In this document: in pieces, positions 1 to 63,523 of the stretch
Position numbering within the stretch: the stretch's first letter is position 1
Layout: the number at the start of each line of letters is the position of its first letter
Position numbers and translations under genes: made by a program
Notes under the pieces: generated by a model
The model's input: only the letters and a program-made list of their open reading frames with translations
What the model was told of the DNA's origin: nothing
Database searches by the model: none
Origin: Erysipelotrichaceae bacterium
GTDB taxonomy: Bacteria; Bacillota_I; Bacilli_A; RFN20; CAG-449
NCBI GenBank assembly: GCA_015059045.1
Contig: SVBD01000009.1
Coordinates: 1 to 63,523 of the forward strand
Length of the DNA: 63,523 bases
Direction of reading: 5' to 3'

Positions 1-9
1 TACTAAAAA

Positions 10-39
10 AGCACATCAGATTACATGATCTAATGTGCT
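10..39. terminator. Bidirectional hairpin terminator
   Basis: Arms 10-21 and 28-39 (AGCACATCAGAT / ATCTAATGTGCT, one mismatch) flank a 6-base loop. T-rich sequence follows on the plus side and an A run precedes it, so it can end transcripts from either side, including the Fic gene read on the minus strand. Confidence 0.7.
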
Positions 40-95
40 ATCTTTTTATTTTGTGTCCGTTTTAATCAAACAGGTTCTATTAGTTCGTTTTTGTT

Positions 96-998
96 TTACT
101 TATAATTAATTTTAAAATAATCAAGTGTCTCTTTAATCCTATCCTGACAATGTAGACATGTATCAATTAAATATCTATCATCATTATTCCATTTTTTTAA
201 TCCACGATAATAAAACAATTTAACATCATCGAAAATAATAAATGGAACAATATTATTTTTTAAACACTCTTTTAAAATAATTAATCTTCCTACTCTACCA
301 TTGCCATCTTGAAATGGGTGAATCTTTTCAAACTTAACATGAAAATCTATAATTTCATTTAGTGTATGCTTATCTTTCTTTAAATACTCTTTTAATAGTT
401 TATTTATTTCTTTACCTACTAACATTGGTGGAGTTGTTTCTTCTCCTCCAATAGTATTTGGCCTAGATTTATATTCACCAATATTAAAGTAAGGTAATCT
501 AGCACTTGCGGTATTAAATTTTAAAAGTTTATGTAATTCTTTAATGAATCTTTCGGTTAAAGGATAATTAGCAGAATCAATTACTTTATCAATACACTCA
601 AAATGATTAATAGATTCAATAATATCATCGACATTAATTGTTTTTCTATCCTCATTGACATCTAAACTAATAGTTCTTGTTTCAAATATAAATCTAGTTT
701 CATCATGACTTAATTTTGAACCTTCAATATGATTAGAATTGTAGGTCATAAGAACTTGAAAACAATGATAAATTCCACCTTTAATTCTATTTTTCTTTTC
801 TAAACGTAATTGATCTAATAAATAGTTTTTATCAGTCTTTGCATTTAATCTAGTTGGTTTATTACTATTAGAAGGAATTTTCCATTCCCCTTTTTCTAAA
901 ATCGCACCTTCAATTCTTTTATTAATACAATAGTTTCTAATGCTTCTTTCACTTATATTCCATTTAACACTAGCTTCTTTAATAGATATATATTCCAT
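96..998 (-). CDS. Fic family protein with N-terminal helix-turn-helix
   Basis: 300 residues. The N-terminus (about 5-42) looks like a small MerR/excisionase-type helix-turn-helix. The Fic core carries HPFQDGNGR at about 227-235, the motif that transfers AMP or another nucleotide monophosphate from a nucleotide to a target hydroxyl. SNHIEG at about 88-93 matches the (S/T)xxxE(G/N) inhibitory helix on the N-terminal side of the Fic core, so the enzyme is probably autoinhibited. The start is the ATG at 998, preceded by GGTGAT with 4-base spacing; upstream starts would run into the promoter. The helix-turn-helix plus the inverted repeat over the promoter suggests autoregulation. Target unknown. 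Confidence 0.88.
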   Translation of the reverse strand: MEYISIKEASVKWNISERSIRNYCINKRIEGAILEKGEWKIPSNSNKPTRLNAKTDKNYLLDQLRLEKKNRIKGGIYHCFQVLMTYNSNHIEGSKLSHDETRFIFETRTISLDVNEDRKTINVDDIIESINHFECIDKVIDSANYPLTERFIKELHKLLKFNTASARLPYFNIGEYKSRPNTIGGEETTPPMLVGKEINKLLKEYLKKDKHTLNEIIDFHVKFEKIHPFQDGNGRVGRLIILKECLKNNIVPFIIFDDVKLFYYRGLKKWNNDDRYLIDTCLHCQDRIKETLDYFKINYK

Positions 999-1014
999 TT
1001 TTATCACCATTAAT

Positions 1015-1077
1015 AGTATATATCTAATCGGCAAAAAACGCAAAAGTTATATAAAGTTTTCTAAATTTTGCCGATTA
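1015..1077 (-). promoter_or_regulatory. Fic promoter with 12-bp inverted repeat
   Basis: On the minus strand -35 TTGCGT (1038-1043) and -10 TATACT (1015-1020) are 17 bases apart. A perfect inverted repeat TAATCGGCAAAA (1025-1036) / TTTTGCCGATTA (1066-1077) places one arm inside the spacer and the other upstream of -35. This looks like an operator for two bound dimers or a loop. The predicted leader is only about 10 bases and holds just the ribosome site. Confidence 0.6.
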
Positions 1078-1087
1078 AAATTATTTA

Positions 1088-1207
1088 TCATTTTAAATGC
1101 TCTATCTTATCAAACAATTTAGATAATGGCTCATATATAAATAATAGAGTTAAAAAACTACTTGTAGCCATAACTACTTCCCATCCAATGTTTATCCATT
1201 TCGTCAT
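1088..1207 (-). CDS. 39-residue putative membrane peptide
   Basis: Short reading frame of 39 codons, with a hydrophobic centre (about residues 13-24) and a charged tail ending in IEHLK. A weak GAGAGAT precedes the ATG by about 8-10 bases. It begins 35 bases after the upstream membrane/coiled-coil gene on the same strand and ends just before the Fic operator. The shape (short, one hydrophobic helix, Lys-rich end) loosely recalls holin-like type I toxin peptides, but I see no diagnostic motif. It may also be a chance frame. Confidence 0.4.
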   Translation of the reverse strand: MTKWINIGWEVVMATSSFLTLLFIYEPLSKLFDKIEHLK

Positions 1208-1242
1208 TTTTTACTATCTCTCTAGCAAAGTTTTTATATCTT

Positions 1243-1662
1243 TTATATTCCTTGTGGCAAATAAGATTTAAAATCATTTATTAATTCAATTTTTTCATCA
1301 CCAACATTGCATATATTTTTAAAATTAAACGATGAAAGAATATTATTAAGTTCTTTTATTCTTGCTTTATTACACGAAATTATTTTTTTTAATTCATCTA
1401 TATTTTCTCTATGAAAAATACGCGAACCCCTTAATTTTCTATTTAAATCACTTTTTATACTTTCTAAATATTGTTTTTCTCTTTTTAATTTGTTGTATTC
1501 ATCAAGTTTTTTGTTTATTTTTTTTTCTTCTTCGCTCCAATATAAATTATTTTTTGGTGTGAAAATAAAACTTCTAATTATAATATTGGCATTTGATTTT
1601 TGAATAACTAAAAAAATAATTATGATACCAAATAAAATAATCGAGCCAAAAAACCACCACAT
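1243..1662 (-). CDS. Small membrane-anchored coiled-coil protein
   Basis: 139 residues, not recognised. Residues 3-20 form one strongly hydrophobic N-terminal helix. Residues about 44-110 are rich in Lys, Glu and Leu in a heptad-like pattern (predicted coiled coil), followed by a short C-terminal tail. The start has AAAGGAAA about 6 bases upstream. It lies upstream of the 39-residue frame and the Fic gene on the same strand, but the Fic gene has its own promoter. Function unknown. Confidence 0.65.
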   Translation of the reverse strand: MWWFFGSIILFGIIIIFLVIQKSNANIIIRSFIFTPKNNLYWSEEEKKINKKLDEYNKLKREKQYLESIKSDLNRKLRGSRIFHRENIDELKKIISCNKARIKELNNILSSFNFKNICNVGDEKIELINDFKSYLPQGI

Positions 1663-1794
1663 ATTATTTCCTTTCTAAAAAACTTCCTACTAAAATAGAA
1701 ATTTATTTATATTATAATATATCACCAAGAAATATCAAAATAATAATATATAAATCCTAATCGTTAACGAAACACTTTAAAAAATTTATCTTTA

Positions 1795-1838
1795 AATAAA
1801 CCCCCATTCATTGTAACAATTAGTCCAACAAATGGGGG
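1795..1838 (-). terminator. Terminator of tRNA-Leu(GAG)
   Basis: Arms CCCCCATT (1801-1808) and AATGGGGG (1831-1838) form an 8-bp stem; on the minus strand TTTATTT follows. It sits just downstream of tRNA-Leu. Confidence 0.75.
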
Positions 1839-1853
1839 TAATCTCATATATAA

Positions 1854-1938
1854 TGGTGCAGCCTATGAGACTTGAACTCACACGGGAATTCCCATACGCC
1901 CCTCAAACGTACGCGTCTACCAGTTCCGCCAAGGCTGC
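1854..1938 (-). tRNA. tRNA-Leu (anticodon GAG)
   Basis: 85 nt including encoded CCA. Acceptor arms GCAGCCT/AGGCTGC, a long variable arm typical of class II tRNA, and anticodon loop TTGAGGG giving GAG, which reads CTC and CTT. Confidence 0.95.
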
Positions 1939-1948
1939 ATGCTTACTT

Positions 1949-1977
1949 ATTATAAATAAGCATACTAAAAAATACAA
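1949..1977 (-). promoter_or_regulatory. tRNA-Leu promoter
   Basis: -35 TTGTAT (1972-1977), 17-base spacer, -10 TATAAT (1949-1954) on the minus strand, about 11 bases before the mature tRNA 5' end. Confidence 0.65.
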
Positions 1978-2002
1978 TAATTAAATTTTTAGTAAAAATA
2001 AC

Positions 2003-2401
2003 TTATTTAACTTCTATTTTTCTACAAGGAATTTCTTCTCTTTCTAATGCTCTTAACATAACTTCTGCACTAGAAATATTTGTAGCTAATGGAATATTAG
2101 TTACATCACATAATCTCATTAAAGCAGATACATCTGGCTCATGAGGTTGAGCGGTTAATGGATCTCTTAAGAAGATAACTAAATCTAATTCACTATTAGC
2201 GATCATAGATCCAATTTGTTGATCTCCACCTAGTGGACCTGATTTCATTCTATTAATTTTAATACCAGTTTCACCCATTACCATGGTACCGGTTGTTCCT
2301 GTCGCGTAAATCTCATGTTTTGCTAGTACATCTTTAAATTGTACAGCTAGGTTAATCATTTTTTGTTTCTTTTTATCATGTGCAATTAATGCAATTCTCA
2401 T
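2003..2401 (-). CDS. mgsA: Methylglyoxal synthase
   Basis: 132 residues, the usual length. Converts dihydroxyacetone phosphate to methylglyoxal plus phosphate, a cytosolic bypass when sugar phosphates build up. Visible are the N-terminal [10 protein letters not shown], the phosphate-binding GTTGT (35-39), GPLGGDQQ with the catalytic Asp at 60, and a conserved His near 87. The start at 2401 is chosen because GAGGTG lies 6-8 bases upstream; an upstream in-frame GTG overlaps that site. It lies beside genes that are not obviously co-functional, though pgi and fba in this window feed the same pathway. Confidence 0.95.
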
Positions 2402-2449
2402 AAAAATCACCTCAACTTTTATTTTAAATCTTAATTTTATAAATTACAA

Positions 2450-2484
2450 GATAGTAAAAATAAAACCTAGCTATAAGCTAGGTT
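2450..2484 (-). terminator. Terminator after the M3 peptidase gene
   Basis: Stem AACCTAGCT / AGCTAGGTT (2464-2472, 2476-2484), 3-base loop, then TTTATTTTTA on the minus strand. Confidence 0.85.
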
Positions 2485-2489
2485 AAATT

Positions 2490-4187
2490 CTAATACTTAG
2501 AAATATCAATTGATTTAAGATATTTATTTAAAGGTTTAACAATTTTCTTAACTGTTCCATCAACAAATGGATTATTTAATTTAGCCTTTTCTAGTAATTT
2601 AGTAAATGGATATTTACCACCTAATTTACAAAGTCTAACATACTTATTCCATGCTCTTTGATGATTCTTTTCATTCTCTACAAAGAATTGGAAAGCGACA
2701 ACTTGAGCTAAAGTATAATCGATGTAATAGAAAGGAGAACCAAAGATATGAGATTGTCTCATCCAATATCCTCCATTATCCAAGAATTCTGATTCGTCAT
2801 ATTTTCTATGAGGTAGATATTTCTTTTCAATCTCTCTCCATTTAGCGCATCTTTCTTTATGAGTTACTTCTGGATTTTCATAAACAAAGTGTTGGAATTC
2901 ATCAATTGCTACTCCATAAGGAATAAATGTAATTGCATCTACTAAATGAGCGTATCTATATTTCTCTTCATTTTCTCCAAAGAATAATTTCATCCACGGA
3001 TAAGTTAAGAATTCCATACTCATAGAATGGATTTCACAAGCCTCTAAAGTTGGCATACGATAATCTGGACATTTAATGTTTCTAGATAAATAACCTTGGA
3101 AAGCATGACCTACTTCATGAGTTAAAACATCAACATCTCCACTTGTGCCATTAAAGTTTGCAAAGATAAATGGTGCTTTATATTTAGGGAAGGATGTCAT
3201 ATATCCTCCTCCTGCTTTACCTGCACGAGCTTCTAAATCTAATAATTCATACTTTCTCATAAATGTGAAGAATTCATCTGTTTCTTTAGATAATTCTTTA
3301 TACATTTTAGATGCTTGTTCAACTAAGAATTCTTTATTACCATTAGGTGTAGCATTACCAGAACTAAACATTAAATTATAATCATATGATTGAGGATTTC
3401 TAATCTTTAAACGTTTAGCTTGTTCTTTAAATAATTTATTAGTTAATGGAACTAAATCATTATAGATTTGCTTTCTATAATTCTCGACCATATATTGATC
3501 ATAATCAGTTCTACCTAAACTCTTATAACCAAGTTCAATAAAATTTTTATAACCTAATTTATGAGCCATTTGAGTTCTAATCTTAACCATCTTGTCATAG
3601 ATTTCACCAATCTCTTCATTATGTTCATTAAAGAAATTACTAGATGCTAAAGATGCTTTTCTTCTTACATCTCGATCTAAACTTTGAGCGTATTTACCTA
3701 GTTGAGATAAATTTAATACTTCGCCATTAAATTCAATTTTTGCAGAAGCAACAATTTTAGTATATTCACTACTTAACTTATTCAATTCTTGTAATTCTGG
3801 AACGATTTTTTCATCAAAGCATTCTAGAGATACTTGATACATATTAAATAAATGTGTTCCCCATTTTTCTTCTAATTCTTTTCTGAACTTACTATTAACT
3901 AAAGCTTTAGAGAAAGCGTTAGTAAATACACCAAGTAATGGTCCTACTTCATCAAGAGTTTGTTTATTCTTAATATTTTCTTCATTTGTAGTATCTTGAG
4001 TATATCTAACATGAGCGATACTAAAGTTAGTATTTAAGTCTTCTCCATATTTAAAATACTTAACTAAAATTTGATCTTGTTCTTCAAATGAAGTTGCATT
4101 TTGGAATGCATTCATCATTTCTGTAAAATCTTTTTGGATTTTATTTAAATCTACTTTTTTAAATTTAAATTCTGAAAATTTCTTCAT
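2490..4187 (-). CDS. M3 family oligoendopeptidase (PepF-like)
   Basis: 565 residues. Cytosolic zinc metallopeptidase that cleaves short peptides. The HEVGH zinc motif sits near residue 357 in a DVLTHEVGHAFQ context, and the third ligand region EACEIHSMSMEF follows about 30 residues later, as in M3 enzymes. Length matches the M3B/PepF-like branch of Firmicutes (about 560-600). GGAGG lies 9 bases before the ATG. It is a single gene with its own terminator. No signal peptide. Substrate range cannot be read from the sequence. Confidence 0.93.
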   Translation of the reverse strand: MKKFSEFKFKKVDLNKIQKDFTEMMNAFQNATSFEEQDQILVKYFKYGEDLNTNFSIAHVRYTQDTTNEENIKNKQTLDEVGPLLGVFTNAFSKALVNSKFRKELEEKWGTHLFNMYQVSLECFDEKIVPELQELNKLSSEYTKIVASAKIEFNGEVLNLSQLGKYAQSLDRDVRRKASLASSNFFNEHNEEIGEIYDKMVKIRTQMAHKLGYKNFIELGYKSLGRTDYDQYMVENYRKQIYNDLVPLTNKLFKEQAKRLKIRNPQSYDYNLMFSSGNATPNGNKEFLVEQASKMYKELSKETDEFFTFMRKYELLDLEARAGKAGGGYMTSFPKYKAPFIFANFNGTSGDVDVLTHEVGHAFQGYLSRNIKCPDYRMPTLEACEIHSMSMEFLTYPWMKLFFGENEEKYRYAHLVDAITFIPYGVAIDEFQHFVYENPEVTHKERCAKWREIEKKYLPHRKYDESEFLDNGGYWMRQSHIFGSPFYYIDYTLAQVVAFQFFVENEKNHQRAWNKYVRLCKLGGKYPFTKLLEKAKLNNPFVDGTVKKIVKPLNKYLKSIDISKY

Positions 4188-4242
4188 TAATATTATCCTC
4201 CTTAAATTAAAAATATAGTTTATTATATAACATTATTATTAA

Positions 4243-4280
4243 ATAAAAAATAAAAACCTATTCAATAGGCTGAATAGGTT
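4243..4280 (-). terminator. Terminator overlapping the end of the 4258-4782 gene
   Basis: Arms AACCTATTCA (4255-4264) and TGAATAGGTT (4271-4280), then TTTTTATTTTTTATTT on the minus strand. The stem includes the last codons and the stop of the gene. Confidence 0.85.
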
Positions 4281-4782
4281 TAATCTTAAATAATTTTGAA
4301 ATAGGACGATATGGTTTAAATTTTACCCAATAGTTATACGCCATAATTAGATTGTTTTGAGATATAATTACATGGCGATGTCTCTTTTCAATATCTTCAA
4401 TTGATTTCTTAATTGTTAAAATTCTCTTATTATCGAAATTTAATCTTTCAACTATCTCTAATAAAGTAGAAACAATTTCAGCAATTTGCTTACCGACTGA
4501 CTTTCTTTCAAAAGTTGAGAAGGAATCAAAATTAGGTTTGTTTTTTAAATTAAACTCCTCGACTATTTGTTCTGGAAGTTCAACATCCAAAGAAGCAAGT
4601 TCCTTTGCTAAGACTCCAGATACATCATACTTTTGAGCAAGGATGATATTAATGCCCATCTTATTTCTTTTGATTTTCTTATGACAGAATAAAAGAACGC
4701 ATGATACAGCGATTAAAGATAATAACCATAATGCTAATAATGAACCTAAGCAAATTAAAACAATCAATAATTCTTTTGGCAT
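4258..4782 (-). CDS. Membrane-anchored hypothetical protein
   Basis: 174 residues, not recognised with certainty. A hydrophobic segment at about 4-33 anchors the protein; the rest is soluble and largely helical. The C-terminal part (YNYWVKFKPYRPISKLF) faintly resembles the end of LemA-type proteins, but the LemA core sequence is absent, so this is only a hint. GAGGAG stands 7 bases before the ATG. It is a monocistronic unit closed by a strong terminator, divergent from the S1/pgi pair. Confidence 0.75.
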   Translation of the reverse strand: MPKELLIVLICLGSLLALWLLSLIAVSCVLLFCHKKIKRNKMGINIILAQKYDVSGVLAKELASLDVELPEQIVEEFNLKNKPNFDSFSTFERKSVGKQIAEIVSTLLEIVERLNFDNKRILTIKKSIEDIEKRHRHVIISQNNLIMAYNYWVKFKPYRPISKLFKIKPIQPIE

Positions 4783-4943
4783 AATAACTCCTCTTGCTAA
4801 TATATATTACATTTCGTAATATAAAAATTCAATTATTTAGAATGAATAGATTAATTTTTATGAAAAGAACTTTTTTTCTAGTATTAGAATTAACAAGTGA
4901 TTAAAATAAATAATGGAATATAAAGAAAGATAGGTGAGAAGAT

Positions 4944-5330
4944 ATGGAATATAAAGTTGGTGATATCGTTTTAGGTACTGTTAATGGCATTCAACCTTAT
5001 GGTGCTTTTATCAAGCTTGATAACAACGAACAAGGCTTAATTCATATCTCAGAACTATCAAGTTACTTTGTAAAAGATGTTGAACAGTATGTAAAACTTG
5101 GTCAACAAATTAAAATCAAAGTAATTGAAGTATTAGAAGATAAGAATCTTTATCGTTTCTCTTTAAAACAAGTAGAAACTAGATTCAGACAAAACATCCG
5201 TACAAATAAGCCTATCTATAATAAAAAGAAGAAAAATAAAGTTCCAGTAGACAAACAAGATTTCACACCTCTAGAAGAAAATCTAGATAAGTGGATTGAA
5301 ATTGAATTAAGTAGAATTAGGAGTGAATAA
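4944..5330 (+). CDS. S1 RNA-binding domain protein (GSP13/YugI-like)
   Basis: 128 residues. Residues 3-75 form one S1 OB-fold ([34 protein letters not shown]), as in general stress protein 13 and other small ribosome-associated S1 proteins. The tail is basic then acidic. It likely binds RNA or ribosomes in the cytosol. AGGTGAG precedes the ATG. The stop is 2 bases before pgi, whose ribosome site lies inside this gene, so the two are co-transcribed. Confidence 0.85.
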
Positions 5331-5332
5331 AT

Positions 5333-6616
5333 ATGATTAAAGTTAATTTAGCAAACACTGTAGAAAAAATACCTTTAGAAGCTTACATCCAAGATGTTAA
5401 AACAATTGATGCAATGATCAAAAATAAAACTGGTCTAGGTAATGACTTCTTAGGTTGGACAACTTGGCCAAAGGATTACGATAAAGAAGAATTTGCTCGC
5501 ATCCAAAAAGCCGCTGAAGAAATTAAAGCAAATTACGATGTATTAGTCGTTGCAGGAATCGGTGGATCTTACTTAGGTGCTAGATGTGCCATTGAAGCAT
5601 TAAATGGTTTATTCCCAAACAACAAAACAGAAATTATCTATATTGGTAATACTCTATCAAGTAATTATGTACACCAAGTATTAAATTACTTAAAAGATAA
5701 GAACTTTGCAATTAATGTAATTTCAAAATCAGGTACAACAACAGAAACATCAGTAGCATTTAGATTATTAAAAGAATTATTAATCTCTAAAGTAGGCGAA
5801 GAAAAAGCTTATAAAGCAATTTATGCAACAACTGATAAAGCTCGTGGCGCTTTAAAAACAGAAGCAAATCAAAATGGTTATCAAACATTCATCATCCCTG
5901 ATGATATCGGTGGTAGATATAGCGTATTAACTGCAGTAGGATTACTTCCAATTGCGGTAGCAGGATGTAATATCGAAGAAATGATGAGAGGGGCTAAAGA
6001 TGCGATGGTAGAATTTGATAATAATGATGTATTATCAAATCCATGCTATCAATATGCTGTTAGTAGACACTACTTATCTAATGTCAATAAAACAGTAGAA
6101 ATGTTTATTACATATGAACCTCATTTCACTCAACTTGGTGAATGGTTCAAACAATTATTCGGTGAAAGCGAAGGTAAAGAAGGCAAAGGATTACTTCCAA
6201 CATCTGCAACTTTCTCTACTGACTTACATTCACTAGGACAATTCATTCAAGAAGGTACACCACTTCTATTTGAAACAATCTTTGTAGTTGATACACCAAA
6301 TCACGATGTAACAATTAACGCTGATCAAAATGACTTAGATGGTTTAAATTACTTAGCAGGTAAAAAACTATCTTATGTCAACCAAAAAGCATTTGAAGGA
6401 ACTTTATCCGCTCACGTAGAAGAAGGTAAAATTCCAAATATCGTATTAAGTTTACCAAAGATGGATGAATATAACTTAGGTTATCTATTCTTCTTCTTTA
6501 TGAAAGCTTGTGCTATGAGTGCTTATCTATTAAATATCAACCCATTTAATCAACCTGGAGTTGAAGTTTATAAGAAAAGAATGTTCAAATTACTTGGTAA
6601 ACCAGGTGTAAAATAA
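5333..6616 (+). CDS. pgi: Glucose-6-phosphate isomerase
   Basis: 427 residues, the length of the shorter Bacillus-type enzyme. Interconverts glucose 6-phosphate and fructose 6-phosphate. Sugar-phosphate motifs are GIGGSYLGA (75-83), SKSGTTTE (131-138), GGRYSVLT (about 194-201) and the Glu-bearing [14 protein letters not shown] (about 270-283). GGAG lies 9 bases before the ATG, inside the S1 gene. It ends well before the tRNA cluster promoter. Works with fba (12.2-13.1 kb) and mgsA (2.0-2.4 kb) in triose/hexose metabolism. Confidence 0.97.
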
Positions 6617-6676
6617 TTAAATTTATTAACTAGGCGAAAAAAATTACAATGTTTTCATATTTTTTTAAAAAAATAA

Positions 6677-6705
6677 TTGATTTATTTTTCTTAAATTGAT
6701 ATATT
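6677..6705 (+). promoter_or_regulatory. Promoter of the five-tRNA operon
   Basis: TTGATT (6677-6682), 17-base spacer, TATATT (6700-6705), about 34 bases before tRNA-Val. A 7-bp inverted pair CTAGGCG (6630-6636) / CGCCTAG (6725-6731) brackets it; its meaning is unclear. Confidence 0.6.
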
Positions 6706-6738
6706 ATTAAAGCGTTGTAAAAAACGCCTAGCGAAAAT

Positions 6739-6814
6739 GGAAGTTTAGCTCAGCTGGGAGAGCGCTACCCTTACAAGGTAGATGTCGTGGGTTCGAGCCC
6801 CTCAACTTCCACCA
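6739..6814 (+). tRNA. tRNA-Val (anticodon TAC)
   Basis: Acceptor GGAAGTT/AACTTCC, loop CTTACAA, encoded CCA. First gene of a five-tRNA operon; gaps to the next tRNAs are only 1-7 bases. Confidence 0.96.
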
Positions 6815-6815
6815 T

Positions 6816-6901
6816 GGGAGAATAGCGAAGCGGCCAAACGCAGCTGACTGTAAATCAGTTCCTCTTCAGGTTCGGTGGTTCAAATCCGCCTTCTCCCACC
6901 A
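6816..6901 (+). tRNA. tRNA-Tyr (anticodon GTA)
   Basis: Acceptor GGGAGAA/TTCTCCC, loop CTGTAAA, long variable arm, encoded CCA. Confidence 0.96.
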
Positions 6902-6906
6902 TCTCT

Positions 6907-6982
6907 TGGGGTATAGCCAAGCGGTAAGGCACTAGACTTTGACTCTAGCATTTCGCTGGTCCGAATCCAGCTACCCCAGCCA
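6907..6982 (+). tRNA. tRNA-Gln (anticodon TTG)
   Basis: Acceptor TGGGGTA/TACCCCA, loop CTTTGAC, discriminator G, encoded CCA. Confidence 0.95.
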
Positions 6983-6984
6983 AT

Positions 6985-7060
6985 GATTCACTAGCTCAGA
7001 CGGTAGAGCACTTGACTTTTAATCAAGGGGTCTGGAGTTCGAATCTCCAGTGAATCACCA
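6985..7060 (+). tRNA. tRNA-Lys (anticodon TTT)
   Basis: Acceptor GATTCAC/GTGAATC, loop CTTTTAA, encoded CCA. Confidence 0.95.
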
Positions 7061-7067
7061 GTCTTAT

Positions 7068-7156
7068 GCCCGGATGGCGGAATAGGTAGACGCACAAGAC
7101 TTAAAATCTTGCGACCTTTGCGGGTCGTGCCAGTTCGATTCTGGTTCTGGGCACCA
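7068..7156 (+). tRNA. tRNA-Leu (anticodon TAA)
   Basis: Acceptor GCCCGGA/TCTGGGC (one G-T pair), loop CTTAAAA, long variable arm, encoded CCA. Last gene of the operon. Confidence 0.96.
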
Positions 7157-7164
7157 ATTAGTTA

Positions 7165-7204
7165 ATTAAAGATGATTACTATACCTAATCATCTTTTTTT
7201 ATTT
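7165..7204 (+). repeat. Copy 1 of a 40-bp direct repeat; tRNA operon terminator
   Basis: Stem AAAGATGATTA (7168-7178) / TAATCATCTTT (7186-7196) followed by a T tract: an intrinsic terminator 8 bases after tRNA-Leu. The whole 40 bases recur without a mismatch at 8141-8180, on the far side of the KilA-N gene, so the two copies bracket that gene like attachment or duplication ends. Confidence 0.9.
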
Positions 7205-7211
7205 ATATTAA

Positions 7212-7241
7212 GTTGACTTAAAGTCGACATTTTATTACTAT
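7212..7241 (+). promoter_or_regulatory. KilA-N gene promoter with imperfect palindrome
   Basis: TTGACT (7213-7218), 17-base spacer, TACTAT (7236-7241). An imperfect palindrome GTTGACTTAAAGTCGAC (7212-7228) covers the -35 box and part of the spacer, as an operator would. Confidence 0.55.
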
Positions 7242-7259
7242 TTAATTGAGGTAATGAAC

Positions 7260-8078
7260 ATGAAAAACATAATAATAAAAGATAAAAATATTTCTATTAC
7301 AGGTACAACAGATGATGACTATATCAGCTTGACTGATATAGCTAGAATTAAAAATTCAAAAGAACCCAAAGATGTTGTCAAAAACTGGTTAAGATTGAGA
7401 TCAACACTTGAATTTATAGGATTATGGGAGCAATTTAACAATCCACATTTTAACCGGGTCGAATTCGACCCCCTATTATTTGAAAGTGGGCGTAATTCAT
7501 TTACTATGTCTCCAACTAGATGGGTTAGAGATTTTAATGCTATTGGAATACGAACTAAACCAACAAAAAATGGAGGTACTTTTGCACATAAAGATATTGC
7601 ACTAGAATTTGCATCTTGGATATCTCCTGAAATTAAACTATATATTATTAAAGAGTTCCAAAGGCTTAAATTGCAAGAATCAGAGCAGCTTGAATGGCAT
7701 GGTAAAAGATTATTGACTAAATTGAACTATTTAATTCATACCGATGCAGTAAAAAACAATCTAATTCCAATTAATCTAGATGAAGAACAAATAAATTATA
7801 TCTATGCTAGTGAAGCGGATATGCTAAATGTCGCATTATTTGGAATCAAAGCAAAAGATTGGAAAAATCAAAACGCGGATAAAGAAGGTAATATTAGAGA
7901 TTATGCTTCAACAATTGAACTAGCAATATTATCTAATATCGAATATCATAACTCCTTACTAATAAAAAATAATATACCTCAAAAAGAAAGATTAATAATA
8001 TTAAATAAAGAAGCAAATAGTCAAAAACAATTATTTAACAATAATAATATTAAAAAGATAAAAAGAATTAACAAATAA
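7260..8078 (+). CDS. KilA-N domain protein
   Basis: 272 residues. KilA-N DNA-binding fold at about 20-137: YISLTDIA near the start, then GRNSFTMSPTRWVRDFNAIG and a conserved FASWISPEIKLYIIKEFQRLK end. Such proteins are common in phages and mobile elements as antirepressors or regulators. The second half (140-272) is a helical domain of the kind often paired with KilA-N. The ATG at 7260 is preferred because GAGG (7248-7251) is 8 bases away; the ATG at 7254 is too close. It is alone between two 40-bp repeats, suggesting acquisition next to the tRNA operon. Target unknown. Confidence 0.9.
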   Translation: MKNIIIKDKNISITGTTDDDYISLTDIARIKNSKEPKDVVKNWLRLRSTLEFIGLWEQFNNPHFNRVEFDPLLFESGRNSFTMSPTRWVRDFNAIGIRTKPTKNGGTFAHKDIALEFASWISPEIKLYIIKEFQRLKLQESEQLEWHGKRLLTKLNYLIHTDAVKNNLIPINLDEEQINYIYASEADMLNVALFGIKAKDWKNQNADKEGNIRDYASTIELAILSNIEYHNSLLIKNNIPQKERLIILNKEANSQKQLFNNNNIKKIKRINK

Positions 8079-8140
8079 ATAATTTAAATTATAATGAACT
8101 TAAAAATAAATAATTTTTTAAATGAATAGAAGTTAATTTG

Positions 8141-8180
8141 ATTAAAGATGATTACTATACCTAATCATCTTTTTTTATTT
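8141..8180 (+). repeat. Copy 2 of the 40-bp direct repeat; terminator of the KilA-N gene
   Basis: Identical to 7165-7204, including stem and T tract. It now serves as the KilA-N terminator. The flanks are also related: both copies follow GTTAATT within a few bases. Confidence 0.9.
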
Positions 8181-8238
8181 TTTTATTGTTTTTATCTAAA
8201 TAAAATATTTATAATTTTATCAAAAGGAGAATAAATTT

Positions 8239-8487
8239 ATGGATCATCATAACTTGCCTGAAGAATATCGTCCAATAAGTGCTTGGGGATATGTTGGATA
8301 TCAACTATTGTTTTCAATTCCATTAGTAGGTTTTATCGTTTTAATTGTTTTTGCTTTTGGTAATACTTCTAATATCAACGTTAAAAACTTTGCACGTTCA
8401 TACTTCTGCATTTTAATTTTAGGCATTATTTTGGTTGTCGCGCTTTTTGCTTTGGTTATTGGTCCAATCATTGGATCATTAAATTAA
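8239..8487 (+). CDS. Two-helix small membrane protein
   Basis: 82 residues. A soluble start containing ISAWGYVGYQLLFSIP leads into hydrophobic segments at about 22-42 and 54-77. The arrangement resembles the membrane end of small Firmicutes proteins that often carry a zinc ribbon, absent here. AAGGAG precedes the ATG. Function unknown. Confidence 0.7.
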   Translation: MDHHNLPEEYRPISAWGYVGYQLLFSIPLVGFIVLIVFAFGNTSNINVKNFARSYFCILILGIILVVALFALVIGPIIGSLN

Positions 8488-8571
8488 GCAAATATTATCT
8501 TATTTTTTATTTTAAAAAATACTAGTTAATTATATTAATTATGTATATAATAATTCTCGGAGATGATTAAA

Positions 8572-8814
8572 ATGACAATTGAAGAACAAATTGAAATGAC
8601 ATTAGATAAAATTAGACCATTCATCCAAAGAGATGGAGGAGACGTTTTATTTGACTCATTTGTAGATGGTATTGTTTATGTAAAAATGATTGGGGCATGT
8701 GAAGGATGTTCATTAGTTAATGAAACACTATCTTCAGGTATTGCTGTTATATTAAAAGAAGAAGTAGAAGGCGTTATTGAAGTTTTATCAGTTGATGATA
8801 AACCAAAAGGCTAA
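8572..8814 (+). CDS. NifU C-terminal-domain iron-sulfur scaffold (YutI-like)
   Basis: 80 residues forming a single NifU C-terminal domain with RPFIQRDGGDV and the Cys pair CEGC at 43 and 46, which holds a transferable Fe-S cluster. It probably delivers clusters assembled by the SufCDSUB system at 39-43.7 kb. The start at 8572 is chosen because GGAGATGAT lies 4 bases upstream; the ATG at 8563 is inside that site. It converges on yutH with no gap, as yutI and yutH are close neighbours in Bacillus. Confidence 0.92.
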   Translation: MTIEEQIEMTLDKIRPFIQRDGGDVLFDSFVDGIVYVKMIGACEGCSLVNETLSSGIAVILKEEVEGVIEVLSVDDKPKG

Positions 8815-9696
8815 TTACTCTAACCAATTAATTTTTCTAATTCCATAGTTATTCACTAGATAACTATGGATTTTTTTTATTTTATCGATATAAGAATTAA
8901 TATTTTCATAATACTCATTTAAATCAGGAGTTATATCATCTCTTTTTTGATAATGTTTCTCTAACAAATCAAAAAACTTTGTTGGATATAATATTCTAGC
9001 GAGTAATAAAGTTACATCTTTGCTATTAAATTGATATCTAGTTAAAATAGAAATCAATTCTTCTAAACTTATTTCTTCATTTTTATATAATTCCGCGAAA
9101 TCTCTTACTGGAGAATCAATAATCAAATTAAATGGATTTAATAAATCATAAGAATTTAACGTTGCTCTTTTATGAACTAAAGTAACCCCATTAATTTCAT
9201 CATCAAAATCAATAATTGCATCTTGAAGATATTGAATCGCATTTATTGCTAAACCAATACTATGAGTTACACATATAACTAATAATTGATAATAATGATC
9301 TTCAATTTTAATTGAAGGAACAATCTTATTTTCAATTAAATCTAACTTACTAATCCATCTTTCTTTGATTACTGAAGCTTTTACTTTCTTGTTACTAGAA
9401 AAGTTTTGTTGATGAAATAAAATAATATCATTTATAGTCACTTTAAAGTCCTCTACGGCCACTAAAGAGACATTGCCATATTCTGAAAGAGTTAAGAGCT
9501 TATCTTCTCTAGACGGGACAATATACGCCTTCTTATTAAATAAATTATTAGATAGTTGAATAATATAATTATTCATATCTTCGCTTTCAATAGGAGAATA
9601 GTTATTTATTTCTAAAGCAAACTTAAATCCTTGATAATCAAATACTTCTCCATTTTCTACATAATAACCGTATCGATCAAATATAAAGTTTTTCAT
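8815..9696 (-). CDS. yutH: YutH-like spore coat phosphotransferase-fold protein
   Basis: 293 residues. It matches the YutH family as I recall it: GLAINAIQYLQD in the middle, NPFNLIIDSPVRDFAEL, LLARILYPTKFFDLLEKHYQ and a terminal RKINWLE. YutH is a CotS-like, degenerate kinase fold found in spore coats and made in the mother cell. The stop touches the nifU-like stop and the start overlaps the end of yunB by 4 bases, so yunB-yutH form one unit. Both are sporulation families, which supports the call. Whether it has kinase activity is unknown. Confidence 0.75.
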   Translation of the reverse strand: MKNFIFDRYGYYVENGEVFDYQGFKFALEINNYSPIESEDMNNYIIQLSNNLFNKKAYIVPSREDKLLTLSEYGNVSLVAVEDFKVTINDIILFHQQNFSSNKKVKASVIKERWISKLDLIENKIVPSIKIEDHYYQLLVICVTHSIGLAINAIQYLQDAIIDFDDEINGVTLVHKRATLNSYDLLNPFNLIIDSPVRDFAELYKNEEISLEELISILTRYQFNSKDVTLLLARILYPTKFFDLLEKHYQKRDDITPDLNEYYENINSYIDKIKKIHSYLVNNYGIRKINWLE

Positions 9697-10391
9697 AATT
9701 TATCTACCTCAATAATAAAAGATGAAGCTCCTTCTACATTATGACTTCCATATAAAAAGGAAGGCACATCTCCTTCAACTAAAACAATACTTAAAGGAAT
9801 ATCAACTTCAATTTCTTCTAATGTGGTAGTTAAAGGTAACGTAAGAGAAAAATTAAATATTAATTTCATATTTAAACTTACTAAAGCATTATTGATTCCA
9901 AATTCTTCCACATTTAAAGATGATGTAGCTAACACATCACCAACTAATTCAAATTTAATTGGATACTTACTCCCTAAAGAAGAAAGAAAAATATTATTAT
10001 AAATTTTAGAAAATTCCAACTCATATAAAATATCATTAGTCTGATATTTTCTACTTAATTCATTATTAATAATACTTTGATAATCACTATTATTGATATC
10101 TTCAAGTACATAAACCACTTGACTAGATAAACTACTGATTAAAGTATTAATTTGATTCACATCATAGGTGATATAATTTTCATCTGAATAATTTAAGCTT
10201 ACTTCTTTAGAAGTAATATTATCTAATACTACTTGATTAACTATTTTAGTCACTACTTGTTTTGTTTGACTACTAGTCAAATTTTGATAAGTTTTTTCTA
10301 AATTAGAAATACAATTTTTCATAAAGAAAAACACACTAAAAGATAGTGTGATTAAAGTTATAGTTATTCTACTTAAAAAAGAAAAGCGCAT
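9693..10391 (-). CDS. yunB: Sporulation protein YunB
   Basis: 232 residues. N-terminal membrane helix at about 7-24, then an extracytoplasmic domain. The part from KYPIKFELVGDV through EEFGINNALVSLNMKL, FSLTLPL and IPLSIVLVEGDVPSFLYG follows the YunB pattern (IPV-type strand, GINQT-like box, Pro-Leu box, VGxVP ending). YunB is needed for correct spore formation in Bacillus; its biochemical role is not known. It overlaps yutH. Its start codon lies in the 3' arm of a hairpin with a T tract, so expression from cysQ read-through should be poor. Confidence 0.82.
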   Translation of the reverse strand: MRFSFLSRITITLITLSFSVFFFMKNCISNLEKTYQNLTSSQTKQVVTKIVNQVVLDNITSKEVSLNYSDENYITYDVNQINTLISSLSSQVVYVLEDINNSDYQSIINNELSRKYQTNDILYELEFSKIYNNIFLSSLGSKYPIKFELVGDVLATSSLNVEEFGINNALVSLNMKLIFNFSLTLPLTTTLEEIEVDIPLSIVLVEGDVPSFLYGSHNVEGASSFIIEVDKL

Positions 10392-10420
10392 CTATCTACC
10401 TCTAAGTAAATATATGCGCT
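10374..10420 (-). terminator. Terminator of cysQ spanning the yunB start
   Basis: AGCGCAT (10414-10420 read on minus) pairs with ATGCGCT (10385-10391), whose ATG is the yunB start, and TTTCTTTTTT follows. The loop holds the yunB ribosome site AGAGGT and CATATATT, which resembles a sporulation-sigma -10. The hairpin could stop cysQ transcripts and hide the yunB start in any read-through RNA. Confidence 0.6.
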
Positions 10421-10426
10421 AAAGAT

Positions 10427-11209
10427 TTATTTATTTAATAAATTTTCTTTTCTATTTACTACAATAAATCCATTTCTATTGTAGACATCTTTACGATTAT
10501 ATTTAATTTCTGTTAAATCAGGTTCAGCGAAGATGCCACCAGCTTCTAAAACAACAATTTGACTAGCGGCTGTATCCCATTCCTTTGTGTTACTTCCTAG
10601 TCTAAAAGAAACTTCCGCTAAACCATGCGCAATTCTACAAGCCTTAATTGCAGATCCCCATTTTTCAATTTTAGAAATACGATCTTTATTATTTTCAAAA
10701 ATCTCTAATTCTTTTTGCGATGTATGAAAATTACTAACTAACATAGTTAAATCATTTATCTTATCATTAACATGAATTCTAGTTGGTTCACTATCATCTT
10801 TTTGATAATATGCTCCTTGATTTTTAATCGCATAATATAATTCATCACTAAAAGGAACATTAACTACACCAACTACAACTTCATGATTATGAATTAAGCC
10901 AATATTTGTAGTAAATTGACCATTTTTAGTAACAAAGTCCTTTGTACCATCAACTGGATCTACAACAAAAACAAACTCTTTTTCTAAACGTTCTAAGTTA
11001 TCATCACTTTCTTCAGTTAAGAAGCCATAAGTAGGAAATTTTTCACTTAAAATTTCTCTAATTAATTTATCGGCAGTTTTATCTGCTAAAGTAACTGGAG
11101 ATTCATCGAATTTAATTTCTACATCAAATCCATTGTTATAGATTTCCATGATTTTCTTACTTGCTTCTTTACTAGCAAAAATCATTGCTTGTAATTCTTG
11201 TTCAAACAT
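10427..11209 (-). CDS. cysQ: Inositol monophosphatase-fold phosphatase (CysQ-like)
   Basis: 260 residues. Magnesium-dependent phosphatase fold: EES (67-69), DPVDGTKDF (84-92) and a late WDTAAS motif (about 208) supply the metal ligands. The closest branch by motif is CysQ, a 3'(2'),5'-bisphosphate nucleotidase that turns pAp into AMP; inositol phosphatase activity cannot be excluded. AGAGGTGA precedes the start. It begins 2 bases after an NrnA-like gene, whose family also handles pAp, so the pair may clear pAp and short RNAs together. Confidence 0.8.
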   Translation of the reverse strand: MFEQELQAMIFASKEASKKIMEIYNNGFDVEIKFDESPVTLADKTADKLIREILSEKFPTYGFLTEESDDNLERLEKEFVFVVDPVDGTKDFVTKNGQFTTNIGLIHNHEVVVGVVNVPFSDELYYAIKNQGAYYQKDDSEPTRIHVNDKINDLTMLVSNFHTSQKELEIFENNKDRISKIEKWGSAIKACRIAHGLAEVSFRLGSNTKEWDTAASQIVVLEAGGIFAEPDLTEIKYNRKDVYNRNGFIVVNRKENLLNK

Positions 11210-11211
11210 TC

Positions 11212-12147
11212 TTATTCACCTCTAGCTAACTTATCTAAAGAATCTAAGACATATTTATAATCTTCTAACGCATCAAGTCTACATCCAGAAGCGTGAATAT
11301 GTCCTCCACCTCCAAATTTAGCTGCGACAGTTTGAACATTAATATCCTTACTTCTAAATTCTACTCTTACTAAACCAGATTCACTTTCACTAAAGAATAC
11401 CCAAGCAGGACATCCTTTAATATTTGCAATTGCATTAACTTGTGAAGCAGCAAGATTAAAATCGCAACCTAGTTTTCTTAAATCTTCTTTTGGACATACT
11501 AAATAAGCGATATTTTCTTTTGTCTTCTTATAATTAACATAGATGTAACCTTTTAATCTTAAAATCTTTTCATCTACTTCGTAAAGAGCATCATAAAGAG
11601 CATTACAATCAATTCCAGTATCTGATAAAACTCCTGCAATTTCATATGTTTGTTTACTAATTGGTTGATATAAGAATCTTCCCGAATCTGTAACTAAGCC
11701 TAAAAATAAAGGTAAAGCAGCTTTACTAGTAATCTTTGCTTCATTAGCTAATAACATTACACAAATTAATTCTGTACAAGAACATCTAGATGTTTCTAAT
11801 AATTCTGGATTACCAAAATGTTCTTGTGGTAAGTGATGATCAATTTTAATAACATCTAACCCTAATTTATATCTTTGATCTTCTACACGATCTTGGTTAG
11901 AAGTATCAACAACAATTGATAGAGAATTTTTAATTGTTTCATCATCTACTTCATCCATTGTTCCAATTAATGAAGATAGTCTTGGGTATCCACTTCCTAC
12001 AGCGTATACTTTCTTATTTTCAAAATTATCTAAAATTGCTTTTTTTAAACCTAATTGAGATCCATAACAATCTCCATCTGGATTAACGTGCCCATAGATA
12101 ACAATAGAATCAAACTCTTTAATTTTATTCCATACTGTTTTGTACAT
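11212..12147 (-). CDS. nrnA: DHH-DHHA1 phosphoesterase (NrnA-like)
   Basis: 311 residues. DHH domain with GHVNPDGDCYGS (19-30), VVDTSNQ and IDHHLPQ (about 101), then DHHA1 with GGGGHIHASG near the C-terminus. This architecture and length match NrnA, a manganese-dependent enzyme that degrades nanoRNAs and dephosphorylates pAp in organisms lacking Orn. AAAGGAGG precedes the start. It lies directly upstream of the CysQ-like gene and downstream of the fba terminator. Confidence 0.88.
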   Translation of the reverse strand: MYKTVWNKIKEFDSIVIYGHVNPDGDCYGSQLGLKKAILDNFENKKVYAVGSGYPRLSSLIGTMDEVDDETIKNSLSIVVDTSNQDRVEDQRYKLGLDVIKIDHHLPQEHFGNPELLETSRCSCTELICVMLLANEAKITSKAALPLFLGLVTDSGRFLYQPISKQTYEIAGVLSDTGIDCNALYDALYEVDEKILRLKGYIYVNYKKTKENIAYLVCPKEDLRKLGCDFNLAASQVNAIANIKGCPAWVFFSESESGLVRVEFRSKDINVQTVAAKFGGGGHIHASGCRLDALEDYKYVLDSLDKLARGE

Positions 12148-12159
12148 AATTCCTCCTTT

Positions 12160-12187
12160 AGGAAAATAGAGTCCATAAGGACTCTAT
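12160..12187 (-). terminator. Terminator after fba
   Basis: Stem ATAGAGTCC / GGACTCTAT (12166-12174, 12179-12187), 4-base loop, short TTTTCC tail on the minus strand. The short T run makes partial read-through into nrnA likely. Confidence 0.6.
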
Positions 12188-12199
12188 AATATTTTAATA

Positions 12200-13069
12200 T
12201 TATTCAGCTTTTCCTAAAGAACCAAATAATTCCATTTTTTCGCGAACTACGCGTTTAATACCTTCACAACCTGGAGCAAGAAGTTTTCTTGGGTCAAATC
12301 CTTTACCTTCTAAATCTTTACCAGCTTCGATGTATTTTCTTGTTTCTTCTTGGAATGCTAATTGACATTCTGTATTAACGTTAATTTTGCAAACACCTAA
12401 TGAGATTGCTTTTTTAATCATTTCAGCAGGAATACCTGTTCCACCATGTAGAACTAAAGGCATATTTCCAACAGCTTCTTTAATATTTGCTAATGTTTCA
12501 AAGTCTAAACCTTTCCAATTAGCTGGATATTTACCATGGATATTACCAATACCTGCAGCAAGAATATCAACACCTAATGAAGCAATTAATGCACATTCTT
12601 TTGGATCAGCAACTTCACCGCCACCAACAACGCCATCTTCTTCTCCACCGATTGCGCCAACTTCAGCTTCAACAGTACGTCCCATTGAATTTGCTAAAGC
12701 AATGATTTCTTTTGTTTTTTGAATATTTTCTTCGATTGGATAGTGAGATCCATCAAACATAACTGAACTAAATCCAGCTTCTAAAGCCTTTTTAGCGCCT
12801 TCGTATGAACCATGGTCTAAGTGTAAAGCAACTGGTACTGTGATATTTAATGCTTCTACCATTGCTTTAACCATATCTGCAACTACTTTGAAGCCACACA
12901 TATATTTAACTGCACCTTCAGATACACCTAAAATAACTGGTGTTCTTGTTTCTTCAGCAACTTGAAGAATACATTTTGTCCATTCTAAGTTGTTAATGTT
13001 GAAGTGGCCTACTGCATAGTGTTCTCTTTCAGCTTTTGCCATCATTTCTTTTACGTTTACTAATGCCAT
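12200..13069 (-). CDS. fba: Class II fructose-bisphosphate aldolase
   Basis: 289 residues. Splits fructose 1,6-bisphosphate into two triose phosphates using zinc. LHLDHG gives the catalytic Asp (85) and zinc His (86); HGKYPANW and LHGGTGIP supply further metal and phosphate contacts. Length fits the Bacillus FbaA type. GGAGG lies before the ATG. It is a single gene between rpoE and nrnA with its own terminator. Confidence 0.97.
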   Translation of the reverse strand: MALVNVKEMMAKAEREHYAVGHFNINNLEWTKCILQVAEETRTPVILGVSEGAVKYMCGFKVVADMVKAMVEALNITVPVALHLDHGSYEGAKKALEAGFSSVMFDGSHYPIEENIQKTKEIIALANSMGRTVEAEVGAIGGEEDGVVGGGEVADPKECALIASLGVDILAAGIGNIHGKYPANWKGLDFETLANIKEAVGNMPLVLHGGTGIPAEMIKKAISLGVCKINVNTECQLAFQEETRKYIEAGKDLEGKGFDPRKLLAPGCEGIKRVVREKMELFGSLGKAE

Positions 13070-13124
13070 AATATTTTCCTCCTAAAGCATACAATGATAT
13101 TTTATCATTTATCGTAATTTATAA

Positions 13125-13505
13125 CTATAGTTCTTCAGATGAATCTTCATCACTTTCGTAATCTGAATCTTCATCTTCTTCTTTATAGATTTCATCATCA
13201 TCTTTTTCTTCTAAAAGATCTTCTGGTTCTCTATCGTCTTCTTCTTCAGTGTAACATTCACTCATATCGATATGTACTTTATCAAAAGTATATCTTGCTC
13301 TTAAATCCCAAGTGTTATCACCTAAATTAACAAATCTTCCATCTGTTAATAATGCTGTGTAGAATTTACCAATTCTTCCTTCTTTAGCATCTACATCAGT
13401 TCCTTCAACTTCACATACTTTTACCCATAAATCTTGGAATGTGATAGGTGAAGAACATTCAATAATAATTTCATAAGCTACATCTAATAATGATCTGTTT
13501 GACAT
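13125..13505 (-). CDS. rpoE: RNA polymerase delta subunit
   Basis: 126 residues. The N-terminal HARE-HTH domain (1-78: SLLDVAYEIIIECSSPITFQDLW, GRFVNLGDNTWDLRARY) binds RNA polymerase; the rest is almost wholly Asp and Glu, the disordered tail that displaces nucleic acid from the enzyme. Found only in Bacillota, so it also places the organism. The start at 13505 is chosen because GGAGG lies 7 bases upstream, inside the gap from argS. Downstream of DUF1934-argS as in Bacillus. Confidence 0.95.
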   Translation of the reverse strand: MSNRSLLDVAYEIIIECSSPITFQDLWVKVCEVEGTDVDAKEGRIGKFYTALLTDGRFVNLGDNTWDLRARYTFDKVHIDMSECYTEEEDDREPEDLLEEKDDDEIYKEEDEDSDYESDEDSSEEL

Positions 13506-13518
13506 AATATTTCCTCCT

Positions 13519-15150
13519 CTACATTTTTTCTGGTGCATTAACACCTATTGTGTCAAGAGCGTTCCTCATAACGATTTTACTAGCTTTAGCTAAAGCTAAA
13601 CGAGATGAAGTTAAGCTTGTATTTGATTCATCAATTACTCTACATTCTGTATAGAATTCATGAATTGCGGTGGCTAACTTTTGAATGTAGTTAGTCATCT
13701 TATATGGCGCTCTATTTAAAGCGCATTGAGCGATTTCTTTAGGGAAATCGACTAAGATTTTTAATAACGTCACTTCTTTTTCATGATTTAGTTCTTTACC
13801 TTCTAAATCAAGTTCGTAGTCTTTACCTTTTTCAAGGACTGTTGCTAAACGCGCATGTGCATATTGAGCGTAGAATACTGGGTTAGATGATTCCATCTTA
13901 CTTGCTAAGTCTAAGTCAAAGTCTAAGTGAGATGAAGCTGCTCTTGAAACAAAGAAATATCTAACTGCATCAACGCCAACTTCTTCACAAAGTTCTTTCA
14001 TACTTAAGGCATTACCAGTTCTCTTACTCATCTTATATTCTTGTCCATCCTTGAATAATCTAACCATTTGAATTAATTCAATATCTAGAGTATTTGGATT
14101 ATATCCAAGAATTTGTAAGCTTGATTTCATTCTTTCAATATATCCATGGTGGTCAGCACCTAAGCAGTCAATTAACTTATCATATCCTCTTTCAAGTTTA
14201 TCTTGGTGATAAGCAATATCTGGTAATAAGTATGTATAAGATCCATCACTTTTAATTAAGACACGATCTTTATCATCAGTAAAGTCTGTAGTTCTTAAGA
14301 ATTTTGCTCCTTCATCTTCGTAGATATAAGGATTTAATTTTTCTAATACTTTTTCTACCTTGCCAGCGTTTCTAATCTCAAGTTCACTAGTGAATACATC
14401 AAATGTTACTCTAAACATTTCTAAATCTTTAACTAATTTAGCAAGTTCAAGTTCAGTACCTCTTTTTCTAAAGTATGCAAATGATTCATCGCTATCAACT
14501 AAATATTTATCACCAACTTCTTGAACTAGAATTTTTGCAATGTTTGCAACGTCTTCTCCATGATATCCATCTTCTGGGAATTCTAATGAATTATCGCCTA
14601 ATGCTTCGTGATATCTAACTCTTAATGATTTAGCTAGGTTATTAATTTGATTACCTGCATCATTAACATAATATTCTCTAGTTACTTTATAATTAGCCTT
14701 TTTGTATAATCTACAAATACAATCACCAATCGCTGCTCCTCTTGCATGACCTAAATGTAAGTCACCTGTAGGATTTGCAGAAACGAATTCAACGTTGATT
14801 CTTTCATCATGTTCTTCTTTTGATTCACCATAATGAATATCTTGTTCAACAATCGTTTTGATAATTGAAGAAAGCGAATCACTCTTTACGAAGAAATTAA
14901 TAAATCCAGGACCAGCAATTTCAGTCTTAGAAATATAATCTGCATTTAGATGTTTTACTAGTTCTAATGCGATATCTCTAGGAGACTTGTGCAATGTTCT
15001 AGCCATTTGTAATGCGACCGTAGTTGCATAGTCACCATGACTTTTATCCTTACTTCTTTCGATAACAATTTGATTTAATTCAGCATTAACGCCTAATTCG
15101 TTTAAACCTAATTTGATCAATTCTTTTAATTTTAGTTCAATGTCGAGCAT
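13519..15150 (-). CDS. argS: Arginyl-tRNA synthetase
   Basis: 543 residues. Class I synthetase charging tRNA-Arg. The HIGH motif appears as HLGH near residue 130 and KMSKS as KMSKRTG near 373; the N-terminal Arg-S domain and the C-terminal DALR anticodon domain are both present. Start overlaps the end of the DUF1934 gene by 19 bases. The order DUF1934-argS-rpoE repeats the Bacillus ywiB-argS-rpoE arrangement. Confidence 0.97.
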   Translation of the reverse strand: MLDIELKLKELIKLGLNELGVNAELNQIVIERSKDKSHGDYATTVALQMARTLHKSPRDIALELVKHLNADYISKTEIAGPGFINFFVKSDSLSSIIKTIVEQDIHYGESKEEHDERINVEFVSANPTGDLHLGHARGAAIGDCICRLYKKANYKVTREYYVNDAGNQINNLAKSLRVRYHEALGDNSLEFPEDGYHGEDVANIAKILVQEVGDKYLVDSDESFAYFRKRGTELELAKLVKDLEMFRVTFDVFTSELEIRNAGKVEKVLEKLNPYIYEDEGAKFLRTTDFTDDKDRVLIKSDGSYTYLLPDIAYHQDKLERGYDKLIDCLGADHHGYIERMKSSLQILGYNPNTLDIELIQMVRLFKDGQEYKMSKRTGNALSMKELCEEVGVDAVRYFFVSRAASSHLDFDLDLASKMESSNPVFYAQYAHARLATVLEKGKDYELDLEGKELNHEKEVTLLKILVDFPKEIAQCALNRAPYKMTNYIQKLATAIHEFYTECRVIDESNTSLTSSRLALAKASKIVMRNALDTIGVNAPEKM

Positions 15151-15569
15151 GAATTATCAACCTCACAATCAATTTCAATTCTATTTTTTGTTATATAATT
15201 TTCTAAATCATTTGGAACATAAACTTGATACTCTAGTTTAATGTTGTTTTCACTTATATTAATTTCTACCCCTTTAGTGCTTAATCGTATTTCTCCTTCT
15301 TCTAAAACTAGATTACAAGAACATACTTTATCTTTTTGTAAGTGAATTGTCATATTGACAATTTGACTTCTTTCTTGAATGACTATTTTTTCTTTAGAAT
15401 AATCAATACTTACAAGAAGAGTTCCATAATCTGTTTCATAGAAGCGATATGCATTAGTCTTTAAATCAGAATCCGTAGAAACAACTTCACCATGATATAC
15501 ATTTACATATGGTTCATTTTCTTCTCTATTTGATACTGATAAAGTTAATTTCGCTAAACGGTTCGCCAT
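15132..15569 (-). CDS. DUF1934 (YwiB-like) protein
   Basis: 145 residues, a calycin-like all-beta domain by family. It is always found next to argS in Firmicutes, with unknown function. The ATG at 15569 follows GGTGAT by 4 bases; a longer start within the hairpin is less likely. The ribosome site is half of a perfect ATCACC/GGTGAT hairpin, so its translation may depend on RNA folding. Confidence 0.85.
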   Translation of the reverse strand: MANRLAKLTLSVSNREENEPYVNVYHGEVVSTDSDLKTNAYRFYETDYGTLLVSIDYSKEKIVIQERSQIVNMTIHLQKDKVCSCNLVLEEGEIRLSTKGVEINISENNIKLEYQVYVPNDLENYITKNRIEIDCEVDNSCSTLN

Positions 15570-15572
15570 AAA

Positions 15573-15587
15573 TATCACCATAGGTGA
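15573..15587 (-). promoter_or_regulatory. Hairpin holding the DUF1934 ribosome-binding site
   Basis: In RNA, AUCACC (15582-15587) pairs with GGUGAU (15573-15578) across a 3-base loop. GGUGAU is the Shine-Dalgarno site for the gene starting at 15569. Confidence 0.45.
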
Positions 15588-15711
15588 TTATATAATAAGT
15601 TAAAATTATTTCCAATACTAAATTATTTTTTTCATAAATATAATCATATTTATGCATCTAAAATGAATAAAAATGACAAAATAATCAATAATTATCTATG
15701 AGGGTGAGATT

Positions 15712-17553
15712 ATGAGACGATTTGTGAAGACTTTAATTTTTATTATTATTTTTATTTTAATTGTACTTCTTTCGATATTTATGTTAACTCCTCAAGTATA
15801 TATAAACAAAGTCAACTACATAGAAGTAGTTGATGAAGAAGACAATTCTTTATACTCTTTAATAAATTCTTCTCTTTCTAGCTATGTTCCATTAGAAGAA
15901 ATTAGTGATGAGTTTAAAAAGACAATTGTCACTATCGAAGATAAACGATTTTATTCTCATAATGGATTAGATTACTCAAGAATCACTAAAAGTTTAATTG
16001 AGAATATTAAAAACAATAAAATCACTCAAGGCGCTTCAACAATCACTCAACAATTAGCAAGAATTGCTTATCTAGATAACTCTAAAACATATGAAAGAAA
16101 AATAAAAGAAGCACTTATTGCAAAAAAGATTGAAGAAGATTATTCAAAAGATCAAATTCTAGAGATGTATATTAACAATTGTTACTTCGCTCATAATTTA
16201 TATGGTGTTTCAAGTGCAGCTTCTTACTATTTTAATAAACTTCCAAAAGATTTAAACTATCAAGAATCTGCATTACTTGTTGGTATTATTAACGCTCCAA
16301 ATCTATACGCTCCAGATATTGATTATCATTCTTCAATTAATAAACTTAAACAAATATTATACTTACTTTATGAAAACAAAGTTATCGATGTAGAAACTTA
16401 TTATCAAGAATTAAATCGTGAACTTCATCTTTCTTTGAAAAGTGAAACTAATTCAAATATTCTTTATTATCAAGATGCGATAAATAGGCAATTAGAGGAG
16501 TTAAATTTAAATAAAAAAGAATATCTTAGACAAGGTTTGAAAATTAAATCTTCTTTCGATATTACTATTCATAATAAAATAAATGATATTGTCAAAAAAC
16601 ATCAAAAAACCGCCAAAAACGATGAGATTGCGGTTGTAATTATGAAGCCTTATTCTAGTGATGTGCTTTCTCTTATCGGCGGATTTGATTTTAAGGTTTC
16701 TCCTTTTAATCGCGCCATAGAAAGTAAGAGGCAAATTGGATCCACCATTAAACCATTTATCTATTATTTAGGTTTAAATAAAGGAATGACACCACTTAGC
16801 AAATTCACTAGTGAAGAAACTACATTTAACATCGAAGGAATAGGAGAATATAGTCCAAAAAATGCATCAGGTCATTATGCAAATAGAAAAATAACTATGG
16901 TTGAAGCTTTAGGACTAAGCGATAATATATACGCCTTAAAAACCACTTTGTTAGTAGGTTCCAAAAATGTTGAAGCACTATTTAATCAATTTGGTTTCAA
17001 ATTAGAAAATGTTAATCCGACTATTGGACTAGGTTCTATTTCTCTTTCTCCGCTTGAACTTACTTCTCTATACAATTGTTTAGCAAGTGAAGGAACTTAT
17101 TATAAACCAAATTTCATCAAACAAGTACATTTACAAGATGGCACTTTACTTATTAACAATCATTATAAAAGTAAGAAAATATTAAATAGCTATCAAACAA
17201 TATTAATTAACTATTTACTTCAAGCACCATTTGATAATGCTTTAACTAGTTATACATTACCATCTTTAATTAATTATCAAACAGATATTAAATTTGGTGC
17301 GAAAACTGGTTCCACTAATAGCACTAATTGGGTAATGGGGTTTAATAAATACTATACAATTGGCGTTTATGTTGGAAATGATAATAATGAAGTTTTATCG
17401 TCAAAAAGTCTAGCGAAAATCCTTTTTAAAGAAATCGCAAATAGCTTATGCGAAAACTATTTAGACACTTATTATCAAGTCGATTCAAAGATGAAACCAT
17501 TCACTCTTTATAATAGTTTAAACAATAAAAAAAGTAGGGTTTATTATTACTAA
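15712..17553 (+). CDS. Bifunctional penicillin-binding protein (class A, PBP1-like)
   Basis: 613 residues. N-terminal anchor at 6-27, then a GT51 glycosyltransferase with EDKRFYSHNGLDY (about 76) and QGASTITQQLAR (about 105), then a transpeptidase with SxxK as STIK (about 344), SDN (about 403) and KTGS (about 531). It polymerises lipid II and cross-links peptidoglycan outside the membrane. It is short for class A enzymes, with no C-terminal extension. AGGGTGAG precedes the ATG. Divergent from DUF1934-argS-rpoE. Confidence 0.94.
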   Translation: MRRFVKTLIFIIIFILIVLLSIFMLTPQVYINKVNYIEVVDEEDNSLYSLINSSLSSYVPLEEISDEFKKTIVTIEDKRFYSHNGLDYSRITKSLIENIKNNKITQGASTITQQLARIAYLDNSKTYERKIKEALIAKKIEEDYSKDQILEMYINNCYFAHNLYGVSSAASYYFNKLPKDLNYQESALLVGIINAPNLYAPDIDYHSSINKLKQILYLLYENKVIDVETYYQELNRELHLSLKSETNSNILYYQDAINRQLEELNLNKKEYLRQGLKIKSSFDITIHNKINDIVKKHQKTAKNDEIAVVIMKPYSSDVLSLIGGFDFKVSPFNRAIESKRQIGSTIKPFIYYLGLNKGMTPLSKFTSEETTFNIEGIGEYSPKNASGHYANRKITMVEALGLSDNIYALKTTLLVGSKNVEALFNQFGFKLENVNPTIGLGSISLSPLELTSLYNCLASEGTYYKPNFIKQVHLQDGTLLINNHYKSKKILNSYQTILINYLLQAPFDNALTSYTLPSLINYQTDIKFGAKTGSTNSTNWVMGFNKYYTIGVYVGNDNNEVLSSKSLAKILFKEIANSLCENYLDTYYQVDSKMKPFTLYNSLNNKKSRVYYY

Positions 17554-17563
17554 CCCTACTTTT
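17530..17563. terminator. Bidirectional terminator between convergent genes
   Basis: AAAAGTAGGGTT (17530-17541) / AACCCTACTTTT (17552-17563) with A and T runs on the two sides. It includes the last codons of the PBP gene. Confidence 0.85.
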
Positions 17564-17565
17564 AA

Positions 17566-17931
17566 TTAATCAATTATTTCAACATCTACTTCTTCTTTAT
17601 CTTCATCTTTAGCGAAAAACTTATTTAACTTTTTCTTTCTTTTAATATCGTCGACAAAGATATGATAAATTGGAATAGTTAGGAATAATACCCACCATGG
17701 ATGCCATCCACCAATAGCAAAACCAAGAATTAAATAAACGATAACTACCAATAAATCATAAGATAAAGTTAATTTCTTTAATCCAACTAAAACTGGCATT
17801 AAAGGGATGATTAAAAAGATAAATAATGTCCATGTCCAGCATGACGTAAAATGACTAACTAACACATATGCGATAATTGCAATAAACGTAGATACCGCAC
17901 ACATCTTTTTTTGGAATGATTTTAATTTCAT
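17566..17931 (-). CDS. Multi-helix membrane protein of unknown function
   Basis: 121 residues with four hydrophobic stretches (about 11-27, 33-50, 58-74, 77-92) and an acidic cytosolic tail. The segment GGWHPWWVLFLTIPIYH recalls small 2TM/DUF families in Firmicutes. AGGAGG precedes the ATG. It follows a TPR protein by 12 bases and is probably co-transcribed with it. Confidence 0.75.
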   Translation of the reverse strand: MKLKSFQKKMCAVSTFIAIIAYVLVSHFTSCWTWTLFIFLIIPLMPVLVGLKKLTLSYDLLVVIVYLILGFAIGGWHPWWVLFLTIPIYHIFVDDIKRKKKLNKFFAKDEDKEEVDVEIID

Positions 17932-17943
17932 AATTTTTACCTC

Positions 17944-19746
17944 CTAATTATTATTCATTAAAAATTCTGTTGGATTATTTTGATAATATTCTCTTTCTCT
18001 TTGATTGCAATGCTTCAAAGATTTTTTAAACATCTTTTCATACTTTTTAGTGTTTTCATTAATCAATTTTCCTATCTTGATTAAAGTAAAGTATCTAGAA
18101 CAAGAATATCTTCTTTCAATAGTATCAATTAAAAATGAGTATACTTCTTTTAAATCTAAGTCTAATTCGATTGAAATTTCCGCTAAGAGATTCCCTAAAT
18201 TTTCTTCGATATCTTCTTTGTGGTTATCAATAATATCTTTAAGCAATAAATATGCTTCTTTTGTATTTTTTTCTATACCATATCCTTTAAATAAACAATA
18301 AGCATAAAAGATTAACGAACATGCACAACGGTCATTTCCACTTTTATATTTATTCATTCCATATTCAAAATACTTAATTGCTTCTTCTTTATTTGTGTTT
18401 AACAAGATATTACCTAGTAAAGCATAATCACAACCATCCGCTTTTTCTTTGTCTAATTCTTCAAATTCCTTTTGATAGTCTTGTATTTCTTGATTAAACT
18501 CCCCGTAGTATTTTGCTATCAATTTTAAATATGGATTATCACTTAATGGCCCCTTGTAAAGAAAGAAAGATTCTGAAGTCTTTTTATAACTAGAAAAAGC
18601 CAAGTCGCAAATATATTCTGGTTCAATATTACCCGCTACTTTTTTAATTTCTTTTTCAGCTTTATCAAATTCTTTATCTTTAAGATGAAGATGAGCGTTT
18701 AATACATGAACATAATTATCATTAGGATATTTAGTTTTTAATAATTCAATTAGTTCTTTAACCTTAGAATAATCTTCTAATTTAACTAAGATATCACCTA
18801 GCGATTTATATTTACGAATAGATGGGGTTTTTTCAAGTAATTCATTAATATTTGCTAATGCTAATTTTAAAGAAGAACGATCACCCTTATAAACTAATAT
18901 TTGAGTTTTTAGGAATAAGCTTTCATCATCCTCTTCTCCTAGAGAAAGAACTTCTAAAGCCTTATCAAACTTATTTACTGAAGCAATACAAATAGCTTTT
19001 TTTCTAATTAAAGAATTGATTGGTCCTATTTTTTCAATAATTAAATCGATGTATTTAATGCAATTTTCAAAATCTCTTTTCATAAAGAAATGATTTGAAA
19101 TATAAGAAGCAAACTCAAGAACATATGGTGATAGAATTACTATTTCTAATGAATCTTCATCTAAAGATGAATCATCTTCTTCTAAATTAATCATCAAATT
19201 AATAAAGTGAAGACGCTCTTCTTGAGGCATAATCAAAGTTAACTTTCCTAATATTTGCTTTGCTTTATCTATGTCTTTTCTTGCTAAATAGATTTTAACG
19301 ATAACTTCATAAGAGAATAATTTAAATTGATTCTCAACACCTTCTTGCGTTAATCCTTCTTCAATAATAGAAATTACTCTATCACTATTATCTTTCTTTA
19401 AAATATGTAAAGTGTATCCATATGCAAAGCAAACTAATTCTTGGTGATTACCAAATTGATATTCTCTTTTTGAAATTTCATATGCTTTTTTAAAATCATC
19501 AATTTCGAAAAGTAAAAAAGTTAAATATAGTGGAATAATTTTATTTTTAATTTGTAAATTCCCCTTTGCATATAAATATTCAAAACGGGAAATAATTTCT
19601 TTAACAGTTAAACTATTAAAGCGATAATCGATCATCGTCAAATAGTAAAAAGCAATAATACTATGAGTATTATCGTAAATCCTTTGAAAGCCTTCACGAG
19701 CTTTTTGATAATTACCCTCTTCAAGAGCTTTTACAAATTCTTCCAT
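17944..19746 (-). CDS. TPR-repeat protein
   Basis: 600 residues, almost entirely helical pairs with TPR character (ALEEGNYQKAREGFQRIY at the start; a Sel1-like FYAYCLFKGYGIEKNTKEAYLLLKDII near 475-500). No signal peptide or membrane segment, so a cytosolic scaffold is likely. Start follows GGAAG by about 9 bases. It is followed by the small membrane protein; no specific partner can be named. Confidence 0.82.
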   Translation of the reverse strand: MEEFVKALEEGNYQKAREGFQRIYDNTHSIIAFYYLTMIDYRFNSLTVKEIISRFEYLYAKGNLQIKNKIIPLYLTFLLFEIDDFKKAYEISKREYQFGNHQELVCFAYGYTLHILKKDNSDRVISIIEEGLTQEGVENQFKLFSYEVIVKIYLARKDIDKAKQILGKLTLIMPQEERLHFINLMINLEEDDSSLDEDSLEIVILSPYVLEFASYISNHFFMKRDFENCIKYIDLIIEKIGPINSLIRKKAICIASVNKFDKALEVLSLGEEDDESLFLKTQILVYKGDRSSLKLALANINELLEKTPSIRKYKSLGDILVKLEDYSKVKELIELLKTKYPNDNYVHVLNAHLHLKDKEFDKAEKEIKKVAGNIEPEYICDLAFSSYKKTSESFFLYKGPLSDNPYLKLIAKYYGEFNQEIQDYQKEFEELDKEKADGCDYALLGNILLNTNKEEAIKYFEYGMNKYKSGNDRCACSLIFYAYCLFKGYGIEKNTKEAYLLLKDIIDNHKEDIEENLGNLLAEISIELDLDLKEVYSFLIDTIERRYSCSRYFTLIKIGKLINENTKKYEKMFKKSLKHCNQREREYYQNNPTEFLMNNN

Positions 19747-19797
19747 TTCTTACTACTTCCTATATAGAAATAATAACACATTTTATTATTTCTTTCA

Positions 19798-20448
19798 TTA
19801 TTGATTAGTTAACGCAACAAAAAATTGCATTACTTCCTTTTCAAATTCATTATCTAACTTCTCTAAATGATATTGACTAGCAATTAATTTATAGTTCTCA
19901 TGAGTAATTAATTCAATAGCGTCATTAGATATTCCTTCAACCATTAATCCTTCACCAAGTTTATCAATTTTTTGATGATGAAAAGAATTGATTACTACTT
20001 CTTTATTTTGAAAGGAAGTAAATCTAGAAGAAGAAAGAACTAACATTTTATCTTCTTTGTTATTTTTATGAGATTGATCTAAAATATCTTGAACAAGCGT
20101 CCCTTTAAAAAACACATTGATAACTTGTAAACCCCTACAAATACCTAACACTGCTTTATTATTTCTTATAGCGTAATCTAACACTTTAAAATCAACTTCA
20201 TCAACGATAGGAGAAACTAAAACATTACTTGGATGATTTTCTTGTTCAAAGTATCTTGCATCGATATCATCTCCTCCAGGAAGAAGGAAGCCATCACACA
20301 TATCTAATACTTCTTCTTTATATGAATGACAAGAAATAATAATAGGTGTAAATGAATACTTATTTAACATCTTTAAATAACTAGTATTAACAAATTCTTT
20401 TTCTACGCCATCTTCATATAAAATTCGTGTTACAACGCCGATTTTCAT
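19798..20448 (-). CDS. Class I glutamine amidotransferase-like hydrolase (peptidase C26)
   Basis: 216 residues. GFLLPGGDDIDARYF and the nucleophile elbow GICRGLQVINV (Cys near 105), plus HHQ and a late QYHLE in place of QFHPE, match the gamma-glutamyl-gamma-aminobutyrate hydrolase group. These enzymes cleave gamma-glutamyl amides; the substrate here is not clear. GGGGGA lies 9 bases before the ATG. It follows the MATE gene and is preceded by that gene's terminator. Confidence 0.85.
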   Translation of the reverse strand: MKIGVVTRILYEDGVEKEFVNTSYLKMLNKYSFTPIIISCHSYKEEVLDMCDGFLLPGGDDIDARYFEQENHPSNVLVSPIVDEVDFKVLDYAIRNNKAVLGICRGLQVINVFFKGTLVQDILDQSHKNNKEDKMLVLSSSRFTSFQNKEVVINSFHHQKIDKLGEGLMVEGISNDAIELITHENYKLIASQYHLEKLDNEFEKEVMQFFVALTNQ

Positions 20449-20474
20449 TAGAAATCCCCCTTATACTATATATG

Positions 20475-20496
20475 AAAAAACGTCAATTAATTGACG
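20475..20496 (-). terminator. Terminator overlapping the MATE gene stop
   Basis: Perfect palindrome CGTCAATTAATTGACG (20481-20496) followed by TTTTTT on the minus strand; the MATE stop codon lies in the stem. Confidence 0.75.
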
Positions 20497-21857
20497 CTTT
20501 CTATATTACTATCTACTACTAAATTCTTATACCATTTTTTACTTAATAGAAGAATCATTCCTACTATCGCTTTAATTATTTCAATTGAATAAACTAATAC
20601 ATATAATGTTTTAAAATCCATATTAGTAAAGTTAACTAAAATGATTGCAAAAGGAATTGAAATTAGCCAACAGAAACACGAATCAAACAAGAAGACAATT
20701 TCTGTTTTTCCACCCGCTCTTAAAAGGAAGAATAAGGTTAAGTTAATTCCACTAACTATTAAATAAATTCCATCAAACTTAATTAAATAACTAGCTATTT
20801 CTCTTGCTTGTAAACCTACTCCTGAGTATAAAGAAACAATTAAATCAGAGCAAATAAATAGTACAGCTCCTAAAACCAAATTTACAATTACGGTAATAAT
20901 TAATGAATAGTAAGCCTCTTTTTGTGCGGTATCAAATTTACTTTCACCAACACTATTAGCGACTAAAATAGATACCCCTTGACCAACTCCTAACATTACA
21001 ACAAATAATAAGTTAAAGATAGTTGTAACAATTGGTAATACCGTTGTAGCTAAAGGATCAGCCTTAGAGAAGAAATATACTAATGTAAACTGTGATAATG
21101 ACCATAATGTTTCATTTAAAAATAATGGGATACTCTTTTTAATAATCTTCTTTAATAAGTCTTTTTCAATTTTAAAACTATGAAATAAATTCTTATTAAA
21201 CTTTTCTTTTTTAATTAGAACAATTAAAACTAAAAGAGTCATTTCCACAATTCTATTAATAAAGGTACCAATAGCCGCTCCTACTCCACCAAGTTGAGGG
21301 AAAGGACCAATTCCATAAATAAATAAGTAGTTAAATAACAAGTTAAACATAATACCAATAAAAGTAATAATCATTGGAGTAAATGTTTTATGCGATTCTC
21401 TTAATGTTGAAGATAAAGTAACGGTAATTGCAAAAGGAATAGATGAAGAAATAACAATATTTAAATAACTAACTGCAATATCTAATTCCGCTTCCGTTGA
21501 AACAAATAGACTAGCTATGTCTCTACCAAAAGTAAATAATACAACCATTCCAACAATAGCAAATGATATCGATAAAACATATTTAAGTGCATAACACTTT
21601 CTCATATGCTCTTCATCTTTAGTTCCAAAGTATTGTGAGAAAAATACACCAGCTCCTTCGACAGTTCCAAACATCATCATGTTAAAAACAAATACAATTT
21701 GAGTGGCAACATAAACTCCAGAAATACTAATTTCATCAAGTTGACCAACCATTAATGTGTCTAGTAATGAAGCAAAGTTTAAAAACAATTGTTGTAATAC
21801 AATAGGAAAAGCAATTAATATTAATCTTTTAATAAAAGCAAACATTTGTTTTTTCAT
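20487..21857 (-). CDS. MATE family efflux transporter
   Basis: 456 residues with twelve hydrophobic segments in two halves. It matches the MATE/NorM group in its opening (PIVLQQLFLNFASLLDTLMVGQL) and central GIGPFPQLGGVGAAIGT. Exports drugs or metabolites using a sodium or proton gradient. GGGTGAG precedes the start. No regulator is adjacent. Confidence 0.93.
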   Translation of the reverse strand: MKKQMFAFIKRLILIAFPIVLQQLFLNFASLLDTLMVGQLDEISISGVYVATQIVFVFNMMMFGTVEGAGVFFSQYFGTKDEEHMRKCYALKYVLSISFAIVGMVVLFTFGRDIASLFVSTEAELDIAVSYLNIVISSSIPFAITVTLSSTLRESHKTFTPMIITFIGIMFNLLFNYLFIYGIGPFPQLGGVGAAIGTFINRIVEMTLLVLIVLIKKEKFNKNLFHSFKIEKDLLKKIIKKSIPLFLNETLWSLSQFTLVYFFSKADPLATTVLPIVTTIFNLLFVVMLGVGQGVSILVANSVGESKFDTAQKEAYYSLIITVIVNLVLGAVLFICSDLIVSLYSGVGLQAREIASYLIKFDGIYLIVSGINLTLFFLLRAGGKTEIVFLFDSCFCWLISIPFAIILVNFTNMDFKTLYVLVYSIEIIKAIVGMILLLSKKWYKNLVVDSNIESVN

Positions 21858-21902
21858 TTTCTCACCCTTTGATATTGTAATAAATTATTCATAAAATGAA
21901 AA

Positions 21903-21927
21903 CAAAAAAACAAGGAATTTTCCTTGT
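21903..21927 (-). terminator. Terminator after the lipoprotein phosphatase gene
   Basis: ACAAGGAA (21910-21917) / TTCCTTGT (21920-21927), then TTTTTTTGTTTTC on the minus strand. Confidence 0.8.
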
Positions 21928-21939
21928 TTATTTTGCAAA

Positions 21940-23193
21940 TTAAATTGTTTCAATCATTAAAGTTTTAATTGAAGAAATTTCTTCACTTGTGACTCCAATT
22001 TTTAATAAGTAATTTTCAATTTTTTGACTTAATGAATTACCTTCTTGTTCTTTGATTGTTGGAATGTAGTCTTCTTCAATATCACTTAATTCTCTACTTC
22101 CTCCAATACTTCCAAAATTAGAGAATAAATAATCACGATTTAAATCATCTTCACTTACTCCAAGTAAACCATTAATTAAGTAAGTTAATAATCCAGTTCT
22201 ATCTGTTCCAATACTACAATGGTAGAATAATGGATAATTATCTTCATTACTTAATAATTTAAAAATTTCTCTTATCATTGGACTATTGTTTACTAATGTA
22301 TTCTTATTAGATTCATAGACCATTGGACATTGATAGTAATTAACACTTGTATCAAGTGGACTAGATGTTAAAGATCCAACTTCATTATTATCTGTTCTTC
22401 TTAAATCGATTTCTGTTTGAATTCCTAAGTAATTGACCATCATCTTTCTACCTTCTAAAGTAATTTGACGAGATACTAAATTCATATAATTCTTATTTAG
22501 TCTACCAGTACGATAAATTAATCCTTGTTTAACTCTTTGATTTGTTCCAATCTTCCATCCACCGATATCTCTACAGTTAGCAACACCTTCGATGAAAATA
22601 TTTCTAATAGATTCATCTTCAGTTTTAAAAGAATTAGTTTCACTAGTAAAATGTAAGTCACCAATATATGTTTCTACATTCCAATAATAAGTTGTTCCAA
22701 TTTTTAAATTATAAACATCGTATGAAGTTGCTTCGGAAATAAATGTCCAAGGAGAAGACATATCGCTATTTTCACTAACGTTTAATGTATAGTAATTAAT
22801 TACATTATCTTCACTAGCATTACATTCCCAAGAGAAAGTTACAGGTAGAGGTCTACTATATTCTCCATCACCATGAGCGTATTTTAATACTTCGTTATAA
22901 TCTCCATGCAAGTAAGATTTTTGTTTTTCTGTATGTAAAACTACTTCATCTTCTGTTTTAATAGATTGAAGTAACACTTCAAACTCTCCAGAAATAATTT
23001 GATTTACCTTTTCTTCATCAAGAGTTTTTTCAGGAAGTGGTGTTGATTCTAATGAGCCACTTGTTCCAAGAGAAGAATAAATTGAAATTTCTTCTAAAGA
23101 AGAAGTTCCACTTGTATTGTTATTATTATTTGAACATGAACAAACTGATAATAACGCAAATAAAGATATGATTAATAATTTATTTTTCTTCAT
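21940..23193 (-). CDS. Secreted lipoprotein with FN3-like domain and tyrosine phosphatase domain
   Basis: 417 residues. A lipoprotein signal (MKKNKLLIISLFALLSVCSCS) ends at a Cys. A beta-sandwich, FN3-like region follows (PVTFSWE ... YTLNVSE ... GTTYYWNVETY), then a phosphatase of the dual-specificity/Tyr3 type with the P-loop HCSIGTDRTG (about 324-333) and general-acid region LRRTDN. It should act outside the membrane on tyrosine-phosphorylated or lipid phosphate substrates. The ATG at 23193 has AGAGG 6 bases upstream; the longer frame lacks a signal at its start. Confidence 0.85.
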   Translation of the reverse strand: MKKNKLLIISLFALLSVCSCSNNNNNTSGTSSLEEISIYSSLGTSGSLESTPLPEKTLDEEKVNQIISGEFEVLLQSIKTEDEVVLHTEKQKSYLHGDYNEVLKYAHGDGEYSRPLPVTFSWECNASEDNVINYYTLNVSENSDMSSPWTFISEATSYDVYNLKIGTTYYWNVETYIGDLHFTSETNSFKTEDESIRNIFIEGVANCRDIGGWKIGTNQRVKQGLIYRTGRLNKNYMNLVSRQITLEGRKMMVNYLGIQTEIDLRRTDNNEVGSLTSSPLDTSVNYYQCPMVYESNKNTLVNNSPMIREIFKLLSNEDNYPLFYHCSIGTDRTGLLTYLINGLLGVSEDDLNRDYLFSNFGSIGGSRELSDIEEDYIPTIKEQEGNSLSQKIENYLLKIGVTSEEISSIKTLMIETI

Positions 23194-23341
23194 AAATAAC
23201 CTCTTACAAAAGTATTTAATACTTTTATTTATAGAATCATAATAACAATTTTTTATCATAAATAAAAGAAAGAATCCTTTAAAATGATATCAATTTATTG
23301 CTTTAAATATTATTTATGTTAATATTCTATTTGGTGATAAA

Positions 23342-23917
23342 ATGAATACTTTAGAAGAAATTGAATTATTCGCTAAAGAAAATTATGTTCCTATTGCAAG
23401 AAAACAAACAGTAAAATTCATGTTAGACTTAATAAAGGAAAACAATTACTGTTCATTTTTTGAAGTTGGAACTGCCATTGGATATACTTCAATTATTTTA
23501 GCTAAAGAATTTATTGGAATGAGAATTTTAACAATTGAACATGATTTAAATAGAGTTAAAATTGCAAAAGAGAATTTCAAAAATTTTGAAGTAGAAGATC
23601 GTATCGAACTAATTGCAGGAGATGCAATTAATTTCTCTACTAGAGAACAATTTGATTTAATATTTATCGATGCGGCAAAAAAGAGAAATCGTTTCTTCTT
23701 AGAAAAATATCTAGAAAACCTTAATCCAGGGGGAACTATTATTGTTGATAATATGAACTTAGAAGATTTCTGGGTTGGGGCTAATGAAAATAAAAAAGCT
23801 CATTATGAACAAGTAATGAAAGAATTTAGAGATTATGTAAAAAATAACCCATTATATGAATCTACATTCTATGATGATATCGGGGATGGAATTGTAGTAA
23901 TAAAAATTAAGAAATAA
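23342..23917 (+). CDS. SAM-dependent O-methyltransferase (YrrM/TrmR-like)
   Basis: 191 residues. Rossmann methyltransferase with FEVGTAIGYTSI (41-52), an acidic motif TIEHD, and FDLIFIDAAKKRN (about 101), the pattern of the COMT-like family. The Bacillus relative TrmR (YrrM) makes 5-methoxyuridine in tRNA, and that role is plausible here. GGTGATAAA precedes the ATG. Confidence 0.85.
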   Translation: MNTLEEIELFAKENYVPIARKQTVKFMLDLIKENNYCSFFEVGTAIGYTSIILAKEFIGMRILTIEHDLNRVKIAKENFKNFEVEDRIELIAGDAINFSTREQFDLIFIDAAKKRNRFFLEKYLENLNPGGTIIVDNMNLEDFWVGANENKKAHYEQVMKEFRDYVKNNPLYESTFYDDIGDGIVVIKIKK

Positions 23918-23967
23918 AAAGAAGATCAAGATGACTTTTTAGTCATTCTAGCTATCTTCTTTTTTTA
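23918..23967 (+). terminator. Terminator after the O-methyltransferase gene
   Basis: Outer stem AAAGAAGAT (23918-23926) / ATCTTCTTT (23954-23962), inner ATGACT / AGTCAT, then a T tract. Confidence 0.75.
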
Positions 23968-23981
23968 TTATTATATTAATA

Positions 23982-24452
23982 TTATCCATAAATTTTGATT
24001 CCATCCTTTAAAATCTCTTTTAATAACTCTGGATTGTTCGTTACTTGATTTAAATTAAGCAAATCAACTTTTTTATGTAATTTCTCTCTTAATTCCTCAA
24101 TAATACCAAAATAAGTAAGTCCTGTTTCTGATGTACAAACTAATAAATCAACATCACTTTCTCCATTTGCTTTATTTTTAGCGTATGATCCAAATAAATA
24201 ACAGAATTCAACTTTATAATTTACTAATACCTCTTTAACGATATGCTTTATAAAGTCCAATTTTAAAACACCATGTTCTTCATCAATCTTAAACTTTTCT
24301 TTTAAGATGTCATAAATCATTTTGTATTTCAAAGTATTAATTTTATTTGAATCATTTTCATAATTCGAATATGTTCTAAGTGGCATACCAACTATTTTAG
24401 ATGCTTCTAATTGAGTAATATTATTACAATTTCTTAATTCTTTCAATGTCAT
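23982..24452 (-). CDS. Helix-turn-helix plus MNT-type nucleotidyltransferase fusion
   Basis: 156 residues. Residues 1-55 are an XRE-like helix-turn-helix. Residues 70-156 are a minimal nucleotidyltransferase with GS at 88-89, ten residues, then DVD at 100-102: the exact GS-x10-DxD signature of MntA antitoxins that AMPylate HEPN toxins. No HEPN gene is next to it on either side. AGGTGA precedes the ATG. Upstream lie two perfect 20-bp repeats overlapping the promoter, so it probably represses itself. It could act on a HEPN elsewhere, or have changed role. Confidence 0.85.
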   Translation of the reverse strand: MTLKELRNCNNITQLEASKIVGMPLRTYSNYENDSNKINTLKYKMIYDILKEKFKIDEEHGVLKLDFIKHIVKEVLVNYKVEFCYLFGSYAKNKANGESDVDLLVCTSETGLTYFGIIEELREKLHKKVDLLNLNQVTNNPELLKEILKDGIKIYG

Positions 24453-24471
24453 ACTTTATTCACCTAACAAT

Positions 24472-24526
24472 AGTATACGCAAGAATTGCATATTTGCAAA
24501 TATAAAATACGCAAGAATTGCATATT
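24472..24526 (-). promoter_or_regulatory. HTH-MNT promoter with duplicated operator
   Basis: A 20-bp sequence ATACGCAAGAATTGCATATT occurs at 24475-24494 and again at 24507-24526, 32 bases apart (three helical turns). Each holds the palindrome GCAAgaaTTGC. A -10 TATACT (24472-24477) and -35 TTGCAA (24494-24499), 16 apart on the minus strand, lie within and beside the first copy. Confidence 0.75.
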
Positions 24527-24636
24527 ATTAAAAATACAATATGCAAAAAATAAAATTAATTATTACTCTATTTTTTATATGTTTCCGTTTATTACAACAC
24601 ACAATTTTCATATTTTAAATTATTATAGAATGAAAT

Positions 24637-24722
24637 TTATTTTTTTCTTTTACTAAACAACTTATCTAATAATAGCCCACTAATACATGAAAGTAGTGTT
24701 CCAATAAAAGCCAAAAGAAAAA
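24637..24722 (-). pseudogene. 3' fragment of an spmA-like gene
   Basis: About 86 bases encoding a C-terminal FLLAFIGTLLSC, ISGLLLDKLF and SKRKK stop. It aligns with the last 30 codons of the intact spmA (26264-26854) with several substitutions and a 9-base deletion. No start or body precedes it. It abuts the ATPase terminator, so it looks like a relic cut by the island. Confidence 0.75.
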
Positions 24723-24742
24723 ACGAGAACTTAATCTCGTTT
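24715..24742 (-). terminator. Terminator of the ATPase gene
   Basis: AAACGAGA (24721-24728) / TCTCGTTT (24735-24742), then TTTTTTC on the minus strand. Confidence 0.8.
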
Positions 24743-24749
24743 AATCTAT

Positions 24750-25979
24750 CTAAATTGTAGTAATTGGTAAAGCATATACATTTTCATCAATTTTGTAAAC
24801 TGATTCTGTTAAACATATCACTGCAGATTCACCAATTGCATATTTTGATTTTTCAAATTTATTAAATGCTCTAACATCACTTTTTGAGAATTTCATTCCT
24901 GATTTTATTTCAATAAATGATAATTGGCCTTTTCTTTGAATAATTAAGTCAATTTCATTTTGTTCGTTATCGCGATAGTAATAAAATTCCGCATGCGTAT
25001 TTGTGTTTTCATATGTTTTAATTATTTCATTAACAACATATGTTTCTACAAAATGACCTGAAAAATGTGAAACAGATAAATTTTTAGCATCAGATAGTTT
25101 TGCTAAATAACATGCTAACCCTGTATCTCTAAAATATATTTTTGGTCTTTTTACTACTCTTTTTGTTAATGATGTTTCAAAATAAGGTTGTAATAAATAT
25201 ATAATATTTGATGCTTCTAAAACACTTATCCAGCTGATAACAGTTTTCTTGTCCACGCCAATATGTTTTGCAATATTATCATAAATTAATTCTTCACCAG
25301 TTAATGATGCTAGAAGTTGCATTAATTTATGAAATAATAATTTATTTTTTACATCGATTAATTCTGAAACATCTCTATCAATATATGTTGCTACATAGTT
25401 AGAATAAAATGAATCTTTATCTAAATCTGGATTGCGATATAATTCTGGATAAAATCCTTTAGTTATTTGCTCAAACAATTTATCGGTTGTCATGTTATAA
25501 GAACATCTATCAACAACTCTATTAATATCCACCTCAAAAGGAATTTCTTTTCTACTATTTATCTCATTAAAACTTAATGGTGACATATTAATGATTCCAA
25601 CACGGCCTGCTAAAGATTCTGTTACACTTTTCATTAGTTTAAATTTTTGCGAACCAGTCAAAATATACATTCCATTTGCATTACCTGTTTCTAATCTTTC
25701 TCTATTAACAATACTTTCAATATATTCAAATAATATAGGAGCTTTTTGAACTTCATCAATAATTAATGGGGCTTGATGCTTAGCTAAAAAGAATTTTGGA
25801 TCATCATTAGCCAATTGTCTTTCATCCATGTCATCTAGAGAAACATAATTATAATTTAACTCTTTTTTTAATTCATAACATAATGTTGATTTTCCAACTT
25901 GACGAGCTCCGGTAACTAATGTTACAGGATATGATTTTATACTATCTAACAAAGGTTTTTTTATTGTTCTTTGAATCAT
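24750..25979 (-). CDS. AAA ATPase with DUF4143 (ATP-binding, Fic/restriction-like C-terminal fold)
   Basis: 409 residues. Walker A GARQVGKST (24-32), Walker B LIIDE (72-76), a TGSQKFKL sensor, then DUF4143 with YYRDNEQNEIDLIIQRKG and FIEIKSG, the restriction-endonuclease-like core. Such proteins are widespread in gut Bacillota in many copies and are mobile or lineage-specific; their function is not known. AAAGGAG lies before the ATG at 25979, preferred over a longer frame. Between an spmA fragment and intact spmA. Confidence 0.9.
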   Translation of the reverse strand: MIQRTIKKPLLDSIKSYPVTLVTGARQVGKSTLCYELKKELNYNYVSLDDMDERQLANDDPKFFLAKHQAPLIIDEVQKAPILFEYIESIVNRERLETGNANGMYILTGSQKFKLMKSVTESLAGRVGIINMSPLSFNEINSRKEIPFEVDINRVVDRCSYNMTTDKLFEQITKGFYPELYRNPDLDKDSFYSNYVATYIDRDVSELIDVKNKLLFHKLMQLLASLTGEELIYDNIAKHIGVDKKTVISWISVLEASNIIYLLQPYFETSLTKRVVKRPKIYFRDTGLACYLAKLSDAKNLSVSHFSGHFVETYVVNEIIKTYENTNTHAEFYYYRDNEQNEIDLIIQRKGQLSFIEIKSGMKFSKSDVRAFNKFEKSKYAIGESAVICLTESVYKIDENVYALPITTI

Positions 25980-26263
25980 TTTAAAATGCTCCTTTCTAAC
26001 TTCATTTATATTATAATTCATACAAATAGGGAATTCAACTCCCTTTTTGTAGTATTTTTATTAAGTTTACCCGTGATTTTAGTAGCTTTCACACAAAATC
26101 ACAAAGTTTTCTCACTTTGATTCTTTTTTAATTCACTTTTCTCTATTTCATTTAATCAATATCTATATCTTTATTAGGTAATGGTGGGACAATTTTAATC
26201 TCAAGAATTTTTTTTAATTTTTAATGTACTTTTTCATATTTGAAATTATATTTACAATGTTAA
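25980..26263. other. Intergenic stretch with a possible gene relic
   Basis: About 285 bases, A+T-rich, between the ATPase and spmA. On the minus strand a short frame ends in IKIVPPLPNKDIDID, which may be the tail of a lost gene, but it is too short to name. A small hairpin AGGGA/TCCCT followed by TTTTT lies at about 26031-26053 on the plus strand. Confidence 0.35.
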
Positions 26264-26854
26264 TTATTTTGTTTTTCTTTTACTAAAAGACCTAAATAAC
26301 TTATCTAATAATAATCCACCTATACAAGAAAGTAGTGTTCCAACAAAGGCTAAAAGAAGAAAATCAGCAGGATTAACGGCTCCATATTTTTGTCTAATTG
26401 CCATAACTGTAGTTGGAAGTATTGTAACCCCTGCAGTATTTAATACTAAAAATGTAACCATCTCATCACTAGCAACTCTAGAATCTTTTTCGGTGGAAAT
26501 TTCTTTCAATCTCTTCATTGCTTTTAATCCTGCTGGAGTGGCTGCAAAGCCAAGTTCAAAAATATTTGCCGATATATTCATTGCAATATAATTCTTTGCT
26601 TCTTGATCTTTTAAATTTGGCATTATTCTTTTTAAAAGTGGATCTAAAGCAATAGCGATTTGATGAATTAATCCTGAATCATACATAATAGTCATAATAC
26701 CCGACCAAAATGTCGCAGAAAAAACTAAAGTACAAACCAAAGATAATGCTTCTTCAGGAAGAGATAAAATAGAAGTAGCCATTTCTACATATCTACCTGT
26801 TAATAATCCATAAGCAAGGGAAACTAATATAATTCCAATAAAAATTTTATTCAT
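26264..26854 (-). CDS. spmA: Spore maturation protein A
   Basis: 196 residues. Nucleoside-recognition (gate-like) membrane domain with FELGFAATPAGLKAMK, MVTFLVLNTAGVTILPTTVMAIR and GLLLDKLF, which line up with Bacillus SpmA. SpmA works with SpmB in spore core dehydration; no spmB is in this window. No strong ribosome site is seen before the ATG. The first 323 bases of the gene region are duplicated at 28733-29055. Confidence 0.88.
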   Translation of the reverse strand: MNKIFIGIILVSLAYGLLTGRYVEMATSILSLPEEALSLVCTLVFSATFWSGIMTIMYDSGLIHQIAIALDPLLKRIMPNLKDQEAKNYIAMNISANIFELGFAATPAGLKAMKRLKEISTEKDSRVASDEMVTFLVLNTAGVTILPTTVMAIRQKYGAVNPADFLLLAFVGTLLSCIGGLLLDKLFRSFSKRKTK

Positions 26855-26896
26855 ATTTAAATATATGTTTTTTTACATATCAAATAACTAAAATTT

Positions 26897-27266
26897 TTAT
26901 AAAAAACTACCCCAATTTTCATATATCACTAAATATTCTTTAACATTATAAATATCTTGACTAATAATCAATCTACAATACTCGTCATTGCCATTAAATT
27001 CATATTTATTTGAATATGTATTTTTTTTAGAAACACCTATTTTATCTCCCAAAGCAGCACCTGCTCTAGTAACGGCTTTACCAAATTTGTCCTCCACCAT
27101 AATAAGAAGTACATTTTATTTTTTGAGTTCCATTACAATGTCTACATCTAGTTGTTATATGAGAAGAGTTATTATTGCCCTCCCATTGTCTGTAGATGAA
27201 TAATCTCCTCCACAAGAAACAGTGCAAATATATAAAACAAAAAAACAACATTAAGATCTTTTTCAT
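26897..27266 (-). pseudogene. Frameshifted lipoprotein with CxxC zinc-ribbon motif
   Basis: Three frames seem to belong to one gene. The start codes MKKILMLFF. After a T7 run, the next frame continues LYICTVSCGGDYSSTDNGR, a classic lipoprotein cleavage site. After a G-rich stretch the first frame resumes with TRCRHCNGTQKIKC, and after GGTGGAGGA the other frame goes on with DKFGKAVTRAGAALGDKIG to the end. This needs three shifts, at runs of T or G, so it is either a decayed gene or affected by sequence error at runs. No good ribosome site. It lies behind a G9 promoter. Confidence 0.55.
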
Positions 27267-27294
27267 TATAGCACATTCTTTTTATTCTAAATAA

Positions 27295-27326
27295 ATAATA
27301 CCCCCCCCCTTGACTATTTTTGTCAA
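27295..27326 (-). promoter_or_regulatory. Promoter with G9 run in the spacer (phase-variable type 1)
   Basis: Minus strand: consensus -35 TTGACA (27321-27326), then AAAATAGTCAA, nine G (27301-27309) and -10 TATTAT (27295-27300). The spacer is 20 bases; six G would give the optimal 17. It lies about 29 bases before the frameshifted lipoprotein start. Confidence 0.65.
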
Positions 27327-27380
27327 TAATCAAAAATTCCGATTTTCCGATGTTTTTTTTCTTTTTTCAATGTTTCAAAC

Positions 27381-27414
27381 AAAAAGTCCCTGACTCCAAA
27401 AAGGGAATCAGGGA
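27381..27414 (-). terminator. Terminator of the unknown three-gene operon
   Basis: TCCCTGACTCC (27387-27397) / GGAATCAGGGA (27404-27414), one mismatch, then TTTTTG on the minus strand. A strong GC-rich stem. Confidence 0.85.
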
Positions 27415-27462
27415 TTAACTAATATTGATATCCTATGTTTTATAATAACACTACTTTTAAAT

Positions 27463-27810
27463 TTATGATCTAATATACAATTCAACTGTATAATCATTTT
27501 CATCATACGGTCTATATAAAGAACCCAACTCTTTTTTTAGTGCTTCAAATCCTGAATGAGAAGCTATTTGACGATACATTGAGTTTGAATTATAAACCTT
27601 AATTGTTGTTCTATATTTACTTGTGACAACATAGCCATATTCTCCATATTCATCGTAGCCTTTTACGAATGTATAACAATGTTCTTTTATCCAATTGAAG
27701 GCAACTGAAGTAATAGCTATAGCACATTCACTAGTCATAAGCCCTCCTGATATAGTATTTCTTGGCTGCGTTGTTCTTAAAATATCATATTTGAATGCTA
27801 ACGAAATCAT
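27463..27810 (-). CDS. Unknown protein, third gene of the G9-controlled operon
   Basis: 115 residues, not recognised. No signal or membrane helix; a soluble, mixed alpha/beta composition with many Tyr residues in the second half (YDEYGEYGYVV, SLYRPYDENDY). AAAGGAG lies 6 bases before the ATG. It starts 13 bases after the second gene and is followed by a strong terminator. Confidence 0.72.
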   Translation of the reverse strand: MISLAFKYDILRTTQPRNTISGGLMTSECAIAITSVAFNWIKEHCYTFVKGYDEYGEYGYVVTSKYRTTIKVYNSNSMYRQIASHSGFEALKKELGSLYRPYDENDYTVELYIRS

Positions 27811-27823
27811 AATTTACTCCTTT

Positions 27824-28288
27824 CTAACTTATATAATCCATATACATATCTATATATTCTCTAGGAAATTTATAATTTGCATTCCCAGAAATGCTTTTTA
27901 AATACAAATATAAACCCTCTTCATTAACTACTGCATTTTTTAGTCTGTGATAATGTTCTTCAAAATTATTAGGTAATCCGAACGGGTTATAAACTGAGTT
28001 ACTGTTTTTTATGGCTCTATCTCCTGTTTGAAGTATTATTTTTGCTTGTTTAAGATACCCAGCACACGCTACCGCTTTAAACAATCCGTTTAATACTCCA
28101 GTATATGCTATTTCTTCTGTTGCAATTATTCTCAGATAAATTTCTAACGACTCTTGATACAGACCTCTTCTTTTATAATCAACTGCTTTATCTATTTCCA
28201 TCGCAACATTGGCGGAATAATTTCTTGTAGTACAACCATAATGACTAATGTGATATATTATTTCGCTTATTAATTCTCTTATTGACAT
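27824..28288 (-). CDS. Unknown helical protein, second gene of the operon
   Basis: 154 residues, not recognised. Predicted helical; the part KAVDYKRRGLYQESLEIYLRIIATEE resembles a single TPR-like hairpin. No membrane segment or signal. AGGAG precedes the ATG. Likely transcribed from the G9 promoter at 28657-28683 with its neighbours. Confidence 0.72.
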   Translation of the reverse strand: MSIRELISEIIYHISHYGCTTRNYSANVAMEIDKAVDYKRRGLYQESLEIYLRIIATEEIAYTGVLNGLFKAVACAGYLKQAKIILQTGDRAIKNSNSVYNPFGLPNNFEEHYHRLKNAVVNEEGLYLYLKSISGNANYKFPREYIDMYMDYIS

Positions 28289-28363
28289 ATCATTCTTCTC
28301 CTAATCAAATTTTTAGACCATTAAGTTTATTTTTCTTTTAACATTGTTATTATAATTTGTTGA

Positions 28364-28621
28364 TTATTTAGTGAAGGTAAATCCTCTTGCCATTAAATAT
28401 CTGATACATTCATCAACATCATCAAACCACACTCTAATACGATCAAAATCTCTAGAGTCACATACAAATCCGAAGTCTATTCTTGTATTTCCATAGATTC
28501 CAGAATATTCCCCGTTCCAATCTCGATAGTCTGCACGGCACATTCTTCCATCTGAAGTTTGAAAAATAGCAAAGTCAGTACCATCGTGATCTTTGCCATA
28601 GCAAAAACATTTCATAATCAT
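28364..28621 (-). CDS. Unknown small protein, first gene of the operon
   Basis: 85 residues, not recognised. A compact, cysteine-bearing, aromatic-rich sequence (MKCFCYGKD, RADYRDWNGEYSGIYGN, RVWFDDVDECIRYLM), with no signal peptide. GGAGG is 8 bases before the ATG at 28621. It is 36 bases downstream of a -10 TATAAT whose spacer holds nine G. Three small soluble proteins in a row under one promoter suggest a compact functional unit, but I cannot assign it. Confidence 0.7.
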   Translation of the reverse strand: MIMKCFCYGKDHDGTDFAIFQTSDGRMCRADYRDWNGEYSGIYGNTRIDFGFVCDSRDFDRIRVWFDDVDECIRYLMARGFTFTK

Positions 28622-28656
28622 ATTATATCCCTCCAAAACAAAATATTTATAATACC

Positions 28657-28683
28657 ATTATACCCCCCCCCGACGAAAATCAA
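28657..28683 (-). promoter_or_regulatory. Promoter with G9 run in the spacer (phase-variable type 2)
   Basis: Minus strand: -35 TTGATT (28678-28683), then TTCGTC, nine G (28663-28671) and a perfect -10 TATAAT (28657-28662). The spacer is 15 bases; eleven G would give 17. It drives the three-gene operon. Confidence 0.7.
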
Positions 28684-28732
28684 GAGCTTTGTTTATTTAT
28701 AAGATTTTGTCTCGCGAAATGTTGCACCGCCA

Positions 28733-29052
28733 GGAGTGGCTGCAAAGCCAAGTTCAAAAATATTTGCCGATATATTCATTGCAATATAATTCTTTGCTTC
28801 TTGATCTTTTAAATTTGGCATTATTCTTTTTAAAAGTGGATCTAAAGCAATAGCGATTTGATGAATTAATCCTGAATCATACATAATAGTCATAATACCC
28901 GACCAAAATGTCGCAGAAAAAACTAAAGTACAAACCAAAGATAATGCTTCTTCAGGAAGAGATAAAATAGAAGTAGCCATTTCTACATATCTACCTGTTA
29001 ATAATCCATAAGCAAGGGAAACTAATATAATTCCAATAAAAATTTAATTCAT
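28733..29052 (-). pseudogene. Truncated 5' copy of spmA
   Basis: Matches 26535-26857 for 323 bases with one mismatch. That mismatch turns codon 3 (AAA) into TAA, and the gene is cut after the FAATP region, where unrelated sequence follows. An in-frame internal ATG keeps a 95-codon frame open, but it lacks both ends of the protein. A recent partial duplication. Confidence 0.9.
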
Positions 29053-29062
29053 ATTAGTAAAC

Positions 29063-29083
29063 TTTATGTTTTGATAACATAAA
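29063..29083 (+). promoter_or_regulatory. Palindromic operator-like site upstream of the sugar transporter
   Basis: Perfect TTTATGTT (29063-29070) / AACATAAA (29076-29083) with a 5-base centre, about 70 bases before the transporter start. Size and place suit a dimeric repressor or activator; no regulator is adjacent. Confidence 0.45.
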
Positions 29084-29153
29084 ATATCACAAATTACCCC
29101 CTAAACAAACTTTTAATTATATGCTAAAATTAATTTATATTTGTGGAGGCAGT

Positions 29154-31037
29154 ATGGAAGATATTAAGAAAACCCGTGAAATGCCTACGGTTACTAATGA
29201 CGTAGATTTTAATAGAAATAAATGGTTCTTTTCTCTTGGCGGAATCGGAAGAGATATGGCTTACTCATTAGTAGCTAGTTATTTCTTTATGTATGTTCAA
29301 TTTGGACTATCATTATCAGTAGCCCAATTTGCAACTTTATCAATTTTAATTGGTGTTCTTGGTAGAATTTGGGATGGAATTAATGATCCTCTTATGGGAA
29401 CTATTATTGACGCTTGTAATTTTAAATGGGGTAAATTTAAACCTTGGATTTTAATTGGAGCCGTATTAACTGGCGGATTATTATTAGTTATGTTTAACTT
29501 AAGACCATTTGGAACAACAAACGCTGATGGATGGGTTTATGTTGGATTAATGGTGTTTATCTATTTATTATGGGAAGCAGCATTCACCATGAATGATATT
29601 GGATATTGGGGAGCAATTCCTTCTTTATCTAGAAAAAAAGAAAACCGCGATAAACTAACTACTATGGTTATCTTCTGTGCTGGTATTGGTGGGGGTATTA
29701 TCTCATTAATCGTTGGTTTTTTCTCTCCAGGTAATATTTTAACTGCTTATACTATCTATTCTATAATTGCCTGCGTTGGCATTATTTTTTGCCAAACTAT
29801 GGTTTGTTTCACTGTTAAAGAAGGTCCTAGAGTTCTTCATGATAAAGAAGAAAAAGAATCATTAAAGAAAACTTTTAAAATTATCTTTAAGAACAAACAA
29901 TTACTTTGGATCTCTATTGGATTCTTATTATATGACATTGGAAGTGGAATTCTTGGAGCCTTATTATATAATCTATATTATTTAGAATTTGGTTATGATG
30001 GAACCTTTGCCGTTGTCGCTTTAGTAATGGGTGTATTTACTATGGCTTTACAATTACTATATCCAAAGATTACTAAGAACTGGAGTCGTAAAAAAATCCA
30101 AAAATTCGCTTTACTATTTATGATTCTTGGTTATGGATTTATCGCCATATTAGGTTGGACTAGTTTAATACCGTTTACCCCAGTTACTCTAGCTATTGGC
30201 TACTTATTAACAGGTATTGGAGGTACTTACTTCTACATCACTACATTAATTAATATGACTAACTGTGTTGAATATAATGAATATTTAACTGGTGAAAGAA
30301 ATGAAGCCGTAGTTTCTGCAGTAAGACCATTAATTGTCAAATTTGGAAGTGCTACTAAATCATTATTAACTACTGTTATTCTTATCGTTTCTGGATTATA
30401 TGTATTATCTCAGCAAGTGTCAAGTTTAGAAACTCAAAAGAATTTACTTAACGATAAAATAGTTGAAAAAATATCTTCTCAAGGTTTTGATGATATGAAA
30501 TATTATATTGATAAAATCAATGAATATGGTTATCGTTTAGAAGGTCTAGAAGGAGAAGCATTTGATAATATGACTTCTACAATCAATAGCGAAATTGAAA
30601 AACTAGACAATCCGACTCTAAAAGAAGTTCAAACTGAAGCTGAATATATTTCTATGTATCAACAAATGTATATTTTAAAATATTCTAATAATGAACTTGT
30701 AGATTTCAAACAAATTAAAGACATTGATACTGATGAGTTCTTTGATGAAGATTACCGCTATGAAGCTTCATTTGTTTTCTCCTATGTTGATAATGAAGGA
30801 AATAAAATCGATGTAAATATTGCTGATAAGGTTTATAAAGAAAGCGATTCTTTATCAACTAGAATCATTCTTCGTATCATGGTGACAATCGTACCAGTAA
30901 TTATTGCATTCTTAAGTTATTACATTCAAAACAAAAAATATATCGTCAATGAAGAATTCTACAAAAAAATGGTAGAAGAACTAAATAGAAGAAGAGAAGC
31001 TAATGTTTTAGATAATACTGAATCTTGTAATCAATAG
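29154..31037 (+). CDS. GPH/MelB-type sugar symporter with large loop insertion
   Basis: 627 residues against about 450-480 for the family. The glycoside-pentoside-hexuronide:cation symporter pattern is clear: GIGRDMAYSLVASYFFMY, IWDGINDPLMG, FKWGKFKPWILIGA. Sugars or glycosides are imported with a cation. The excess lies between the predicted helices 11 and 12 (about 418-566), hydrophilic and partly coiled coil; it should face outside if both ends are cytosolic. GGAGG lies 4 bases before the ATG at 29154. Its last 38 bases overlap the convergent carboxypeptidase gene. Confidence 0.9.
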   Translation: MEDIKKTREMPTVTNDVDFNRNKWFFSLGGIGRDMAYSLVASYFFMYVQFGLSLSVAQFATLSILIGVLGRIWDGINDPLMGTIIDACNFKWGKFKPWILIGAVLTGGLLLVMFNLRPFGTTNADGWVYVGLMVFIYLLWEAAFTMNDIGYWGAIPSLSRKKENRDKLTTMVIFCAGIGGGIISLIVGFFSPGNILTAYTIYSIIACVGIIFCQTMVCFTVKEGPRVLHDKEEKESLKKTFKIIFKNKQLLWISIGFLLYDIGSGILGALLYNLYYLEFGYDGTFAVVALVMGVFTMALQLLYPKITKNWSRKKIQKFALLFMILGYGFIAILGWTSLIPFTPVTLAIGYLLTGIGGTYFYITTLINMTNCVEYNEYLTGERNEAVVSAVRPLIVKFGSATKSLLTTVILIVSGLYVLSQQVSSLETQKNLLNDKIVEKISSQGFDDMKYYIDKINEYGYRLEGLEGEAFDNMTSTINSEIEKLDNPTLKEVQTEAEYISMYQQMYILKYSNNELVDFKQIKDIDTDEFFDEDYRYEASFVFSYVDNEGNKIDVNIADKVYKESDSLSTRIILRIMVTIVPVIIAFLSYYIQNKKYIVNEEFYKKMVEELNRRREANVLDNTESCNQ

Positions 31038-31995
31038 TTATCTCTTTGACAAAATCATCACATACAAATTTAATATTTAAAGTATTACTAATTGGATTAA
31101 GGTAATAAAACTTAGTGCCAGAAGTAATACTTTTATTTATTCTAATTCCTACGATTTTTTTTGAATAAATAGCATATTCATCAATATAATTAATTCCTTT
31201 ATTTAGAAACAAGATATATTGATATTCATTGAAATAATATTCATAGATATTCTTATGAAAACTAAAATCATTACCCGAATCAAAAGTTACAACTATTAAA
31301 TTTTGATAATCTTTACTTGCACTTGTAATTAAGGTTCTTCTTGCCTTTTTCGTATATCCAGTCTTCCCACCTATACAATAAGAATAATTATGTAGTAGCT
31401 TATTTTTATTACTCCATACTCCTTTTAAAGGGGAATGATAACTTTTTGTACTAATGATATCTTTAAATACTTCATTATTTAAACAATACGCCATTAATTT
31501 AGCCATATCTAGGCAAGTAGATATGTTTCCTTCATCAAAAATATCTAATCCACTTGGATTATTAAAAGTAGTATTTGTTAGTCCTAGTTCTAAACTTTTT
31601 TGATTCATTAACTCGACAAATGATTCTACACTACCAGAAACATTCTTTGCAATCAATACTGCAGCATCATTTCCACTTCTTAACATTAATCCATATACTA
31701 GATCAATTATTGTAATTCGATCTCCAACATTTAAATAAAGTGATGATCCTTCAATAGTTTTAATAATATCATCGACAACAATTACATTAAAAAGTTTCTC
31801 ACTTTCTATAGCAAGAATCGCCGTCATTATTTTAGAAATAGACGCGACAGAATAAGCATCATCATAATTTTTACCCTCTAAAATTTCTTCGGAATTATAA
31901 TCATATACAATGTAGTTTCTTGCATAATAATTTTCTTTCGGCGAAGATAAAGAATAACTAAATATCGATAGAATAAATAATATTAATAGTTTCAT
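31000..31995 (-). CDS. D-alanyl-D-alanine carboxypeptidase (PBP5/DacF type)
   Basis: 331 residues. Signal peptide at 1-19, then a serine carboxypeptidase with SISK (about 50), SGN (about 107) and KTG (about 210), which trims the terminal D-Ala from peptidoglycan stem peptides outside the cell. The usual C-terminal beta domain and amphipathic anchor are reduced. The start at 31995 gives a clean signal peptide; no strong ribosome site is visible, and a TTG further upstream is possible. It overlaps the transporter by 38 bases. Confidence 0.88.
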   Translation of the reverse strand: MKLLILFILSIFSYSLSSPKENYYARNYIVYDYNSEEILEGKNYDDAYSVASISKIMTAILAIESEKLFNVIVVDDIIKTIEGSSLYLNVGDRITIIDLVYGLMLRSGNDAAVLIAKNVSGSVESFVELMNQKSLELGLTNTTFNNPSGLDIFDEGNISTCLDMAKLMAYCLNNEVFKDIISTKSYHSPLKGVWSNKNKLLHNYSYCIGGKTGYTKKARRTLITSASKDYQNLIVVTFDSGNDFSFHKNIYEYYFNEYQYILFLNKGINYIDEYAIYSKKIVGIRINKSITSGTKFYYLNPISNTLNIKFVCDDFVKEITIDYKIQYYLKH

Positions 31996-32033
31996 AAAAT
32001 AATATATGAGCAACAATAATTTTCTATTAACAA

Positions 32034-32060
32034 AAAAAGGAATTTTCTCAATTCCTTTTT
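32034..32060. terminator. Terminator between the cls and carboxypeptidase genes
   Basis: AAAAAGGAATT (32034-32044) / AATTCCTTTTT (32050-32060). On the minus strand T runs follow, ending the cls transcript. Confidence 0.8.
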
Positions 32061-32069
32061 ATCAAGCAA

Positions 32070-33596
32070 TCACATTAATGGAGCAAATAATCTTAATATC
32101 GAAATCAAAAACGCTTTAAATTTTCCTTTTTTACAATCTTTAATCTCAATTTCCCTACAATCCGCTAAAGTTTTGTCAAAATCTTTTTTTATTGTCTTTA
32201 TCTCTTCACTTTTATATAAGCAAGTTCCACACTCAAAATGAAGATATAAACTTCTAAAATCTAAATTTGTCGTTCCAATTGTTGCAATATCTTTATCAGA
32301 TATAAATATTTTTGAGTGTATAAATCCTTTTTGATATTCATAGATTTTCACACCAGCTTTAATTAATTCGCTATAGTAAGATTTAGTAACTAAACTAACT
32401 AGTTTTTTATCATATTTTCCAGGGGTGATAATTTTTACATCAACCCCATTTTTTGATGCTAATTTAATTGAAGAAAGTAATGTATTATCAATAATTAAAT
32501 ATGGCGTTGTAATATATAATGTTTTCTTTGCGCTATTTACCATATTTAAATAGACATTCTCTCCTACATTTTCATGATCTTTAGGGTTATCTGCATAAGG
32601 TTGAATAAATCCATCACTCGTTTTGATTTTTTCTTGCTCTGGCCTATATAATAAATAGTCCTCATCACAATTAGTAATCATTTCCCAAATTTGTAAAAAA
32701 ATCAATGCATATTCCCATGCGGCATCACCAACTATTTTAATCGCTGAATCCTTCCAATGGCCGTACAAATTCTTCTCGTTAATATATTCATCTGCTAGAT
32801 TTATTCCTCCAGTAAAAGCAACCTTTCCATCAATAACTGTTATCTTTCTATGATCTCTGTTATTTTGTTGTGTAGTCAGTATCGGTCTAAACTTATTAAA
32901 GACTTCACATTCAATACCTAATTTATTTAAGTATTTTTTATAATTGATTGGTAATTTCAAGAAGCATCCAATATCATCATAAATAATTCTTATTTTCACT
33001 CCTTCGCTAACCTTTTGCTTTAATATTTCTAGAATTTCATTCCACATTTTTCCTTCTTGAATAATGAAATATTCCATAAATATATATTTTTCTGCTTTTT
33101 GTAATTCTAATTTTAACTCTTCAAAAAATAATTCTCCTGGTGATAAATACTTACTGGCTTGGTTTAAAAACAATGGGAACTTCGCATGATTTTTCAAATA
33201 GATAGCATTCCCATAATTAAAGCAATCAATTTTTTTTGATTTATTTTCCTTATTTATCATCTCATTATATTTGTCTGCTTTTCTTTTAATATAATCATAT
33301 TTTTTAAATATCTTTTTTCTGTTTATCTGAGAGGTAAATATCAAATAAAAACTCACACCAAACAAAGGGAAAATCAATATAATGAAAATCCACGTAATTT
33401 TATAACCGCTCTTTTCATCATTAGAAATTATTCTAAGTGAAATAATTGCTCCTAAAATAGTCATTACAGTATTTAATGCATACATAATTCTATTACTAGT
33501 AATTAGTAAAAAAGCGATAAAAGCAATCTGCAATAAAAGAAGTAAAATTATATTTACTCGATGTCTAAAAAGTCTTATAAATCTTCTTTTTTTCAT
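32070..33596 (-). CDS. cls: Cardiolipin synthase (phospholipase D family)
   Basis: 508 residues. Two N-terminal membrane helices (about 12-60) and two HKD motifs, HRKITVID (about 249) and HSKIFISD (about 425), as in ClsA-type enzymes joining two phosphatidylglycerols. The ATG at 33596 has GAGGA 8 bases before it. It follows a small membrane protein by 20 bases and is likely part of the MarR-controlled unit. Confidence 0.95.
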   Translation of the reverse strand: MKKRRFIRLFRHRVNIILLLLLQIAFIAFLLITSNRIMYALNTVMTILGAIISLRIISNDEKSGYKITWIFIILIFPLFGVSFYLIFTSQINRKKIFKKYDYIKRKADKYNEMINKENKSKKIDCFNYGNAIYLKNHAKFPLFLNQASKYLSPGELFFEELKLELQKAEKYIFMEYFIIQEGKMWNEILEILKQKVSEGVKIRIIYDDIGCFLKLPINYKKYLNKLGIECEVFNKFRPILTTQQNNRDHRKITVIDGKVAFTGGINLADEYINEKNLYGHWKDSAIKIVGDAAWEYALIFLQIWEMITNCDEDYLLYRPEQEKIKTSDGFIQPYADNPKDHENVGENVYLNMVNSAKKTLYITTPYLIIDNTLLSSIKLASKNGVDVKIITPGKYDKKLVSLVTKSYYSELIKAGVKIYEYQKGFIHSKIFISDKDIATIGTTNLDFRSLYLHFECGTCLYKSEEIKTIKKDFDKTLADCREIEIKDCKKGKFKAFLISILRLFAPLM

Positions 33597-33616
33597 ACTA
33601 CTAATCCTCAAAATAA

Positions 33617-34180
33617 TTACTTATATTCTATTTTCATATCTATAAAATTTAAAGTTCTTAATTTTTCTATTTTTAACTCATTACATTTGAAAAATAAAAT
33701 ATCAACTGCTTCCCAAATGAAAACCCAAGAAACAATATCAAATATCCTCATCCAGAATTCACTTTTTTGATTGTATTCTAAAAAAATAACTAACCCCAAT
33801 ATTAATCCCCCAATTATTCCAAGAATCAAAGAAATAATTCTGTTTCTTTTTAGATTGACATTATTATTTAAATATTTCGCAATATAATAATTTTTAATTG
33901 CTTTAGAATATATATCTTTTTCCACATCGTCAATACAATTACTATGAATTCTTAATATATACTTTTCATTAGGTTTAAATGATGAAGTGTATTTATTAAT
34001 ATATTCATATATATCCGAATTTATAATCGGATAATCAGATTTTGAAAACTTATCTAAAAAATCATCATCATTATCGATGTTCATATTTATAATTATTCTA
34101 TTTTCATATCCTCTTTCAATTAAATAATCACTTTCATGTGATTCGATAATATTTTTTAATTCTTTTAACTTATCTTCCAT
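33617..34180 (-). CDS. Two-helix membrane protein of unknown function
   Basis: 187 residues. A soluble, charged N-terminal part (1-115) with an ILRIHSNCIDDVEKDIY stretch, then two membrane helices (about 119-138 and 150-169), and a short tail. AGGTAAGGG lies upstream of the ATG at 34180. A TATAAT and a palindrome (34219-34233) precede it, so the gene and cls seem to be under the nearby MarR-type regulator. Confidence 0.75.
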   Translation of the reverse strand: MEDKLKELKNIIESHESDYLIERGYENRIIINMNIDNDDDFLDKFSKSDYPIINSDIYEYINKYTSSFKPNEKYILRIHSNCIDDVEKDIYSKAIKNYYIAKYLNNNVNLKRNRIISLILGIIGGLILGLVIFLEYNQKSEFWMRIFDIVSWVFIWEAVDILFFKCNELKIEKLRTLNFIDMKIEYK

Positions 34181-34218
34181 TTTAATTTCCCTTACCTCTA
34201 TTATAACCATTTTATTTC

Positions 34219-34233
34219 TCTAACACTGTTAGA
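34219..34233 (-). promoter_or_regulatory. MarR operator-like palindrome 2
   Basis: Perfect TCTAACA-C-TGTTAGA. It covers the expected -35 region of the promoter whose -10 TATAAT lies about 13 bases on, ahead of 33617-34180 and cls. Similar to the site ahead of marR. Confidence 0.6.
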
Positions 34234-34277
34234 TATTTTTATATTAAATTACTAGTCTATCCATATTTAATAATTAT

Positions 34278-34709
34278 TTATAAATTTAAATTGCATGTTG
34301 ATAAATAACTATGCATCTTTTCAACAATATTAACAAACAATTCAAATTCACTTATTCCAATGCTTTTTATCAAATCGATTAAAACTTCTTTGCTCTTTTC
34401 TATTTTTTTATCAATATATTTTTCACCGGATGATGTTAATTTGATTATATATTTCCTTCCATCAAAATTTGATTTATTTCTATGAATTAATCCTTTCTCT
34501 TCTAATTGATTGAGAATTTTTGCAGTTCTAGCGCTTGTGACACCATATTTAGAAGTAATGTCTCCTGGAGTAATTTCTAAATTCTTATTATCATTTAAAA
34601 AATTTAAAACAAACATTTCTCCTCTTTGCTTTTCATCAATTTTATTAACTAAATCAGTTAGTCTAGCATTATCTAGTCGTTTTAATAAAATTTCAATCTT
34701 TGAATCCAT
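34278..34709 (-). CDS. MarR family transcriptional regulator
   Basis: 143 residues. Winged helix with ITPGDITSKYGVTSARTAKILNQLEEKGLIHRNKSNFDGRKY, the standard MarR recognition helix and wing. GAGGAA precedes the ATG. Two matching palindromes lie upstream of its own start and upstream of the next genes, so it likely represses itself and the 33617/cls unit. Inducer unknown; membrane stress is a reasonable guess given cls. Confidence 0.9.
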   Translation of the reverse strand: MDSKIEILLKRLDNARLTDLVNKIDEKQRGEMFVLNFLNDNKNLEITPGDITSKYGVTSARTAKILNQLEEKGLIHRNKSNFDGRKYIIKLTSSGEKYIDKKIEKSKEVLIDLIKSIGISEFELFVNIVEKMHSYLSTCNLNL

Positions 34710-34728
34710 ATTAGTTTCCTCTTTATTT

Positions 34729-34745
34729 ATCTAACAGTATTAGAT
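34729..34745 (-). promoter_or_regulatory. MarR operator-like palindrome 1
   Basis: ATCTAA (34729-34734) / TTAGAT (34740-34745) with 5-base centre, about 20 bases before the marR start. It shares TCTAACA and TTAGA with the 34219-34233 site. Confidence 0.6.
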
Positions 34746-34791
34746 ATATTAATATTTTAGCAAACATATATCAATATGCAAATATTTCCAT

Positions 34792-34819
34792 AAATAAAAA
34801 GGAATTTTTCAATTCCTTT
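34792..34819 (-). terminator. Terminator of the suf-mnmG-par operon
   Basis: AAAGGAATT (34798-34806) / AATTCCTTT (34811-34819), then TTTATTTAT on the minus strand. Overlaps the parB stop. Confidence 0.75.
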
Positions 34820-35651
34820 ATTCATCTTTATTTTCAAAATTATCAAAGTATTCATTTAAAAACTTTTTCAAATCTGTAATCTTCTTAAATTTAAATGACA
34901 ATGTCTTTCTTCCAATATTGATTTTAACTTTATTCTTCTCTTCAAAAGCTTCAATATCCTTAATATATGATGTAGGTCTTTTTTCTCTTTTAGCTAAATT
35001 TTCAATATCGTGAACTGAATACTTACTATTAATAATTAAATCTAAATATTCATTTTGCTTTACTGAATCTAAATTAACTAATACACGAGCTTGACCATAA
35101 GAAATTTTATCTTTCTTTAAGGCGATAATTGCTTCTTGATTTAAGTTCTTTAAACGCATAATGTTATTAACTTGTGAGATAGAAATCTTACTAATTGTTG
35201 CAATATCTTTTCTTGATACTCCATACTCCTTAGTGATAATTTCAAAAGCGTAAGTTTTATTTAAAATATTATCATGTACTTTATGAGACGCACGAGATAA
35301 TACTAAATAAATTAGTAAGTCATCACTTACTTCTCTAATAACTACCGGTATAGTTTCTAAACCTAATTTCTTTGCTAAATAATATCTTTTGTAACCTGAT
35401 ACTACTTCATAAAAATCATCGACTTTTCTAACTAAAATCGGACTTAAGACTCCACTTTCACTAATTGATTCTTGAAGTTGGACTAAGTTCTTGTCATTGA
35501 AGAATTGGTGTCTAGAAATATTATTTAATTTAACCTTGCTTAAAGATAAAAGGATTCCACTTTCTTTTTTAAAACCCTTTTCAATCGTACTTATAACATC
35601 AGATCCTTGATACTCTTTAATAAGTGATGCAAGATTACGCTTTTTATTCAT
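34818..35651 (-). CDS. parB: ParB/Spo0J chromosome partition protein
   Basis: 277 residues. N-terminal ParB domain with SGYKRYYLAKKLGLETIPV (the CTP-binding GxRRxxA-like box reads GYKRYYLA), then a helix-turn-helix (YGVSRKDIATISKISISQVNNIMRL) that reads parS sites, and a C-terminal dimer part. The ATG at 35651 overlaps parA by 8 bases, after GGGAG. I saw no complete parS site in the window. Confidence 0.93.
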   Translation of the reverse strand: MNKKRNLASLIKEYQGSDVISTIEKGFKKESGILLSLSKVKLNNISRHQFFNDKNLVQLQESISESGVLSPILVRKVDDFYEVVSGYKRYYLAKKLGLETIPVVIREVSDDLLIYLVLSRASHKVHDNILNKTYAFEIITKEYGVSRKDIATISKISISQVNNIMRLKNLNQEAIIALKKDKISYGQARVLVNLDSVKQNEYLDLIINSKYSVHDIENLAKREKRPTSYIKDIEAFEEKNKVKINIGRKTLSFKFKKITDLKKFLNEYFDNFENKDE

Positions 35652-36405
35652 TTGATATAATCTCCCTTGCAAGTGAAAGGTAGGCTAAACTACCTGTTGC
35701 TTTTGGTCTAAACATATTAATTGGCTTACCATAGAAAGCTGCTTCCGCTAGAGAGATGTTACGAGGAATTTGAGTGATGAATGTCTTCTCTCTAAATAAT
35801 CCTCTAATCTCTGTTGTAACTTCGGTAGCAAGTTTAATTCTTGAATCATACATTGTTAATAAAAATCCTAGAATTTCTAAATTAGGATTATATTCTTTTT
35901 GAATTTTAGAAATTGAAGATAGAATTTGAGCGACTGCTTCCATTGCGTAATATTCACATTGAACTGGAATAATAACACTATCCGCTGCACATAAAGCATT
36001 TAAGTTTAATAATCCAAGTGATGGTGGACAATCAATAATTACATAATCATATTCTTTTGATACTTCTTTTAAGTGATTCTTCAATAAATTAAAAGGTTCT
36101 TCAATCTCATTAGATAATGCATCTAAAGTAGCTAATTTTAAGTTACTTGGAAGAACATCAACGCCTTTAGTTTGAGTCTTCTTAATTACTTTATTAATAT
36201 CTGCACTTTCAATTAATACATCTAAAATTGTCTTTCTTATTGCAGTAGGGTCAAGTCCCATACCTCTACTAGCATTACCTTGAGGATCCATATCTACTAA
36301 TAATACTGAATATCCAAGTTTAGAAAAACAACCCGATAAGGAAATAGCAGTTGTAGTTTTACCTACTCCACCTTTTTGATTACTTATTGCAATAATTTTT
36401 TTCAT
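35644..36405 (-). CDS. parA: ParA/Soj chromosome partition ATPase
   Basis: 253 residues. Deviant Walker A KGGVGKTT (10-17), Walker A' VDMDPQGN (38-45) and Walker B VIIDCPPSLG. With ParB it moves origin regions apart. Follows rsmG by 12 bases and overlaps parB. The mnmG-rsmG-parA-parB order is the usual origin-proximal order in Bacillota. Confidence 0.96.
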   Translation of the reverse strand: MKKIIAISNQKGGVGKTTTAISLSGCFSKLGYSVLLVDMDPQGNASRGMGLDPTAIRKTILDVLIESADINKVIKKTQTKGVDVLPSNLKLATLDALSNEIEEPFNLLKNHLKEVSKEYDYVIIDCPPSLGLLNLNALCAADSVIIPVQCEYYAMEAVAQILSSISKIQKEYNPNLEILGFLLTMYDSRIKLATEVTTEIRGLFREKTFITQIPRNISLAEAAFYGKPINMFRPKATGSLAYLSLAREIISNE

Positions 36406-36417
36406 ACTACTTACTCC

Positions 36418-37122
36418 TTATAAAGGTCTTTTCTTAATTTGACCATAATTTCTTGGATACTTATTAGATATGTGTCCAACTTTTTTTACAAACACATTCC
36501 CCCTTACATCGTTTTCTGAAGGTAAAGTGCTTTCTTTTACTTTTTCTACAATAGAATTTAGTTCTTTTAATGCATTTTTACTATCATTAATTTCCTCTTG
36601 ATAAATTTTCCCTTTTAAAGCAATGAAATATCCATTCACTTTAACTAAAGGCATAATGATTTCTAAAAGGATATTTAATTTTGATACTGCACGAGCAAAA
36701 GCTAAATCGAATTTTTCTTTATTCTCTTTACAATAATCTTCACTTCTTTGATTAACCACCTTAACATTTGTTAATTTTAATTCATCAATAACTTCTTGAA
36801 GAAAATTACATCTTTTAGTTAATGGCTCAAGTAGAGTCATTTTTAGTGAAGGATAACAAATAGCTAAAACTAATCCAGGAAATCCCGCGCCAGTTCCTAC
36901 ATCAATACATTCTTTATCATCTAAGTTTTCATTAAAACTAAATAATAATGAATCTAAAAAATGCTTTTCAAAGACTTCTCCCTCTTCAACAATTGATGTT
37001 AAGTTCATAACTTGATTTTTTTCTTTTAGCATTTGTTGATATTTTTGAAGTTGAAATATTTGTTCATTTGATAAAACTAATCCATTATTGGAAGTATAAG
37101 TGATAAATTCTAATTTTGTCAT
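36418..37122 (-). CDS. rsmG: 16S rRNA G527 N7-methyltransferase
   Basis: 234 residues. SAM-binding CIDVGTGAGFPGLVLAI and AFARAVSKLN are RsmG hallmarks. Methylates G527 of 16S rRNA; loss gives low-level streptomycin resistance in other bacteria. Start overlaps the mnmG stop by 4 bases (ATGA type). Confidence 0.96.
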   Translation of the reverse strand: MTKLEFITYTSNNGLVLSNEQIFQLQKYQQMLKEKNQVMNLTSIVEEGEVFEKHFLDSLLFSFNENLDDKECIDVGTGAGFPGLVLAICYPSLKMTLLEPLTKRCNFLQEVIDELKLTNVKVVNQRSEDYCKENKEKFDLAFARAVSKLNILLEIIMPLVKVNGYFIALKGKIYQEEINDSKNALKELNSIVEKVKESTLPSENDVRGNVFVKKVGHISNKYPRNYGQIKKRPL

Positions 37123-38978
37123 TTTGCACTCCCCTTTTTAATATGAAGTAAAAGGACTGAGATATCACTTGGATTAACTCCAGAAATTCTACTTGCTTGA
37201 CCAATGGTTCTAGGTTGAATTTTATCAAACTTTTGTCTAGCCTCTAATCTTAAGCCATCCATTTTTAAATAATCCATTCCAGCAGGAATTTTTACTTCTT
37301 CTAATTTATTTAATTTTTGCGCATCCTTTTTAGCTTTTTCAATATATCCTTCATACTTAACCATGATTTCAAGTTGTTCTTTTTCTTCTTCATTTAATGA
37401 AGGCAATTCTACATATTTAATTAATTCATCAATAGTTACCTCTGGTCGACGAAGAATTTCACTAGCTCTTGGTCCACCTTTATAATCAACATAGCCTAAT
37501 GAATGCATATATGAAACAAAATCAGGCTTCATCCCCATATGAGTAGTGTCTAAAATTTCTTTAGATTTATTAATTTTTTCAACTTTTTCAAGGAATTTTT
37601 GATATCTATCTTCACTAATTAATCCCACTTCATATCCTAAAGGAGTAAGTCTTAAATCGGCGTTATCACTTCTTAATAACAAACGATATTCAGCACGTGA
37701 AGAAAGTAATCTATATGGTTCATTAGTTCCTTTACTTACTAAATCATCAATCATAACTCCAATATAAGCTTGATCTCTTTTTAGAATAAAAGGAGGTTTA
37801 TTTAAAATCTTATTCGCAGCATTAATTCCTGCAACTAATCCAAGTCCTGCTGCTTCTTCATATCCTGAAGTACCACAAATTTGTCCAGCAATATAAAGTC
37901 CTTGATATTTTCTAGTTTCTAATGTGTAATCATATTCACTAGCATCAAGAGCATCATATTCAATCGCATAAGCATATTTAACAATTTCTGCATTCTCTAG
38001 ACCAACTAAAGAATGAACCATTTCTTCTTGAACATGTTCTGGCATCGAAGTAGAAAAACCTTGTAAATAGATTAAATCAGTATGAATGGATTCTGGTTCT
38101 AAAAATAGTTGATGACGAGGTTTATCGCTAAAACGAACAATCTTATCTTCAATTGAAGGACAATATCTAGGTCCTACACCTGTGACAAATCCTCCATACA
38201 TCGCTGATTCATGAAGATTATTTCTAATAATCTCATGAGTCTTACTATTTGTATAGGTTAACCAACATTTAATTTGCTTTTCAAATGGAACAATATTACT
38301 ATCAGTAAATGAGAATTTTAAAGGTTTTTCACTTCCGTATTGAGGTTCCAATTTTGAAAAATCAATTGAACTCATTCTAATTCTTTGAGGGGTTCCTGTT
38401 TTTAAACGAATAATATTAATACCCATTTTCTTTAAATTTGGAGATAGTCCTAAAGACGGTTTTTCTCCATCTGGACCTTCCACTTTAACATTGTGACCTC
38501 TTAAAATAGTACTTTCCATATATGTTCCAGTAGTTAAAATTACTGCTTTAGAATAAATCTCTTGATCTTGAATTTTAACTCCAAAAACTTTGTTTTCATC
38601 GTATATTAAATCATCAACCATACCTTCTAATATGGTTAAGTTTTCACATTCATCAGCGAACTTTTGCATTACCTTTGGATAATCAAGTTTATCTGCTTGT
38701 GCTCTTAAGCATTGAACTCCTGGCCCTTTACCTGTATTTAGCATCTTCATTTGAAGACAACCAAAATCGGCTCCAATTCCCATCATTCCACCTAGAGCAT
38801 CAATTTCTCTAACAACAATACCTTTTGCGCTTCCTCCAATAGAAGGATTGCAAGGCATATTGGAAATCATATTCTTATTTAGAGTAACTAGTAATGTTTT
38901 TAGTCCCATATGCGCGGTTGCAAAACACGCTTCCATTCCAGCATGTCCGCCACCAACGACAATTACATCATATTCCAT
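37119..38978 (-). CDS. mnmG: tRNA uridine-5-carboxymethylaminomethyl modification enzyme MnmG
   Basis: 619 residues, full length. FAD-binding GGGHAGMEA near the start, NPSIGGSAKGIVVREIDALGG, and a C-terminal domain with PRTIGQASRISGVNPSDIS that contacts MnmE. Modifies wobble U34 in several tRNAs with MnmE, which is not in this window. Its start overlaps the sufB stop by one base. Confidence 0.97.
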   Translation of the reverse strand: MEYDVIVVGGGHAGMEACFATAHMGLKTLLVTLNKNMISNMPCNPSIGGSAKGIVVREIDALGGMMGIGADFGCLQMKMLNTGKGPGVQCLRAQADKLDYPKVMQKFADECENLTILEGMVDDLIYDENKVFGVKIQDQEIYSKAVILTTGTYMESTILRGHNVKVEGPDGEKPSLGLSPNLKKMGINIIRLKTGTPQRIRMSSIDFSKLEPQYGSEKPLKFSFTDSNIVPFEKQIKCWLTYTNSKTHEIIRNNLHESAMYGGFVTGVGPRYCPSIEDKIVRFSDKPRHQLFLEPESIHTDLIYLQGFSTSMPEHVQEEMVHSLVGLENAEIVKYAYAIEYDALDASEYDYTLETRKYQGLYIAGQICGTSGYEEAAGLGLVAGINAANKILNKPPFILKRDQAYIGVMIDDLVSKGTNEPYRLLSSRAEYRLLLRSDNADLRLTPLGYEVGLISEDRYQKFLEKVEKINKSKEILDTTHMGMKPDFVSYMHSLGYVDYKGGPRASEILRRPEVTIDELIKYVELPSLNEEEKEQLEIMVKYEGYIEKAKKDAQKLNKLEEVKIPAGMDYLKMDGLRLEARQKFDKIQPRTIGQASRISGVNPSDISVLLLHIKKGSAK

Positions 38979-40366
38979 TAACCGATACTCCCGTCCATAT
39001 CCATTTTAATTAATTGATTTAATTCAACGGCATATTCCATAGGTAATTCTTTAGAGAAAGGTTCAATAAAGCCCATAATAATCATTTGAGTAGCTTCTTT
39101 TTTAGTTAATCCACGAGACATTAAGTAGAATAATTGTTCTTCATTAATCTTACTTACTGTTGCTTCATGTTCTAAGAAAGAAGAGTTGTTATTACAAATA
39201 TTTGTTGGAATTGTATCTGATTTAGAAAAATCATCTAAGATTAAAGTATCACATTCAACGTGAGCTTTACTATTATATGCTTTTGGTCCCATTAAGACCT
39301 TACCACGATAATTAGCAACTCCACTATTTTTAACAATTGATTTAGAAATAATTGTTGAAGTTGTATTTTCTCCAATATGAATCATCTTTGCCCCAGCATC
39401 TTGGAATTGTTCTTTATCTGCAACGGCAATAGATATACAATTCCCTTTTGCACGATTTCCATTTAGTACGCAACAAGGATATTTCATATTTAATTGACTA
39501 CCGATGTTTCCATCAATCCATTCCATCATTGCATCTTCTTCAACAAATGCTCTTTTTGTAACAAGATTAACAATGTTGTTAGACCAGTTTTGAATAGTTG
39601 AATAACGACATTTTCCACCTTTTTCAATATAGATTTCAACTACTGCAGCGTGAAGAGATTCTTTAGAATAAATTGGTGCAGTACAACCTTCTACATAGTG
39701 AACATCCGCGCCTTCATCAACAATAATTAATGTTCTTTCAAATTGACCTGATTTTTCATTATTAATTCTAAAGTATGATTGTAATGGTTTTTCAAGTTTT
39801 ACTCCTTTTGGAACATAGATAAAAGAACCTCCTGACCAAACAGCACCGTTTAATGCAGAAAACTTATTATCTTGATAAGGAACTACTTTATTAAAATATT
39901 TTTTAAATAACTCTGGATAAGTTTGTAATGCCATATCAGTAGAAAGGAATATAACTCCTTTGTCTTCTACTTCTTTTAACATATTGTGATAAACAACTTC
40001 ACTTTCATATTGAGTAGAAACACCTGCTAAAAACTTTTGTTCTGCTTCAGGAATTCCTAATTTTTCAAAGGTATCTTTAATTGTTTGAGGAACTTTGTCC
40101 CACGAATTCTCTTCTCTTTCACTTGGTCTAGTGAAGTAAGTGTATGAATCAAAATCTAATTCTTTTAAAGAAGGTCCATAACTTGGTAAAGGTGCTTCTT
40201 TAAAAGCTTTAAAAGCTTTTAATCTAAACTCTAACATCCATTCTGGTTCATGTTTTAAAGAAGAGATTTCACGAATGATATCTTCGTTTAATCCTTTATT
40301 AGTTTTAAAAGTAGAGACGTCTTCATTTTTAAAACCATATTTGTATTCTTCGGTTTTATTATTCAT
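38978..40366 (-). CDS. sufB: Fe-S assembly protein SufB
   Basis: 462 residues, full length. Scaffold of the SufBCD complex; [36 protein letters not shown] and the C-terminal [13 protein letters not shown] are conserved. Last suf gene of the operon, ahead of mnmG. Start overlaps the sufU stop by 8 bases. Confidence 0.97.
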
Positions 40367-40802
40367 CTTCTTCGCCTCCAGTTAAAATTCTTCTAACACC
40401 TCTAAAAGAGATTGTTGCACATTTAATTCTAGATGGTTGACGACTTGTATTCATAAATACAACTGCTTCATCTAATAATTCTGGATCATAAGGTAATTCA
40501 TGAATCATCGCATAATAGTTATCAATGATTTTGTTACCTTCTTCAATAGTTTTGCCTTGTAATAATTCAGTCATTATTGAAGTTGATGCAGTGGAAATAG
40601 CACATCCATTACCATGCCAACAAACATCTTTAAAAATACCATCTTCGATTTTAATTTGAATATAAATCTTATCGATACAAGATGTAGAATCCATATATAC
40701 AGTTTGATAACTTGGATCATTTTCTTCTCTTTTATTACGAGGATTTTGATAATGATCCATAATGATTTCTCTCATCATTTCATTACTAATCGAAAAACGC
40801 AT
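40359..40802 (-). CDS. sufU: Fe-S assembly sulfur carrier SufU
   Basis: 147 residues. Zinc-bearing sulfur acceptor of SufS. The metal-ligand region SCID (about 37-40) and the later CAISTAS and RIKCATI positions supply the Cys set; the usual PxCGD reads TSCID. Overlaps sufS by 17 bases; AAGGTGG lies 11 bases before the ATG. Confidence 0.94.
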
Positions 40803-42006
40803 CTAAAAAGTCGCCACCTTTCTTACAAATTTCTATAAAATAATCAATTTCTTCTTTGGTGTTATAGAAACAAACACTCGCTCTAATTGTTTGATCTACA
40901 CCTAAGTGATTGTGAATTAATTTTGCACAGTGTTCTCCACTTCTTACACAAATACCATACTTATTAAATAAACTTGCAGCATCTTGAGCAAAGACATCTT
41001 TAATATTAAATGCAACAATACCTGTTGGAGTATTTTCGTTATAAATAGTTACTGTATCTAATTCTTTCAATTTTGCAACTAAATATTTTTTAAGATCATA
41101 TTCATATGAATAAATATTATCCATTCCAATTTCATCTAAATATCTTAACGCTCTAGCAAGACCAATTGCGCCGGCAACATTTTGAGTTCCCGCTTCGAAT
41201 TTAGTTGGGGCATTTAAATATTTAACATTACATCCCGTATCAAAAGAAGCATTCATTCCTCCACCTAATTGATATGGATCTAATTGTTCTAATAAGTGAT
41301 ATTTTCCATATAAAACACCAATTCCTGTTGGACCATAACATTTATGGCCTGAGAAAGTTAAGAAATCAATATCCAAGTCCTTAACATCAATTTTCATGTG
41401 AGGAACACTTTGCGCTCCATCAACTACTAACCAAGCGTCAAATTCGTGACAAACTTTGGCTAATGTTTTTACATCATTAACATTTCCTAAAACGTTAGTA
41501 ACATGAGCAATAGATACAACTTTTGTTTTATTTGAAATTACTTTTCTTAAATTTTCTTCAGTAATATTTCCTTCTTCGTCAAGAGGAATAAAGTTAACCT
41601 TACATCCTGTAATTTCACTTACTCGATACCAAGGAAGCACATTTGAAGCGTGTTCTACAACACTTATAAGAACTTCATCATCTTCACTTAACAAGTGAGC
41701 CATCCCAAAGGCAATTTGATTCAAACTCATTGAATCTCCAGAAGTGAACGCAACTTCTTTACTTTTAGCATTAATAAATTTTGCTACGATATTTCTTGCT
41801 TCATCATATTTTGAATCCGCGATATAAGCAATATCATAATCACCTCTATGGGTATTAGCACAATAAGAGGTGTAATATTCCATTTCAGCTTCAATGACTT
41901 GAGTAGGTTTAAAAGTTGTTGCAGCATTATCAAAATAAACTAATTCTCTTCCATTAGCTTTTTTATTTAACATTGGAAAATCTTTTCTAATACTATTTAC
42001 ATCCAT
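40786..42006 (-). CDS. sufS: Cysteine desulfurase SufS
   Basis: 406 residues. PLP enzyme that takes sulfur from cysteine. The PLP Lys is in SGHKCYGPTG (about 222) and the catalytic Cys in RSGEHCAKL (about 357), a class II desulfurase loop. Between sufD (3-base gap) and sufU (overlap). Confidence 0.97.
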   Translation of the reverse strand: MDVNSIRKDFPMLNKKANGRELVYFDNAATTFKPTQVIEAEMEYYTSYCANTHRGDYDIAYIADSKYDEARNIVAKFINAKSKEVAFTSGDSMSLNQIAFGMAHLLSEDDEVLISVVEHASNVLPWYRVSEITGCKVNFIPLDEEGNITEENLRKVISNKTKVVSIAHVTNVLGNVNDVKTLAKVCHEFDAWLVVDGAQSVPHMKIDVKDLDIDFLTFSGHKCYGPTGIGVLYGKYHLLEQLDPYQLGGGMNASFDTGCNVKYLNAPTKFEAGTQNVAGAIGLARALRYLDEIGMDNIYSYEYDLKKYLVAKLKELDTVTIYNENTPTGIVAFNIKDVFAQDAASLFNKYGICVRSGEHCAKLIHNHLGVDQTIRASVCFYNTKEEIDYFIEICKKGGDFLDAFFD

Positions 42007-42009
42007 AAA

Positions 42010-42840
42010 CTATACTCTTTCTTCAATATTCTTTTTAATAATTTCACTAGTAGCTTCATCTTTAAAGTGATCTAAAATTGGCATTAAATAGCCCAAAGTA
42101 ATTAACTTCTTAGCATCTTTTTCTTTAATGCCTCTACTTACTAAATAGAATAAATGATCTTCATTAATTTGACCTACAACTGCAGCGTGTGATGCTTGAA
42201 CATCATTTTCATCAATACAAAGTATTGGGCTAGCTTTTGCGTTACATTTTTTATCAAATACCATAATTTTTGCACTTTGGTGAGTAGCACTTCTTTTAGC
42301 GCCTTTGAAGATTTTACTTGTTCCTAAGAAACTTAATGAAGAAGCTTCTTCACAAACACCATAGTTTTCCATTTTAGCGTATGTATCTTTTTCATAATGG
42401 TAAAAACTTACATCAAAAGTTTTCTTATCGCTATTTTTAGTTAGTGTAGCTAAATGCCAATATGCCCTAGAACCTCTACCGTTTAAATTACAAGTAAACT
42501 TGTAAGTATTACTATCAATAGAGAAATCTGCATACGCTCCAAAGAATTCACTATTTTCATTTAAATTAACAACTACTTCAGTTTCTTCACACTTGCTAAA
42601 TGAAGCAATATTATATGTCAATTTTGAATAGCCAAAAAGATTAAAAGTAATATTTTTACTTTTATCTGTATCAACATTTAATATTGTCACATTAACATTA
42701 TCTAATAAATCAACAATGATATTCTTTTCTTTATAAGACTTTAAATCAAAGTTTATTGTATCGTCCAAAGATTTATCTAAAACAAGTTTTAAAGTATCAT
42801 TATCGATTTGTTCTTTTCTTAAATCGAATAAATTAATCAT
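42010..42840 (-). CDS. sufD: Fe-S assembly protein SufD (short)
   Basis: 276 residues against about 420-440 for typical SufD; the N-terminal region is largely missing, while the beta-helix core and the C-terminal FYLVSRGIKEKDAKKLITLGYL are present. This ending pairs with SufC. Located between sufC and sufS, which settles identity. The short form is probably lineage-specific rather than a truncation: the frame is open and the start has GGTGA upstream. Confidence 0.88.
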   Translation of the reverse strand: MINLFDLRKEQIDNDTLKLVLDKSLDDTINFDLKSYKEKNIIVDLLDNVNVTILNVDTDKSKNITFNLFGYSKLTYNIASFSKCEETEVVVNLNENSEFFGAYADFSIDSNTYKFTCNLNGRGSRAYWHLATLTKNSDKKTFDVSFYHYEKDTYAKMENYGVCEEASSLSFLGTSKIFKGAKRSATHQSAKIMVFDKKCNAKASPILCIDENDVQASHAAVVGQINEDHLFYLVSRGIKEKDAKKLITLGYLMPILDHFKDEATSEIIKKNIEERV

Positions 42841-42848
42841 ACTTTCAC

Positions 42849-43673
42849 CTATTTTCCTAATGCATCTCTAGTTGCACATGTTCCAATTGAAACTTGGTTC
42901 ATATTCTTATCTTCTTTAGCCACTTCAATACCTAATTCATATTTCATCCATTCGTATCCTTGAGAGTCAATTTTATCAATTATTTCAACTCCACCTTCTA
43001 ATACGACTCTACCATTAATCATAACCGCTACCCTTGTAGGTTTAATTAAACTATAAAGTCTAGCATAGTGAGAAATAACTAAGAATGACATATTTGTTGT
43101 TTCTTGCATTTCTTTAATTGCTTCACTAACGCAAACTAAAGCATCAACATCTAAACCAGAATCAATTTCGTCTAGCATTGCTAAATCTGGTTTTAAAAGT
43201 AACATTTGAAGAATTTCATTTCTCTTCTTTTCTCCACCAGAAAAACCTTCATTTAAAAATCTTTGAGCCATATCTAAAGAGATATTCATTTTTTTAGAAG
43301 CAGATTCCATCATACGATAAAATTCATAGATTTTAATTGGTTTTTCTCTTCTAGCATTAATTGCAGACTTTAAAAAATCTGAATTAACAACACCTGGAAC
43401 TTCACTTGGATATTGCATACCTAAGAAGATTCCTTTTCTTGATCTTTCATCAACACTCATACTTAAAACATCTTCACCATCTAAAGTGATTGATCCTTCA
43501 GTAATTTTGTACTTTGGATTACCCATAATAGCCGCTAGTAAAGTTGATTTACCATGGCCGTTTGGTCCAAGTAACGCTAATGTTTCATTTGGATTGATTG
43601 TTAAGTTAACGCCTTTTAAGATTTCTTTATCTTCTACGCTAACATGTAAATTTTTAATAACTAATTCGTTCAT
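42849..43673 (-). CDS. sufC: Fe-S assembly ATPase SufC
   Basis: 274 residues, about 25 longer than typical. ABC ATPase with Walker A GPNGHGKST (35-43), signature FSGGEKKRNE, and Walker B LAMLDEIDSGLD. A C-terminal extension after ELGIEVAKEDK adds a tail ending DALGK. First gene of the nine-gene minus-strand series down to parB. GAGGT lies before the ATG. Confidence 0.96.
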   Translation of the reverse strand: MNELVIKNLHVSVEDKEILKGVNLTINPNETLALLGPNGHGKSTLLAAIMGNPKYKITEGSITLDGEDVLSMSVDERSRKGIFLGMQYPSEVPGVVNSDFLKSAINARREKPIKIYEFYRMMESASKKMNISLDMAQRFLNEGFSGGEKKRNEILQMLLLKPDLAMLDEIDSGLDVDALVCVSEAIKEMQETTNMSFLVISHYARLYSLIKPTRVAVMINGRVVLEGGVEIIDKIDSQGYEWMKYELGIEVAKEDKNMNQVSIGTCATRDALGK

Positions 43674-44013
43674 ATTTTTATACCTCGAGCGTATCTATTC
43701 TACAACATTATTCTTTGTAAAAAAAGTGAAACAATTATTTTAAATAAAATAATCTTCTATAATTCACATGAATTAGTAAATTTAATTAAAAAAATAAATA
43801 ATTTTTTTATAGTTTTTTTAGTTTTTTAAGTTAAGTTTTCATCTAAAAAAGCGTATAAAAACAACTTCTTCCAAAATAAAAAATCATGTAATTTTCTTCT
43901 ATTTTTCAGCTGAATTTTTACATGATTTTAATAAAAAATATTATTTTACAAATATTATCAAAAATGGTCAAAAAATATTAAAAAAGGTAAAGTTTTTCAC
44001 TTTACCTCTAGGA
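43674..44013. other. Non-coding stretch upstream of sufC with a long hairpin
   Basis: About 340 bases, very A+T-rich, no credible gene. It holds the suf operon promoter region and a 12-bp perfect inverted repeat AAAATCATGTAA (43880-43891) / TTACATGATTTT (43918-43929). No riboswitch motif recognised. Confidence 0.5.
43976..44007 (-). terminator. Terminator of the YjcZ-like gene pair
   Basis: AGGTAAAGT (43985-43993) / ACTTTACCT (43999-44007), then TTTTTTA on the minus strand. Confidence 0.8.
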
Positions 44014-44118
44014 CTACCAATTTTGTGAGCAACCAGTTGAACAAGTTGAACCGCAACCAATGATAACTAATAGAATGAATAAAACTAAAATGATTGCGAA
44101 AGTACTATTACCAGCCAT
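44014..44118 (-). CDS. YjcZ-like miniprotein 2
   Basis: 34 residues. MAGNSTFAIILVLFILLVII followed by a Cys-rich GCGSTCSTGC end. The hydrophobic FAIILVLFILLVIIG core matches the YjcZ family of tiny sporulation proteins (FALIVVLFILLIIVG). AGGAGG lies 7 bases before the ATG. It follows its sister gene by 21 bases. Confidence 0.8.
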   Translation of the reverse strand: MAGNSTFAIILVLFILLVIIGCGSTCSTGCSQNW

Positions 44119-44139
44119 AAGATTTACCTCCTTTTTATT

Positions 44140-44244
44140 CTAACGGCAGAAGCATCCAAATAATGCTAATAAGATAAACAAAACAAGTATGAAAGATAGG
44201 AAAGTTCCACCTTTACCTTGGCATTGTCCAGCACAGGAATTCAT
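44140..44244 (-). CDS. YjcZ-like miniprotein 1
   Basis: 34 residues. A Cys/Gly start (MNSCAGQCQGKGG) leads into FLSFILVLFILLALFG and ends CFCR. Same core as its neighbour, with Cys at both ends. AGGAGG lies 7 bases before the ATG. CATAACATA (44271-44279 on the minus strand) upstream resembles a mother-cell sigma -10, which would fit a sporulation role, but no -35 could be confirmed. Confidence 0.8.
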   Translation of the reverse strand: MNSCAGQCQGKGGTFLSFILVLFILLALFGCFCR

Positions 44245-44469
44245 AAAAATTACCTCCTTTGTTTTCAATTTATGTTATGCACTTATTATTTTATTGACAT
44301 CAAAATGCTTAGATTTGTCGAATCGAGCCCAAAAAATAACTGGTATAAACTGGCAAACTGTGCGTATTATAATATTTATATTATATAATTTTATAATTTA
44401 TGCTTGAAACGATATTATTTTTTATGTAGAATAGTATCGCTATGTTTTATAAACAAGGAGGAAAACTAA
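44245..44469. promoter_or_regulatory. Divergent intergenic region of YjcZ-like and PrsA-like genes
   Basis: 225 bases. On the plus strand TATAAT-like sequence lies near 44367-44376 ahead of the lipoprotein gene, after three spaced AACTG(G) repeats (44339-44360). On the minus strand, CATAACATA lies before the YjcZ-like start. Confidence 0.35.
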
Positions 44470-46227
44470 ATGAAAAAACGTTTGCTTACGTTATCAATAG
44501 TTAGTTTATTAACACTTGGCTTAGCATCGTGTTCTGATGTAGATGCTAAAAAAACATCTGATGGAAAAGATATTATCGTATCTATCGAAACAGAAGGTGG
44601 AGTTGTTAACTATACTGCTGATGATTTATTAAACCATTATTCTTCAACAGAAACTGGTGTTAAAGCATATTACAATGCTATCTATGACGTTCTTGTAAGA
44701 CACGATCAAGAAATTACTCCAGAAATGAGTACAACTATCGAAGAAGAAATGGAAAAATTCTTAAATACTTGTAAAACTAACGCTTCAAACAATGGAACAA
44801 CTTACAAAACTGAATTATCAAACAGTTTAGAAGCAGAAGGCGTTGAAACTACAGGTGAATTACGCGAATTAAAAGAATTAAGCGTTCAAAAAACTAAATA
44901 TTCTGAAAACTTCTATGATCAAGGATTAGAAGATGGAACATTCGCTAAAAAGTATATTGAAGAAAAAGCACCATACCACATCCGTCACATTTTAATTAAA
45001 ACTGATGATGTTGCTGGTTCAAGTGTTTACAACAAAGAAATTTCTAAAGAAGAATCTAAGAAAATCTATTCTATTATCAGTCGTTTAGCATCTGGTAAAA
45101 CTACATTCGGTGATATCGCTTATGATGCTAGTGATGATACATCTAATAGTTTATATGGTTCTGTAGGTATCATGGATTTAGACACTGGATTCGTTAGCGA
45201 ATTCAAATATGGTGTTTACTACTATGATGCATTCTTATCTGGTAAAAACGATACAGGTAAAACCCAAGAACAATTATTAGAAATGTTACGTATCCCAAGT
45301 TCAATTGAATTAGGCGAAGGTAATACATTAAATACTAAAGAAGTATTAGACAACTCAGTATTCACTGTTCCATATTCAGCTGTTGAAATGTTCCAAGCAT
45401 ATGCTGATACAACAAAAACTATCGACAACAAAACATATACTGATGAAATCGTTCCAGGTAGTGTAAGACAAAGTATTACATCAAATTACTATCCAAGAAA
45501 CGTATTATTTAACACATACTTCAACAACCATGGATTAACATTCATTACTGATGAAGGTTTCGGCGATACAACAGGTAATGCTAACTGGACAACACCAAAT
45601 GCTGAATTAAAAGCAGTATTAGGTGAAAACTTTGATGGAAAAATCTTAACAGATAATGGTAACCCAATCTTAGTTACTTATAACCCATCAACTGGTTTAC
45701 ACTTCATGATTATTGAAAAATCTCCAATTTATCAAAAATACACTTCATACACAAGTTATGAAAATAAATCTGAAGGTGAAGAAGTAGCATTAAATAATTT
45801 AGAAGAAGAATTATTACACTACTACTCATTAGATGTACCTTCAGGAAGTGCTAACGTAACTAACGATAACCGTTTCGTTACATATATCAAAACAACTCGT
45901 ACAGAATATGACAAACGTGCAACAACATTAGAAGATAAATTCAAATCATATGATTCAAATATGGAATACAAAATCTTTGAATCATTAATCTATGATGATA
46001 ATGGCGCAATCAGAACTGACGTCACTATCGATGAAAAAATCTTAAACACAATCTTAACTTATATCAAAGATCAACGTGCTAACACAGAATACAGCACATT
46101 AGAAAGCAATTTAGCTTCTTGGACAACTTACTTACAATTATTAGAATTCCAAGGATTACAAAAAGATGCTAAACAATTAGACTTCAGCGAAACAAAATTA
46201 TACTTCGCTGATACTAAAGATTTATAG
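44470..46227 (+). CDS. PrsA-like lipoprotein with parvulin-type domain
   Basis: 585 residues. Lipoprotein signal ending LGLASCS. The middle contains APYHIRHILIKTD (about 171), the opening of a parvulin peptidyl-prolyl isomerase, and the SurA/PrsA layout of helical N- and C-terminal parts. It is much longer than usual PrsA (about 290). Probably an extracytoplasmic folding factor. AAGGAGG precedes the ATG. The next gene is a second lipoprotein 16 bases on. Confidence 0.82.
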   Translation: MKKRLLTLSIVSLLTLGLASCSDVDAKKTSDGKDIIVSIETEGGVVNYTADDLLNHYSSTETGVKAYYNAIYDVLVRHDQEITPEMSTTIEEEMEKFLNTCKTNASNNGTTYKTELSNSLEAEGVETTGELRELKELSVQKTKYSENFYDQGLEDGTFAKKYIEEKAPYHIRHILIKTDDVAGSSVYNKEISKEESKKIYSIISRLASGKTTFGDIAYDASDDTSNSLYGSVGIMDLDTGFVSEFKYGVYYYDAFLSGKNDTGKTQEQLLEMLRIPSSIELGEGNTLNTKEVLDNSVFTVPYSAVEMFQAYADTTKTIDNKTYTDEIVPGSVRQSITSNYYPRNVLFNTYFNNHGLTFITDEGFGDTTGNANWTTPNAELKAVLGENFDGKILTDNGNPILVTYNPSTGLHFMIIEKSPIYQKYTSYTSYENKSEGEEVALNNLEEELLHYYSLDVPSGSANVTNDNRFVTYIKTTRTEYDKRATTLEDKFKSYDSNMEYKIFESLIYDDNGAIRTDVTIDEKILNTILTYIKDQRANTEYSTLESNLASWTTYLQLLEFQGLQKDAKQLDFSETKLYFADTKDL

Positions 46228-46243
46228 GATGGAGGTACGAACA

Positions 46244-47716
46244 ATGAAATCAAAATTAATGAAAAGATTATTAGTTGTTTCTTGCCTTACTCTTACATGC
46301 GCTTTAGCAAGCTGTGGTGAAGTAAATGCAAAACCTGGAAACATCGACTCTAACGTAGTTGACTTCGTTGGTGAAGATAAAGAATATTTCAGAAACAACA
46401 TTGAAACAATCTTCAACAATTTAGTTGAAGGTGGCACAACAAACTCAACAATTTTCAACGAATTAGTTTCAAACATCGCTAAAGTTGAAATCGCATCTTT
46501 TGCAAGTGAAGATAAAATTAATGAATTCTGCAAGGAAATCTTATTAGAAACAGCTAAAGGTGGATCTTACTCTACTAACAACTTATTCGACGAAGAAAAA
46601 TATGTAAAATCATTAAAAGCAACTAACCCAGCAATGAGTTTTGCTGATGCAAATGGTGTTGAACACTTCAATAAAGATTACTTAATCGGACCTGAAGATG
46701 AATTCGAAGATGTATTCAAGGCTAACTATGCAGAATACATTGAAAAATCAATTAAACCTGATGTATTAAAGAAATTATTAACATCTAAATACTTATGCGA
46801 AAACTCAATTTCTGCAATTAGTAGAGCAAGTGCTAGAGATGTTCAATACATCAAATTAGCTAACTTTGCTGAAAAACCAGGTGAAGTTAATAACTTAATC
46901 AATGAATGGTTAGGTAACTATATTGCTAATCCAACAGACACAATTGACTTAGATGAATTACAAGCAATCTATAAAGGTGTTAACCAAGATACAACAGGAT
47001 TAACTGGCGAAGAATTAGCAAGAGCTGAAAGAATCAACGATTACATTTCTCGTTACTACACATTAGCAGATGAAATCGATGAAGACTTAGCTAAAATTGT
47101 TAAAACTGATGAAAACGGTGCACTAGTAAAAGAAAATGGTCACTATGTTATGTTAAACAAAGATGACACAGATCAAACAATTGAAGACAAATACACTGGT
47201 TCAGGCGCTCATACAATTGAATGGGGCGAAGAATTAGAATTACGTAAATTACAACAAAAAGACTTCACAGGTGATGATATCTACACAAAATCTGCTGGTA
47301 TCTCTGAATTACCAAGTGAAGCTACAGAACGTTTATTCTCTTCAAGTATCGCTTCTTACATTCAAAAATCTCCTAAAGGAGGAGTTAACTTCTTAACACC
47401 AAAAACTATCTTAAATGGTAGCGAATTAAGTAAATACTTCTTCTTTGATTCAGCAAGTGATGCTTACTACATTATCGTAGTTAACAAATACTACACATCT
47501 TCAGTAGTTAACAAATTAGTTGAAGATAACACAAACGATGGCAAAGTTACTTATACAGATGCAATCATCGATATCGCTTACGACTTAGCAGATTCTTCTA
47601 CTAACCAACGTCAAGCATTAATTCACTACTTAAGAGAATACTCTGTTGGTGAAAACGTACACGATGAAGCATTCTACGAATATATCGTAGACAACTACGC
47701 TGAAATCGTTAAATAG
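46244..47716 (+). CDS. Large lipoprotein, PrsA-like operon partner
   Basis: 490 residues. Lipoprotein signal ending ALASCGE at Cys 23. Sequence style and length resemble the previous protein (helical, Asn/Lys/Glu-rich) but the parvulin RHILIK box is not seen, so it may be a diverged paralogue without isomerase activity. The ATG at 46244 has GGAGG 8 bases before it. Both genes favour codons such as TTA, GAA and ACA more strictly than neighbours, suggesting high expression. Confidence 0.78.
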   Translation: MKSKLMKRLLVVSCLTLTCALASCGEVNAKPGNIDSNVVDFVGEDKEYFRNNIETIFNNLVEGGTTNSTIFNELVSNIAKVEIASFASEDKINEFCKEILLETAKGGSYSTNNLFDEEKYVKSLKATNPAMSFADANGVEHFNKDYLIGPEDEFEDVFKANYAEYIEKSIKPDVLKKLLTSKYLCENSISAISRASARDVQYIKLANFAEKPGEVNNLINEWLGNYIANPTDTIDLDELQAIYKGVNQDTTGLTGEELARAERINDYISRYYTLADEIDEDLAKIVKTDENGALVKENGHYVMLNKDDTDQTIEDKYTGSGAHTIEWGEELELRKLQQKDFTGDDIYTKSAGISELPSEATERLFSSSIASYIQKSPKGGVNFLTPKTILNGSELSKYFFFDSASDAYYIIVVNKYYTSSVVNKLVEDNTNDGKVTYTDAIIDIAYDLADSSTNQRQALIHYLREYSVGENVHDEAFYEYIVDNYAEIVK

Positions 47717-47730
47717 TTAATCAAAATTAT

Positions 47731-47759
47731 AAAGGGAGTTTTCTCCCTTTATTTTTTTT
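47731..47759 (+). terminator. Terminator of the lipoprotein operon
   Basis: AAAGGGAG (47731-47738) / CTCCCTTT (47743-47750), then ATTTTTTTT. Confidence 0.9.
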
Positions 47760-47800
47760 ATAAAAATGCTAAAATTAAATTAACAAAGGAGATTACTATT

Positions 47801-48214
47801 ATGAATGATTGTATTTTTTGTAAAATTGTAAGAGGCGATATTCCCTGTCACAAAGTATATGAAGACGATGATGTCCTTGCCTTTCTAGATATTTCACAAA
47901 CCACAAAAGGACACACTCTTGTTATTAGTAAAGAACATTTTAGAAACCTACTTTATGTACCAAAAGACATTCTTGCTAAAGTTATGGGAGCTGCTCAAAA
48001 AATCGCACAAGCACAAGTTGCTTCTTTAGGCGCTAAAGGTGTTAATATCATTAATAACACTAACGAAGTTGCCGGACAAACAGTAATGCACTTCCACGTC
48101 CATGTCATTCCTCGTTATTCAAACGAAGATGCTCTAAGATTAGAATTTAACTCTAACAAAATAGAAAAATTATCTCTACCTGCAATTGCAGAAGAAATTT
48201 CAAAAGAAATGTAA
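47801..48214 (+). CDS. HIT family nucleotide-binding hydrolase
   Basis: 137 residues. CIFCKIVRGDIPC at the start (zinc-type Cys pair) and the histidine triad HFHVHVIPR at about 101-109. Hydrolyses nucleoside phosphoramidates or related mixed phosphates. AAAGGAG precedes the ATG. Single gene with its own terminator. Confidence 0.95.
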   Translation: MNDCIFCKIVRGDIPCHKVYEDDDVLAFLDISQTTKGHTLVISKEHFRNLLYVPKDILAKVMGAAQKIAQAQVASLGAKGVNIINNTNEVAGQTVMHFHVHVIPRYSNEDALRLEFNSNKIEKLSLPAIAEEISKEM

Positions 48215-48235
48215 AAACAAATATTCTGTAGAAAG

Positions 48236-48267
48236 ATTGAAATTGTAAACAATTTCAATTTTTTTAT
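48236..48267 (+). terminator. Terminator of the HIT gene
   Basis: ATTGAAATTG (48236-48245) / CAATTTCAAT (48250-48259), then TTTTTTATT. Confidence 0.85.
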
Positions 48268-48413
48268 TATTTATAAAATATTGATAAGAAAAAACTCGTT
48301 GAATTAATACTTTCATTTGCTATAATAAAAATGTTGAATTTAACGAAATCAATTGTAGTAGTAAGTTTAATTAACTACAATTAATCTTCTTTAATTTATA
48401 TAGGATTAATATT

Positions 48414-49421
48414 ATGAAAAATGATGTAACTTTTATTGTAACAGGATGTACTGGATACGTTGGAAATGTAATAACTAAAAAACTTTTAGATGAAGGATGT
48501 AAAGTAATCGGTTTAGCAAGAAGCAAAGAAAAAGTCAAAAGAGTTTTCAATGACAAAATTCCAACTATTATTTATGGAGATATTAGAAATAAAAGTGATT
48601 TAGAAAAACTTTTCATCGGAAAAGGCCCTTTTATTATTTTCCATACTGTTGCATATGTTAGCATTGGCGAAGGAAATATGAAAGAATTATACGATGTGAC
48701 AGTCGGTGGAACAAAAAATATGATTAAAGTATCTTTAAATCACGATATTCAAAAGTTTTTTCACATTTCTTCAACCGAAGCTATTCCACATAATTTAAAA
48801 TTAAACTCTGATCTAAGTAATTATATCCCTACTCCTAGTAAAACAAGAAAAGGATATAATCGCGCAAAATCAGAAGCCGACGTAGCTATTTTAAAAGCCG
48901 TAAAAGAAAATAATCTCCCTGCTTCATTAATTCTTCTAGCGGGAGTTTTAGGTCCAGGAGACTATTCAAACACCCACATGAGTCAAGTAATGGTTGATTT
49001 TATTAATAATCGACTACCAGCATCAATAAAAGGCGGATATAATGACTTTGATATTAGAGATTTTAGTGATGTTTTATTAAATGTTATAGAACATGCAAAA
49101 GTAGGAGAAAGCTATCTTTTTGCAAATAAACCTGATGCGATCAATGAAGTATTACAATATGTTGGAGAAATGTATGACAAAAAAATACCTCCTACATTAC
49201 CTATGTGGATTGCTTATGTAGGATTACCTTTCTTATGGTTATGGGCTAAATTAACTAGAAAAAGACCACTATATACTCTATCTTCTCTAGCGTCATTAAA
49301 AGCAGATACAAACTTTCCTTTAGATAAAGTAGAAAAAGAATTCAATTATAAACCTAGGCCATTAAAAGAAACGGTACAAGATCACATTAAATTCTTCCAA
49401 GAAAACGAGATGATTAAATAA
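48414..49421 (+). CDS. Extended short-chain dehydrogenase / NAD-dependent epimerase
   Basis: 335 residues. Rossmann TGCTGYVGN (10-18), SST serine, and YxxxK as YNRAK (about 145-149). The order resembles the 3-beta-hydroxysteroid dehydrogenase/dihydroflavonol reductase branch. A hydrophobic WIAYVGLPFLWLW near 262 may touch the membrane. Substrate unknown. Overlaps the EFR1 gene by one base, so they are probably used together. Confidence 0.88.
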   Translation: MKNDVTFIVTGCTGYVGNVITKKLLDEGCKVIGLARSKEKVKRVFNDKIPTIIYGDIRNKSDLEKLFIGKGPFIIFHTVAYVSIGEGNMKELYDVTVGGTKNMIKVSLNHDIQKFFHISSTEAIPHNLKLNSDLSNYIPTPSKTRKGYNRAKSEADVAILKAVKENNLPASLILLAGVLGPGDYSNTHMSQVMVDFINNRLPASIKGGYNDFDIRDFSDVLLNVIEHAKVGESYLFANKPDAINEVLQYVGEMYDKKIPPTLPMWIAYVGLPFLWLWAKLTRKRPLYTLSSLASLKADTNFPLDKVEKEFNYKPRPLKETVQDHIKFFQENEMIK

Positions 49422-50308
49422 TGAAAATACTATTAATTTATTATACAGGAACATATAACACACGTTATTTGACTAAACAGTTAAAAGAAAAATTAGAAGA
49501 AAAAGGAAATAATGTAGATACAATAGAAATCAATGTAAATACTCCTATTGTAGAAACAAGTGATTATGAATTGATTGGTTTTTCTTATCCAATATACGGA
49601 TTTAATTCACCTCTACCTTTTAATAAGTATGTTAAGCAATTGAAATTTAATAAAAGTCAAAAATACTTCATTTATAAAAATAGTGGTGAAACTTTCGCAA
49701 TGAATAACGCTTCTAGTAGAATTCTAATTCGCTTTATGAAAAGGCAGAAAGTTCAATTGATTGGTGAATATCATTTTGTGATGCCTTATAATATCCATTT
49801 CCCTTTCGAAAATGAATTTGTCAAACAAATATTGATATACAATCAAAAGTTAATGCATGTCATGATATATAATCTAGAAAACAACATTATTTTTAAAATC
49901 AAAAGTAACTTGATTTATAACCTTGGTGCTTTCTTTGTCGGAATTCAAAAAATTGGTGGAAATGTGAACTCCTTCTTGTATAAAGTAGATAAAAACAAAT
50001 GCATTAATTGTAATAAATGCGTTAATACTTGCCCTCACAATAATATCTATATTAAAAATGGAAAAATTAAATTCCATCACCATTGCGATATGTGTATGAG
50101 ATGTTCTTTCTTTTGTCCAACAAATGCAATTAAAATCGGCTTTTTAGAAGGCTGGAAAGTTAATGGCGAATATAAATTCGATAAAATATTAAACGATGAA
50201 ACTATCAAACCTAACTACATAACTAAAGAAAGCAAAGGATTCTACAAATGCTTTATTAAAACATTTGAATTCATCGATAAGGAATATCAAAAAATAATTA
50301 GCAAATAA
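49421..50308 (+). CDS. EFR1-type flavodoxin-ferredoxin protein
   Basis: 295 residues. N-terminal flavodoxin-like domain (YYTGTYNTRYLTKQL, GFSYPIYGF), C-terminal two-cluster ferredoxin with CINCNKCVNTCP (about 194) and CDMCMRCSFFCP (about 221). An electron transfer protein holding FMN and two 4Fe-4S clusters. Translationally coupled to the SDR gene, so it may feed or take electrons in that reaction. Confidence 0.92.
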   Translation: MKILLIYYTGTYNTRYLTKQLKEKLEEKGNNVDTIEINVNTPIVETSDYELIGFSYPIYGFNSPLPFNKYVKQLKFNKSQKYFIYKNSGETFAMNNASSRILIRFMKRQKVQLIGEYHFVMPYNIHFPFENEFVKQILIYNQKLMHVMIYNLENNIIFKIKSNLIYNLGAFFVGIQKIGGNVNSFLYKVDKNKCINCNKCVNTCPHNNIYIKNGKIKFHHHCDMCMRCSFFCPTNAIKIGFLEGWKVNGEYKFDKILNDETIKPNYITKESKGFYKCFIKTFEFIDKEYQKIISK

Positions 50309-50316
50309 TTAACTAA

Positions 50317-50342
50317 AAAGGGATAACATGTGTTATCCCTTT
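50317..50342. terminator. Bidirectional terminator between EFR1 and yhaM
   Basis: AAAGGGATAACA (50317-50328) / TGTTATCCCTTT (50331-50342), 2-base loop. Confidence 0.85.
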
Positions 50343-50349
50343 AAAATAC

Positions 50350-51288
50350 TTATTTTTTAATTGGCTTATAGAACGCTCTTCCGTCCATCGCAATTAATCT
50401 TTGAGTAAATTCTCCTTCATTTGTGACTTCTAAAGCTTTACTTAAAATATTCATTTTAGAATCTAAATCATCAACAAAGTGTAAAATTACTGCTTCTTTT
50501 GTTAAAGGTGGAACTGGTGAACCATAATCTTTTTCTCCATGATGAGAAAGAACCATATGTTCAAGTAATAATCCTGTTTCAGATGTTAATTGTAATTCTT
50601 CACAAGCTCTTCTAATTTCACTTACCATAATAGTAATATGGCCAATCATCTTACCTTCTAAAGTATATTTAGTAGCTACTGGACCACTTAGTTCAATTAC
50701 TTTACCTAAATCATGAAGAATACATCCTGTTAACAACATATCTGAATCAACATTATCATAATAAGAAGCAATTAACATTGACATATCCGCCATAGAAATT
50801 GTGTGATATAACAATCCACTTGCAAATTCGTGGTGATTTCTTGTTGCTGCTGGATAAGTAATAAATTTAGAATAATATTTATTTAATAATTTATCTAAAA
50901 TCTTTTTGCAATCTTCATTTTTAATAGAAGAAAGATATCTATTTAATTTATTTATTAATTCTTCTTGGCTAACCGGACAAGGTAAAGCAAACTTGTTAAT
51001 ATCAACCGTTGATTGATCAACTTCTGCAACACCTAATATTTTTAATTGTAATGCCCCACGATATTCAATAACATCAGCGACAACTTTAACAACTTTACCA
51101 ACTTCGCAAATTATTGAATCAAGTTCACTAGCATCCCATTTCTTTCCTTCAATTGTTCCGCTGTTATCTTGAAGCGAAATTGAAAGATATGGTGAACCCG
51201 CATTACTAACGCCTTTACTTACGTTTGTTACTAACAAGCTAGTTTCAATACGTTCGCCTTCTAAATATTCCTTAACTAATTTTTCCAT
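50350..51288 (-). CDS. yhaM: 3'-5' exoribonuclease YhaM
   Basis: 312 residues. N-terminal OB-fold (ETSLLVTNVSKGVSNAGSPYLSISLQD), then an HD domain with HHEFASGLLYHT and CILHDLGKV. The manganese-dependent RNase YhaM has exactly this layout. Acts on mRNA 3' ends and DNA. Start overlaps the recX stop by 13 bases. Confidence 0.93.
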   Translation of the reverse strand: MEKLVKEYLEGERIETSLLVTNVSKGVSNAGSPYLSISLQDNSGTIEGKKWDASELDSIICEVGKVVKVVADVIEYRGALQLKILGVAEVDQSTVDINKFALPCPVSQEELINKLNRYLSSIKNEDCKKILDKLLNKYYSKFITYPAATRNHHEFASGLLYHTISMADMSMLIASYYDNVDSDMLLTGCILHDLGKVIELSGPVATKYTLEGKMIGHITIMVSEIRRACEELQLTSETGLLLEHMVLSHHGEKDYGSPVPPLTKEAVILHFVDDLDSKMNILSKALEVTNEGEFTQRLIAMDGRAFYKPIKK

Positions 51289-52076
51289 AGTTCCTCCATT
51301 GACGCTTTAATTAAATTATAACTAAAGCCTTTAGACATAAATCTTTTTACTAATTTTTCTTTTTGCGATTCATCACTTAAATCTACCTGATGAATAATAA
51401 CATATTTTTCTAATGATTTTAACAATATTTCTTTATCATTATCTTTATTTATATATAAATGAATGCTTTCTATAGCTTTAGAAGCTATCGAAGAAGAAAA
51501 ACCTCTATTGATTAAATAAGCATATCCCAAACTTTTTAAAGCGATATAAGACTTATCCTTCTTTGATATGCAATAAGCCTCTAAACTCTCTTTAGCGGAC
51601 TCCAATTCTTCATCTTCATCAAATTCTATTGAATTAATAAGCTTTTCTTCTATACCTTTATTTTTCAAAAGGAAGATAATTTTATTTTTACCATATTTCT
51701 TTTCTTTATATTCGTCTATTAAATAAAGAAGATATTGTTTTTCATTTAAATAATTAAACTCTTCTAAATAAGCAATTATTTTTTCAATAATTTTTTTTGA
51801 GCATTTCTTTTTTAAAAGTTTATCGACAACTTCTTTTTTACTATATTGTTTTTTTGAAAACAATCTTACTACATAAGCTTTGGTTGAACTAATTTCATTT
51901 TCAAAAAGAATATCATTTAATTCACTCTCTTCCACTTTTTTTCCTTTATATAAATAAAAATGGGCGAAAGTATTATTTGACAGTTTAATATTTGATTCAT
52001 CATCAAAATAAACAACTACATCCTTTTTATTAAATTTTACTTTAGTAATAATCTTACCATTTTTTTCTAAGTGCAC
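51276..52076 (-). CDS. recX: RecX regulatory protein
   Basis: 266 residues, longer than the usual 150-220 but all three-helix RecX repeats are seen (RLFSKKQYSKKEVVDKLLKKK, FNYLNEKQYLLYLIDEY, YGKNKIIFLLKNKGIEEKLI, KLVKRFMSKGFSYNLI). Restrains RecA. GTG start with GAGGT 8 bases upstream. Overlaps both yhaM and the glycosyltransferase gene. Confidence 0.88.
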   Translation of the reverse strand: MHLEKNGKIITKVKFNKKDVVVYFDDESNIKLSNNTFAHFYLYKGKKVEESELNDILFENEISSTKAYVVRLFSKKQYSKKEVVDKLLKKKCSKKIIEKIIAYLEEFNYLNEKQYLLYLIDEYKEKKYGKNKIIFLLKNKGIEEKLINSIEFDEDEELESAKESLEAYCISKKDKSYIALKSLGYAYLINRGFSSSIASKAIESIHLYINKDNDKEILLKSLEKYVIIHQVDLSDESQKEKLVKRFMSKGFSYNLIKASMEELWKN

Positions 52077-53226
52077 GATAATATACCTCGATCATACTAT
52101 TATAAAATTCTTCAACTGAATATTTCTTATTTTGAATATATGCTTTTTCAATAATATCCTTTTGCTCTTCTTGACTCAAAGAAAGAATGTATCTTAACTT
52201 TTGATTGAATGAGTCATTATTAGAGAAGAAAAAGCCAGTTTTATTATCTTGAATAACGTCTTCTAAGTTTTCATCAAATCTGCAAAGGACTAATGTTTTA
52301 GCCGCGATTGCTTCGATAAAAGTTAATCCTTGAGTTTCTGAAGTTGATGCAGATAAGTATAAATTACTCATATAGTAGAAGTATGGAACTTGTTCATATG
52401 GAACTTTGCCTACGAAAATAACATGATCAGAAATACCTAATTCCATAGTTAATTTTTCCAAATTAGGACGATCTGGTCCATCACCTACTACAAGTAAAAC
52501 AGAGTTGTCAATTGTTGGATTTTTTAAAAAGGTTGCATATCCTTGAAGAAGAACATCATTAGCCTTTTCTTTTGCGATTCTACCTAAACTTAAAAGAATA
52601 TATTTACCATGTAAATTATATTTTGTTTTAAATTCTTCAATAAATTGTTTGTTAATATTACTTTCATCAAACATTGATAAATTAATACCATTAGGTATTA
52701 CGTTAATATATCTATCTACACCATATTCTCTTAAAGCATTCTTTGTTTTCATTGATGGAGTTGTTAATTCAGTAACACTACTAGAAATAGATTTAGAGAG
52801 TTTCTTAACAATACCTTTCGCGGCAGGATCAAGGACTCCTTTAGTTACAATGTAAGTATAATCGACATACATTGTATGGTATGTGTAAACTAAAGGGATT
52901 TTTAATTTTTTCGCTAATAATCTTCCATAGATTCCAATTCCCATTTCCGTTTGAACATGAATAATATCTAATCTTAATTTTTTAATAATCTTTGTAGCTT
53001 TAGGATTAATAAATCCAGCCATTTCATAAGAATATAGAATCTTCAATGTGATACCTGGAATTCTTAATACATTATCTTTAAATTCAATTTTTTTAGAAAA
53101 TGGATTTGTAGTAACAACAAAAACATCATGACCATTCTTTTTTAATATGTCACATAAAGTTTTTGTTGATGTCGCTACTCCATTAATTTCTGGATAATAT
53201 GTATCTGAAAACAATCCTATTCTCAT
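52054..53226 (-). CDS. Glycosyltransferase family 4, diacylglycerol glucosyltransferase-like
   Basis: 390 residues. GLFSDTYYPEINGVATS at the start and STSETQGLTFIEAIA near 300 are marks of GT4 enzymes making glucosyl-diacylglycerol. Membrane-associated, using UDP-sugar. AAGGATTAATT precedes the ATG; it lies 2 bases after the flippase-like gene. Probably forms membrane glycolipids or a lipoteichoic anchor. Confidence 0.9.
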   Translation of the reverse strand: MRIGLFSDTYYPEINGVATSTKTLCDILKKNGHDVFVVTTNPFSKKIEFKDNVLRIPGITLKILYSYEMAGFINPKATKIIKKLRLDIIHVQTEMGIGIYGRLLAKKLKIPLVYTYHTMYVDYTYIVTKGVLDPAAKGIVKKLSKSISSSVTELTTPSMKTKNALREYGVDRYINVIPNGINLSMFDESNINKQFIEEFKTKYNLHGKYILLSLGRIAKEKANDVLLQGYATFLKNPTIDNSVLLVVGDGPDRPNLEKLTMELGISDHVIFVGKVPYEQVPYFYYMSNLYLSASTSETQGLTFIEAIAAKTLVLCRFDENLEDVIQDNKTGFFFSNNDSFNQKLRYILSLSQEEQKDIIEKAYIQNKKYSVEEFYNSMIEVYYRALRKKW

Positions 53227-53228
53227 AA

Positions 53229-54536
53229 TTAATCCTTATCTTCTTCGATTATCGAAGTTTCATTTTCTTTTAGTTTTGAAGATAGTTCTTCTTTTAATTT
53301 TCTAAAACGTTCTTCAATCATTTCAGGAGTTAATACTTCTTCGTATTCTTCCTCTTCAATCATTTCTAAAGTTTTCTTTTCATCTTCTAAAGTTACAACA
53401 CGTAGTTGCAATAATGTCTTAGAGTTACCGTGTAAGTATTCTTTCTTAGGTGCTTCTCTATATGTAACAAAGATAATCAAACCTAAAATTAATCCAAAGT
53501 AATATGTAATTGCTCTCCAAACAAGAATAATTGCATTAATCTTATTTCCACTTGCAACAAATAAGTTTTCAAACAACATCTTAAATGCTAATTCAGCACC
53601 ACCTGACGCTCCTGGAATTGGTACCATTGAGGTGATTGTTGTTGAGAATAATGACATAGAAACACAATCAATAATGTTATTAATATCATTTGTACTATGG
53701 AATCCAGCACCTAAAGCTAGTCCAATAAAATAAGGCACTAAATTATATAAAACCATTTTAATTAAGAATAAAATAACAGTGACAATTAAAATTTGCGCAT
53801 TTTGAAATAATCTCTTTAACTCAATTCTAAATGTTTCAAATTTAGTACTTAATTCTAAAGCTTTTTGATCTTTATCTTTTGTTAAGTGCAATTTATACAT
53901 AATATTAACACCAGTTGTAGTAATGAAGTGGTGTAATCTTTTTGAGAACGCTGCGAAAAATAATCCAAAAATAATTATTGCATTAATAGAAAAACCAATT
54001 ACAGAAAGCGATAAAATTTCAAACTTAAATCCAAATATATCAATTGTTTGAGTATATGCTCTTAATTCTTCAAACTTAAAAATCAATACAAATGCTGAAA
54101 AAAGAACACTTACAACTTGATGAACAATGAAGTGCATTAATAAAATTGAAGCAGCATTTGACACTCTTACTCCTTGCTTAGAGAAAGTATACGCTTGAAC
54201 AAACTGTCCTCCTGAGTTACTTGGTGTAATTCCTGAGAAGAAAGTTCCAATCATACAGTTAAAGAAGCCTTTGTAGTAAGGATAATTTCTTTTATACATT
54301 CTAGCTAAAACCATTAAGATTAAACCTTCTACCATGTAGTAAAGAAGAATGATTCCTAAAGCGATTAAAATGTAAGAAATTTTACTACCTGCCAAGTATC
54401 CAAATACTTCTGCAGGATCATCTTTTAGGATGAAAACAACTGCAATTGCAGTAACTAAAATCATGACAAAAGCATTAATTAAATATTTATTGATATTCTT
54501 CTTACTACTTTTATTTTTTTCTACTGCAGCAGCCAT
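53229..54536 (-). CDS. Lysylphosphatidylglycerol-synthase transmembrane-region (flippase-like) protein
   Basis: 435 residues. About eight membrane helices with GTFFSGITPSNSGGQFVQAYTFSKQG and VPIPGASGGAELAFK, the signature of the MprF N-terminal/YbhN family. No synthase domain is fused. A coiled acidic C-terminal tail adds about 70 residues. Next to a glycolipid glycosyltransferase, so movement of a lipid product across the membrane is a plausible role. Confidence 0.88.
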   Translation of the reverse strand: MAAAVEKNKSSKKNINKYLINAFVMILVTAIAVVFILKDDPAEVFGYLAGSKISYILIALGIILLYYMVEGLILMVLARMYKRNYPYYKGFFNCMIGTFFSGITPSNSGGQFVQAYTFSKQGVRVSNAASILLMHFIVHQVVSVLFSAFVLIFKFEELRAYTQTIDIFGFKFEILSLSVIGFSINAIIIFGLFFAAFSKRLHHFITTTGVNIMYKLHLTKDKDQKALELSTKFETFRIELKRLFQNAQILIVTVILFLIKMVLYNLVPYFIGLALGAGFHSTNDINNIIDCVSMSLFSTTITSMVPIPGASGGAELAFKMLFENLFVASGNKINAIILVWRAITYYFGLILGLIIFVTYREAPKKEYLHGNSKTLLQLRVVTLEDEKKTLEMIEEEEYEEVLTPEMIEERFRKLKEELSSKLKENETSIIEEDKD

Positions 54537-54624
54537 AGTTTTCTCCTTTCGTACATCTTATATTTTAGTATAACATAATCAAATATATCAAGTAAGCAAA
54601 AATAAGTTGCTTATTATTTTAAGC

Positions 54625-54669
54625 AAAATAATAAAAAGAAGTGATTATTCACTTTCAACCACTTCTTTT
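54625..54669 (-). terminator. Terminator of the LemA-GtrA pair
   Basis: AAAAGAAGTG (54634-54643) / CACTTCTTTT (54660-54669), then TTATTATTTT on the minus strand. The GtrA stop is in the loop. Confidence 0.75.
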
Positions 54670-55142
54670 TTCTTTTTCAATTTAATTGGATTAACTAAAA
54701 ACTTATTGATTACAAACATAATTGGTAATGGCAATAATGCGGAAATTACATATGTTAAATAAATATCTAGTTGCAACAATTCACCAAACAAGTAAATAAA
54801 GCCACTTTGTAAAATAAAGTTTGGTATTGAACTTAATGGATATCTAGCAAGTCTTGCCCATGACCATTTGACATGAAAGGTAAATAAAGTATGAGTAGTG
54901 TATGCAATAGGGATTCCAATAATAAAACAAATAATAAATGGAATATCAATTGCTCTTCCTAGTATCTTTGTTTGCCATTCAATACTTTGAAGAAGAAAAT
55001 TTAATACCATAGTATTAACTAAAGTAATTAAAGTATTAATACCTCCCCAAAAGATAAATCTCAATGGTTCTTTAGAATATAATTTCCAAAACAATTTTTC
55101 AATCTTTCCTAAGAAAGATTCTTCTTTAAACAACTTATTCAT
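54645..55142 (-). CDS. GtrA family membrane protein
   Basis: 165 residues, four membrane helices with FIFWGGINTLITLVNTMVLNFLL and FTFHVKWSWAR. GtrA proteins help move undecaprenyl-linked sugars or otherwise serve wall glycosylation. Start shares one base with the lemA stop (TAATG), so translation is coupled. Confidence 0.9.
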   Translation of the reverse strand: MNKLFKEESFLGKIEKLFWKLYSKEPLRFIFWGGINTLITLVNTMVLNFLLQSIEWQTKILGRAIDIPFIICFIIGIPIAYTTHTLFTFHVKWSWARLARYPLSSIPNFILQSGFIYLFGELLQLDIYLTYVISALLPLPIMFVINKFLVNPIKLKKKKEVVESE

Positions 55143-55750
55143 TAAAAGCTAACTTTTGGTGCTTCTCTTTGTTCAACTTCATCAACTTTAAAGTATTCTT
55201 TATCTTCAAATTTGAACATTGAAGCGATAATGTTTGATGGGAATAATTGTTTTAAGTTTGTATAATTTAATACTGTGTCATTATAGAATTGACGATTATA
55301 AGAAATCTTATTTTCGCAATCCTTTAATTCATCCATTAATTGTTGATAATTTGCATTTGCTTTTAATTCAGGATATCTTTCTTGGACAGCATTAACAGCA
55401 ATATTTAATGCTTTATTTAAATTAGCATCTGCTTCTGCCATAGCTTTAACTGAATTTGCATCTTTTGCAGTGTCATACATTTGTCTCGCTTTAGCGAATT
55501 CTCCAAAGATATCAGCTTCATGTTTAGTATAACCTTTGACAGTTTCTACTAGATTTGGAATTAAATCAAATCTTCTTTTTAATTGAACATCAATTTGTGC
55601 CCATGAGTTTTCAACTCTGTTTCTAGCCTTAACTAATTTGTTGTATATTGAGATAACCCATGCGACTAATCCAACAAGAACTAAAACAACTACTACAACA
55701 ATAATTACTGGTACTAAGACCTCTAATAAATCAGCATATAATTTCATCAT
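55142..55750 (-). CDS. LemA family protein
   Basis: 202 residues. One N-terminal helix (about 10-34), then NRVENSWAQIDVQLKRRFDLIPNLVETVKGY, the hallmark of LemA, and a closing YNDTVLNYTNLKQLFPSNIIA. Function unknown; commonly found with DUF2207 or TPM proteins, as here. AGGAGG precedes the ATG. Confidence 0.95.
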   Translation of the reverse strand: MMKLYADLLEVLVPVIIVVVVVLVLVGLVAWVISIYNKLVKARNRVENSWAQIDVQLKRRFDLIPNLVETVKGYTKHEADIFGEFAKARQMYDTAKDANSVKAMAEADANLNKALNIAVNAVQERYPELKANANYQQLMDELKDCENKISYNRQFYNDTVLNYTNLKQLFPSNIIASMFKFEDKEYFKVDEVEQREAPKVSF

Positions 55751-55823
55751 TTTTATCCTCCTATTGATAACATTAAAATTATAATATCACTTTTATTTAA
55801 AAATATAAATATATTTTTTATAT

Positions 55824-57896
55824 CTATCCAGCTCTTCCGCCGTGTCCTCCTCCACCAAATGAACTTGAACCACCAAATCTACCTGATCCAGCAATCTTTC
55901 CTGCAGTTTTTGCTGCTCTTGCCGCTTTTGCAGCTACCATAGTTTGATAAGCTAAATTTGAATAGAATACCATTCTTCTACTTACACGATTCATGTGCCA
56001 ATAAATGAAGAAATAGTCAGTACTTGATAGTCCACTATTAAATTGTTCTTGATATAAAGGATGATCTTTTAGTTTTACTCTCATTTGTTTTTCAACTAGA
56101 TCAGCAATTCCTAAAACATTCGCATAAACCAAATATTGATCCCACATTACTACACTCATTATGTCGTAATCTTCAAAATGAGAAAATTCACATAAGAATT
56201 TTTTAAATGCCATCCACTTTGTATATTCTTCAATACCATACTTTGACTTTCTAGTAATCAAACTACAATAAGAAATCATAAATACAGATAGTCCAACATT
56301 TATAGCCCCAAAGATAATAAATAATGATGGCAAATAATATAACAAATACATAGATAAAATCGTATATACAGTTATTGCTACTCCAGCAAATCCAAATAGT
56401 GAGAACGATCTACTTACATTAATACTATCGTAATAATTCTTTTCTTTTGCTAAAGCAATCGATTTCTTTTTCCAAGACGAGATTGAATTTGAATAAGTAG
56501 TTGCACTATCTTCTTCTTTCATCTTTTTCTCAAACTCTTCCATAGTGAATGATCCATCTTTAAACAACTTATCAAATAATAAACTCATAACAAATTGTTC
56601 ATCTTCATTAAGTTCTTCTTTTGGGGATGTATCTTCTGCTTTTTGAATTGAATAATTAGCTTTTTCATCAGTTAATAAGCTACCATTTGAATCAATTACT
56701 AAATATTTCTTTCTAATTAAACTAATCATATTCGCAGTAAATGATTCGGTAGAAATTTCTTGTTCGTTTACTAAATACGATAATTCACTTGGCATAATTT
56801 TAGATGGTGCTTCTCTTAAGTACTCTAAATCAAATTCTGCTTTTCTTTCTTTATCAAACTTATGATAAACAACCACTAATAAAGCGATAATAACTAAAGA
56901 ACTTATTAAATTAAATACTATGTATTTAGTTTTACTTCTAGAGTAAGCGGAAGTAAGTCTTTCATCTAGCGCTTTTAATCTTGATTCTTCTTCATGAATA
57001 ATTTCTCTTCCAGTTCTAGAACTAGAAATCATATTATCACTATCTACTCTATCAAAGCAATCAACTGGAGAGTTTGGAATTACTACTCTTAATTCTAAAA
57101 CATCACCAATTGTACCAATTAATTTATCAGTTTTAGTTTTGATATTTGTGCTTGTAAAAGTAGTAATACTTGATTGTCCATTACCGTGACCAAAAGCTAA
57201 AATTCCTTCTTCTTCCAAAGAAGAAACCGCATCATAAGAAGAGCATAAAGATGGAAGTTCTAAATTTAATTCGATTTTTTCAACGCCCATTTCTTCTAAT
57301 GGAGAAGCAAATTGCCAATTTAATTCACTGATATCTTGATATTTATTTAAAGCATTCTTAATTGTATATTCATATTTAAAGTAAATTGTTGAATCTAATC
57401 CATCATCTAAATAAACATAGATTAATTCTTTATTTTGATTTCTAGTATAATTATTAAGTTTATATCCGCCATCTTCACAATCATTAGGATTCCATGAAAA
57501 TCCTAAACAGTCACCATTTTTAAAATAAGAAGTAGAATTACTAGTTGCTTCACTTTGATTAGAAAAATAATAATTTCCGTGCTTGTTATATACACTTACT
57601 TTAACTGAATTATAATCAAAATAAGAATCACTACCACTTCCTTCGATAATATTTTTTCCATAACCGATTTCATATTCGAAGAAATGATATCCATCACTTT
57701 TGAATTCTAAAGTATCTACAACATGTAAATCGCCATCATCTTCTAATTTAGCATCAATTTTCCACGAAGATATTTTGCAATCATAAAAACCTTCACTACT
57801 ATTTACAAGTGAAAGAATAAATCCTAATCCAAAAGTAATTAATAAAGCAACTACAGATATAATTATGCTTTTTTTATTTCTTTTTGAGATCTTCAT
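55824..57896 (-). CDS. DUF2207 membrane protein
   Basis: 690 residues. N-terminal signal/anchor (12-30), an extracytoplasmic beta domain (KIDAKLEDDGDLHVVDTLEF), a helix at about 316-336, a cytoplasmic part, two more helices near 500-540, and a Gly-rich end (GGSSSFGGGGHGGRAG). This matches DUF2207, usually beside LemA. Role unknown, probably envelope. GGAGGG precedes the ATG. Confidence 0.92.
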   Translation of the reverse strand: MKISKRNKKSIIISVVALLITFGLGFILSLVNSSEGFYDCKISSWKIDAKLEDDGDLHVVDTLEFKSDGYHFFEYEIGYGKNIIEGSGSDSYFDYNSVKVSVYNKHGNYYFSNQSEATSNSTSYFKNGDCLGFSWNPNDCEDGGYKLNNYTRNQNKELIYVYLDDGLDSTIYFKYEYTIKNALNKYQDISELNWQFASPLEEMGVEKIELNLELPSLCSSYDAVSSLEEEGILAFGHGNGQSSITTFTSTNIKTKTDKLIGTIGDVLELRVVIPNSPVDCFDRVDSDNMISSSRTGREIIHEEESRLKALDERLTSAYSRSKTKYIVFNLISSLVIIALLVVVYHKFDKERKAEFDLEYLREAPSKIMPSELSYLVNEQEISTESFTANMISLIRKKYLVIDSNGSLLTDEKANYSIQKAEDTSPKEELNEDEQFVMSLLFDKLFKDGSFTMEEFEKKMKEEDSATTYSNSISSWKKKSIALAKEKNYYDSINVSRSFSLFGFAGVAITVYTILSMYLLYYLPSLFIIFGAINVGLSVFMISYCSLITRKSKYGIEEYTKWMAFKKFLCEFSHFEDYDIMSVVMWDQYLVYANVLGIADLVEKQMRVKLKDHPLYQEQFNSGLSSTDYFFIYWHMNRVSRRMVFYSNLAYQTMVAAKAARAAKTAGKIAGSGRFGGSSSFGGGGHGGRAG

Positions 57897-57978
57897 AATT
57901 AAAGCCCTCCATTTACTTTTTTATATCTCTATTATAATAATTAATAATAAAGAAACAAGTAATAAAAAACATTAATGT

Positions 57979-58722
57979 TTATTTATTAATAAACTCTTTT
58001 ATATATGTCGAAGTTAAATTTAACTGTTCTTCATTTGTCAAAGAAGGAATTCCATCTCCATCTTGCATGCCATACATACCAAAATAAGAATGACATCCAC
58101 CTTCTAAAATAATTTCTTGATAATCACTTGGTAAATTTGCTTTACATTCATCATATTTTTCTTTATTTAATACTTTATCTTCACTTCCATAGATTGATAA
58201 TACTTCTATATTTTTATTAGATAAATCACTAGTAGAATAAGCACCTAATAATATTAATCCATCAATATCATCATTTTTTAAAGCAAAAGAACTAGCCATA
58301 GCCCCGCCTAAAGAATGGCCTCCAATATACCAATGATTAATGTTTGAGTAACTATCAATAATATTATCTGCTGCATTAATATTAAATATTGCCAAATTAA
58401 ATGGCATTTCTACTAAAAAACAGGTTATGTCTTGATCTGCTAGAAGATACATTAATGGCTCATAAGCCGTATGTTCTACTTTTCCTCCTGGATAAAATAT
58501 AAACCCAATATCTGACTCTTCTTTTTGATAAACTGTAGCGTTTTTAGATATGCTATTCTTATTTACTTCTGTATCATTAATAAATGAATTAATCAACTCA
58601 CTATTAGCGTGATAATAAAAAGAAGCATAAATAGCAAATCCACCAAAAAGAATTCCTATAAATAAAATTATAGATGTTAATACAATAATAATTTTTTTAT
58701 ATTTTAATAAAAAATTTTTCAT
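57979..58722 (-). CDS. Membrane-anchored alpha/beta hydrolase
   Basis: 247 residues. One N-terminal helix (about 9-31), then an alpha/beta hydrolase with nucleophile elbow GGHSLGGAMAS (Ser near 136), GSEDKVL with the Asp, and CHSYFGMYG for the His. Resembles the dienelactone hydrolase-like abhydrolase_5 group. Start at 58722, GGGTGG about 8 bases before. Substrate unknown. Confidence 0.88.
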   Translation of the reverse strand: MKNFLLKYKKIIIVLTSIILFIGILFGGFAIYASFYYHANSELINSFINDTEVNKNSISKNATVYQKEESDIGFIFYPGGKVEHTAYEPLMYLLADQDITCFLVEMPFNLAIFNINAADNIIDSYSNINHWYIGGHSLGGAMASSFALKNDDIDGLILLGAYSTSDLSNKNIEVLSIYGSEDKVLNKEKYDECKANLPSDYQEIILEGGCHSYFGMYGMQDGDGIPSLTNEEQLNLTSTYIKEFINK

Positions 58723-58774
58723 AGCGTATACCACCCTTATAATATTTTATTTTCTTCGCTATTTTTTATCAACA

Positions 58775-58808
58775 AAGAATAAAAAAAGAACTGACTATTA
58801 ATCAGTTC
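58775..58808 (-). terminator. Terminator of tRNA-Thr
   Basis: GAACTGA (58788-58794) / TCAGTTC (58802-58808), then TTTTTTTATT on the minus strand. Confidence 0.8.
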
Positions 58809-58822
58809 CTTAATATCAATCA

Positions 58823-58898
58823 TGGTGCCGACTACCGGAATCGAACCAGTAACCTATTGATTACAAATCAATTGCTCTGCCAATTGAGCCAAGTCGGC
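58823..58898 (-). tRNA. tRNA-Thr (anticodon TGT)
   Basis: Acceptor GCCGACT/AGTCGGC, anticodon loop TTTGTAA, encoded CCA. Confidence 0.96.
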
Positions 58899-58917
58899 AT
58901 TTTCACTTGACTGCTAT

Positions 58918-58946
58918 ATATTAACCAATATTTTAAATTATTTCAA
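58918..58946 (-). promoter_or_regulatory. tRNA-Thr promoter
   Basis: -35 TTGAAA (58941-58946), 17-base spacer, -10 TAATAT (58918-58923). Confidence 0.65.
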
Positions 58947-59056
58947 GAGGTTTAGATAAAAAATATACATTTTTTTCAAAAATTGTATTTAACCTAGAAT
59001 TATATTTTTTATTTATTTATAATATTAATAAATAAAGGATAATTGGAGGAAAAAAT

Positions 59057-60208
59057 ATGGATAAAATTTTTGAAATGATTGGATCACTATTAGAAAAAAT
59101 TGGATTAGATCCTTCTCTAGCACAATACGTTTTCTATGGTGCAATCGGTTTAGTTGTACTTCTAGTACTAATAATTGTTATTTGCTGTGTTTCAGCTGGA
59201 AAGAAAAAGAAAGCTAAAGCTTTAAAGGTTGAAGAAAAACCTGTCGAAGTAGAAGTTAAAGAAGAAAAGGTTGAAGAAGAAGTTAAAGTTGAAGAAAAGA
59301 CTGAAGAAGAAACTCCAGTAGTTGAAGAAAAACCTGTTGAAGAAGTTCCTACAGTCGAAGAAAAACCTGTTCCTGTTAAAAAGCCAAGAAAAGCTCCTGC
59401 TAAGAAAGTAGTAGAACCTAAAGTTGAAGAAAAACCTGTTGAAGAAAAGGTTGAAGAAACTCCAGTAGTTGAAGAAAAATCTACTCCTGCAAAAAGAACA
59501 TTAGGTAAATTCGCTATTTCTCAAGACGGACCAAATTTCCGTTATAGATTAAAAGCTTCTAATGGCGAATTATTAGTTGTATCTGAATTATATACATCAG
59601 AAAAAGCATGTAGAACTGGTATTGAAACAATCAAGAAAAACGCAGAAACTGCAAAAGTTGAAATCGTCGAAGACAAACACGGATTATTCTCATTCCGTAT
59701 TATGACAAAACAAGGAAGATGTTTAGCAACATCCGCAAACTATAAAACAAAAGCACGTGCTTTATCAGCAAGTGAATCGTTCAAAAAATTTGTTGTTACT
59801 GAAAGAATTGAATTAGAAGAAGCTGCAGACCACTTTGAAGTAGAAGAATTTACAAAAGAAATCAATCCAGAAGAAAAAGGTAAATACAAAGTATCTGCTG
59901 TAAATGATGGTTACATTTATCAATTAGTTGCTTCTAACGGTAGAGTTATTGCTACATCACAAGTTTATAAATCAGACGCTTCATGTAAAGAAGGTTTAGA
60001 AAAATTCAGAGCTATCGCTTACGAAGGAACATTCTTTATTTTCAAAGATAAAAATAACAAATATCAATTCAAATTATACAACAAACAAAAACGTTTAGTT
60101 TTAGCTGGTGAAGTATATGATTCTAAAGATAGAGTTTACTCTGTTATCGAATCAATCAAACGCTTTGCTAAACTAGCTGAAGTTGTTGAAGAAAAAGAAG
60201 TAGCATAA
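59057..60208 (+). CDS. Membrane-anchored protein with four DUF1508 (UPF0339-like) repeats
   Basis: 383 residues. A membrane helix at about 20-46, then a low-complexity Glu/Lys/Pro/Val linker (VEEKPVEE units, 55-150), then four copies of a 45-residue module, each with a strand-rich F/YRLKASNGELL type core and a helical ending: about 151-196, 205-250, 275-320, 327-372. The modules form two tandem pairs as in UPF0339. UPF0339 function is not known. AGGAGG-like TTGGAGG precedes the ATG. Confidence 0.85.
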   Translation: MDKIFEMIGSLLEKIGLDPSLAQYVFYGAIGLVVLLVLIIVICCVSAGKKKKAKALKVEEKPVEVEVKEEKVEEEVKVEEKTEEETPVVEEKPVEEVPTVEEKPVPVKKPRKAPAKKVVEPKVEEKPVEEKVEETPVVEEKSTPAKRTLGKFAISQDGPNFRYRLKASNGELLVVSELYTSEKACRTGIETIKKNAETAKVEIVEDKHGLFSFRIMTKQGRCLATSANYKTKARALSASESFKKFVVTERIELEEAADHFEVEEFTKEINPEEKGKYKVSAVNDGYIYQLVASNGRVIATSQVYKSDASCKEGLEKFRAIAYEGTFFIFKDKNNKYQFKLYNKQKRLVLAGEVYDSKDRVYSVIESIKRFAKLAEVVEEKEVA

Positions 60209-60223
60209 TCTAAATAAAAAAAT

Positions 60224-60250
60224 AAGCCAAGTTTTGATAACTTGGCTTTT
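60224..60250. terminator. Bidirectional terminator
   Basis: AAGCCAAGTT (60224-60233) / AACTTGGCTT (60239-60248), T run on the plus side, A run on the other. Confidence 0.85.
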
Positions 60251-60263
60251 TAATTAATATCTA

Positions 60264-60470
60264 TTACATTGAAATTTGATTTATACTAAATTGATTGTGG
60301 TAATCGATGACGAATGTATTTTTAAAATCGTCATTGATTATTTCTTCAACTTGTAAATCGTATTTCGAACATAATTGATCGATATACTCTAATGCTTTTG
60401 CATTAGAAGTAAATACTTTGTTTTCAATATATCTAGAATTAATTTTTCCATTTACAATGAACTTTTCCAT
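60264..60470 (-). CDS. Small protein of unknown function
   Basis: 68 residues, not recognised. Soluble, with a central helix (SNAKALEYIDQLCSKYDL). AGGAGG lies 7 bases before the ATG, so it is very likely real. Divergent from a methyltransferase-like gene, with a cre-like site in between. Confidence 0.75.
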   Translation of the reverse strand: MEKFIVNGKINSRYIENKVFTSNAKALEYIDQLCSKYDLQVEEIINDDFKNTFVIDYHNQFSINQISM

Positions 60471-60534
60471 TCGTATACCTCCTATTTTTGCTTTCGCGAC
60501 TATATATTATGTAATAATCAAGCAAATGAAAATA

Positions 60535-60570
60535 TGAAAGCGGTTATCAAAAATAATGAAATCGTTTTCA
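60535..60570. promoter_or_regulatory. cre-like operator(s) between divergent genes
   Basis: TGAAATCGTTTTCA (60557-60570) matches the CcpA site consensus TGWAANCGNTNWCA at every position. A similar TGAAAGCGGTTATCA (60535-60549) has one extra base. Control by CcpA or another LacI-family protein is likely. Confidence 0.55.
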
Positions 60571-60635
60571 ATAAAAAATAATATTTCTTTACTATAAAAC
60601 TTAAACATTGTAAAATCATTTTGTAGGTGAAAAGT

Positions 60636-61742
60636 ATGAATTTTAATCTTAGTAAATCTGACTTAATAAGACTAAATAAATTATTAGAAACAAATGAAAT
60701 GAACTATAATATTGGAGAAATGTATCAATATTATTATCATAATTTAGCAAGAAAAATAACTCAAAAAGATATTAATGCTCAAATGAAATTGAATAATTTA
60801 TCTGAAGAGGAAGCTTATTTCTTTTTACTTATGTCACTTTTAGAAATCGATATTAGTGATAATGAAAGTTTAGAGTTAGCCAAATCATATTGCTTATCTG
60901 GAATTAAAAAATTAAATATTAAAGAATATATTAATAATCCTTATCTTAAAAATATTAAATTTGATAAAAACAAATTAAAAAATATTAGAATTGAATACGA
61001 TGAATATCTTCCTTATGAAGGTTTCCCTAGCGATGATTTAGTGGTTGATGAAGATAATTATTTCCAAGAAAAATATCAATTAGGATATTTTACAAGTAAA
61101 TTTTCTTTCCAATCAATTACTCATAACAATATTACTTGGATGAGTATTATTCCTAACGAAATTGAAACTATGAAAGATGCTATAGAAATAGTAAAAGGAA
61201 ATGTTTTAGTTTATGGACTAGGACTTGGTTATTTCCCTTATATGGTTTCTTTAAAAAATGATGTAACAAAAATTACTATCATTGAAAAAGATCCTAATAT
61301 TATATCTTTATTTAAGAAGGTGATACTTCCTCAATTTAAAAATCAAAATAAAATTGCTATCATTCAAGAAGATGCATTTAATTACGAAAGAACATCTAAA
61401 GATCAATATGATTATGCATTTGTTGATTTACATCATGGTGACTTTGATGGAATTAAAATTTATACTCGATTTAAAAAATTAGAATTAAGAAGTCCTAATT
61501 ATATATATTGGTTAGAACAAACATTAATAAATGTAATTAGAAGAAATCTAATCACAATTATTTATGAACAAGTAAATAATATCTCTTGTAATTATAACGA
61601 TGCAAAAGATTTTAACGATAAATTAATTAATGCTTTATATAAGCAAATCAAAAATAAAACTTTCTCCTCTTACCAAGAAATTCACAACTTGTTAAAAGAA
61701 GAAAGTATCAAAACATTAATAAAAGAAATAGAAACTATTTAA
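60636..61742 (+). CDS. Methyltransferase-like Rossmann protein
   Basis: 368 residues. The second half has LVYGLGLGYFPYM (about 192), ITIIEKDPNIISLF and YDYAFVDLHHGDFD, a SAM-binding fold of the spermidine-synthase or methyltransferase type. The first half (1-180) is helical and unassigned. Start at 60636, AGGTGA 7 bases before. Ends 8 bases into the convergent nitroreductase gene. Substrate unknown. Confidence 0.75.
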   Translation: MNFNLSKSDLIRLNKLLETNEMNYNIGEMYQYYYHNLARKITQKDINAQMKLNNLSEEEAYFFLLMSLLEIDISDNESLELAKSYCLSGIKKLNIKEYINNPYLKNIKFDKNKLKNIRIEYDEYLPYEGFPSDDLVVDEDNYFQEKYQLGYFTSKFSFQSITHNNITWMSIIPNEIETMKDAIEIVKGNVLVYGLGLGYFPYMVSLKNDVTKITIIEKDPNIISLFKKVILPQFKNQNKIAIIQEDAFNYERTSKDQYDYAFVDLHHGDFDGIKIYTRFKKLELRSPNYIYWLEQTLINVIRRNLITIIYEQVNNISCNYNDAKDFNDKLINALYKQIKNKTFSSYQEIHNLLKEESIKTLIKEIETI

Positions 61743-62241
61743 CATAATGAACCTTGGATTCATCATATTGAGTTCGAGGTTCTTTTTCTTCATCTGGATA
61801 GCCAATATAAACTAAAGCAAATGGAATAATATTATCTTCTAAAGATAAGAATTCTTTAGCTTGTGCCATTCTATCTGGTTGAGGAACAATTCCACACCAG
61901 CAAGAACCTAGACCTAATTCTGTTGCTCCTAAAAGGATATTTTCAATTGCTGCTGAACAATCTTGAATGTAATAATCTGCAAGATGCTCTTTTAAGGTGT
62001 AATTAGTATTTCCACAGACTACAATTGCTAAAGGTGCTTTATATCTCATTGGTCTAATAGTATAGAATTTATCTAATACTTCTTGATCAGTAACTACATA
62101 AAATTCCCAAGGTGTTCTATTACAAGCACTTGGAGCAGACATAGCTGCTTCTAGTAAATATTTAATATCCTCGTCTTTAACTTTAGTATCTTTAAATTTT
62201 CTAATACTTCTTCTTGCATACATGATTTCTTTTAAATTCAT
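61735..62241 (-). CDS. Nitroreductase family flavoprotein
   Basis: 168 residues. RRSIRKF (11-17), SAPSACNRTPWEF and GLGSCWCGIVPQ give the FMN-binding nitroreductase pattern. Reduces quinones or nitro compounds with NAD(P)H. First codons lie 5 bases after the kinase-like gene. Confidence 0.92.
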   Translation of the reverse strand: MNLKEIMYARRSIRKFKDTKVKDEDIKYLLEAAMSAPSACNRTPWEFYVVTDQEVLDKFYTIRPMRYKAPLAIVVCGNTNYTLKEHLADYYIQDCSAAIENILLGATELGLGSCWCGIVPQPDRMAQAKEFLSLEDNIIPFALVYIGYPDEEKEPRTQYDESKVHYVK

Positions 62242-62246
62242 AATTA

Positions 62247-62792
62247 TTATCCTTTACTATTAATATATTCTTCTAACTCTTTAGTTTTATACCAATACTT
62301 AATTCCCCAATTCTCAAAATTCCATTCTTCCATATATTTATTACATTCATAATCTATATAATATAAAATCTCGTTTTGAACTACAAAATTAGTTGGAAAG
62401 TAATCAATATTAGTTGAGTTTCTATACAAAATCTCGCACATTTTCTTTATTTGAATGTAATATTGCTCTTTCATTTCATCTTTCAAAACTATATCAAAAA
62501 TCGTATCGCCATCAATATATTCTTTAATAATAATTTCTTGTTCAAAATCAATATATATCATTTTAGGAATACGTATTCCTAAATTTAATAAATGCTTATA
62601 ATCATCATATTCGCTTTGAATTTTATTGCCAAAAGAATAGTAAGAGCAAGGTTCATGATGAATCTTTTTGACTACGTAAAATTCATTATTAAATCTTGCT
62701 AAATAAGAATAACCACCCTTACCCTTGCCAAGTAATTTAATAATTTCATATTCTTTATTATCAACAATAATTTTACTATTAATATCTAACAT
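62247..62792 (-). CDS. Protein-kinase-like protein (small)
   Basis: 181 residues. Gly-rich loop LLGKGKGGYSYLA (19-31), the Lys of VVKKI (about 41), a catalytic-loop-like NIDYFPTNFVV (about 128) and IDYE (about 147) in place of DFG. It has the minimal layout of Bud32/Kdo-kinase-like folds; activity is uncertain because HxD is replaced. Between the zinc-ribbon protein and the nitroreductase, all on one strand. Confidence 0.75.
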   Translation of the reverse strand: MLDINSKIIVDNKEYEIIKLLGKGKGGYSYLARFNNEFYVVKKIHHEPCSYYSFGNKIQSEYDDYKHLLNLGIRIPKMIYIDFEQEIIIKEYIDGDTIFDIVLKDEMKEQYYIQIKKMCEILYRNSTNIDYFPTNFVVQNEILYYIDYECNKYMEEWNFENWGIKYWYKTKELEEYINSKG

Positions 62793-62794
62793 AC

Positions 62795-63274
62795 TTATCT
62801 AATTTCTTTACCACAAGAAGAACAATAATTACTGTCTACATCAATTAGACTTCCACAATGAGGACATCTAATATCTTTTATTTCTCTTCCACAACTTTTA
62901 CAATATCTTGCATTGTAATCATTTTTGGTTCCACAATAAGTACATTCAATATCGCTATCTTCTCCTTTAATAAGAGAAACCATATCTTTTATTTCTGGAT
63001 GAAGATCATCATATGCTTCTTTAATTATTGGCATACTTTCATCTTTCATATATTTACCAATTTCTCTTTTATAGCCAACTGAAGTCAACATACCTCCAAA
63101 ACCTACCATTGGAAAGCCAATAAATGCAAGAAAGAATAAAGAAGGAAATCCACCACCCGCGAACGCCATAAAGAAAGAACCTATACCAACGATAGAAAGG
63201 ATTCCACCTACAATTAAAAGAATTTTCCCTATTCTTTTAATCTTCTTTTTCTTTTGTTCATGATTTTGATTCAT
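62795..63274 (-). CDS. Membrane protein with two double zinc ribbons
   Basis: 159 residues. Two membrane helices (about 16-36 and 41-64) and two C-terminal zinc ribbons: CTYCG ... CKSCG (about 111-132) and CPHCG ... CSSCG (about 137-156). Typical of small Firmicutes envelope proteins of unknown role. It is the first gene of the three-gene minus-strand unit. Confidence 0.85.
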   Translation of the reverse strand: MNQNHEQKKKKIKRIGKILLIVGGILSIVGIGSFFMAFAGGGFPSLFFLAFIGFPMVGFGGMLTSVGYKREIGKYMKDESMPIIKEAYDDLHPEIKDMVSLIKGEDSDIECTYCGTKNDYNARYCKSCGREIKDIRCPHCGSLIDVDSNYCSSCGKEIR

Positions 63275-63324
63275 AATAATCGACTCCTAAATACATTTAT
63301 ATTATATAAAATTTAAATAATTAT

Positions 63325-63358
63325 AAAAACAAAAAAAGAAGTGAATACTCACTTCTTT
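63325..63358 (-). terminator. Terminator of the tRNA-Asp/tRNA-Gly unit
   Basis: AAAGAAGTGA (63335-63344) / TCACTTCTTT (63349-63358), then TTTTGTTTTT on the minus strand. Confidence 0.85.
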
Positions 63359-63369
63359 GAATCAACGAC

Positions 63370-63443
63370 TGGAGCAGATGACGGGAATCGAACCCGCGTA
63401 GTTAGCTTGGAAGGCTAAAGTTCTACCATTGAACTACATCTGC
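63370..63443 (-). tRNA. tRNA-Gly (anticodon TCC)
   Basis: Acceptor GCAGATG/CATCTGC, loop CTTCCAA, discriminator T, encoded CCA. Confidence 0.96.
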
Positions 63444-63448
63444 GATAA

Positions 63449-63523
63449 TGGCGGACCAGACGGGAATCGAACCCGCGATCTTCTCCGTGACAGGGAGACA
63501 TGTTAACCGCTACACCACTGGTC
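63449..63523 (-). tRNA. tRNA-Asp (anticodon GTC), 5' end cut by the window edge
   Basis: Loop CTGTCAC gives GTC. The 3' acceptor strand CTGGTCC needs GGACCAG, and the window ends one base short of the first G. Encoded CCA. Confidence 0.93.

What the first reader, a model, noticed from the sequence alone, without database searches (positions are those of the whole stretch)
28657..28683. Promoter with nine G between -35 and -10 in front of an unknown three-gene operon
TTGATT, 15-base spacer ending in G9, then TATAAT. Runs this long are very rare in this A/T-rich DNA. Slippage of the run changes the -35/-10 distance (eleven G gives 17), so the operon (28364-28621, 27824-28288, 27463-27810) should switch between expression states. 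Such spacer runs are known for porA/opc in Neisseria and fim in Bordetella but are unusual in Bacillota.
Basis: partly seen in the sequence, partly recalled or inferred. Interest (0 to 1): 0.88.

Follow-up and report, generated by a model that had tools for sequence, protein, structure and literature searches.

The report
Poly-G switch promoters in gut Bacilli
A run of nine G's sits exactly between the two control boxes of a promoter, where copying slips should turn genes on and off at random; the same design recurs in this genome and in many other uncultured gut bacteria, mostly in front of surface proteins, where I found no published description of it.

Summary
In detail: minus strand TTGATT (28683-28678), 15-nt spacer ending in G9 (28671-28663), TATAAT (28662-28657), RBS and a three-gene operon closed by a terminator. 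The genome has only five G runs of 9 or more (about 0.1 expected), and all five lie in promoter spacers at the -10 box; the five runs of 6-8 do not. In 98 relatives, 49 such promoters exist against 1 reversed control, 0 with C runs and 1 with the run elsewhere in the spacer. The class (395 genomes) gives 61 against 0. Some genomes carry 20-33. Promoters with the same flanks differ in G count: one genome has 20 copies with identical -35 and spacer, 11 with G9, 7 with G10, 2 with G11. Genes behind them encode signal-peptide or lipoprotein-like products in 58% of cases against 15% of neighbours. This is best read as porA-type slipped-strand phase variation. The mechanism is known from Neisseria and Treponema, so this locus is a new member; its abundance in gut Bacillota is what seems unreported. 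The operon's function is unknown, and switching at this locus is not shown (no reads).

The parts
28678..28683 (-). -35 hexamer TTGATT of the poly-G promoter (4 of 6 to consensus)
28663..28671 (-). G9 tract, last 9 of the 15-nt spacer, abutting the -10
28657..28662 (-). -10 hexamer TATAAT
28364..28621 (-). operon gene 1, 85 aa, no Pfam/PHROG/NCBIfam/PADLOC match; no homologue in the genomes searched
27824..28288 (-). operon gene 2, 154 aa, predicted all-helical, TPR-like at low confidence; one 35%-identical relative (G401, L205) without a G run
27463..27810 (-). operon gene 3, 115 aa, no family; model uninformative
27387..27414 (-). intrinsic terminator closing the operon (11-bp stem, T tail)
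27295..27326 (-). second poly-G promoter TTGACA-AAAATAGTCAA-G9-TATTAT, spacing 20
26897..27266 (-). frameshifted remnant of a small lipoprotein-like gene behind the second promoter (open pieces 27266-27078 and 27100-26897)
28733..29032 (-). 300-bp exact copy of the 5' part of spmB; upstream remnant, stop at codon 3
26264..26854 (-). intact spmB-like gene (Gate domain) downstream of both poly-G modules
24643..24726 (-). 3' remnant of spmB

Best explanation
The G9 tract is a slippage-prone spacer in a sigma-70-type promoter. Gain or loss of G by slipped-strand mispairing changes the -35/-10 distance (15 nt at G9, 17 at G11) and so switches or grades transcription of the three-gene operon between cells. 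It is one of five such promoters in this genome and part of a set spread over gut Bacilli and Clostridia that mainly controls exported proteins. Shown: presence, position and strand specificity, recurrence, and length differences among orthologues and paralogues. Inferred: slippage within the population at this locus, the transcriptional effect, and which length is ON. Because the tract nearly always abuts the -10 with G on the non-template strand, it may also supply the extended -10 G contact (inference). The operon products are small, probably cytosolic accessory proteins of unknown role; gene 2 may be a helical-repeat scaffold (weak).
For: Own genome: 5 of 5 runs of G>=9 in promoter spacers, 0 of 5 runs of G6-G8; chance about 0.003 per run. 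Relatives: 49 matches against 1 reversed control, 0 with C, 1 with the run away from the -10. Class: 61 against 0. 25 genomes chosen because they carry the motif: 151 against 1. Length variation with conserved flanks: L004/L030 G8/G9, L117/L133 G8/G9; 20 identical promoters in G460 with G9 x11, G10 x7, G11 x2, and similar in G461, G441, G456. Exported or lipoprotein-like products 58% against 15%. Array of paralogous surface proteins each with its own G8/G9 promoter. Precedents: porA 11G high, 10G two-fold lower, 9G 13-fold lower (PMC3639595); T. pallidum tp0126 poly-G spacer best at 17 (PMC7864442).
Against: No reads, so no within-population length mix was seen at this locus. The -35 here is weak (TTGATT) and the products lack evident signals, unlike most of the set. 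The three genes have no homologue set in which to compare run length. Spacing 17 is rare among the assembled promoters, so the simple '17 = ON' rule is unproven.
Confidence: 0.8

Rival explanations
1. The G tract is a fixed functional element, such as a binding site, an extended -10 enhancer or a DNA-shape element, and its length variation is neutral drift rather than a switch.
For: Strict position at the -10 and strict G (never C) on the non-template strand suggest a contact or shape role beyond a mere spacer.
Against: Run length varies by 1-2 G among otherwise identical promoters and total spacing ranges from 13 to 21; lengths of 9 or more are where slippage is high, and runs of 6-8 are not in promoters in this genome.
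Confidence: 0.1
2. The G9 promoter is a minor or dead promoter and the operon is transcribed from elsewhere, for example through the spmB remnant upstream, so slippage has little effect.
For: Weak -35 (TTGATT), 15-nt spacing, cassette embedded between spmB fragments.
Against: Perfect TATAAT, RBS and start codon in register, own terminator, and a second poly-G promoter next door with a consensus -35.
Confidence: 0.08
3. Assembly or sequencing artefact at a homopolymer.
For: The genome is a draft in 33 contigs; homopolymer lengths are error-prone, and contig ends are enriched near such promoters (5 within 50 bp against 0.8 expected), though paralogous repeats could cause that.
Against: Independent assemblies from many projects show the same architecture, with controls near zero.
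Confidence: 0.02

Closest known systems
Neisseria meningitidis porA promoter
   Same: Poly-G tract between -35 and -10; 9-11 G; spacing changes promoter strength; surface antigen target (PMC3639595).
   Different: Different phylum. Here five such promoters in one small genome and up to 33 in others, the run nearly always abuts the -10, and this operon's products are not evident surface proteins.
Treponema pallidum tp0126 promoter
   Same: Poly-G between -35 and -10 with 17 nt best; 7-11 G mixtures were measured in vivo at the related tprL promoter (PMC7864442).
   Different: A spirochaete outer-membrane protein gene; the tprL tract itself overlaps the -10 region and is said not to act by spacing.
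Mycoplasma hyorhinis vlp lipoprotein family (from memory)
   Same: Paralogous surface proteins each with its own homopolymer-tract promoter, comparable with the G420 and G460 sets.
   Different: Poly-A rather than poly-G; comparison recalled, not tested.
Invertible promoters of gut bacteria
   Same: Phase variation of surface functions in gut commensals.
   Different: Uses inverted repeats and a recombinase; no inverted repeat flanks this promoter.

Membership tests
porA-type poly-G spacer phase-variable promoter | G tract located between -35 and -10 of a sigma-70-type promoter | tested here: met
porA-type poly-G spacer phase-variable promoter | Tract length varies while flanks are conserved | tested here: inconclusive
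   One assembly only for this locus; met for other promoters of the set: L004/L030, L117/L133, G460 copies
porA-type poly-G spacer phase-variable promoter | Spacing passes through or near the 17-nt optimum within accessible run lengths | tested here: met
   15 nt at G9, 17 at G11
porA-type poly-G spacer phase-variable promoter | Transcript level depends on tract length | not testable with these tools
   needs reporter or RNA-seq
porA-type poly-G spacer phase-variable promoter | Downstream gene encodes a surface or exported product (typical, not strictly defining) | tested here: not met
   This operon: gene 1 scored soluble, gene 2 modelled as all-helical at low confidence, gene 3 not resolved. 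The set as a whole is 58% exported or lipoprotein-like against 15% background
Invertible promoter (inverton) | Short inverted repeats flanking the promoter | tested here: not met
   one search lists no inverted-repeat pair bracketing 28657-28683 at short range

The most novel reading that the evidence does not exclude
Gut Bacillota, including uncultured Bacilli with small genomes, possess large poly-G-promoter phasomes (up to 33 promoters per genome found here) that give combinatorial, mostly-OFF expression of paralogous surface proteins, with a tract architecture (G on the non-template strand, abutting the -10) shared across families, classes and some other phyla.
Probability: 0.65. Interest if true: 0.78.

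Novelty: new member of a known kind. Interest (0 to 1): 0.62.

Why it matters
Phase variation by tract slippage has been worked out mainly in Gram-negative pathogens and mycoplasmas, while in gut commensals attention has gone to invertible promoters. If these poly-G promoters switch, many uncultured gut Bacilli and Clostridia vary their surfaces by a route not described in the papers searched, readable directly from G counts in existing metagenomic reads. It would bear on phage resistance, IgA escape and strain-level colonisation, and reference genomes would each record one arbitrary state of the switch.

Tried and rejected
Naming the operon: Pfam, PHROGs, PADLOC, NCBIfam for all three genes, and (gene 2 or 3 only) PDB sequence search, phage and plasmid tblastn, and viral contigs gave nothing solid; the 31% viral hit to gene 3 (L204, a terminase-small-subunit-like protein) looks like a chance match around GFEALKKE. 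AlphaFold of gene 3 failed (pLDDT 35); gene 2 gave a low-confidence helical repeat with no significant Foldseek match. Distant relatives of one other poly-G-driven gene of this genome (C15) carry no G run of 7 or more nearby, and the other (C17) has no relative in the family, so run length at those loci could not be compared. Inversion as the switch was rejected (no flanking inverted repeats). Contig-end enrichment was considered as evidence of mixed run lengths but kept as weak, since paralogous repeats also break assemblies. The deficit of spacing 17 in Clostridia (2 of 43) is noted, not interpreted firmly.

Full report
Observation. The three ORFs are open frames and end in a strong terminator at 27414-27387. 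A second poly-G promoter, TTGACA-AAAATAGTCAA-G9-TATTAT (27326-27295), lies just past that terminator, in front of a frameshifted lipoprotein-like remnant.

Is it chance? The window is 28% G+C. G runs of 9 or more are expected 0.05-0.10 times in the 1.44-Mb genome; there are five. All five lie between a TTGA-type -35 and a TATAAT-type -10: this one (spacing 15), the one next door (20), C15:39158 (19), C17:23178 (19) and C17:30260 (20). The five runs of 6-8 G are not in such promoters. The chance for one random run to fall so is about 0.003.

Is it general? In 98 relatives the pattern TTGA-N-G7-TANNAT has 49 matches and its reversed control 1. The same promoter with C instead of G: 0. With the G run elsewhere in the spacer: 1. 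In 395 genomes of the class a stricter pattern gives 61 in 28 genomes, control 0. In viral contigs there were only 3. Whole-genome counts in 25 of those positives (selected for having the motif) reach 33 (uncultured Bacilli, Lapin-017 bin44), 20 (Lapin-028 bin30), 20 (Streptobacillus notomytis), 11 and 8 (Hydrogenoanaerobacterium saccharovorans An564), in total 151 against 1 control.

Who is the host? A genome of the same genus (G003) carries a stretch identical to record SVBA01, labelled Erysipelotrichaceae bacterium SIG216. Identical promoter strings tie other members of the class to Anaeroplasma, Merdibacter and Stoquefichus records. So the window is from an uncultured, probably gut-dwelling Bacilli lineage (inference).

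Does the tract vary? No reads were available, but comparisons speak for slippage. L004 and L030 share 96% of upstream sequence and an identical spacer but have G8 and G9; L117 and L133 share 94.5% upstream and have G8 and G9. In the 33-promoter genome, 20 copies have the identical TTGACAATACCACCCT start and differ in run length: 11 with G9, 7 with G10, 2 with G11; three other genomes behave alike. Contigs end within 50 bp of such promoters more often than expected (5 against 0.8), which may reflect mixed lengths or repeats.

What do they control? First genes behind 145 of 159 promoters could be called. Signal-peptide-like or lipoprotein-like products make up 58%, against 15% of 620 neighbouring genes scored by the same rule (a simple hydropathy rule, not a trained predictor). 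One genome (G420) has a row of paralogous secreted, C-terminally anchored proteins, seven of them with their own TTGACAAATYGAATAC-G8/9-TATAAT promoter. In the window's genome the targets include a Ser-rich lipoprotein with weak LRR-adhesin similarity and two membrane proteins. The three-gene operon itself departs from this trend: small products without evident signals, no homologue in 57 relatives, and one distant relative of gene 2 among 395 genomes of the class with no poly-G there.

Mechanism. The best reading is porA-like: slippage changes spacing and thereby promoter strength. In meningococci 11G, 10G and 9G give high, two-fold lower and 13-fold lower PorA (PMC3639595); in Treponema pallidum tp0126 the best spacing is 17 (PMC7864442). 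Here G9 gives 15 and G11 would give 17, so the assembled state is predicted low. One caution: across the set spacings cluster at 18-19 in Bacilli and at 15-16 and 18-19 in Clostridia, with 17 rare. Either most assembled copies are in low states one or two G from the optimum, or a G tract, which tends towards A-form geometry (own knowledge), shifts the optimum (inference). The strict G-not-C rule and the contact with the -10 suggest that the tract also serves as an extended -10 element (inference).

Context. The two poly-G modules lie between a 300-bp exact 5' copy of spmB (28733-29032; stop at codon 3 of that copy) and the intact spmB (26264-26854); a 3' spmB remnant lies at 24643-24726 beyond an AAA/DUF4143 gene. 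The segment looks like an accessory insertion that left its target gene intact in one copy, so it may be lost by recombination between the 300-bp repeats (inference).

Novelty. The kind is known. Nine searches of the open-access library did not turn up a description of poly-G spacer promoters as a widespread set in Bacillota; subscription papers were not searchable. I file the locus as a new member of a known kind; the part that seems unreported is the breadth and size of the set.

Noticed in passing
26535-26834 and 28733-29032; 24643-24726: 300-bp exact duplication of the 5' end of spmB around the poly-G modules, plus a separate 3' remnant of spmB: signs of a recent insertion or recombination event.
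   Followed up: partly
L195 and L196 (G420:C6): Row of paralogous secreted, C-terminally anchored proteins, seven with their own near-identical poly-G promoter (G8 or G9): a candidate antigenic-variation array.
   Followed up: partly
G460 and G461 (genomes of L057 and L043): 33 and 20 poly-G spacer promoters in single small Bacilli genomes; only one of the 33 sits at spacing 17.
   Followed up: partly
L201 (G003:C11) 1321-2196: In a genome of the same genus a G10 promoter drives a 262-aa protein that looks like an AraC-type regulator, followed by lipoproteins: a possible phase-variable regulator.
   Followed up: no
relatives G010, G013, G016: More G>=9 runs than spacer promoters; several lie outside promoters, perhaps inside genes, a possible second, frameshift-type set of phase-variable genes.
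   Followed up: no
Clostridia sites: Spacing of exactly 17 is rare (2 of 43) between peaks at 15-16 and 18-19.
   Followed up: partly
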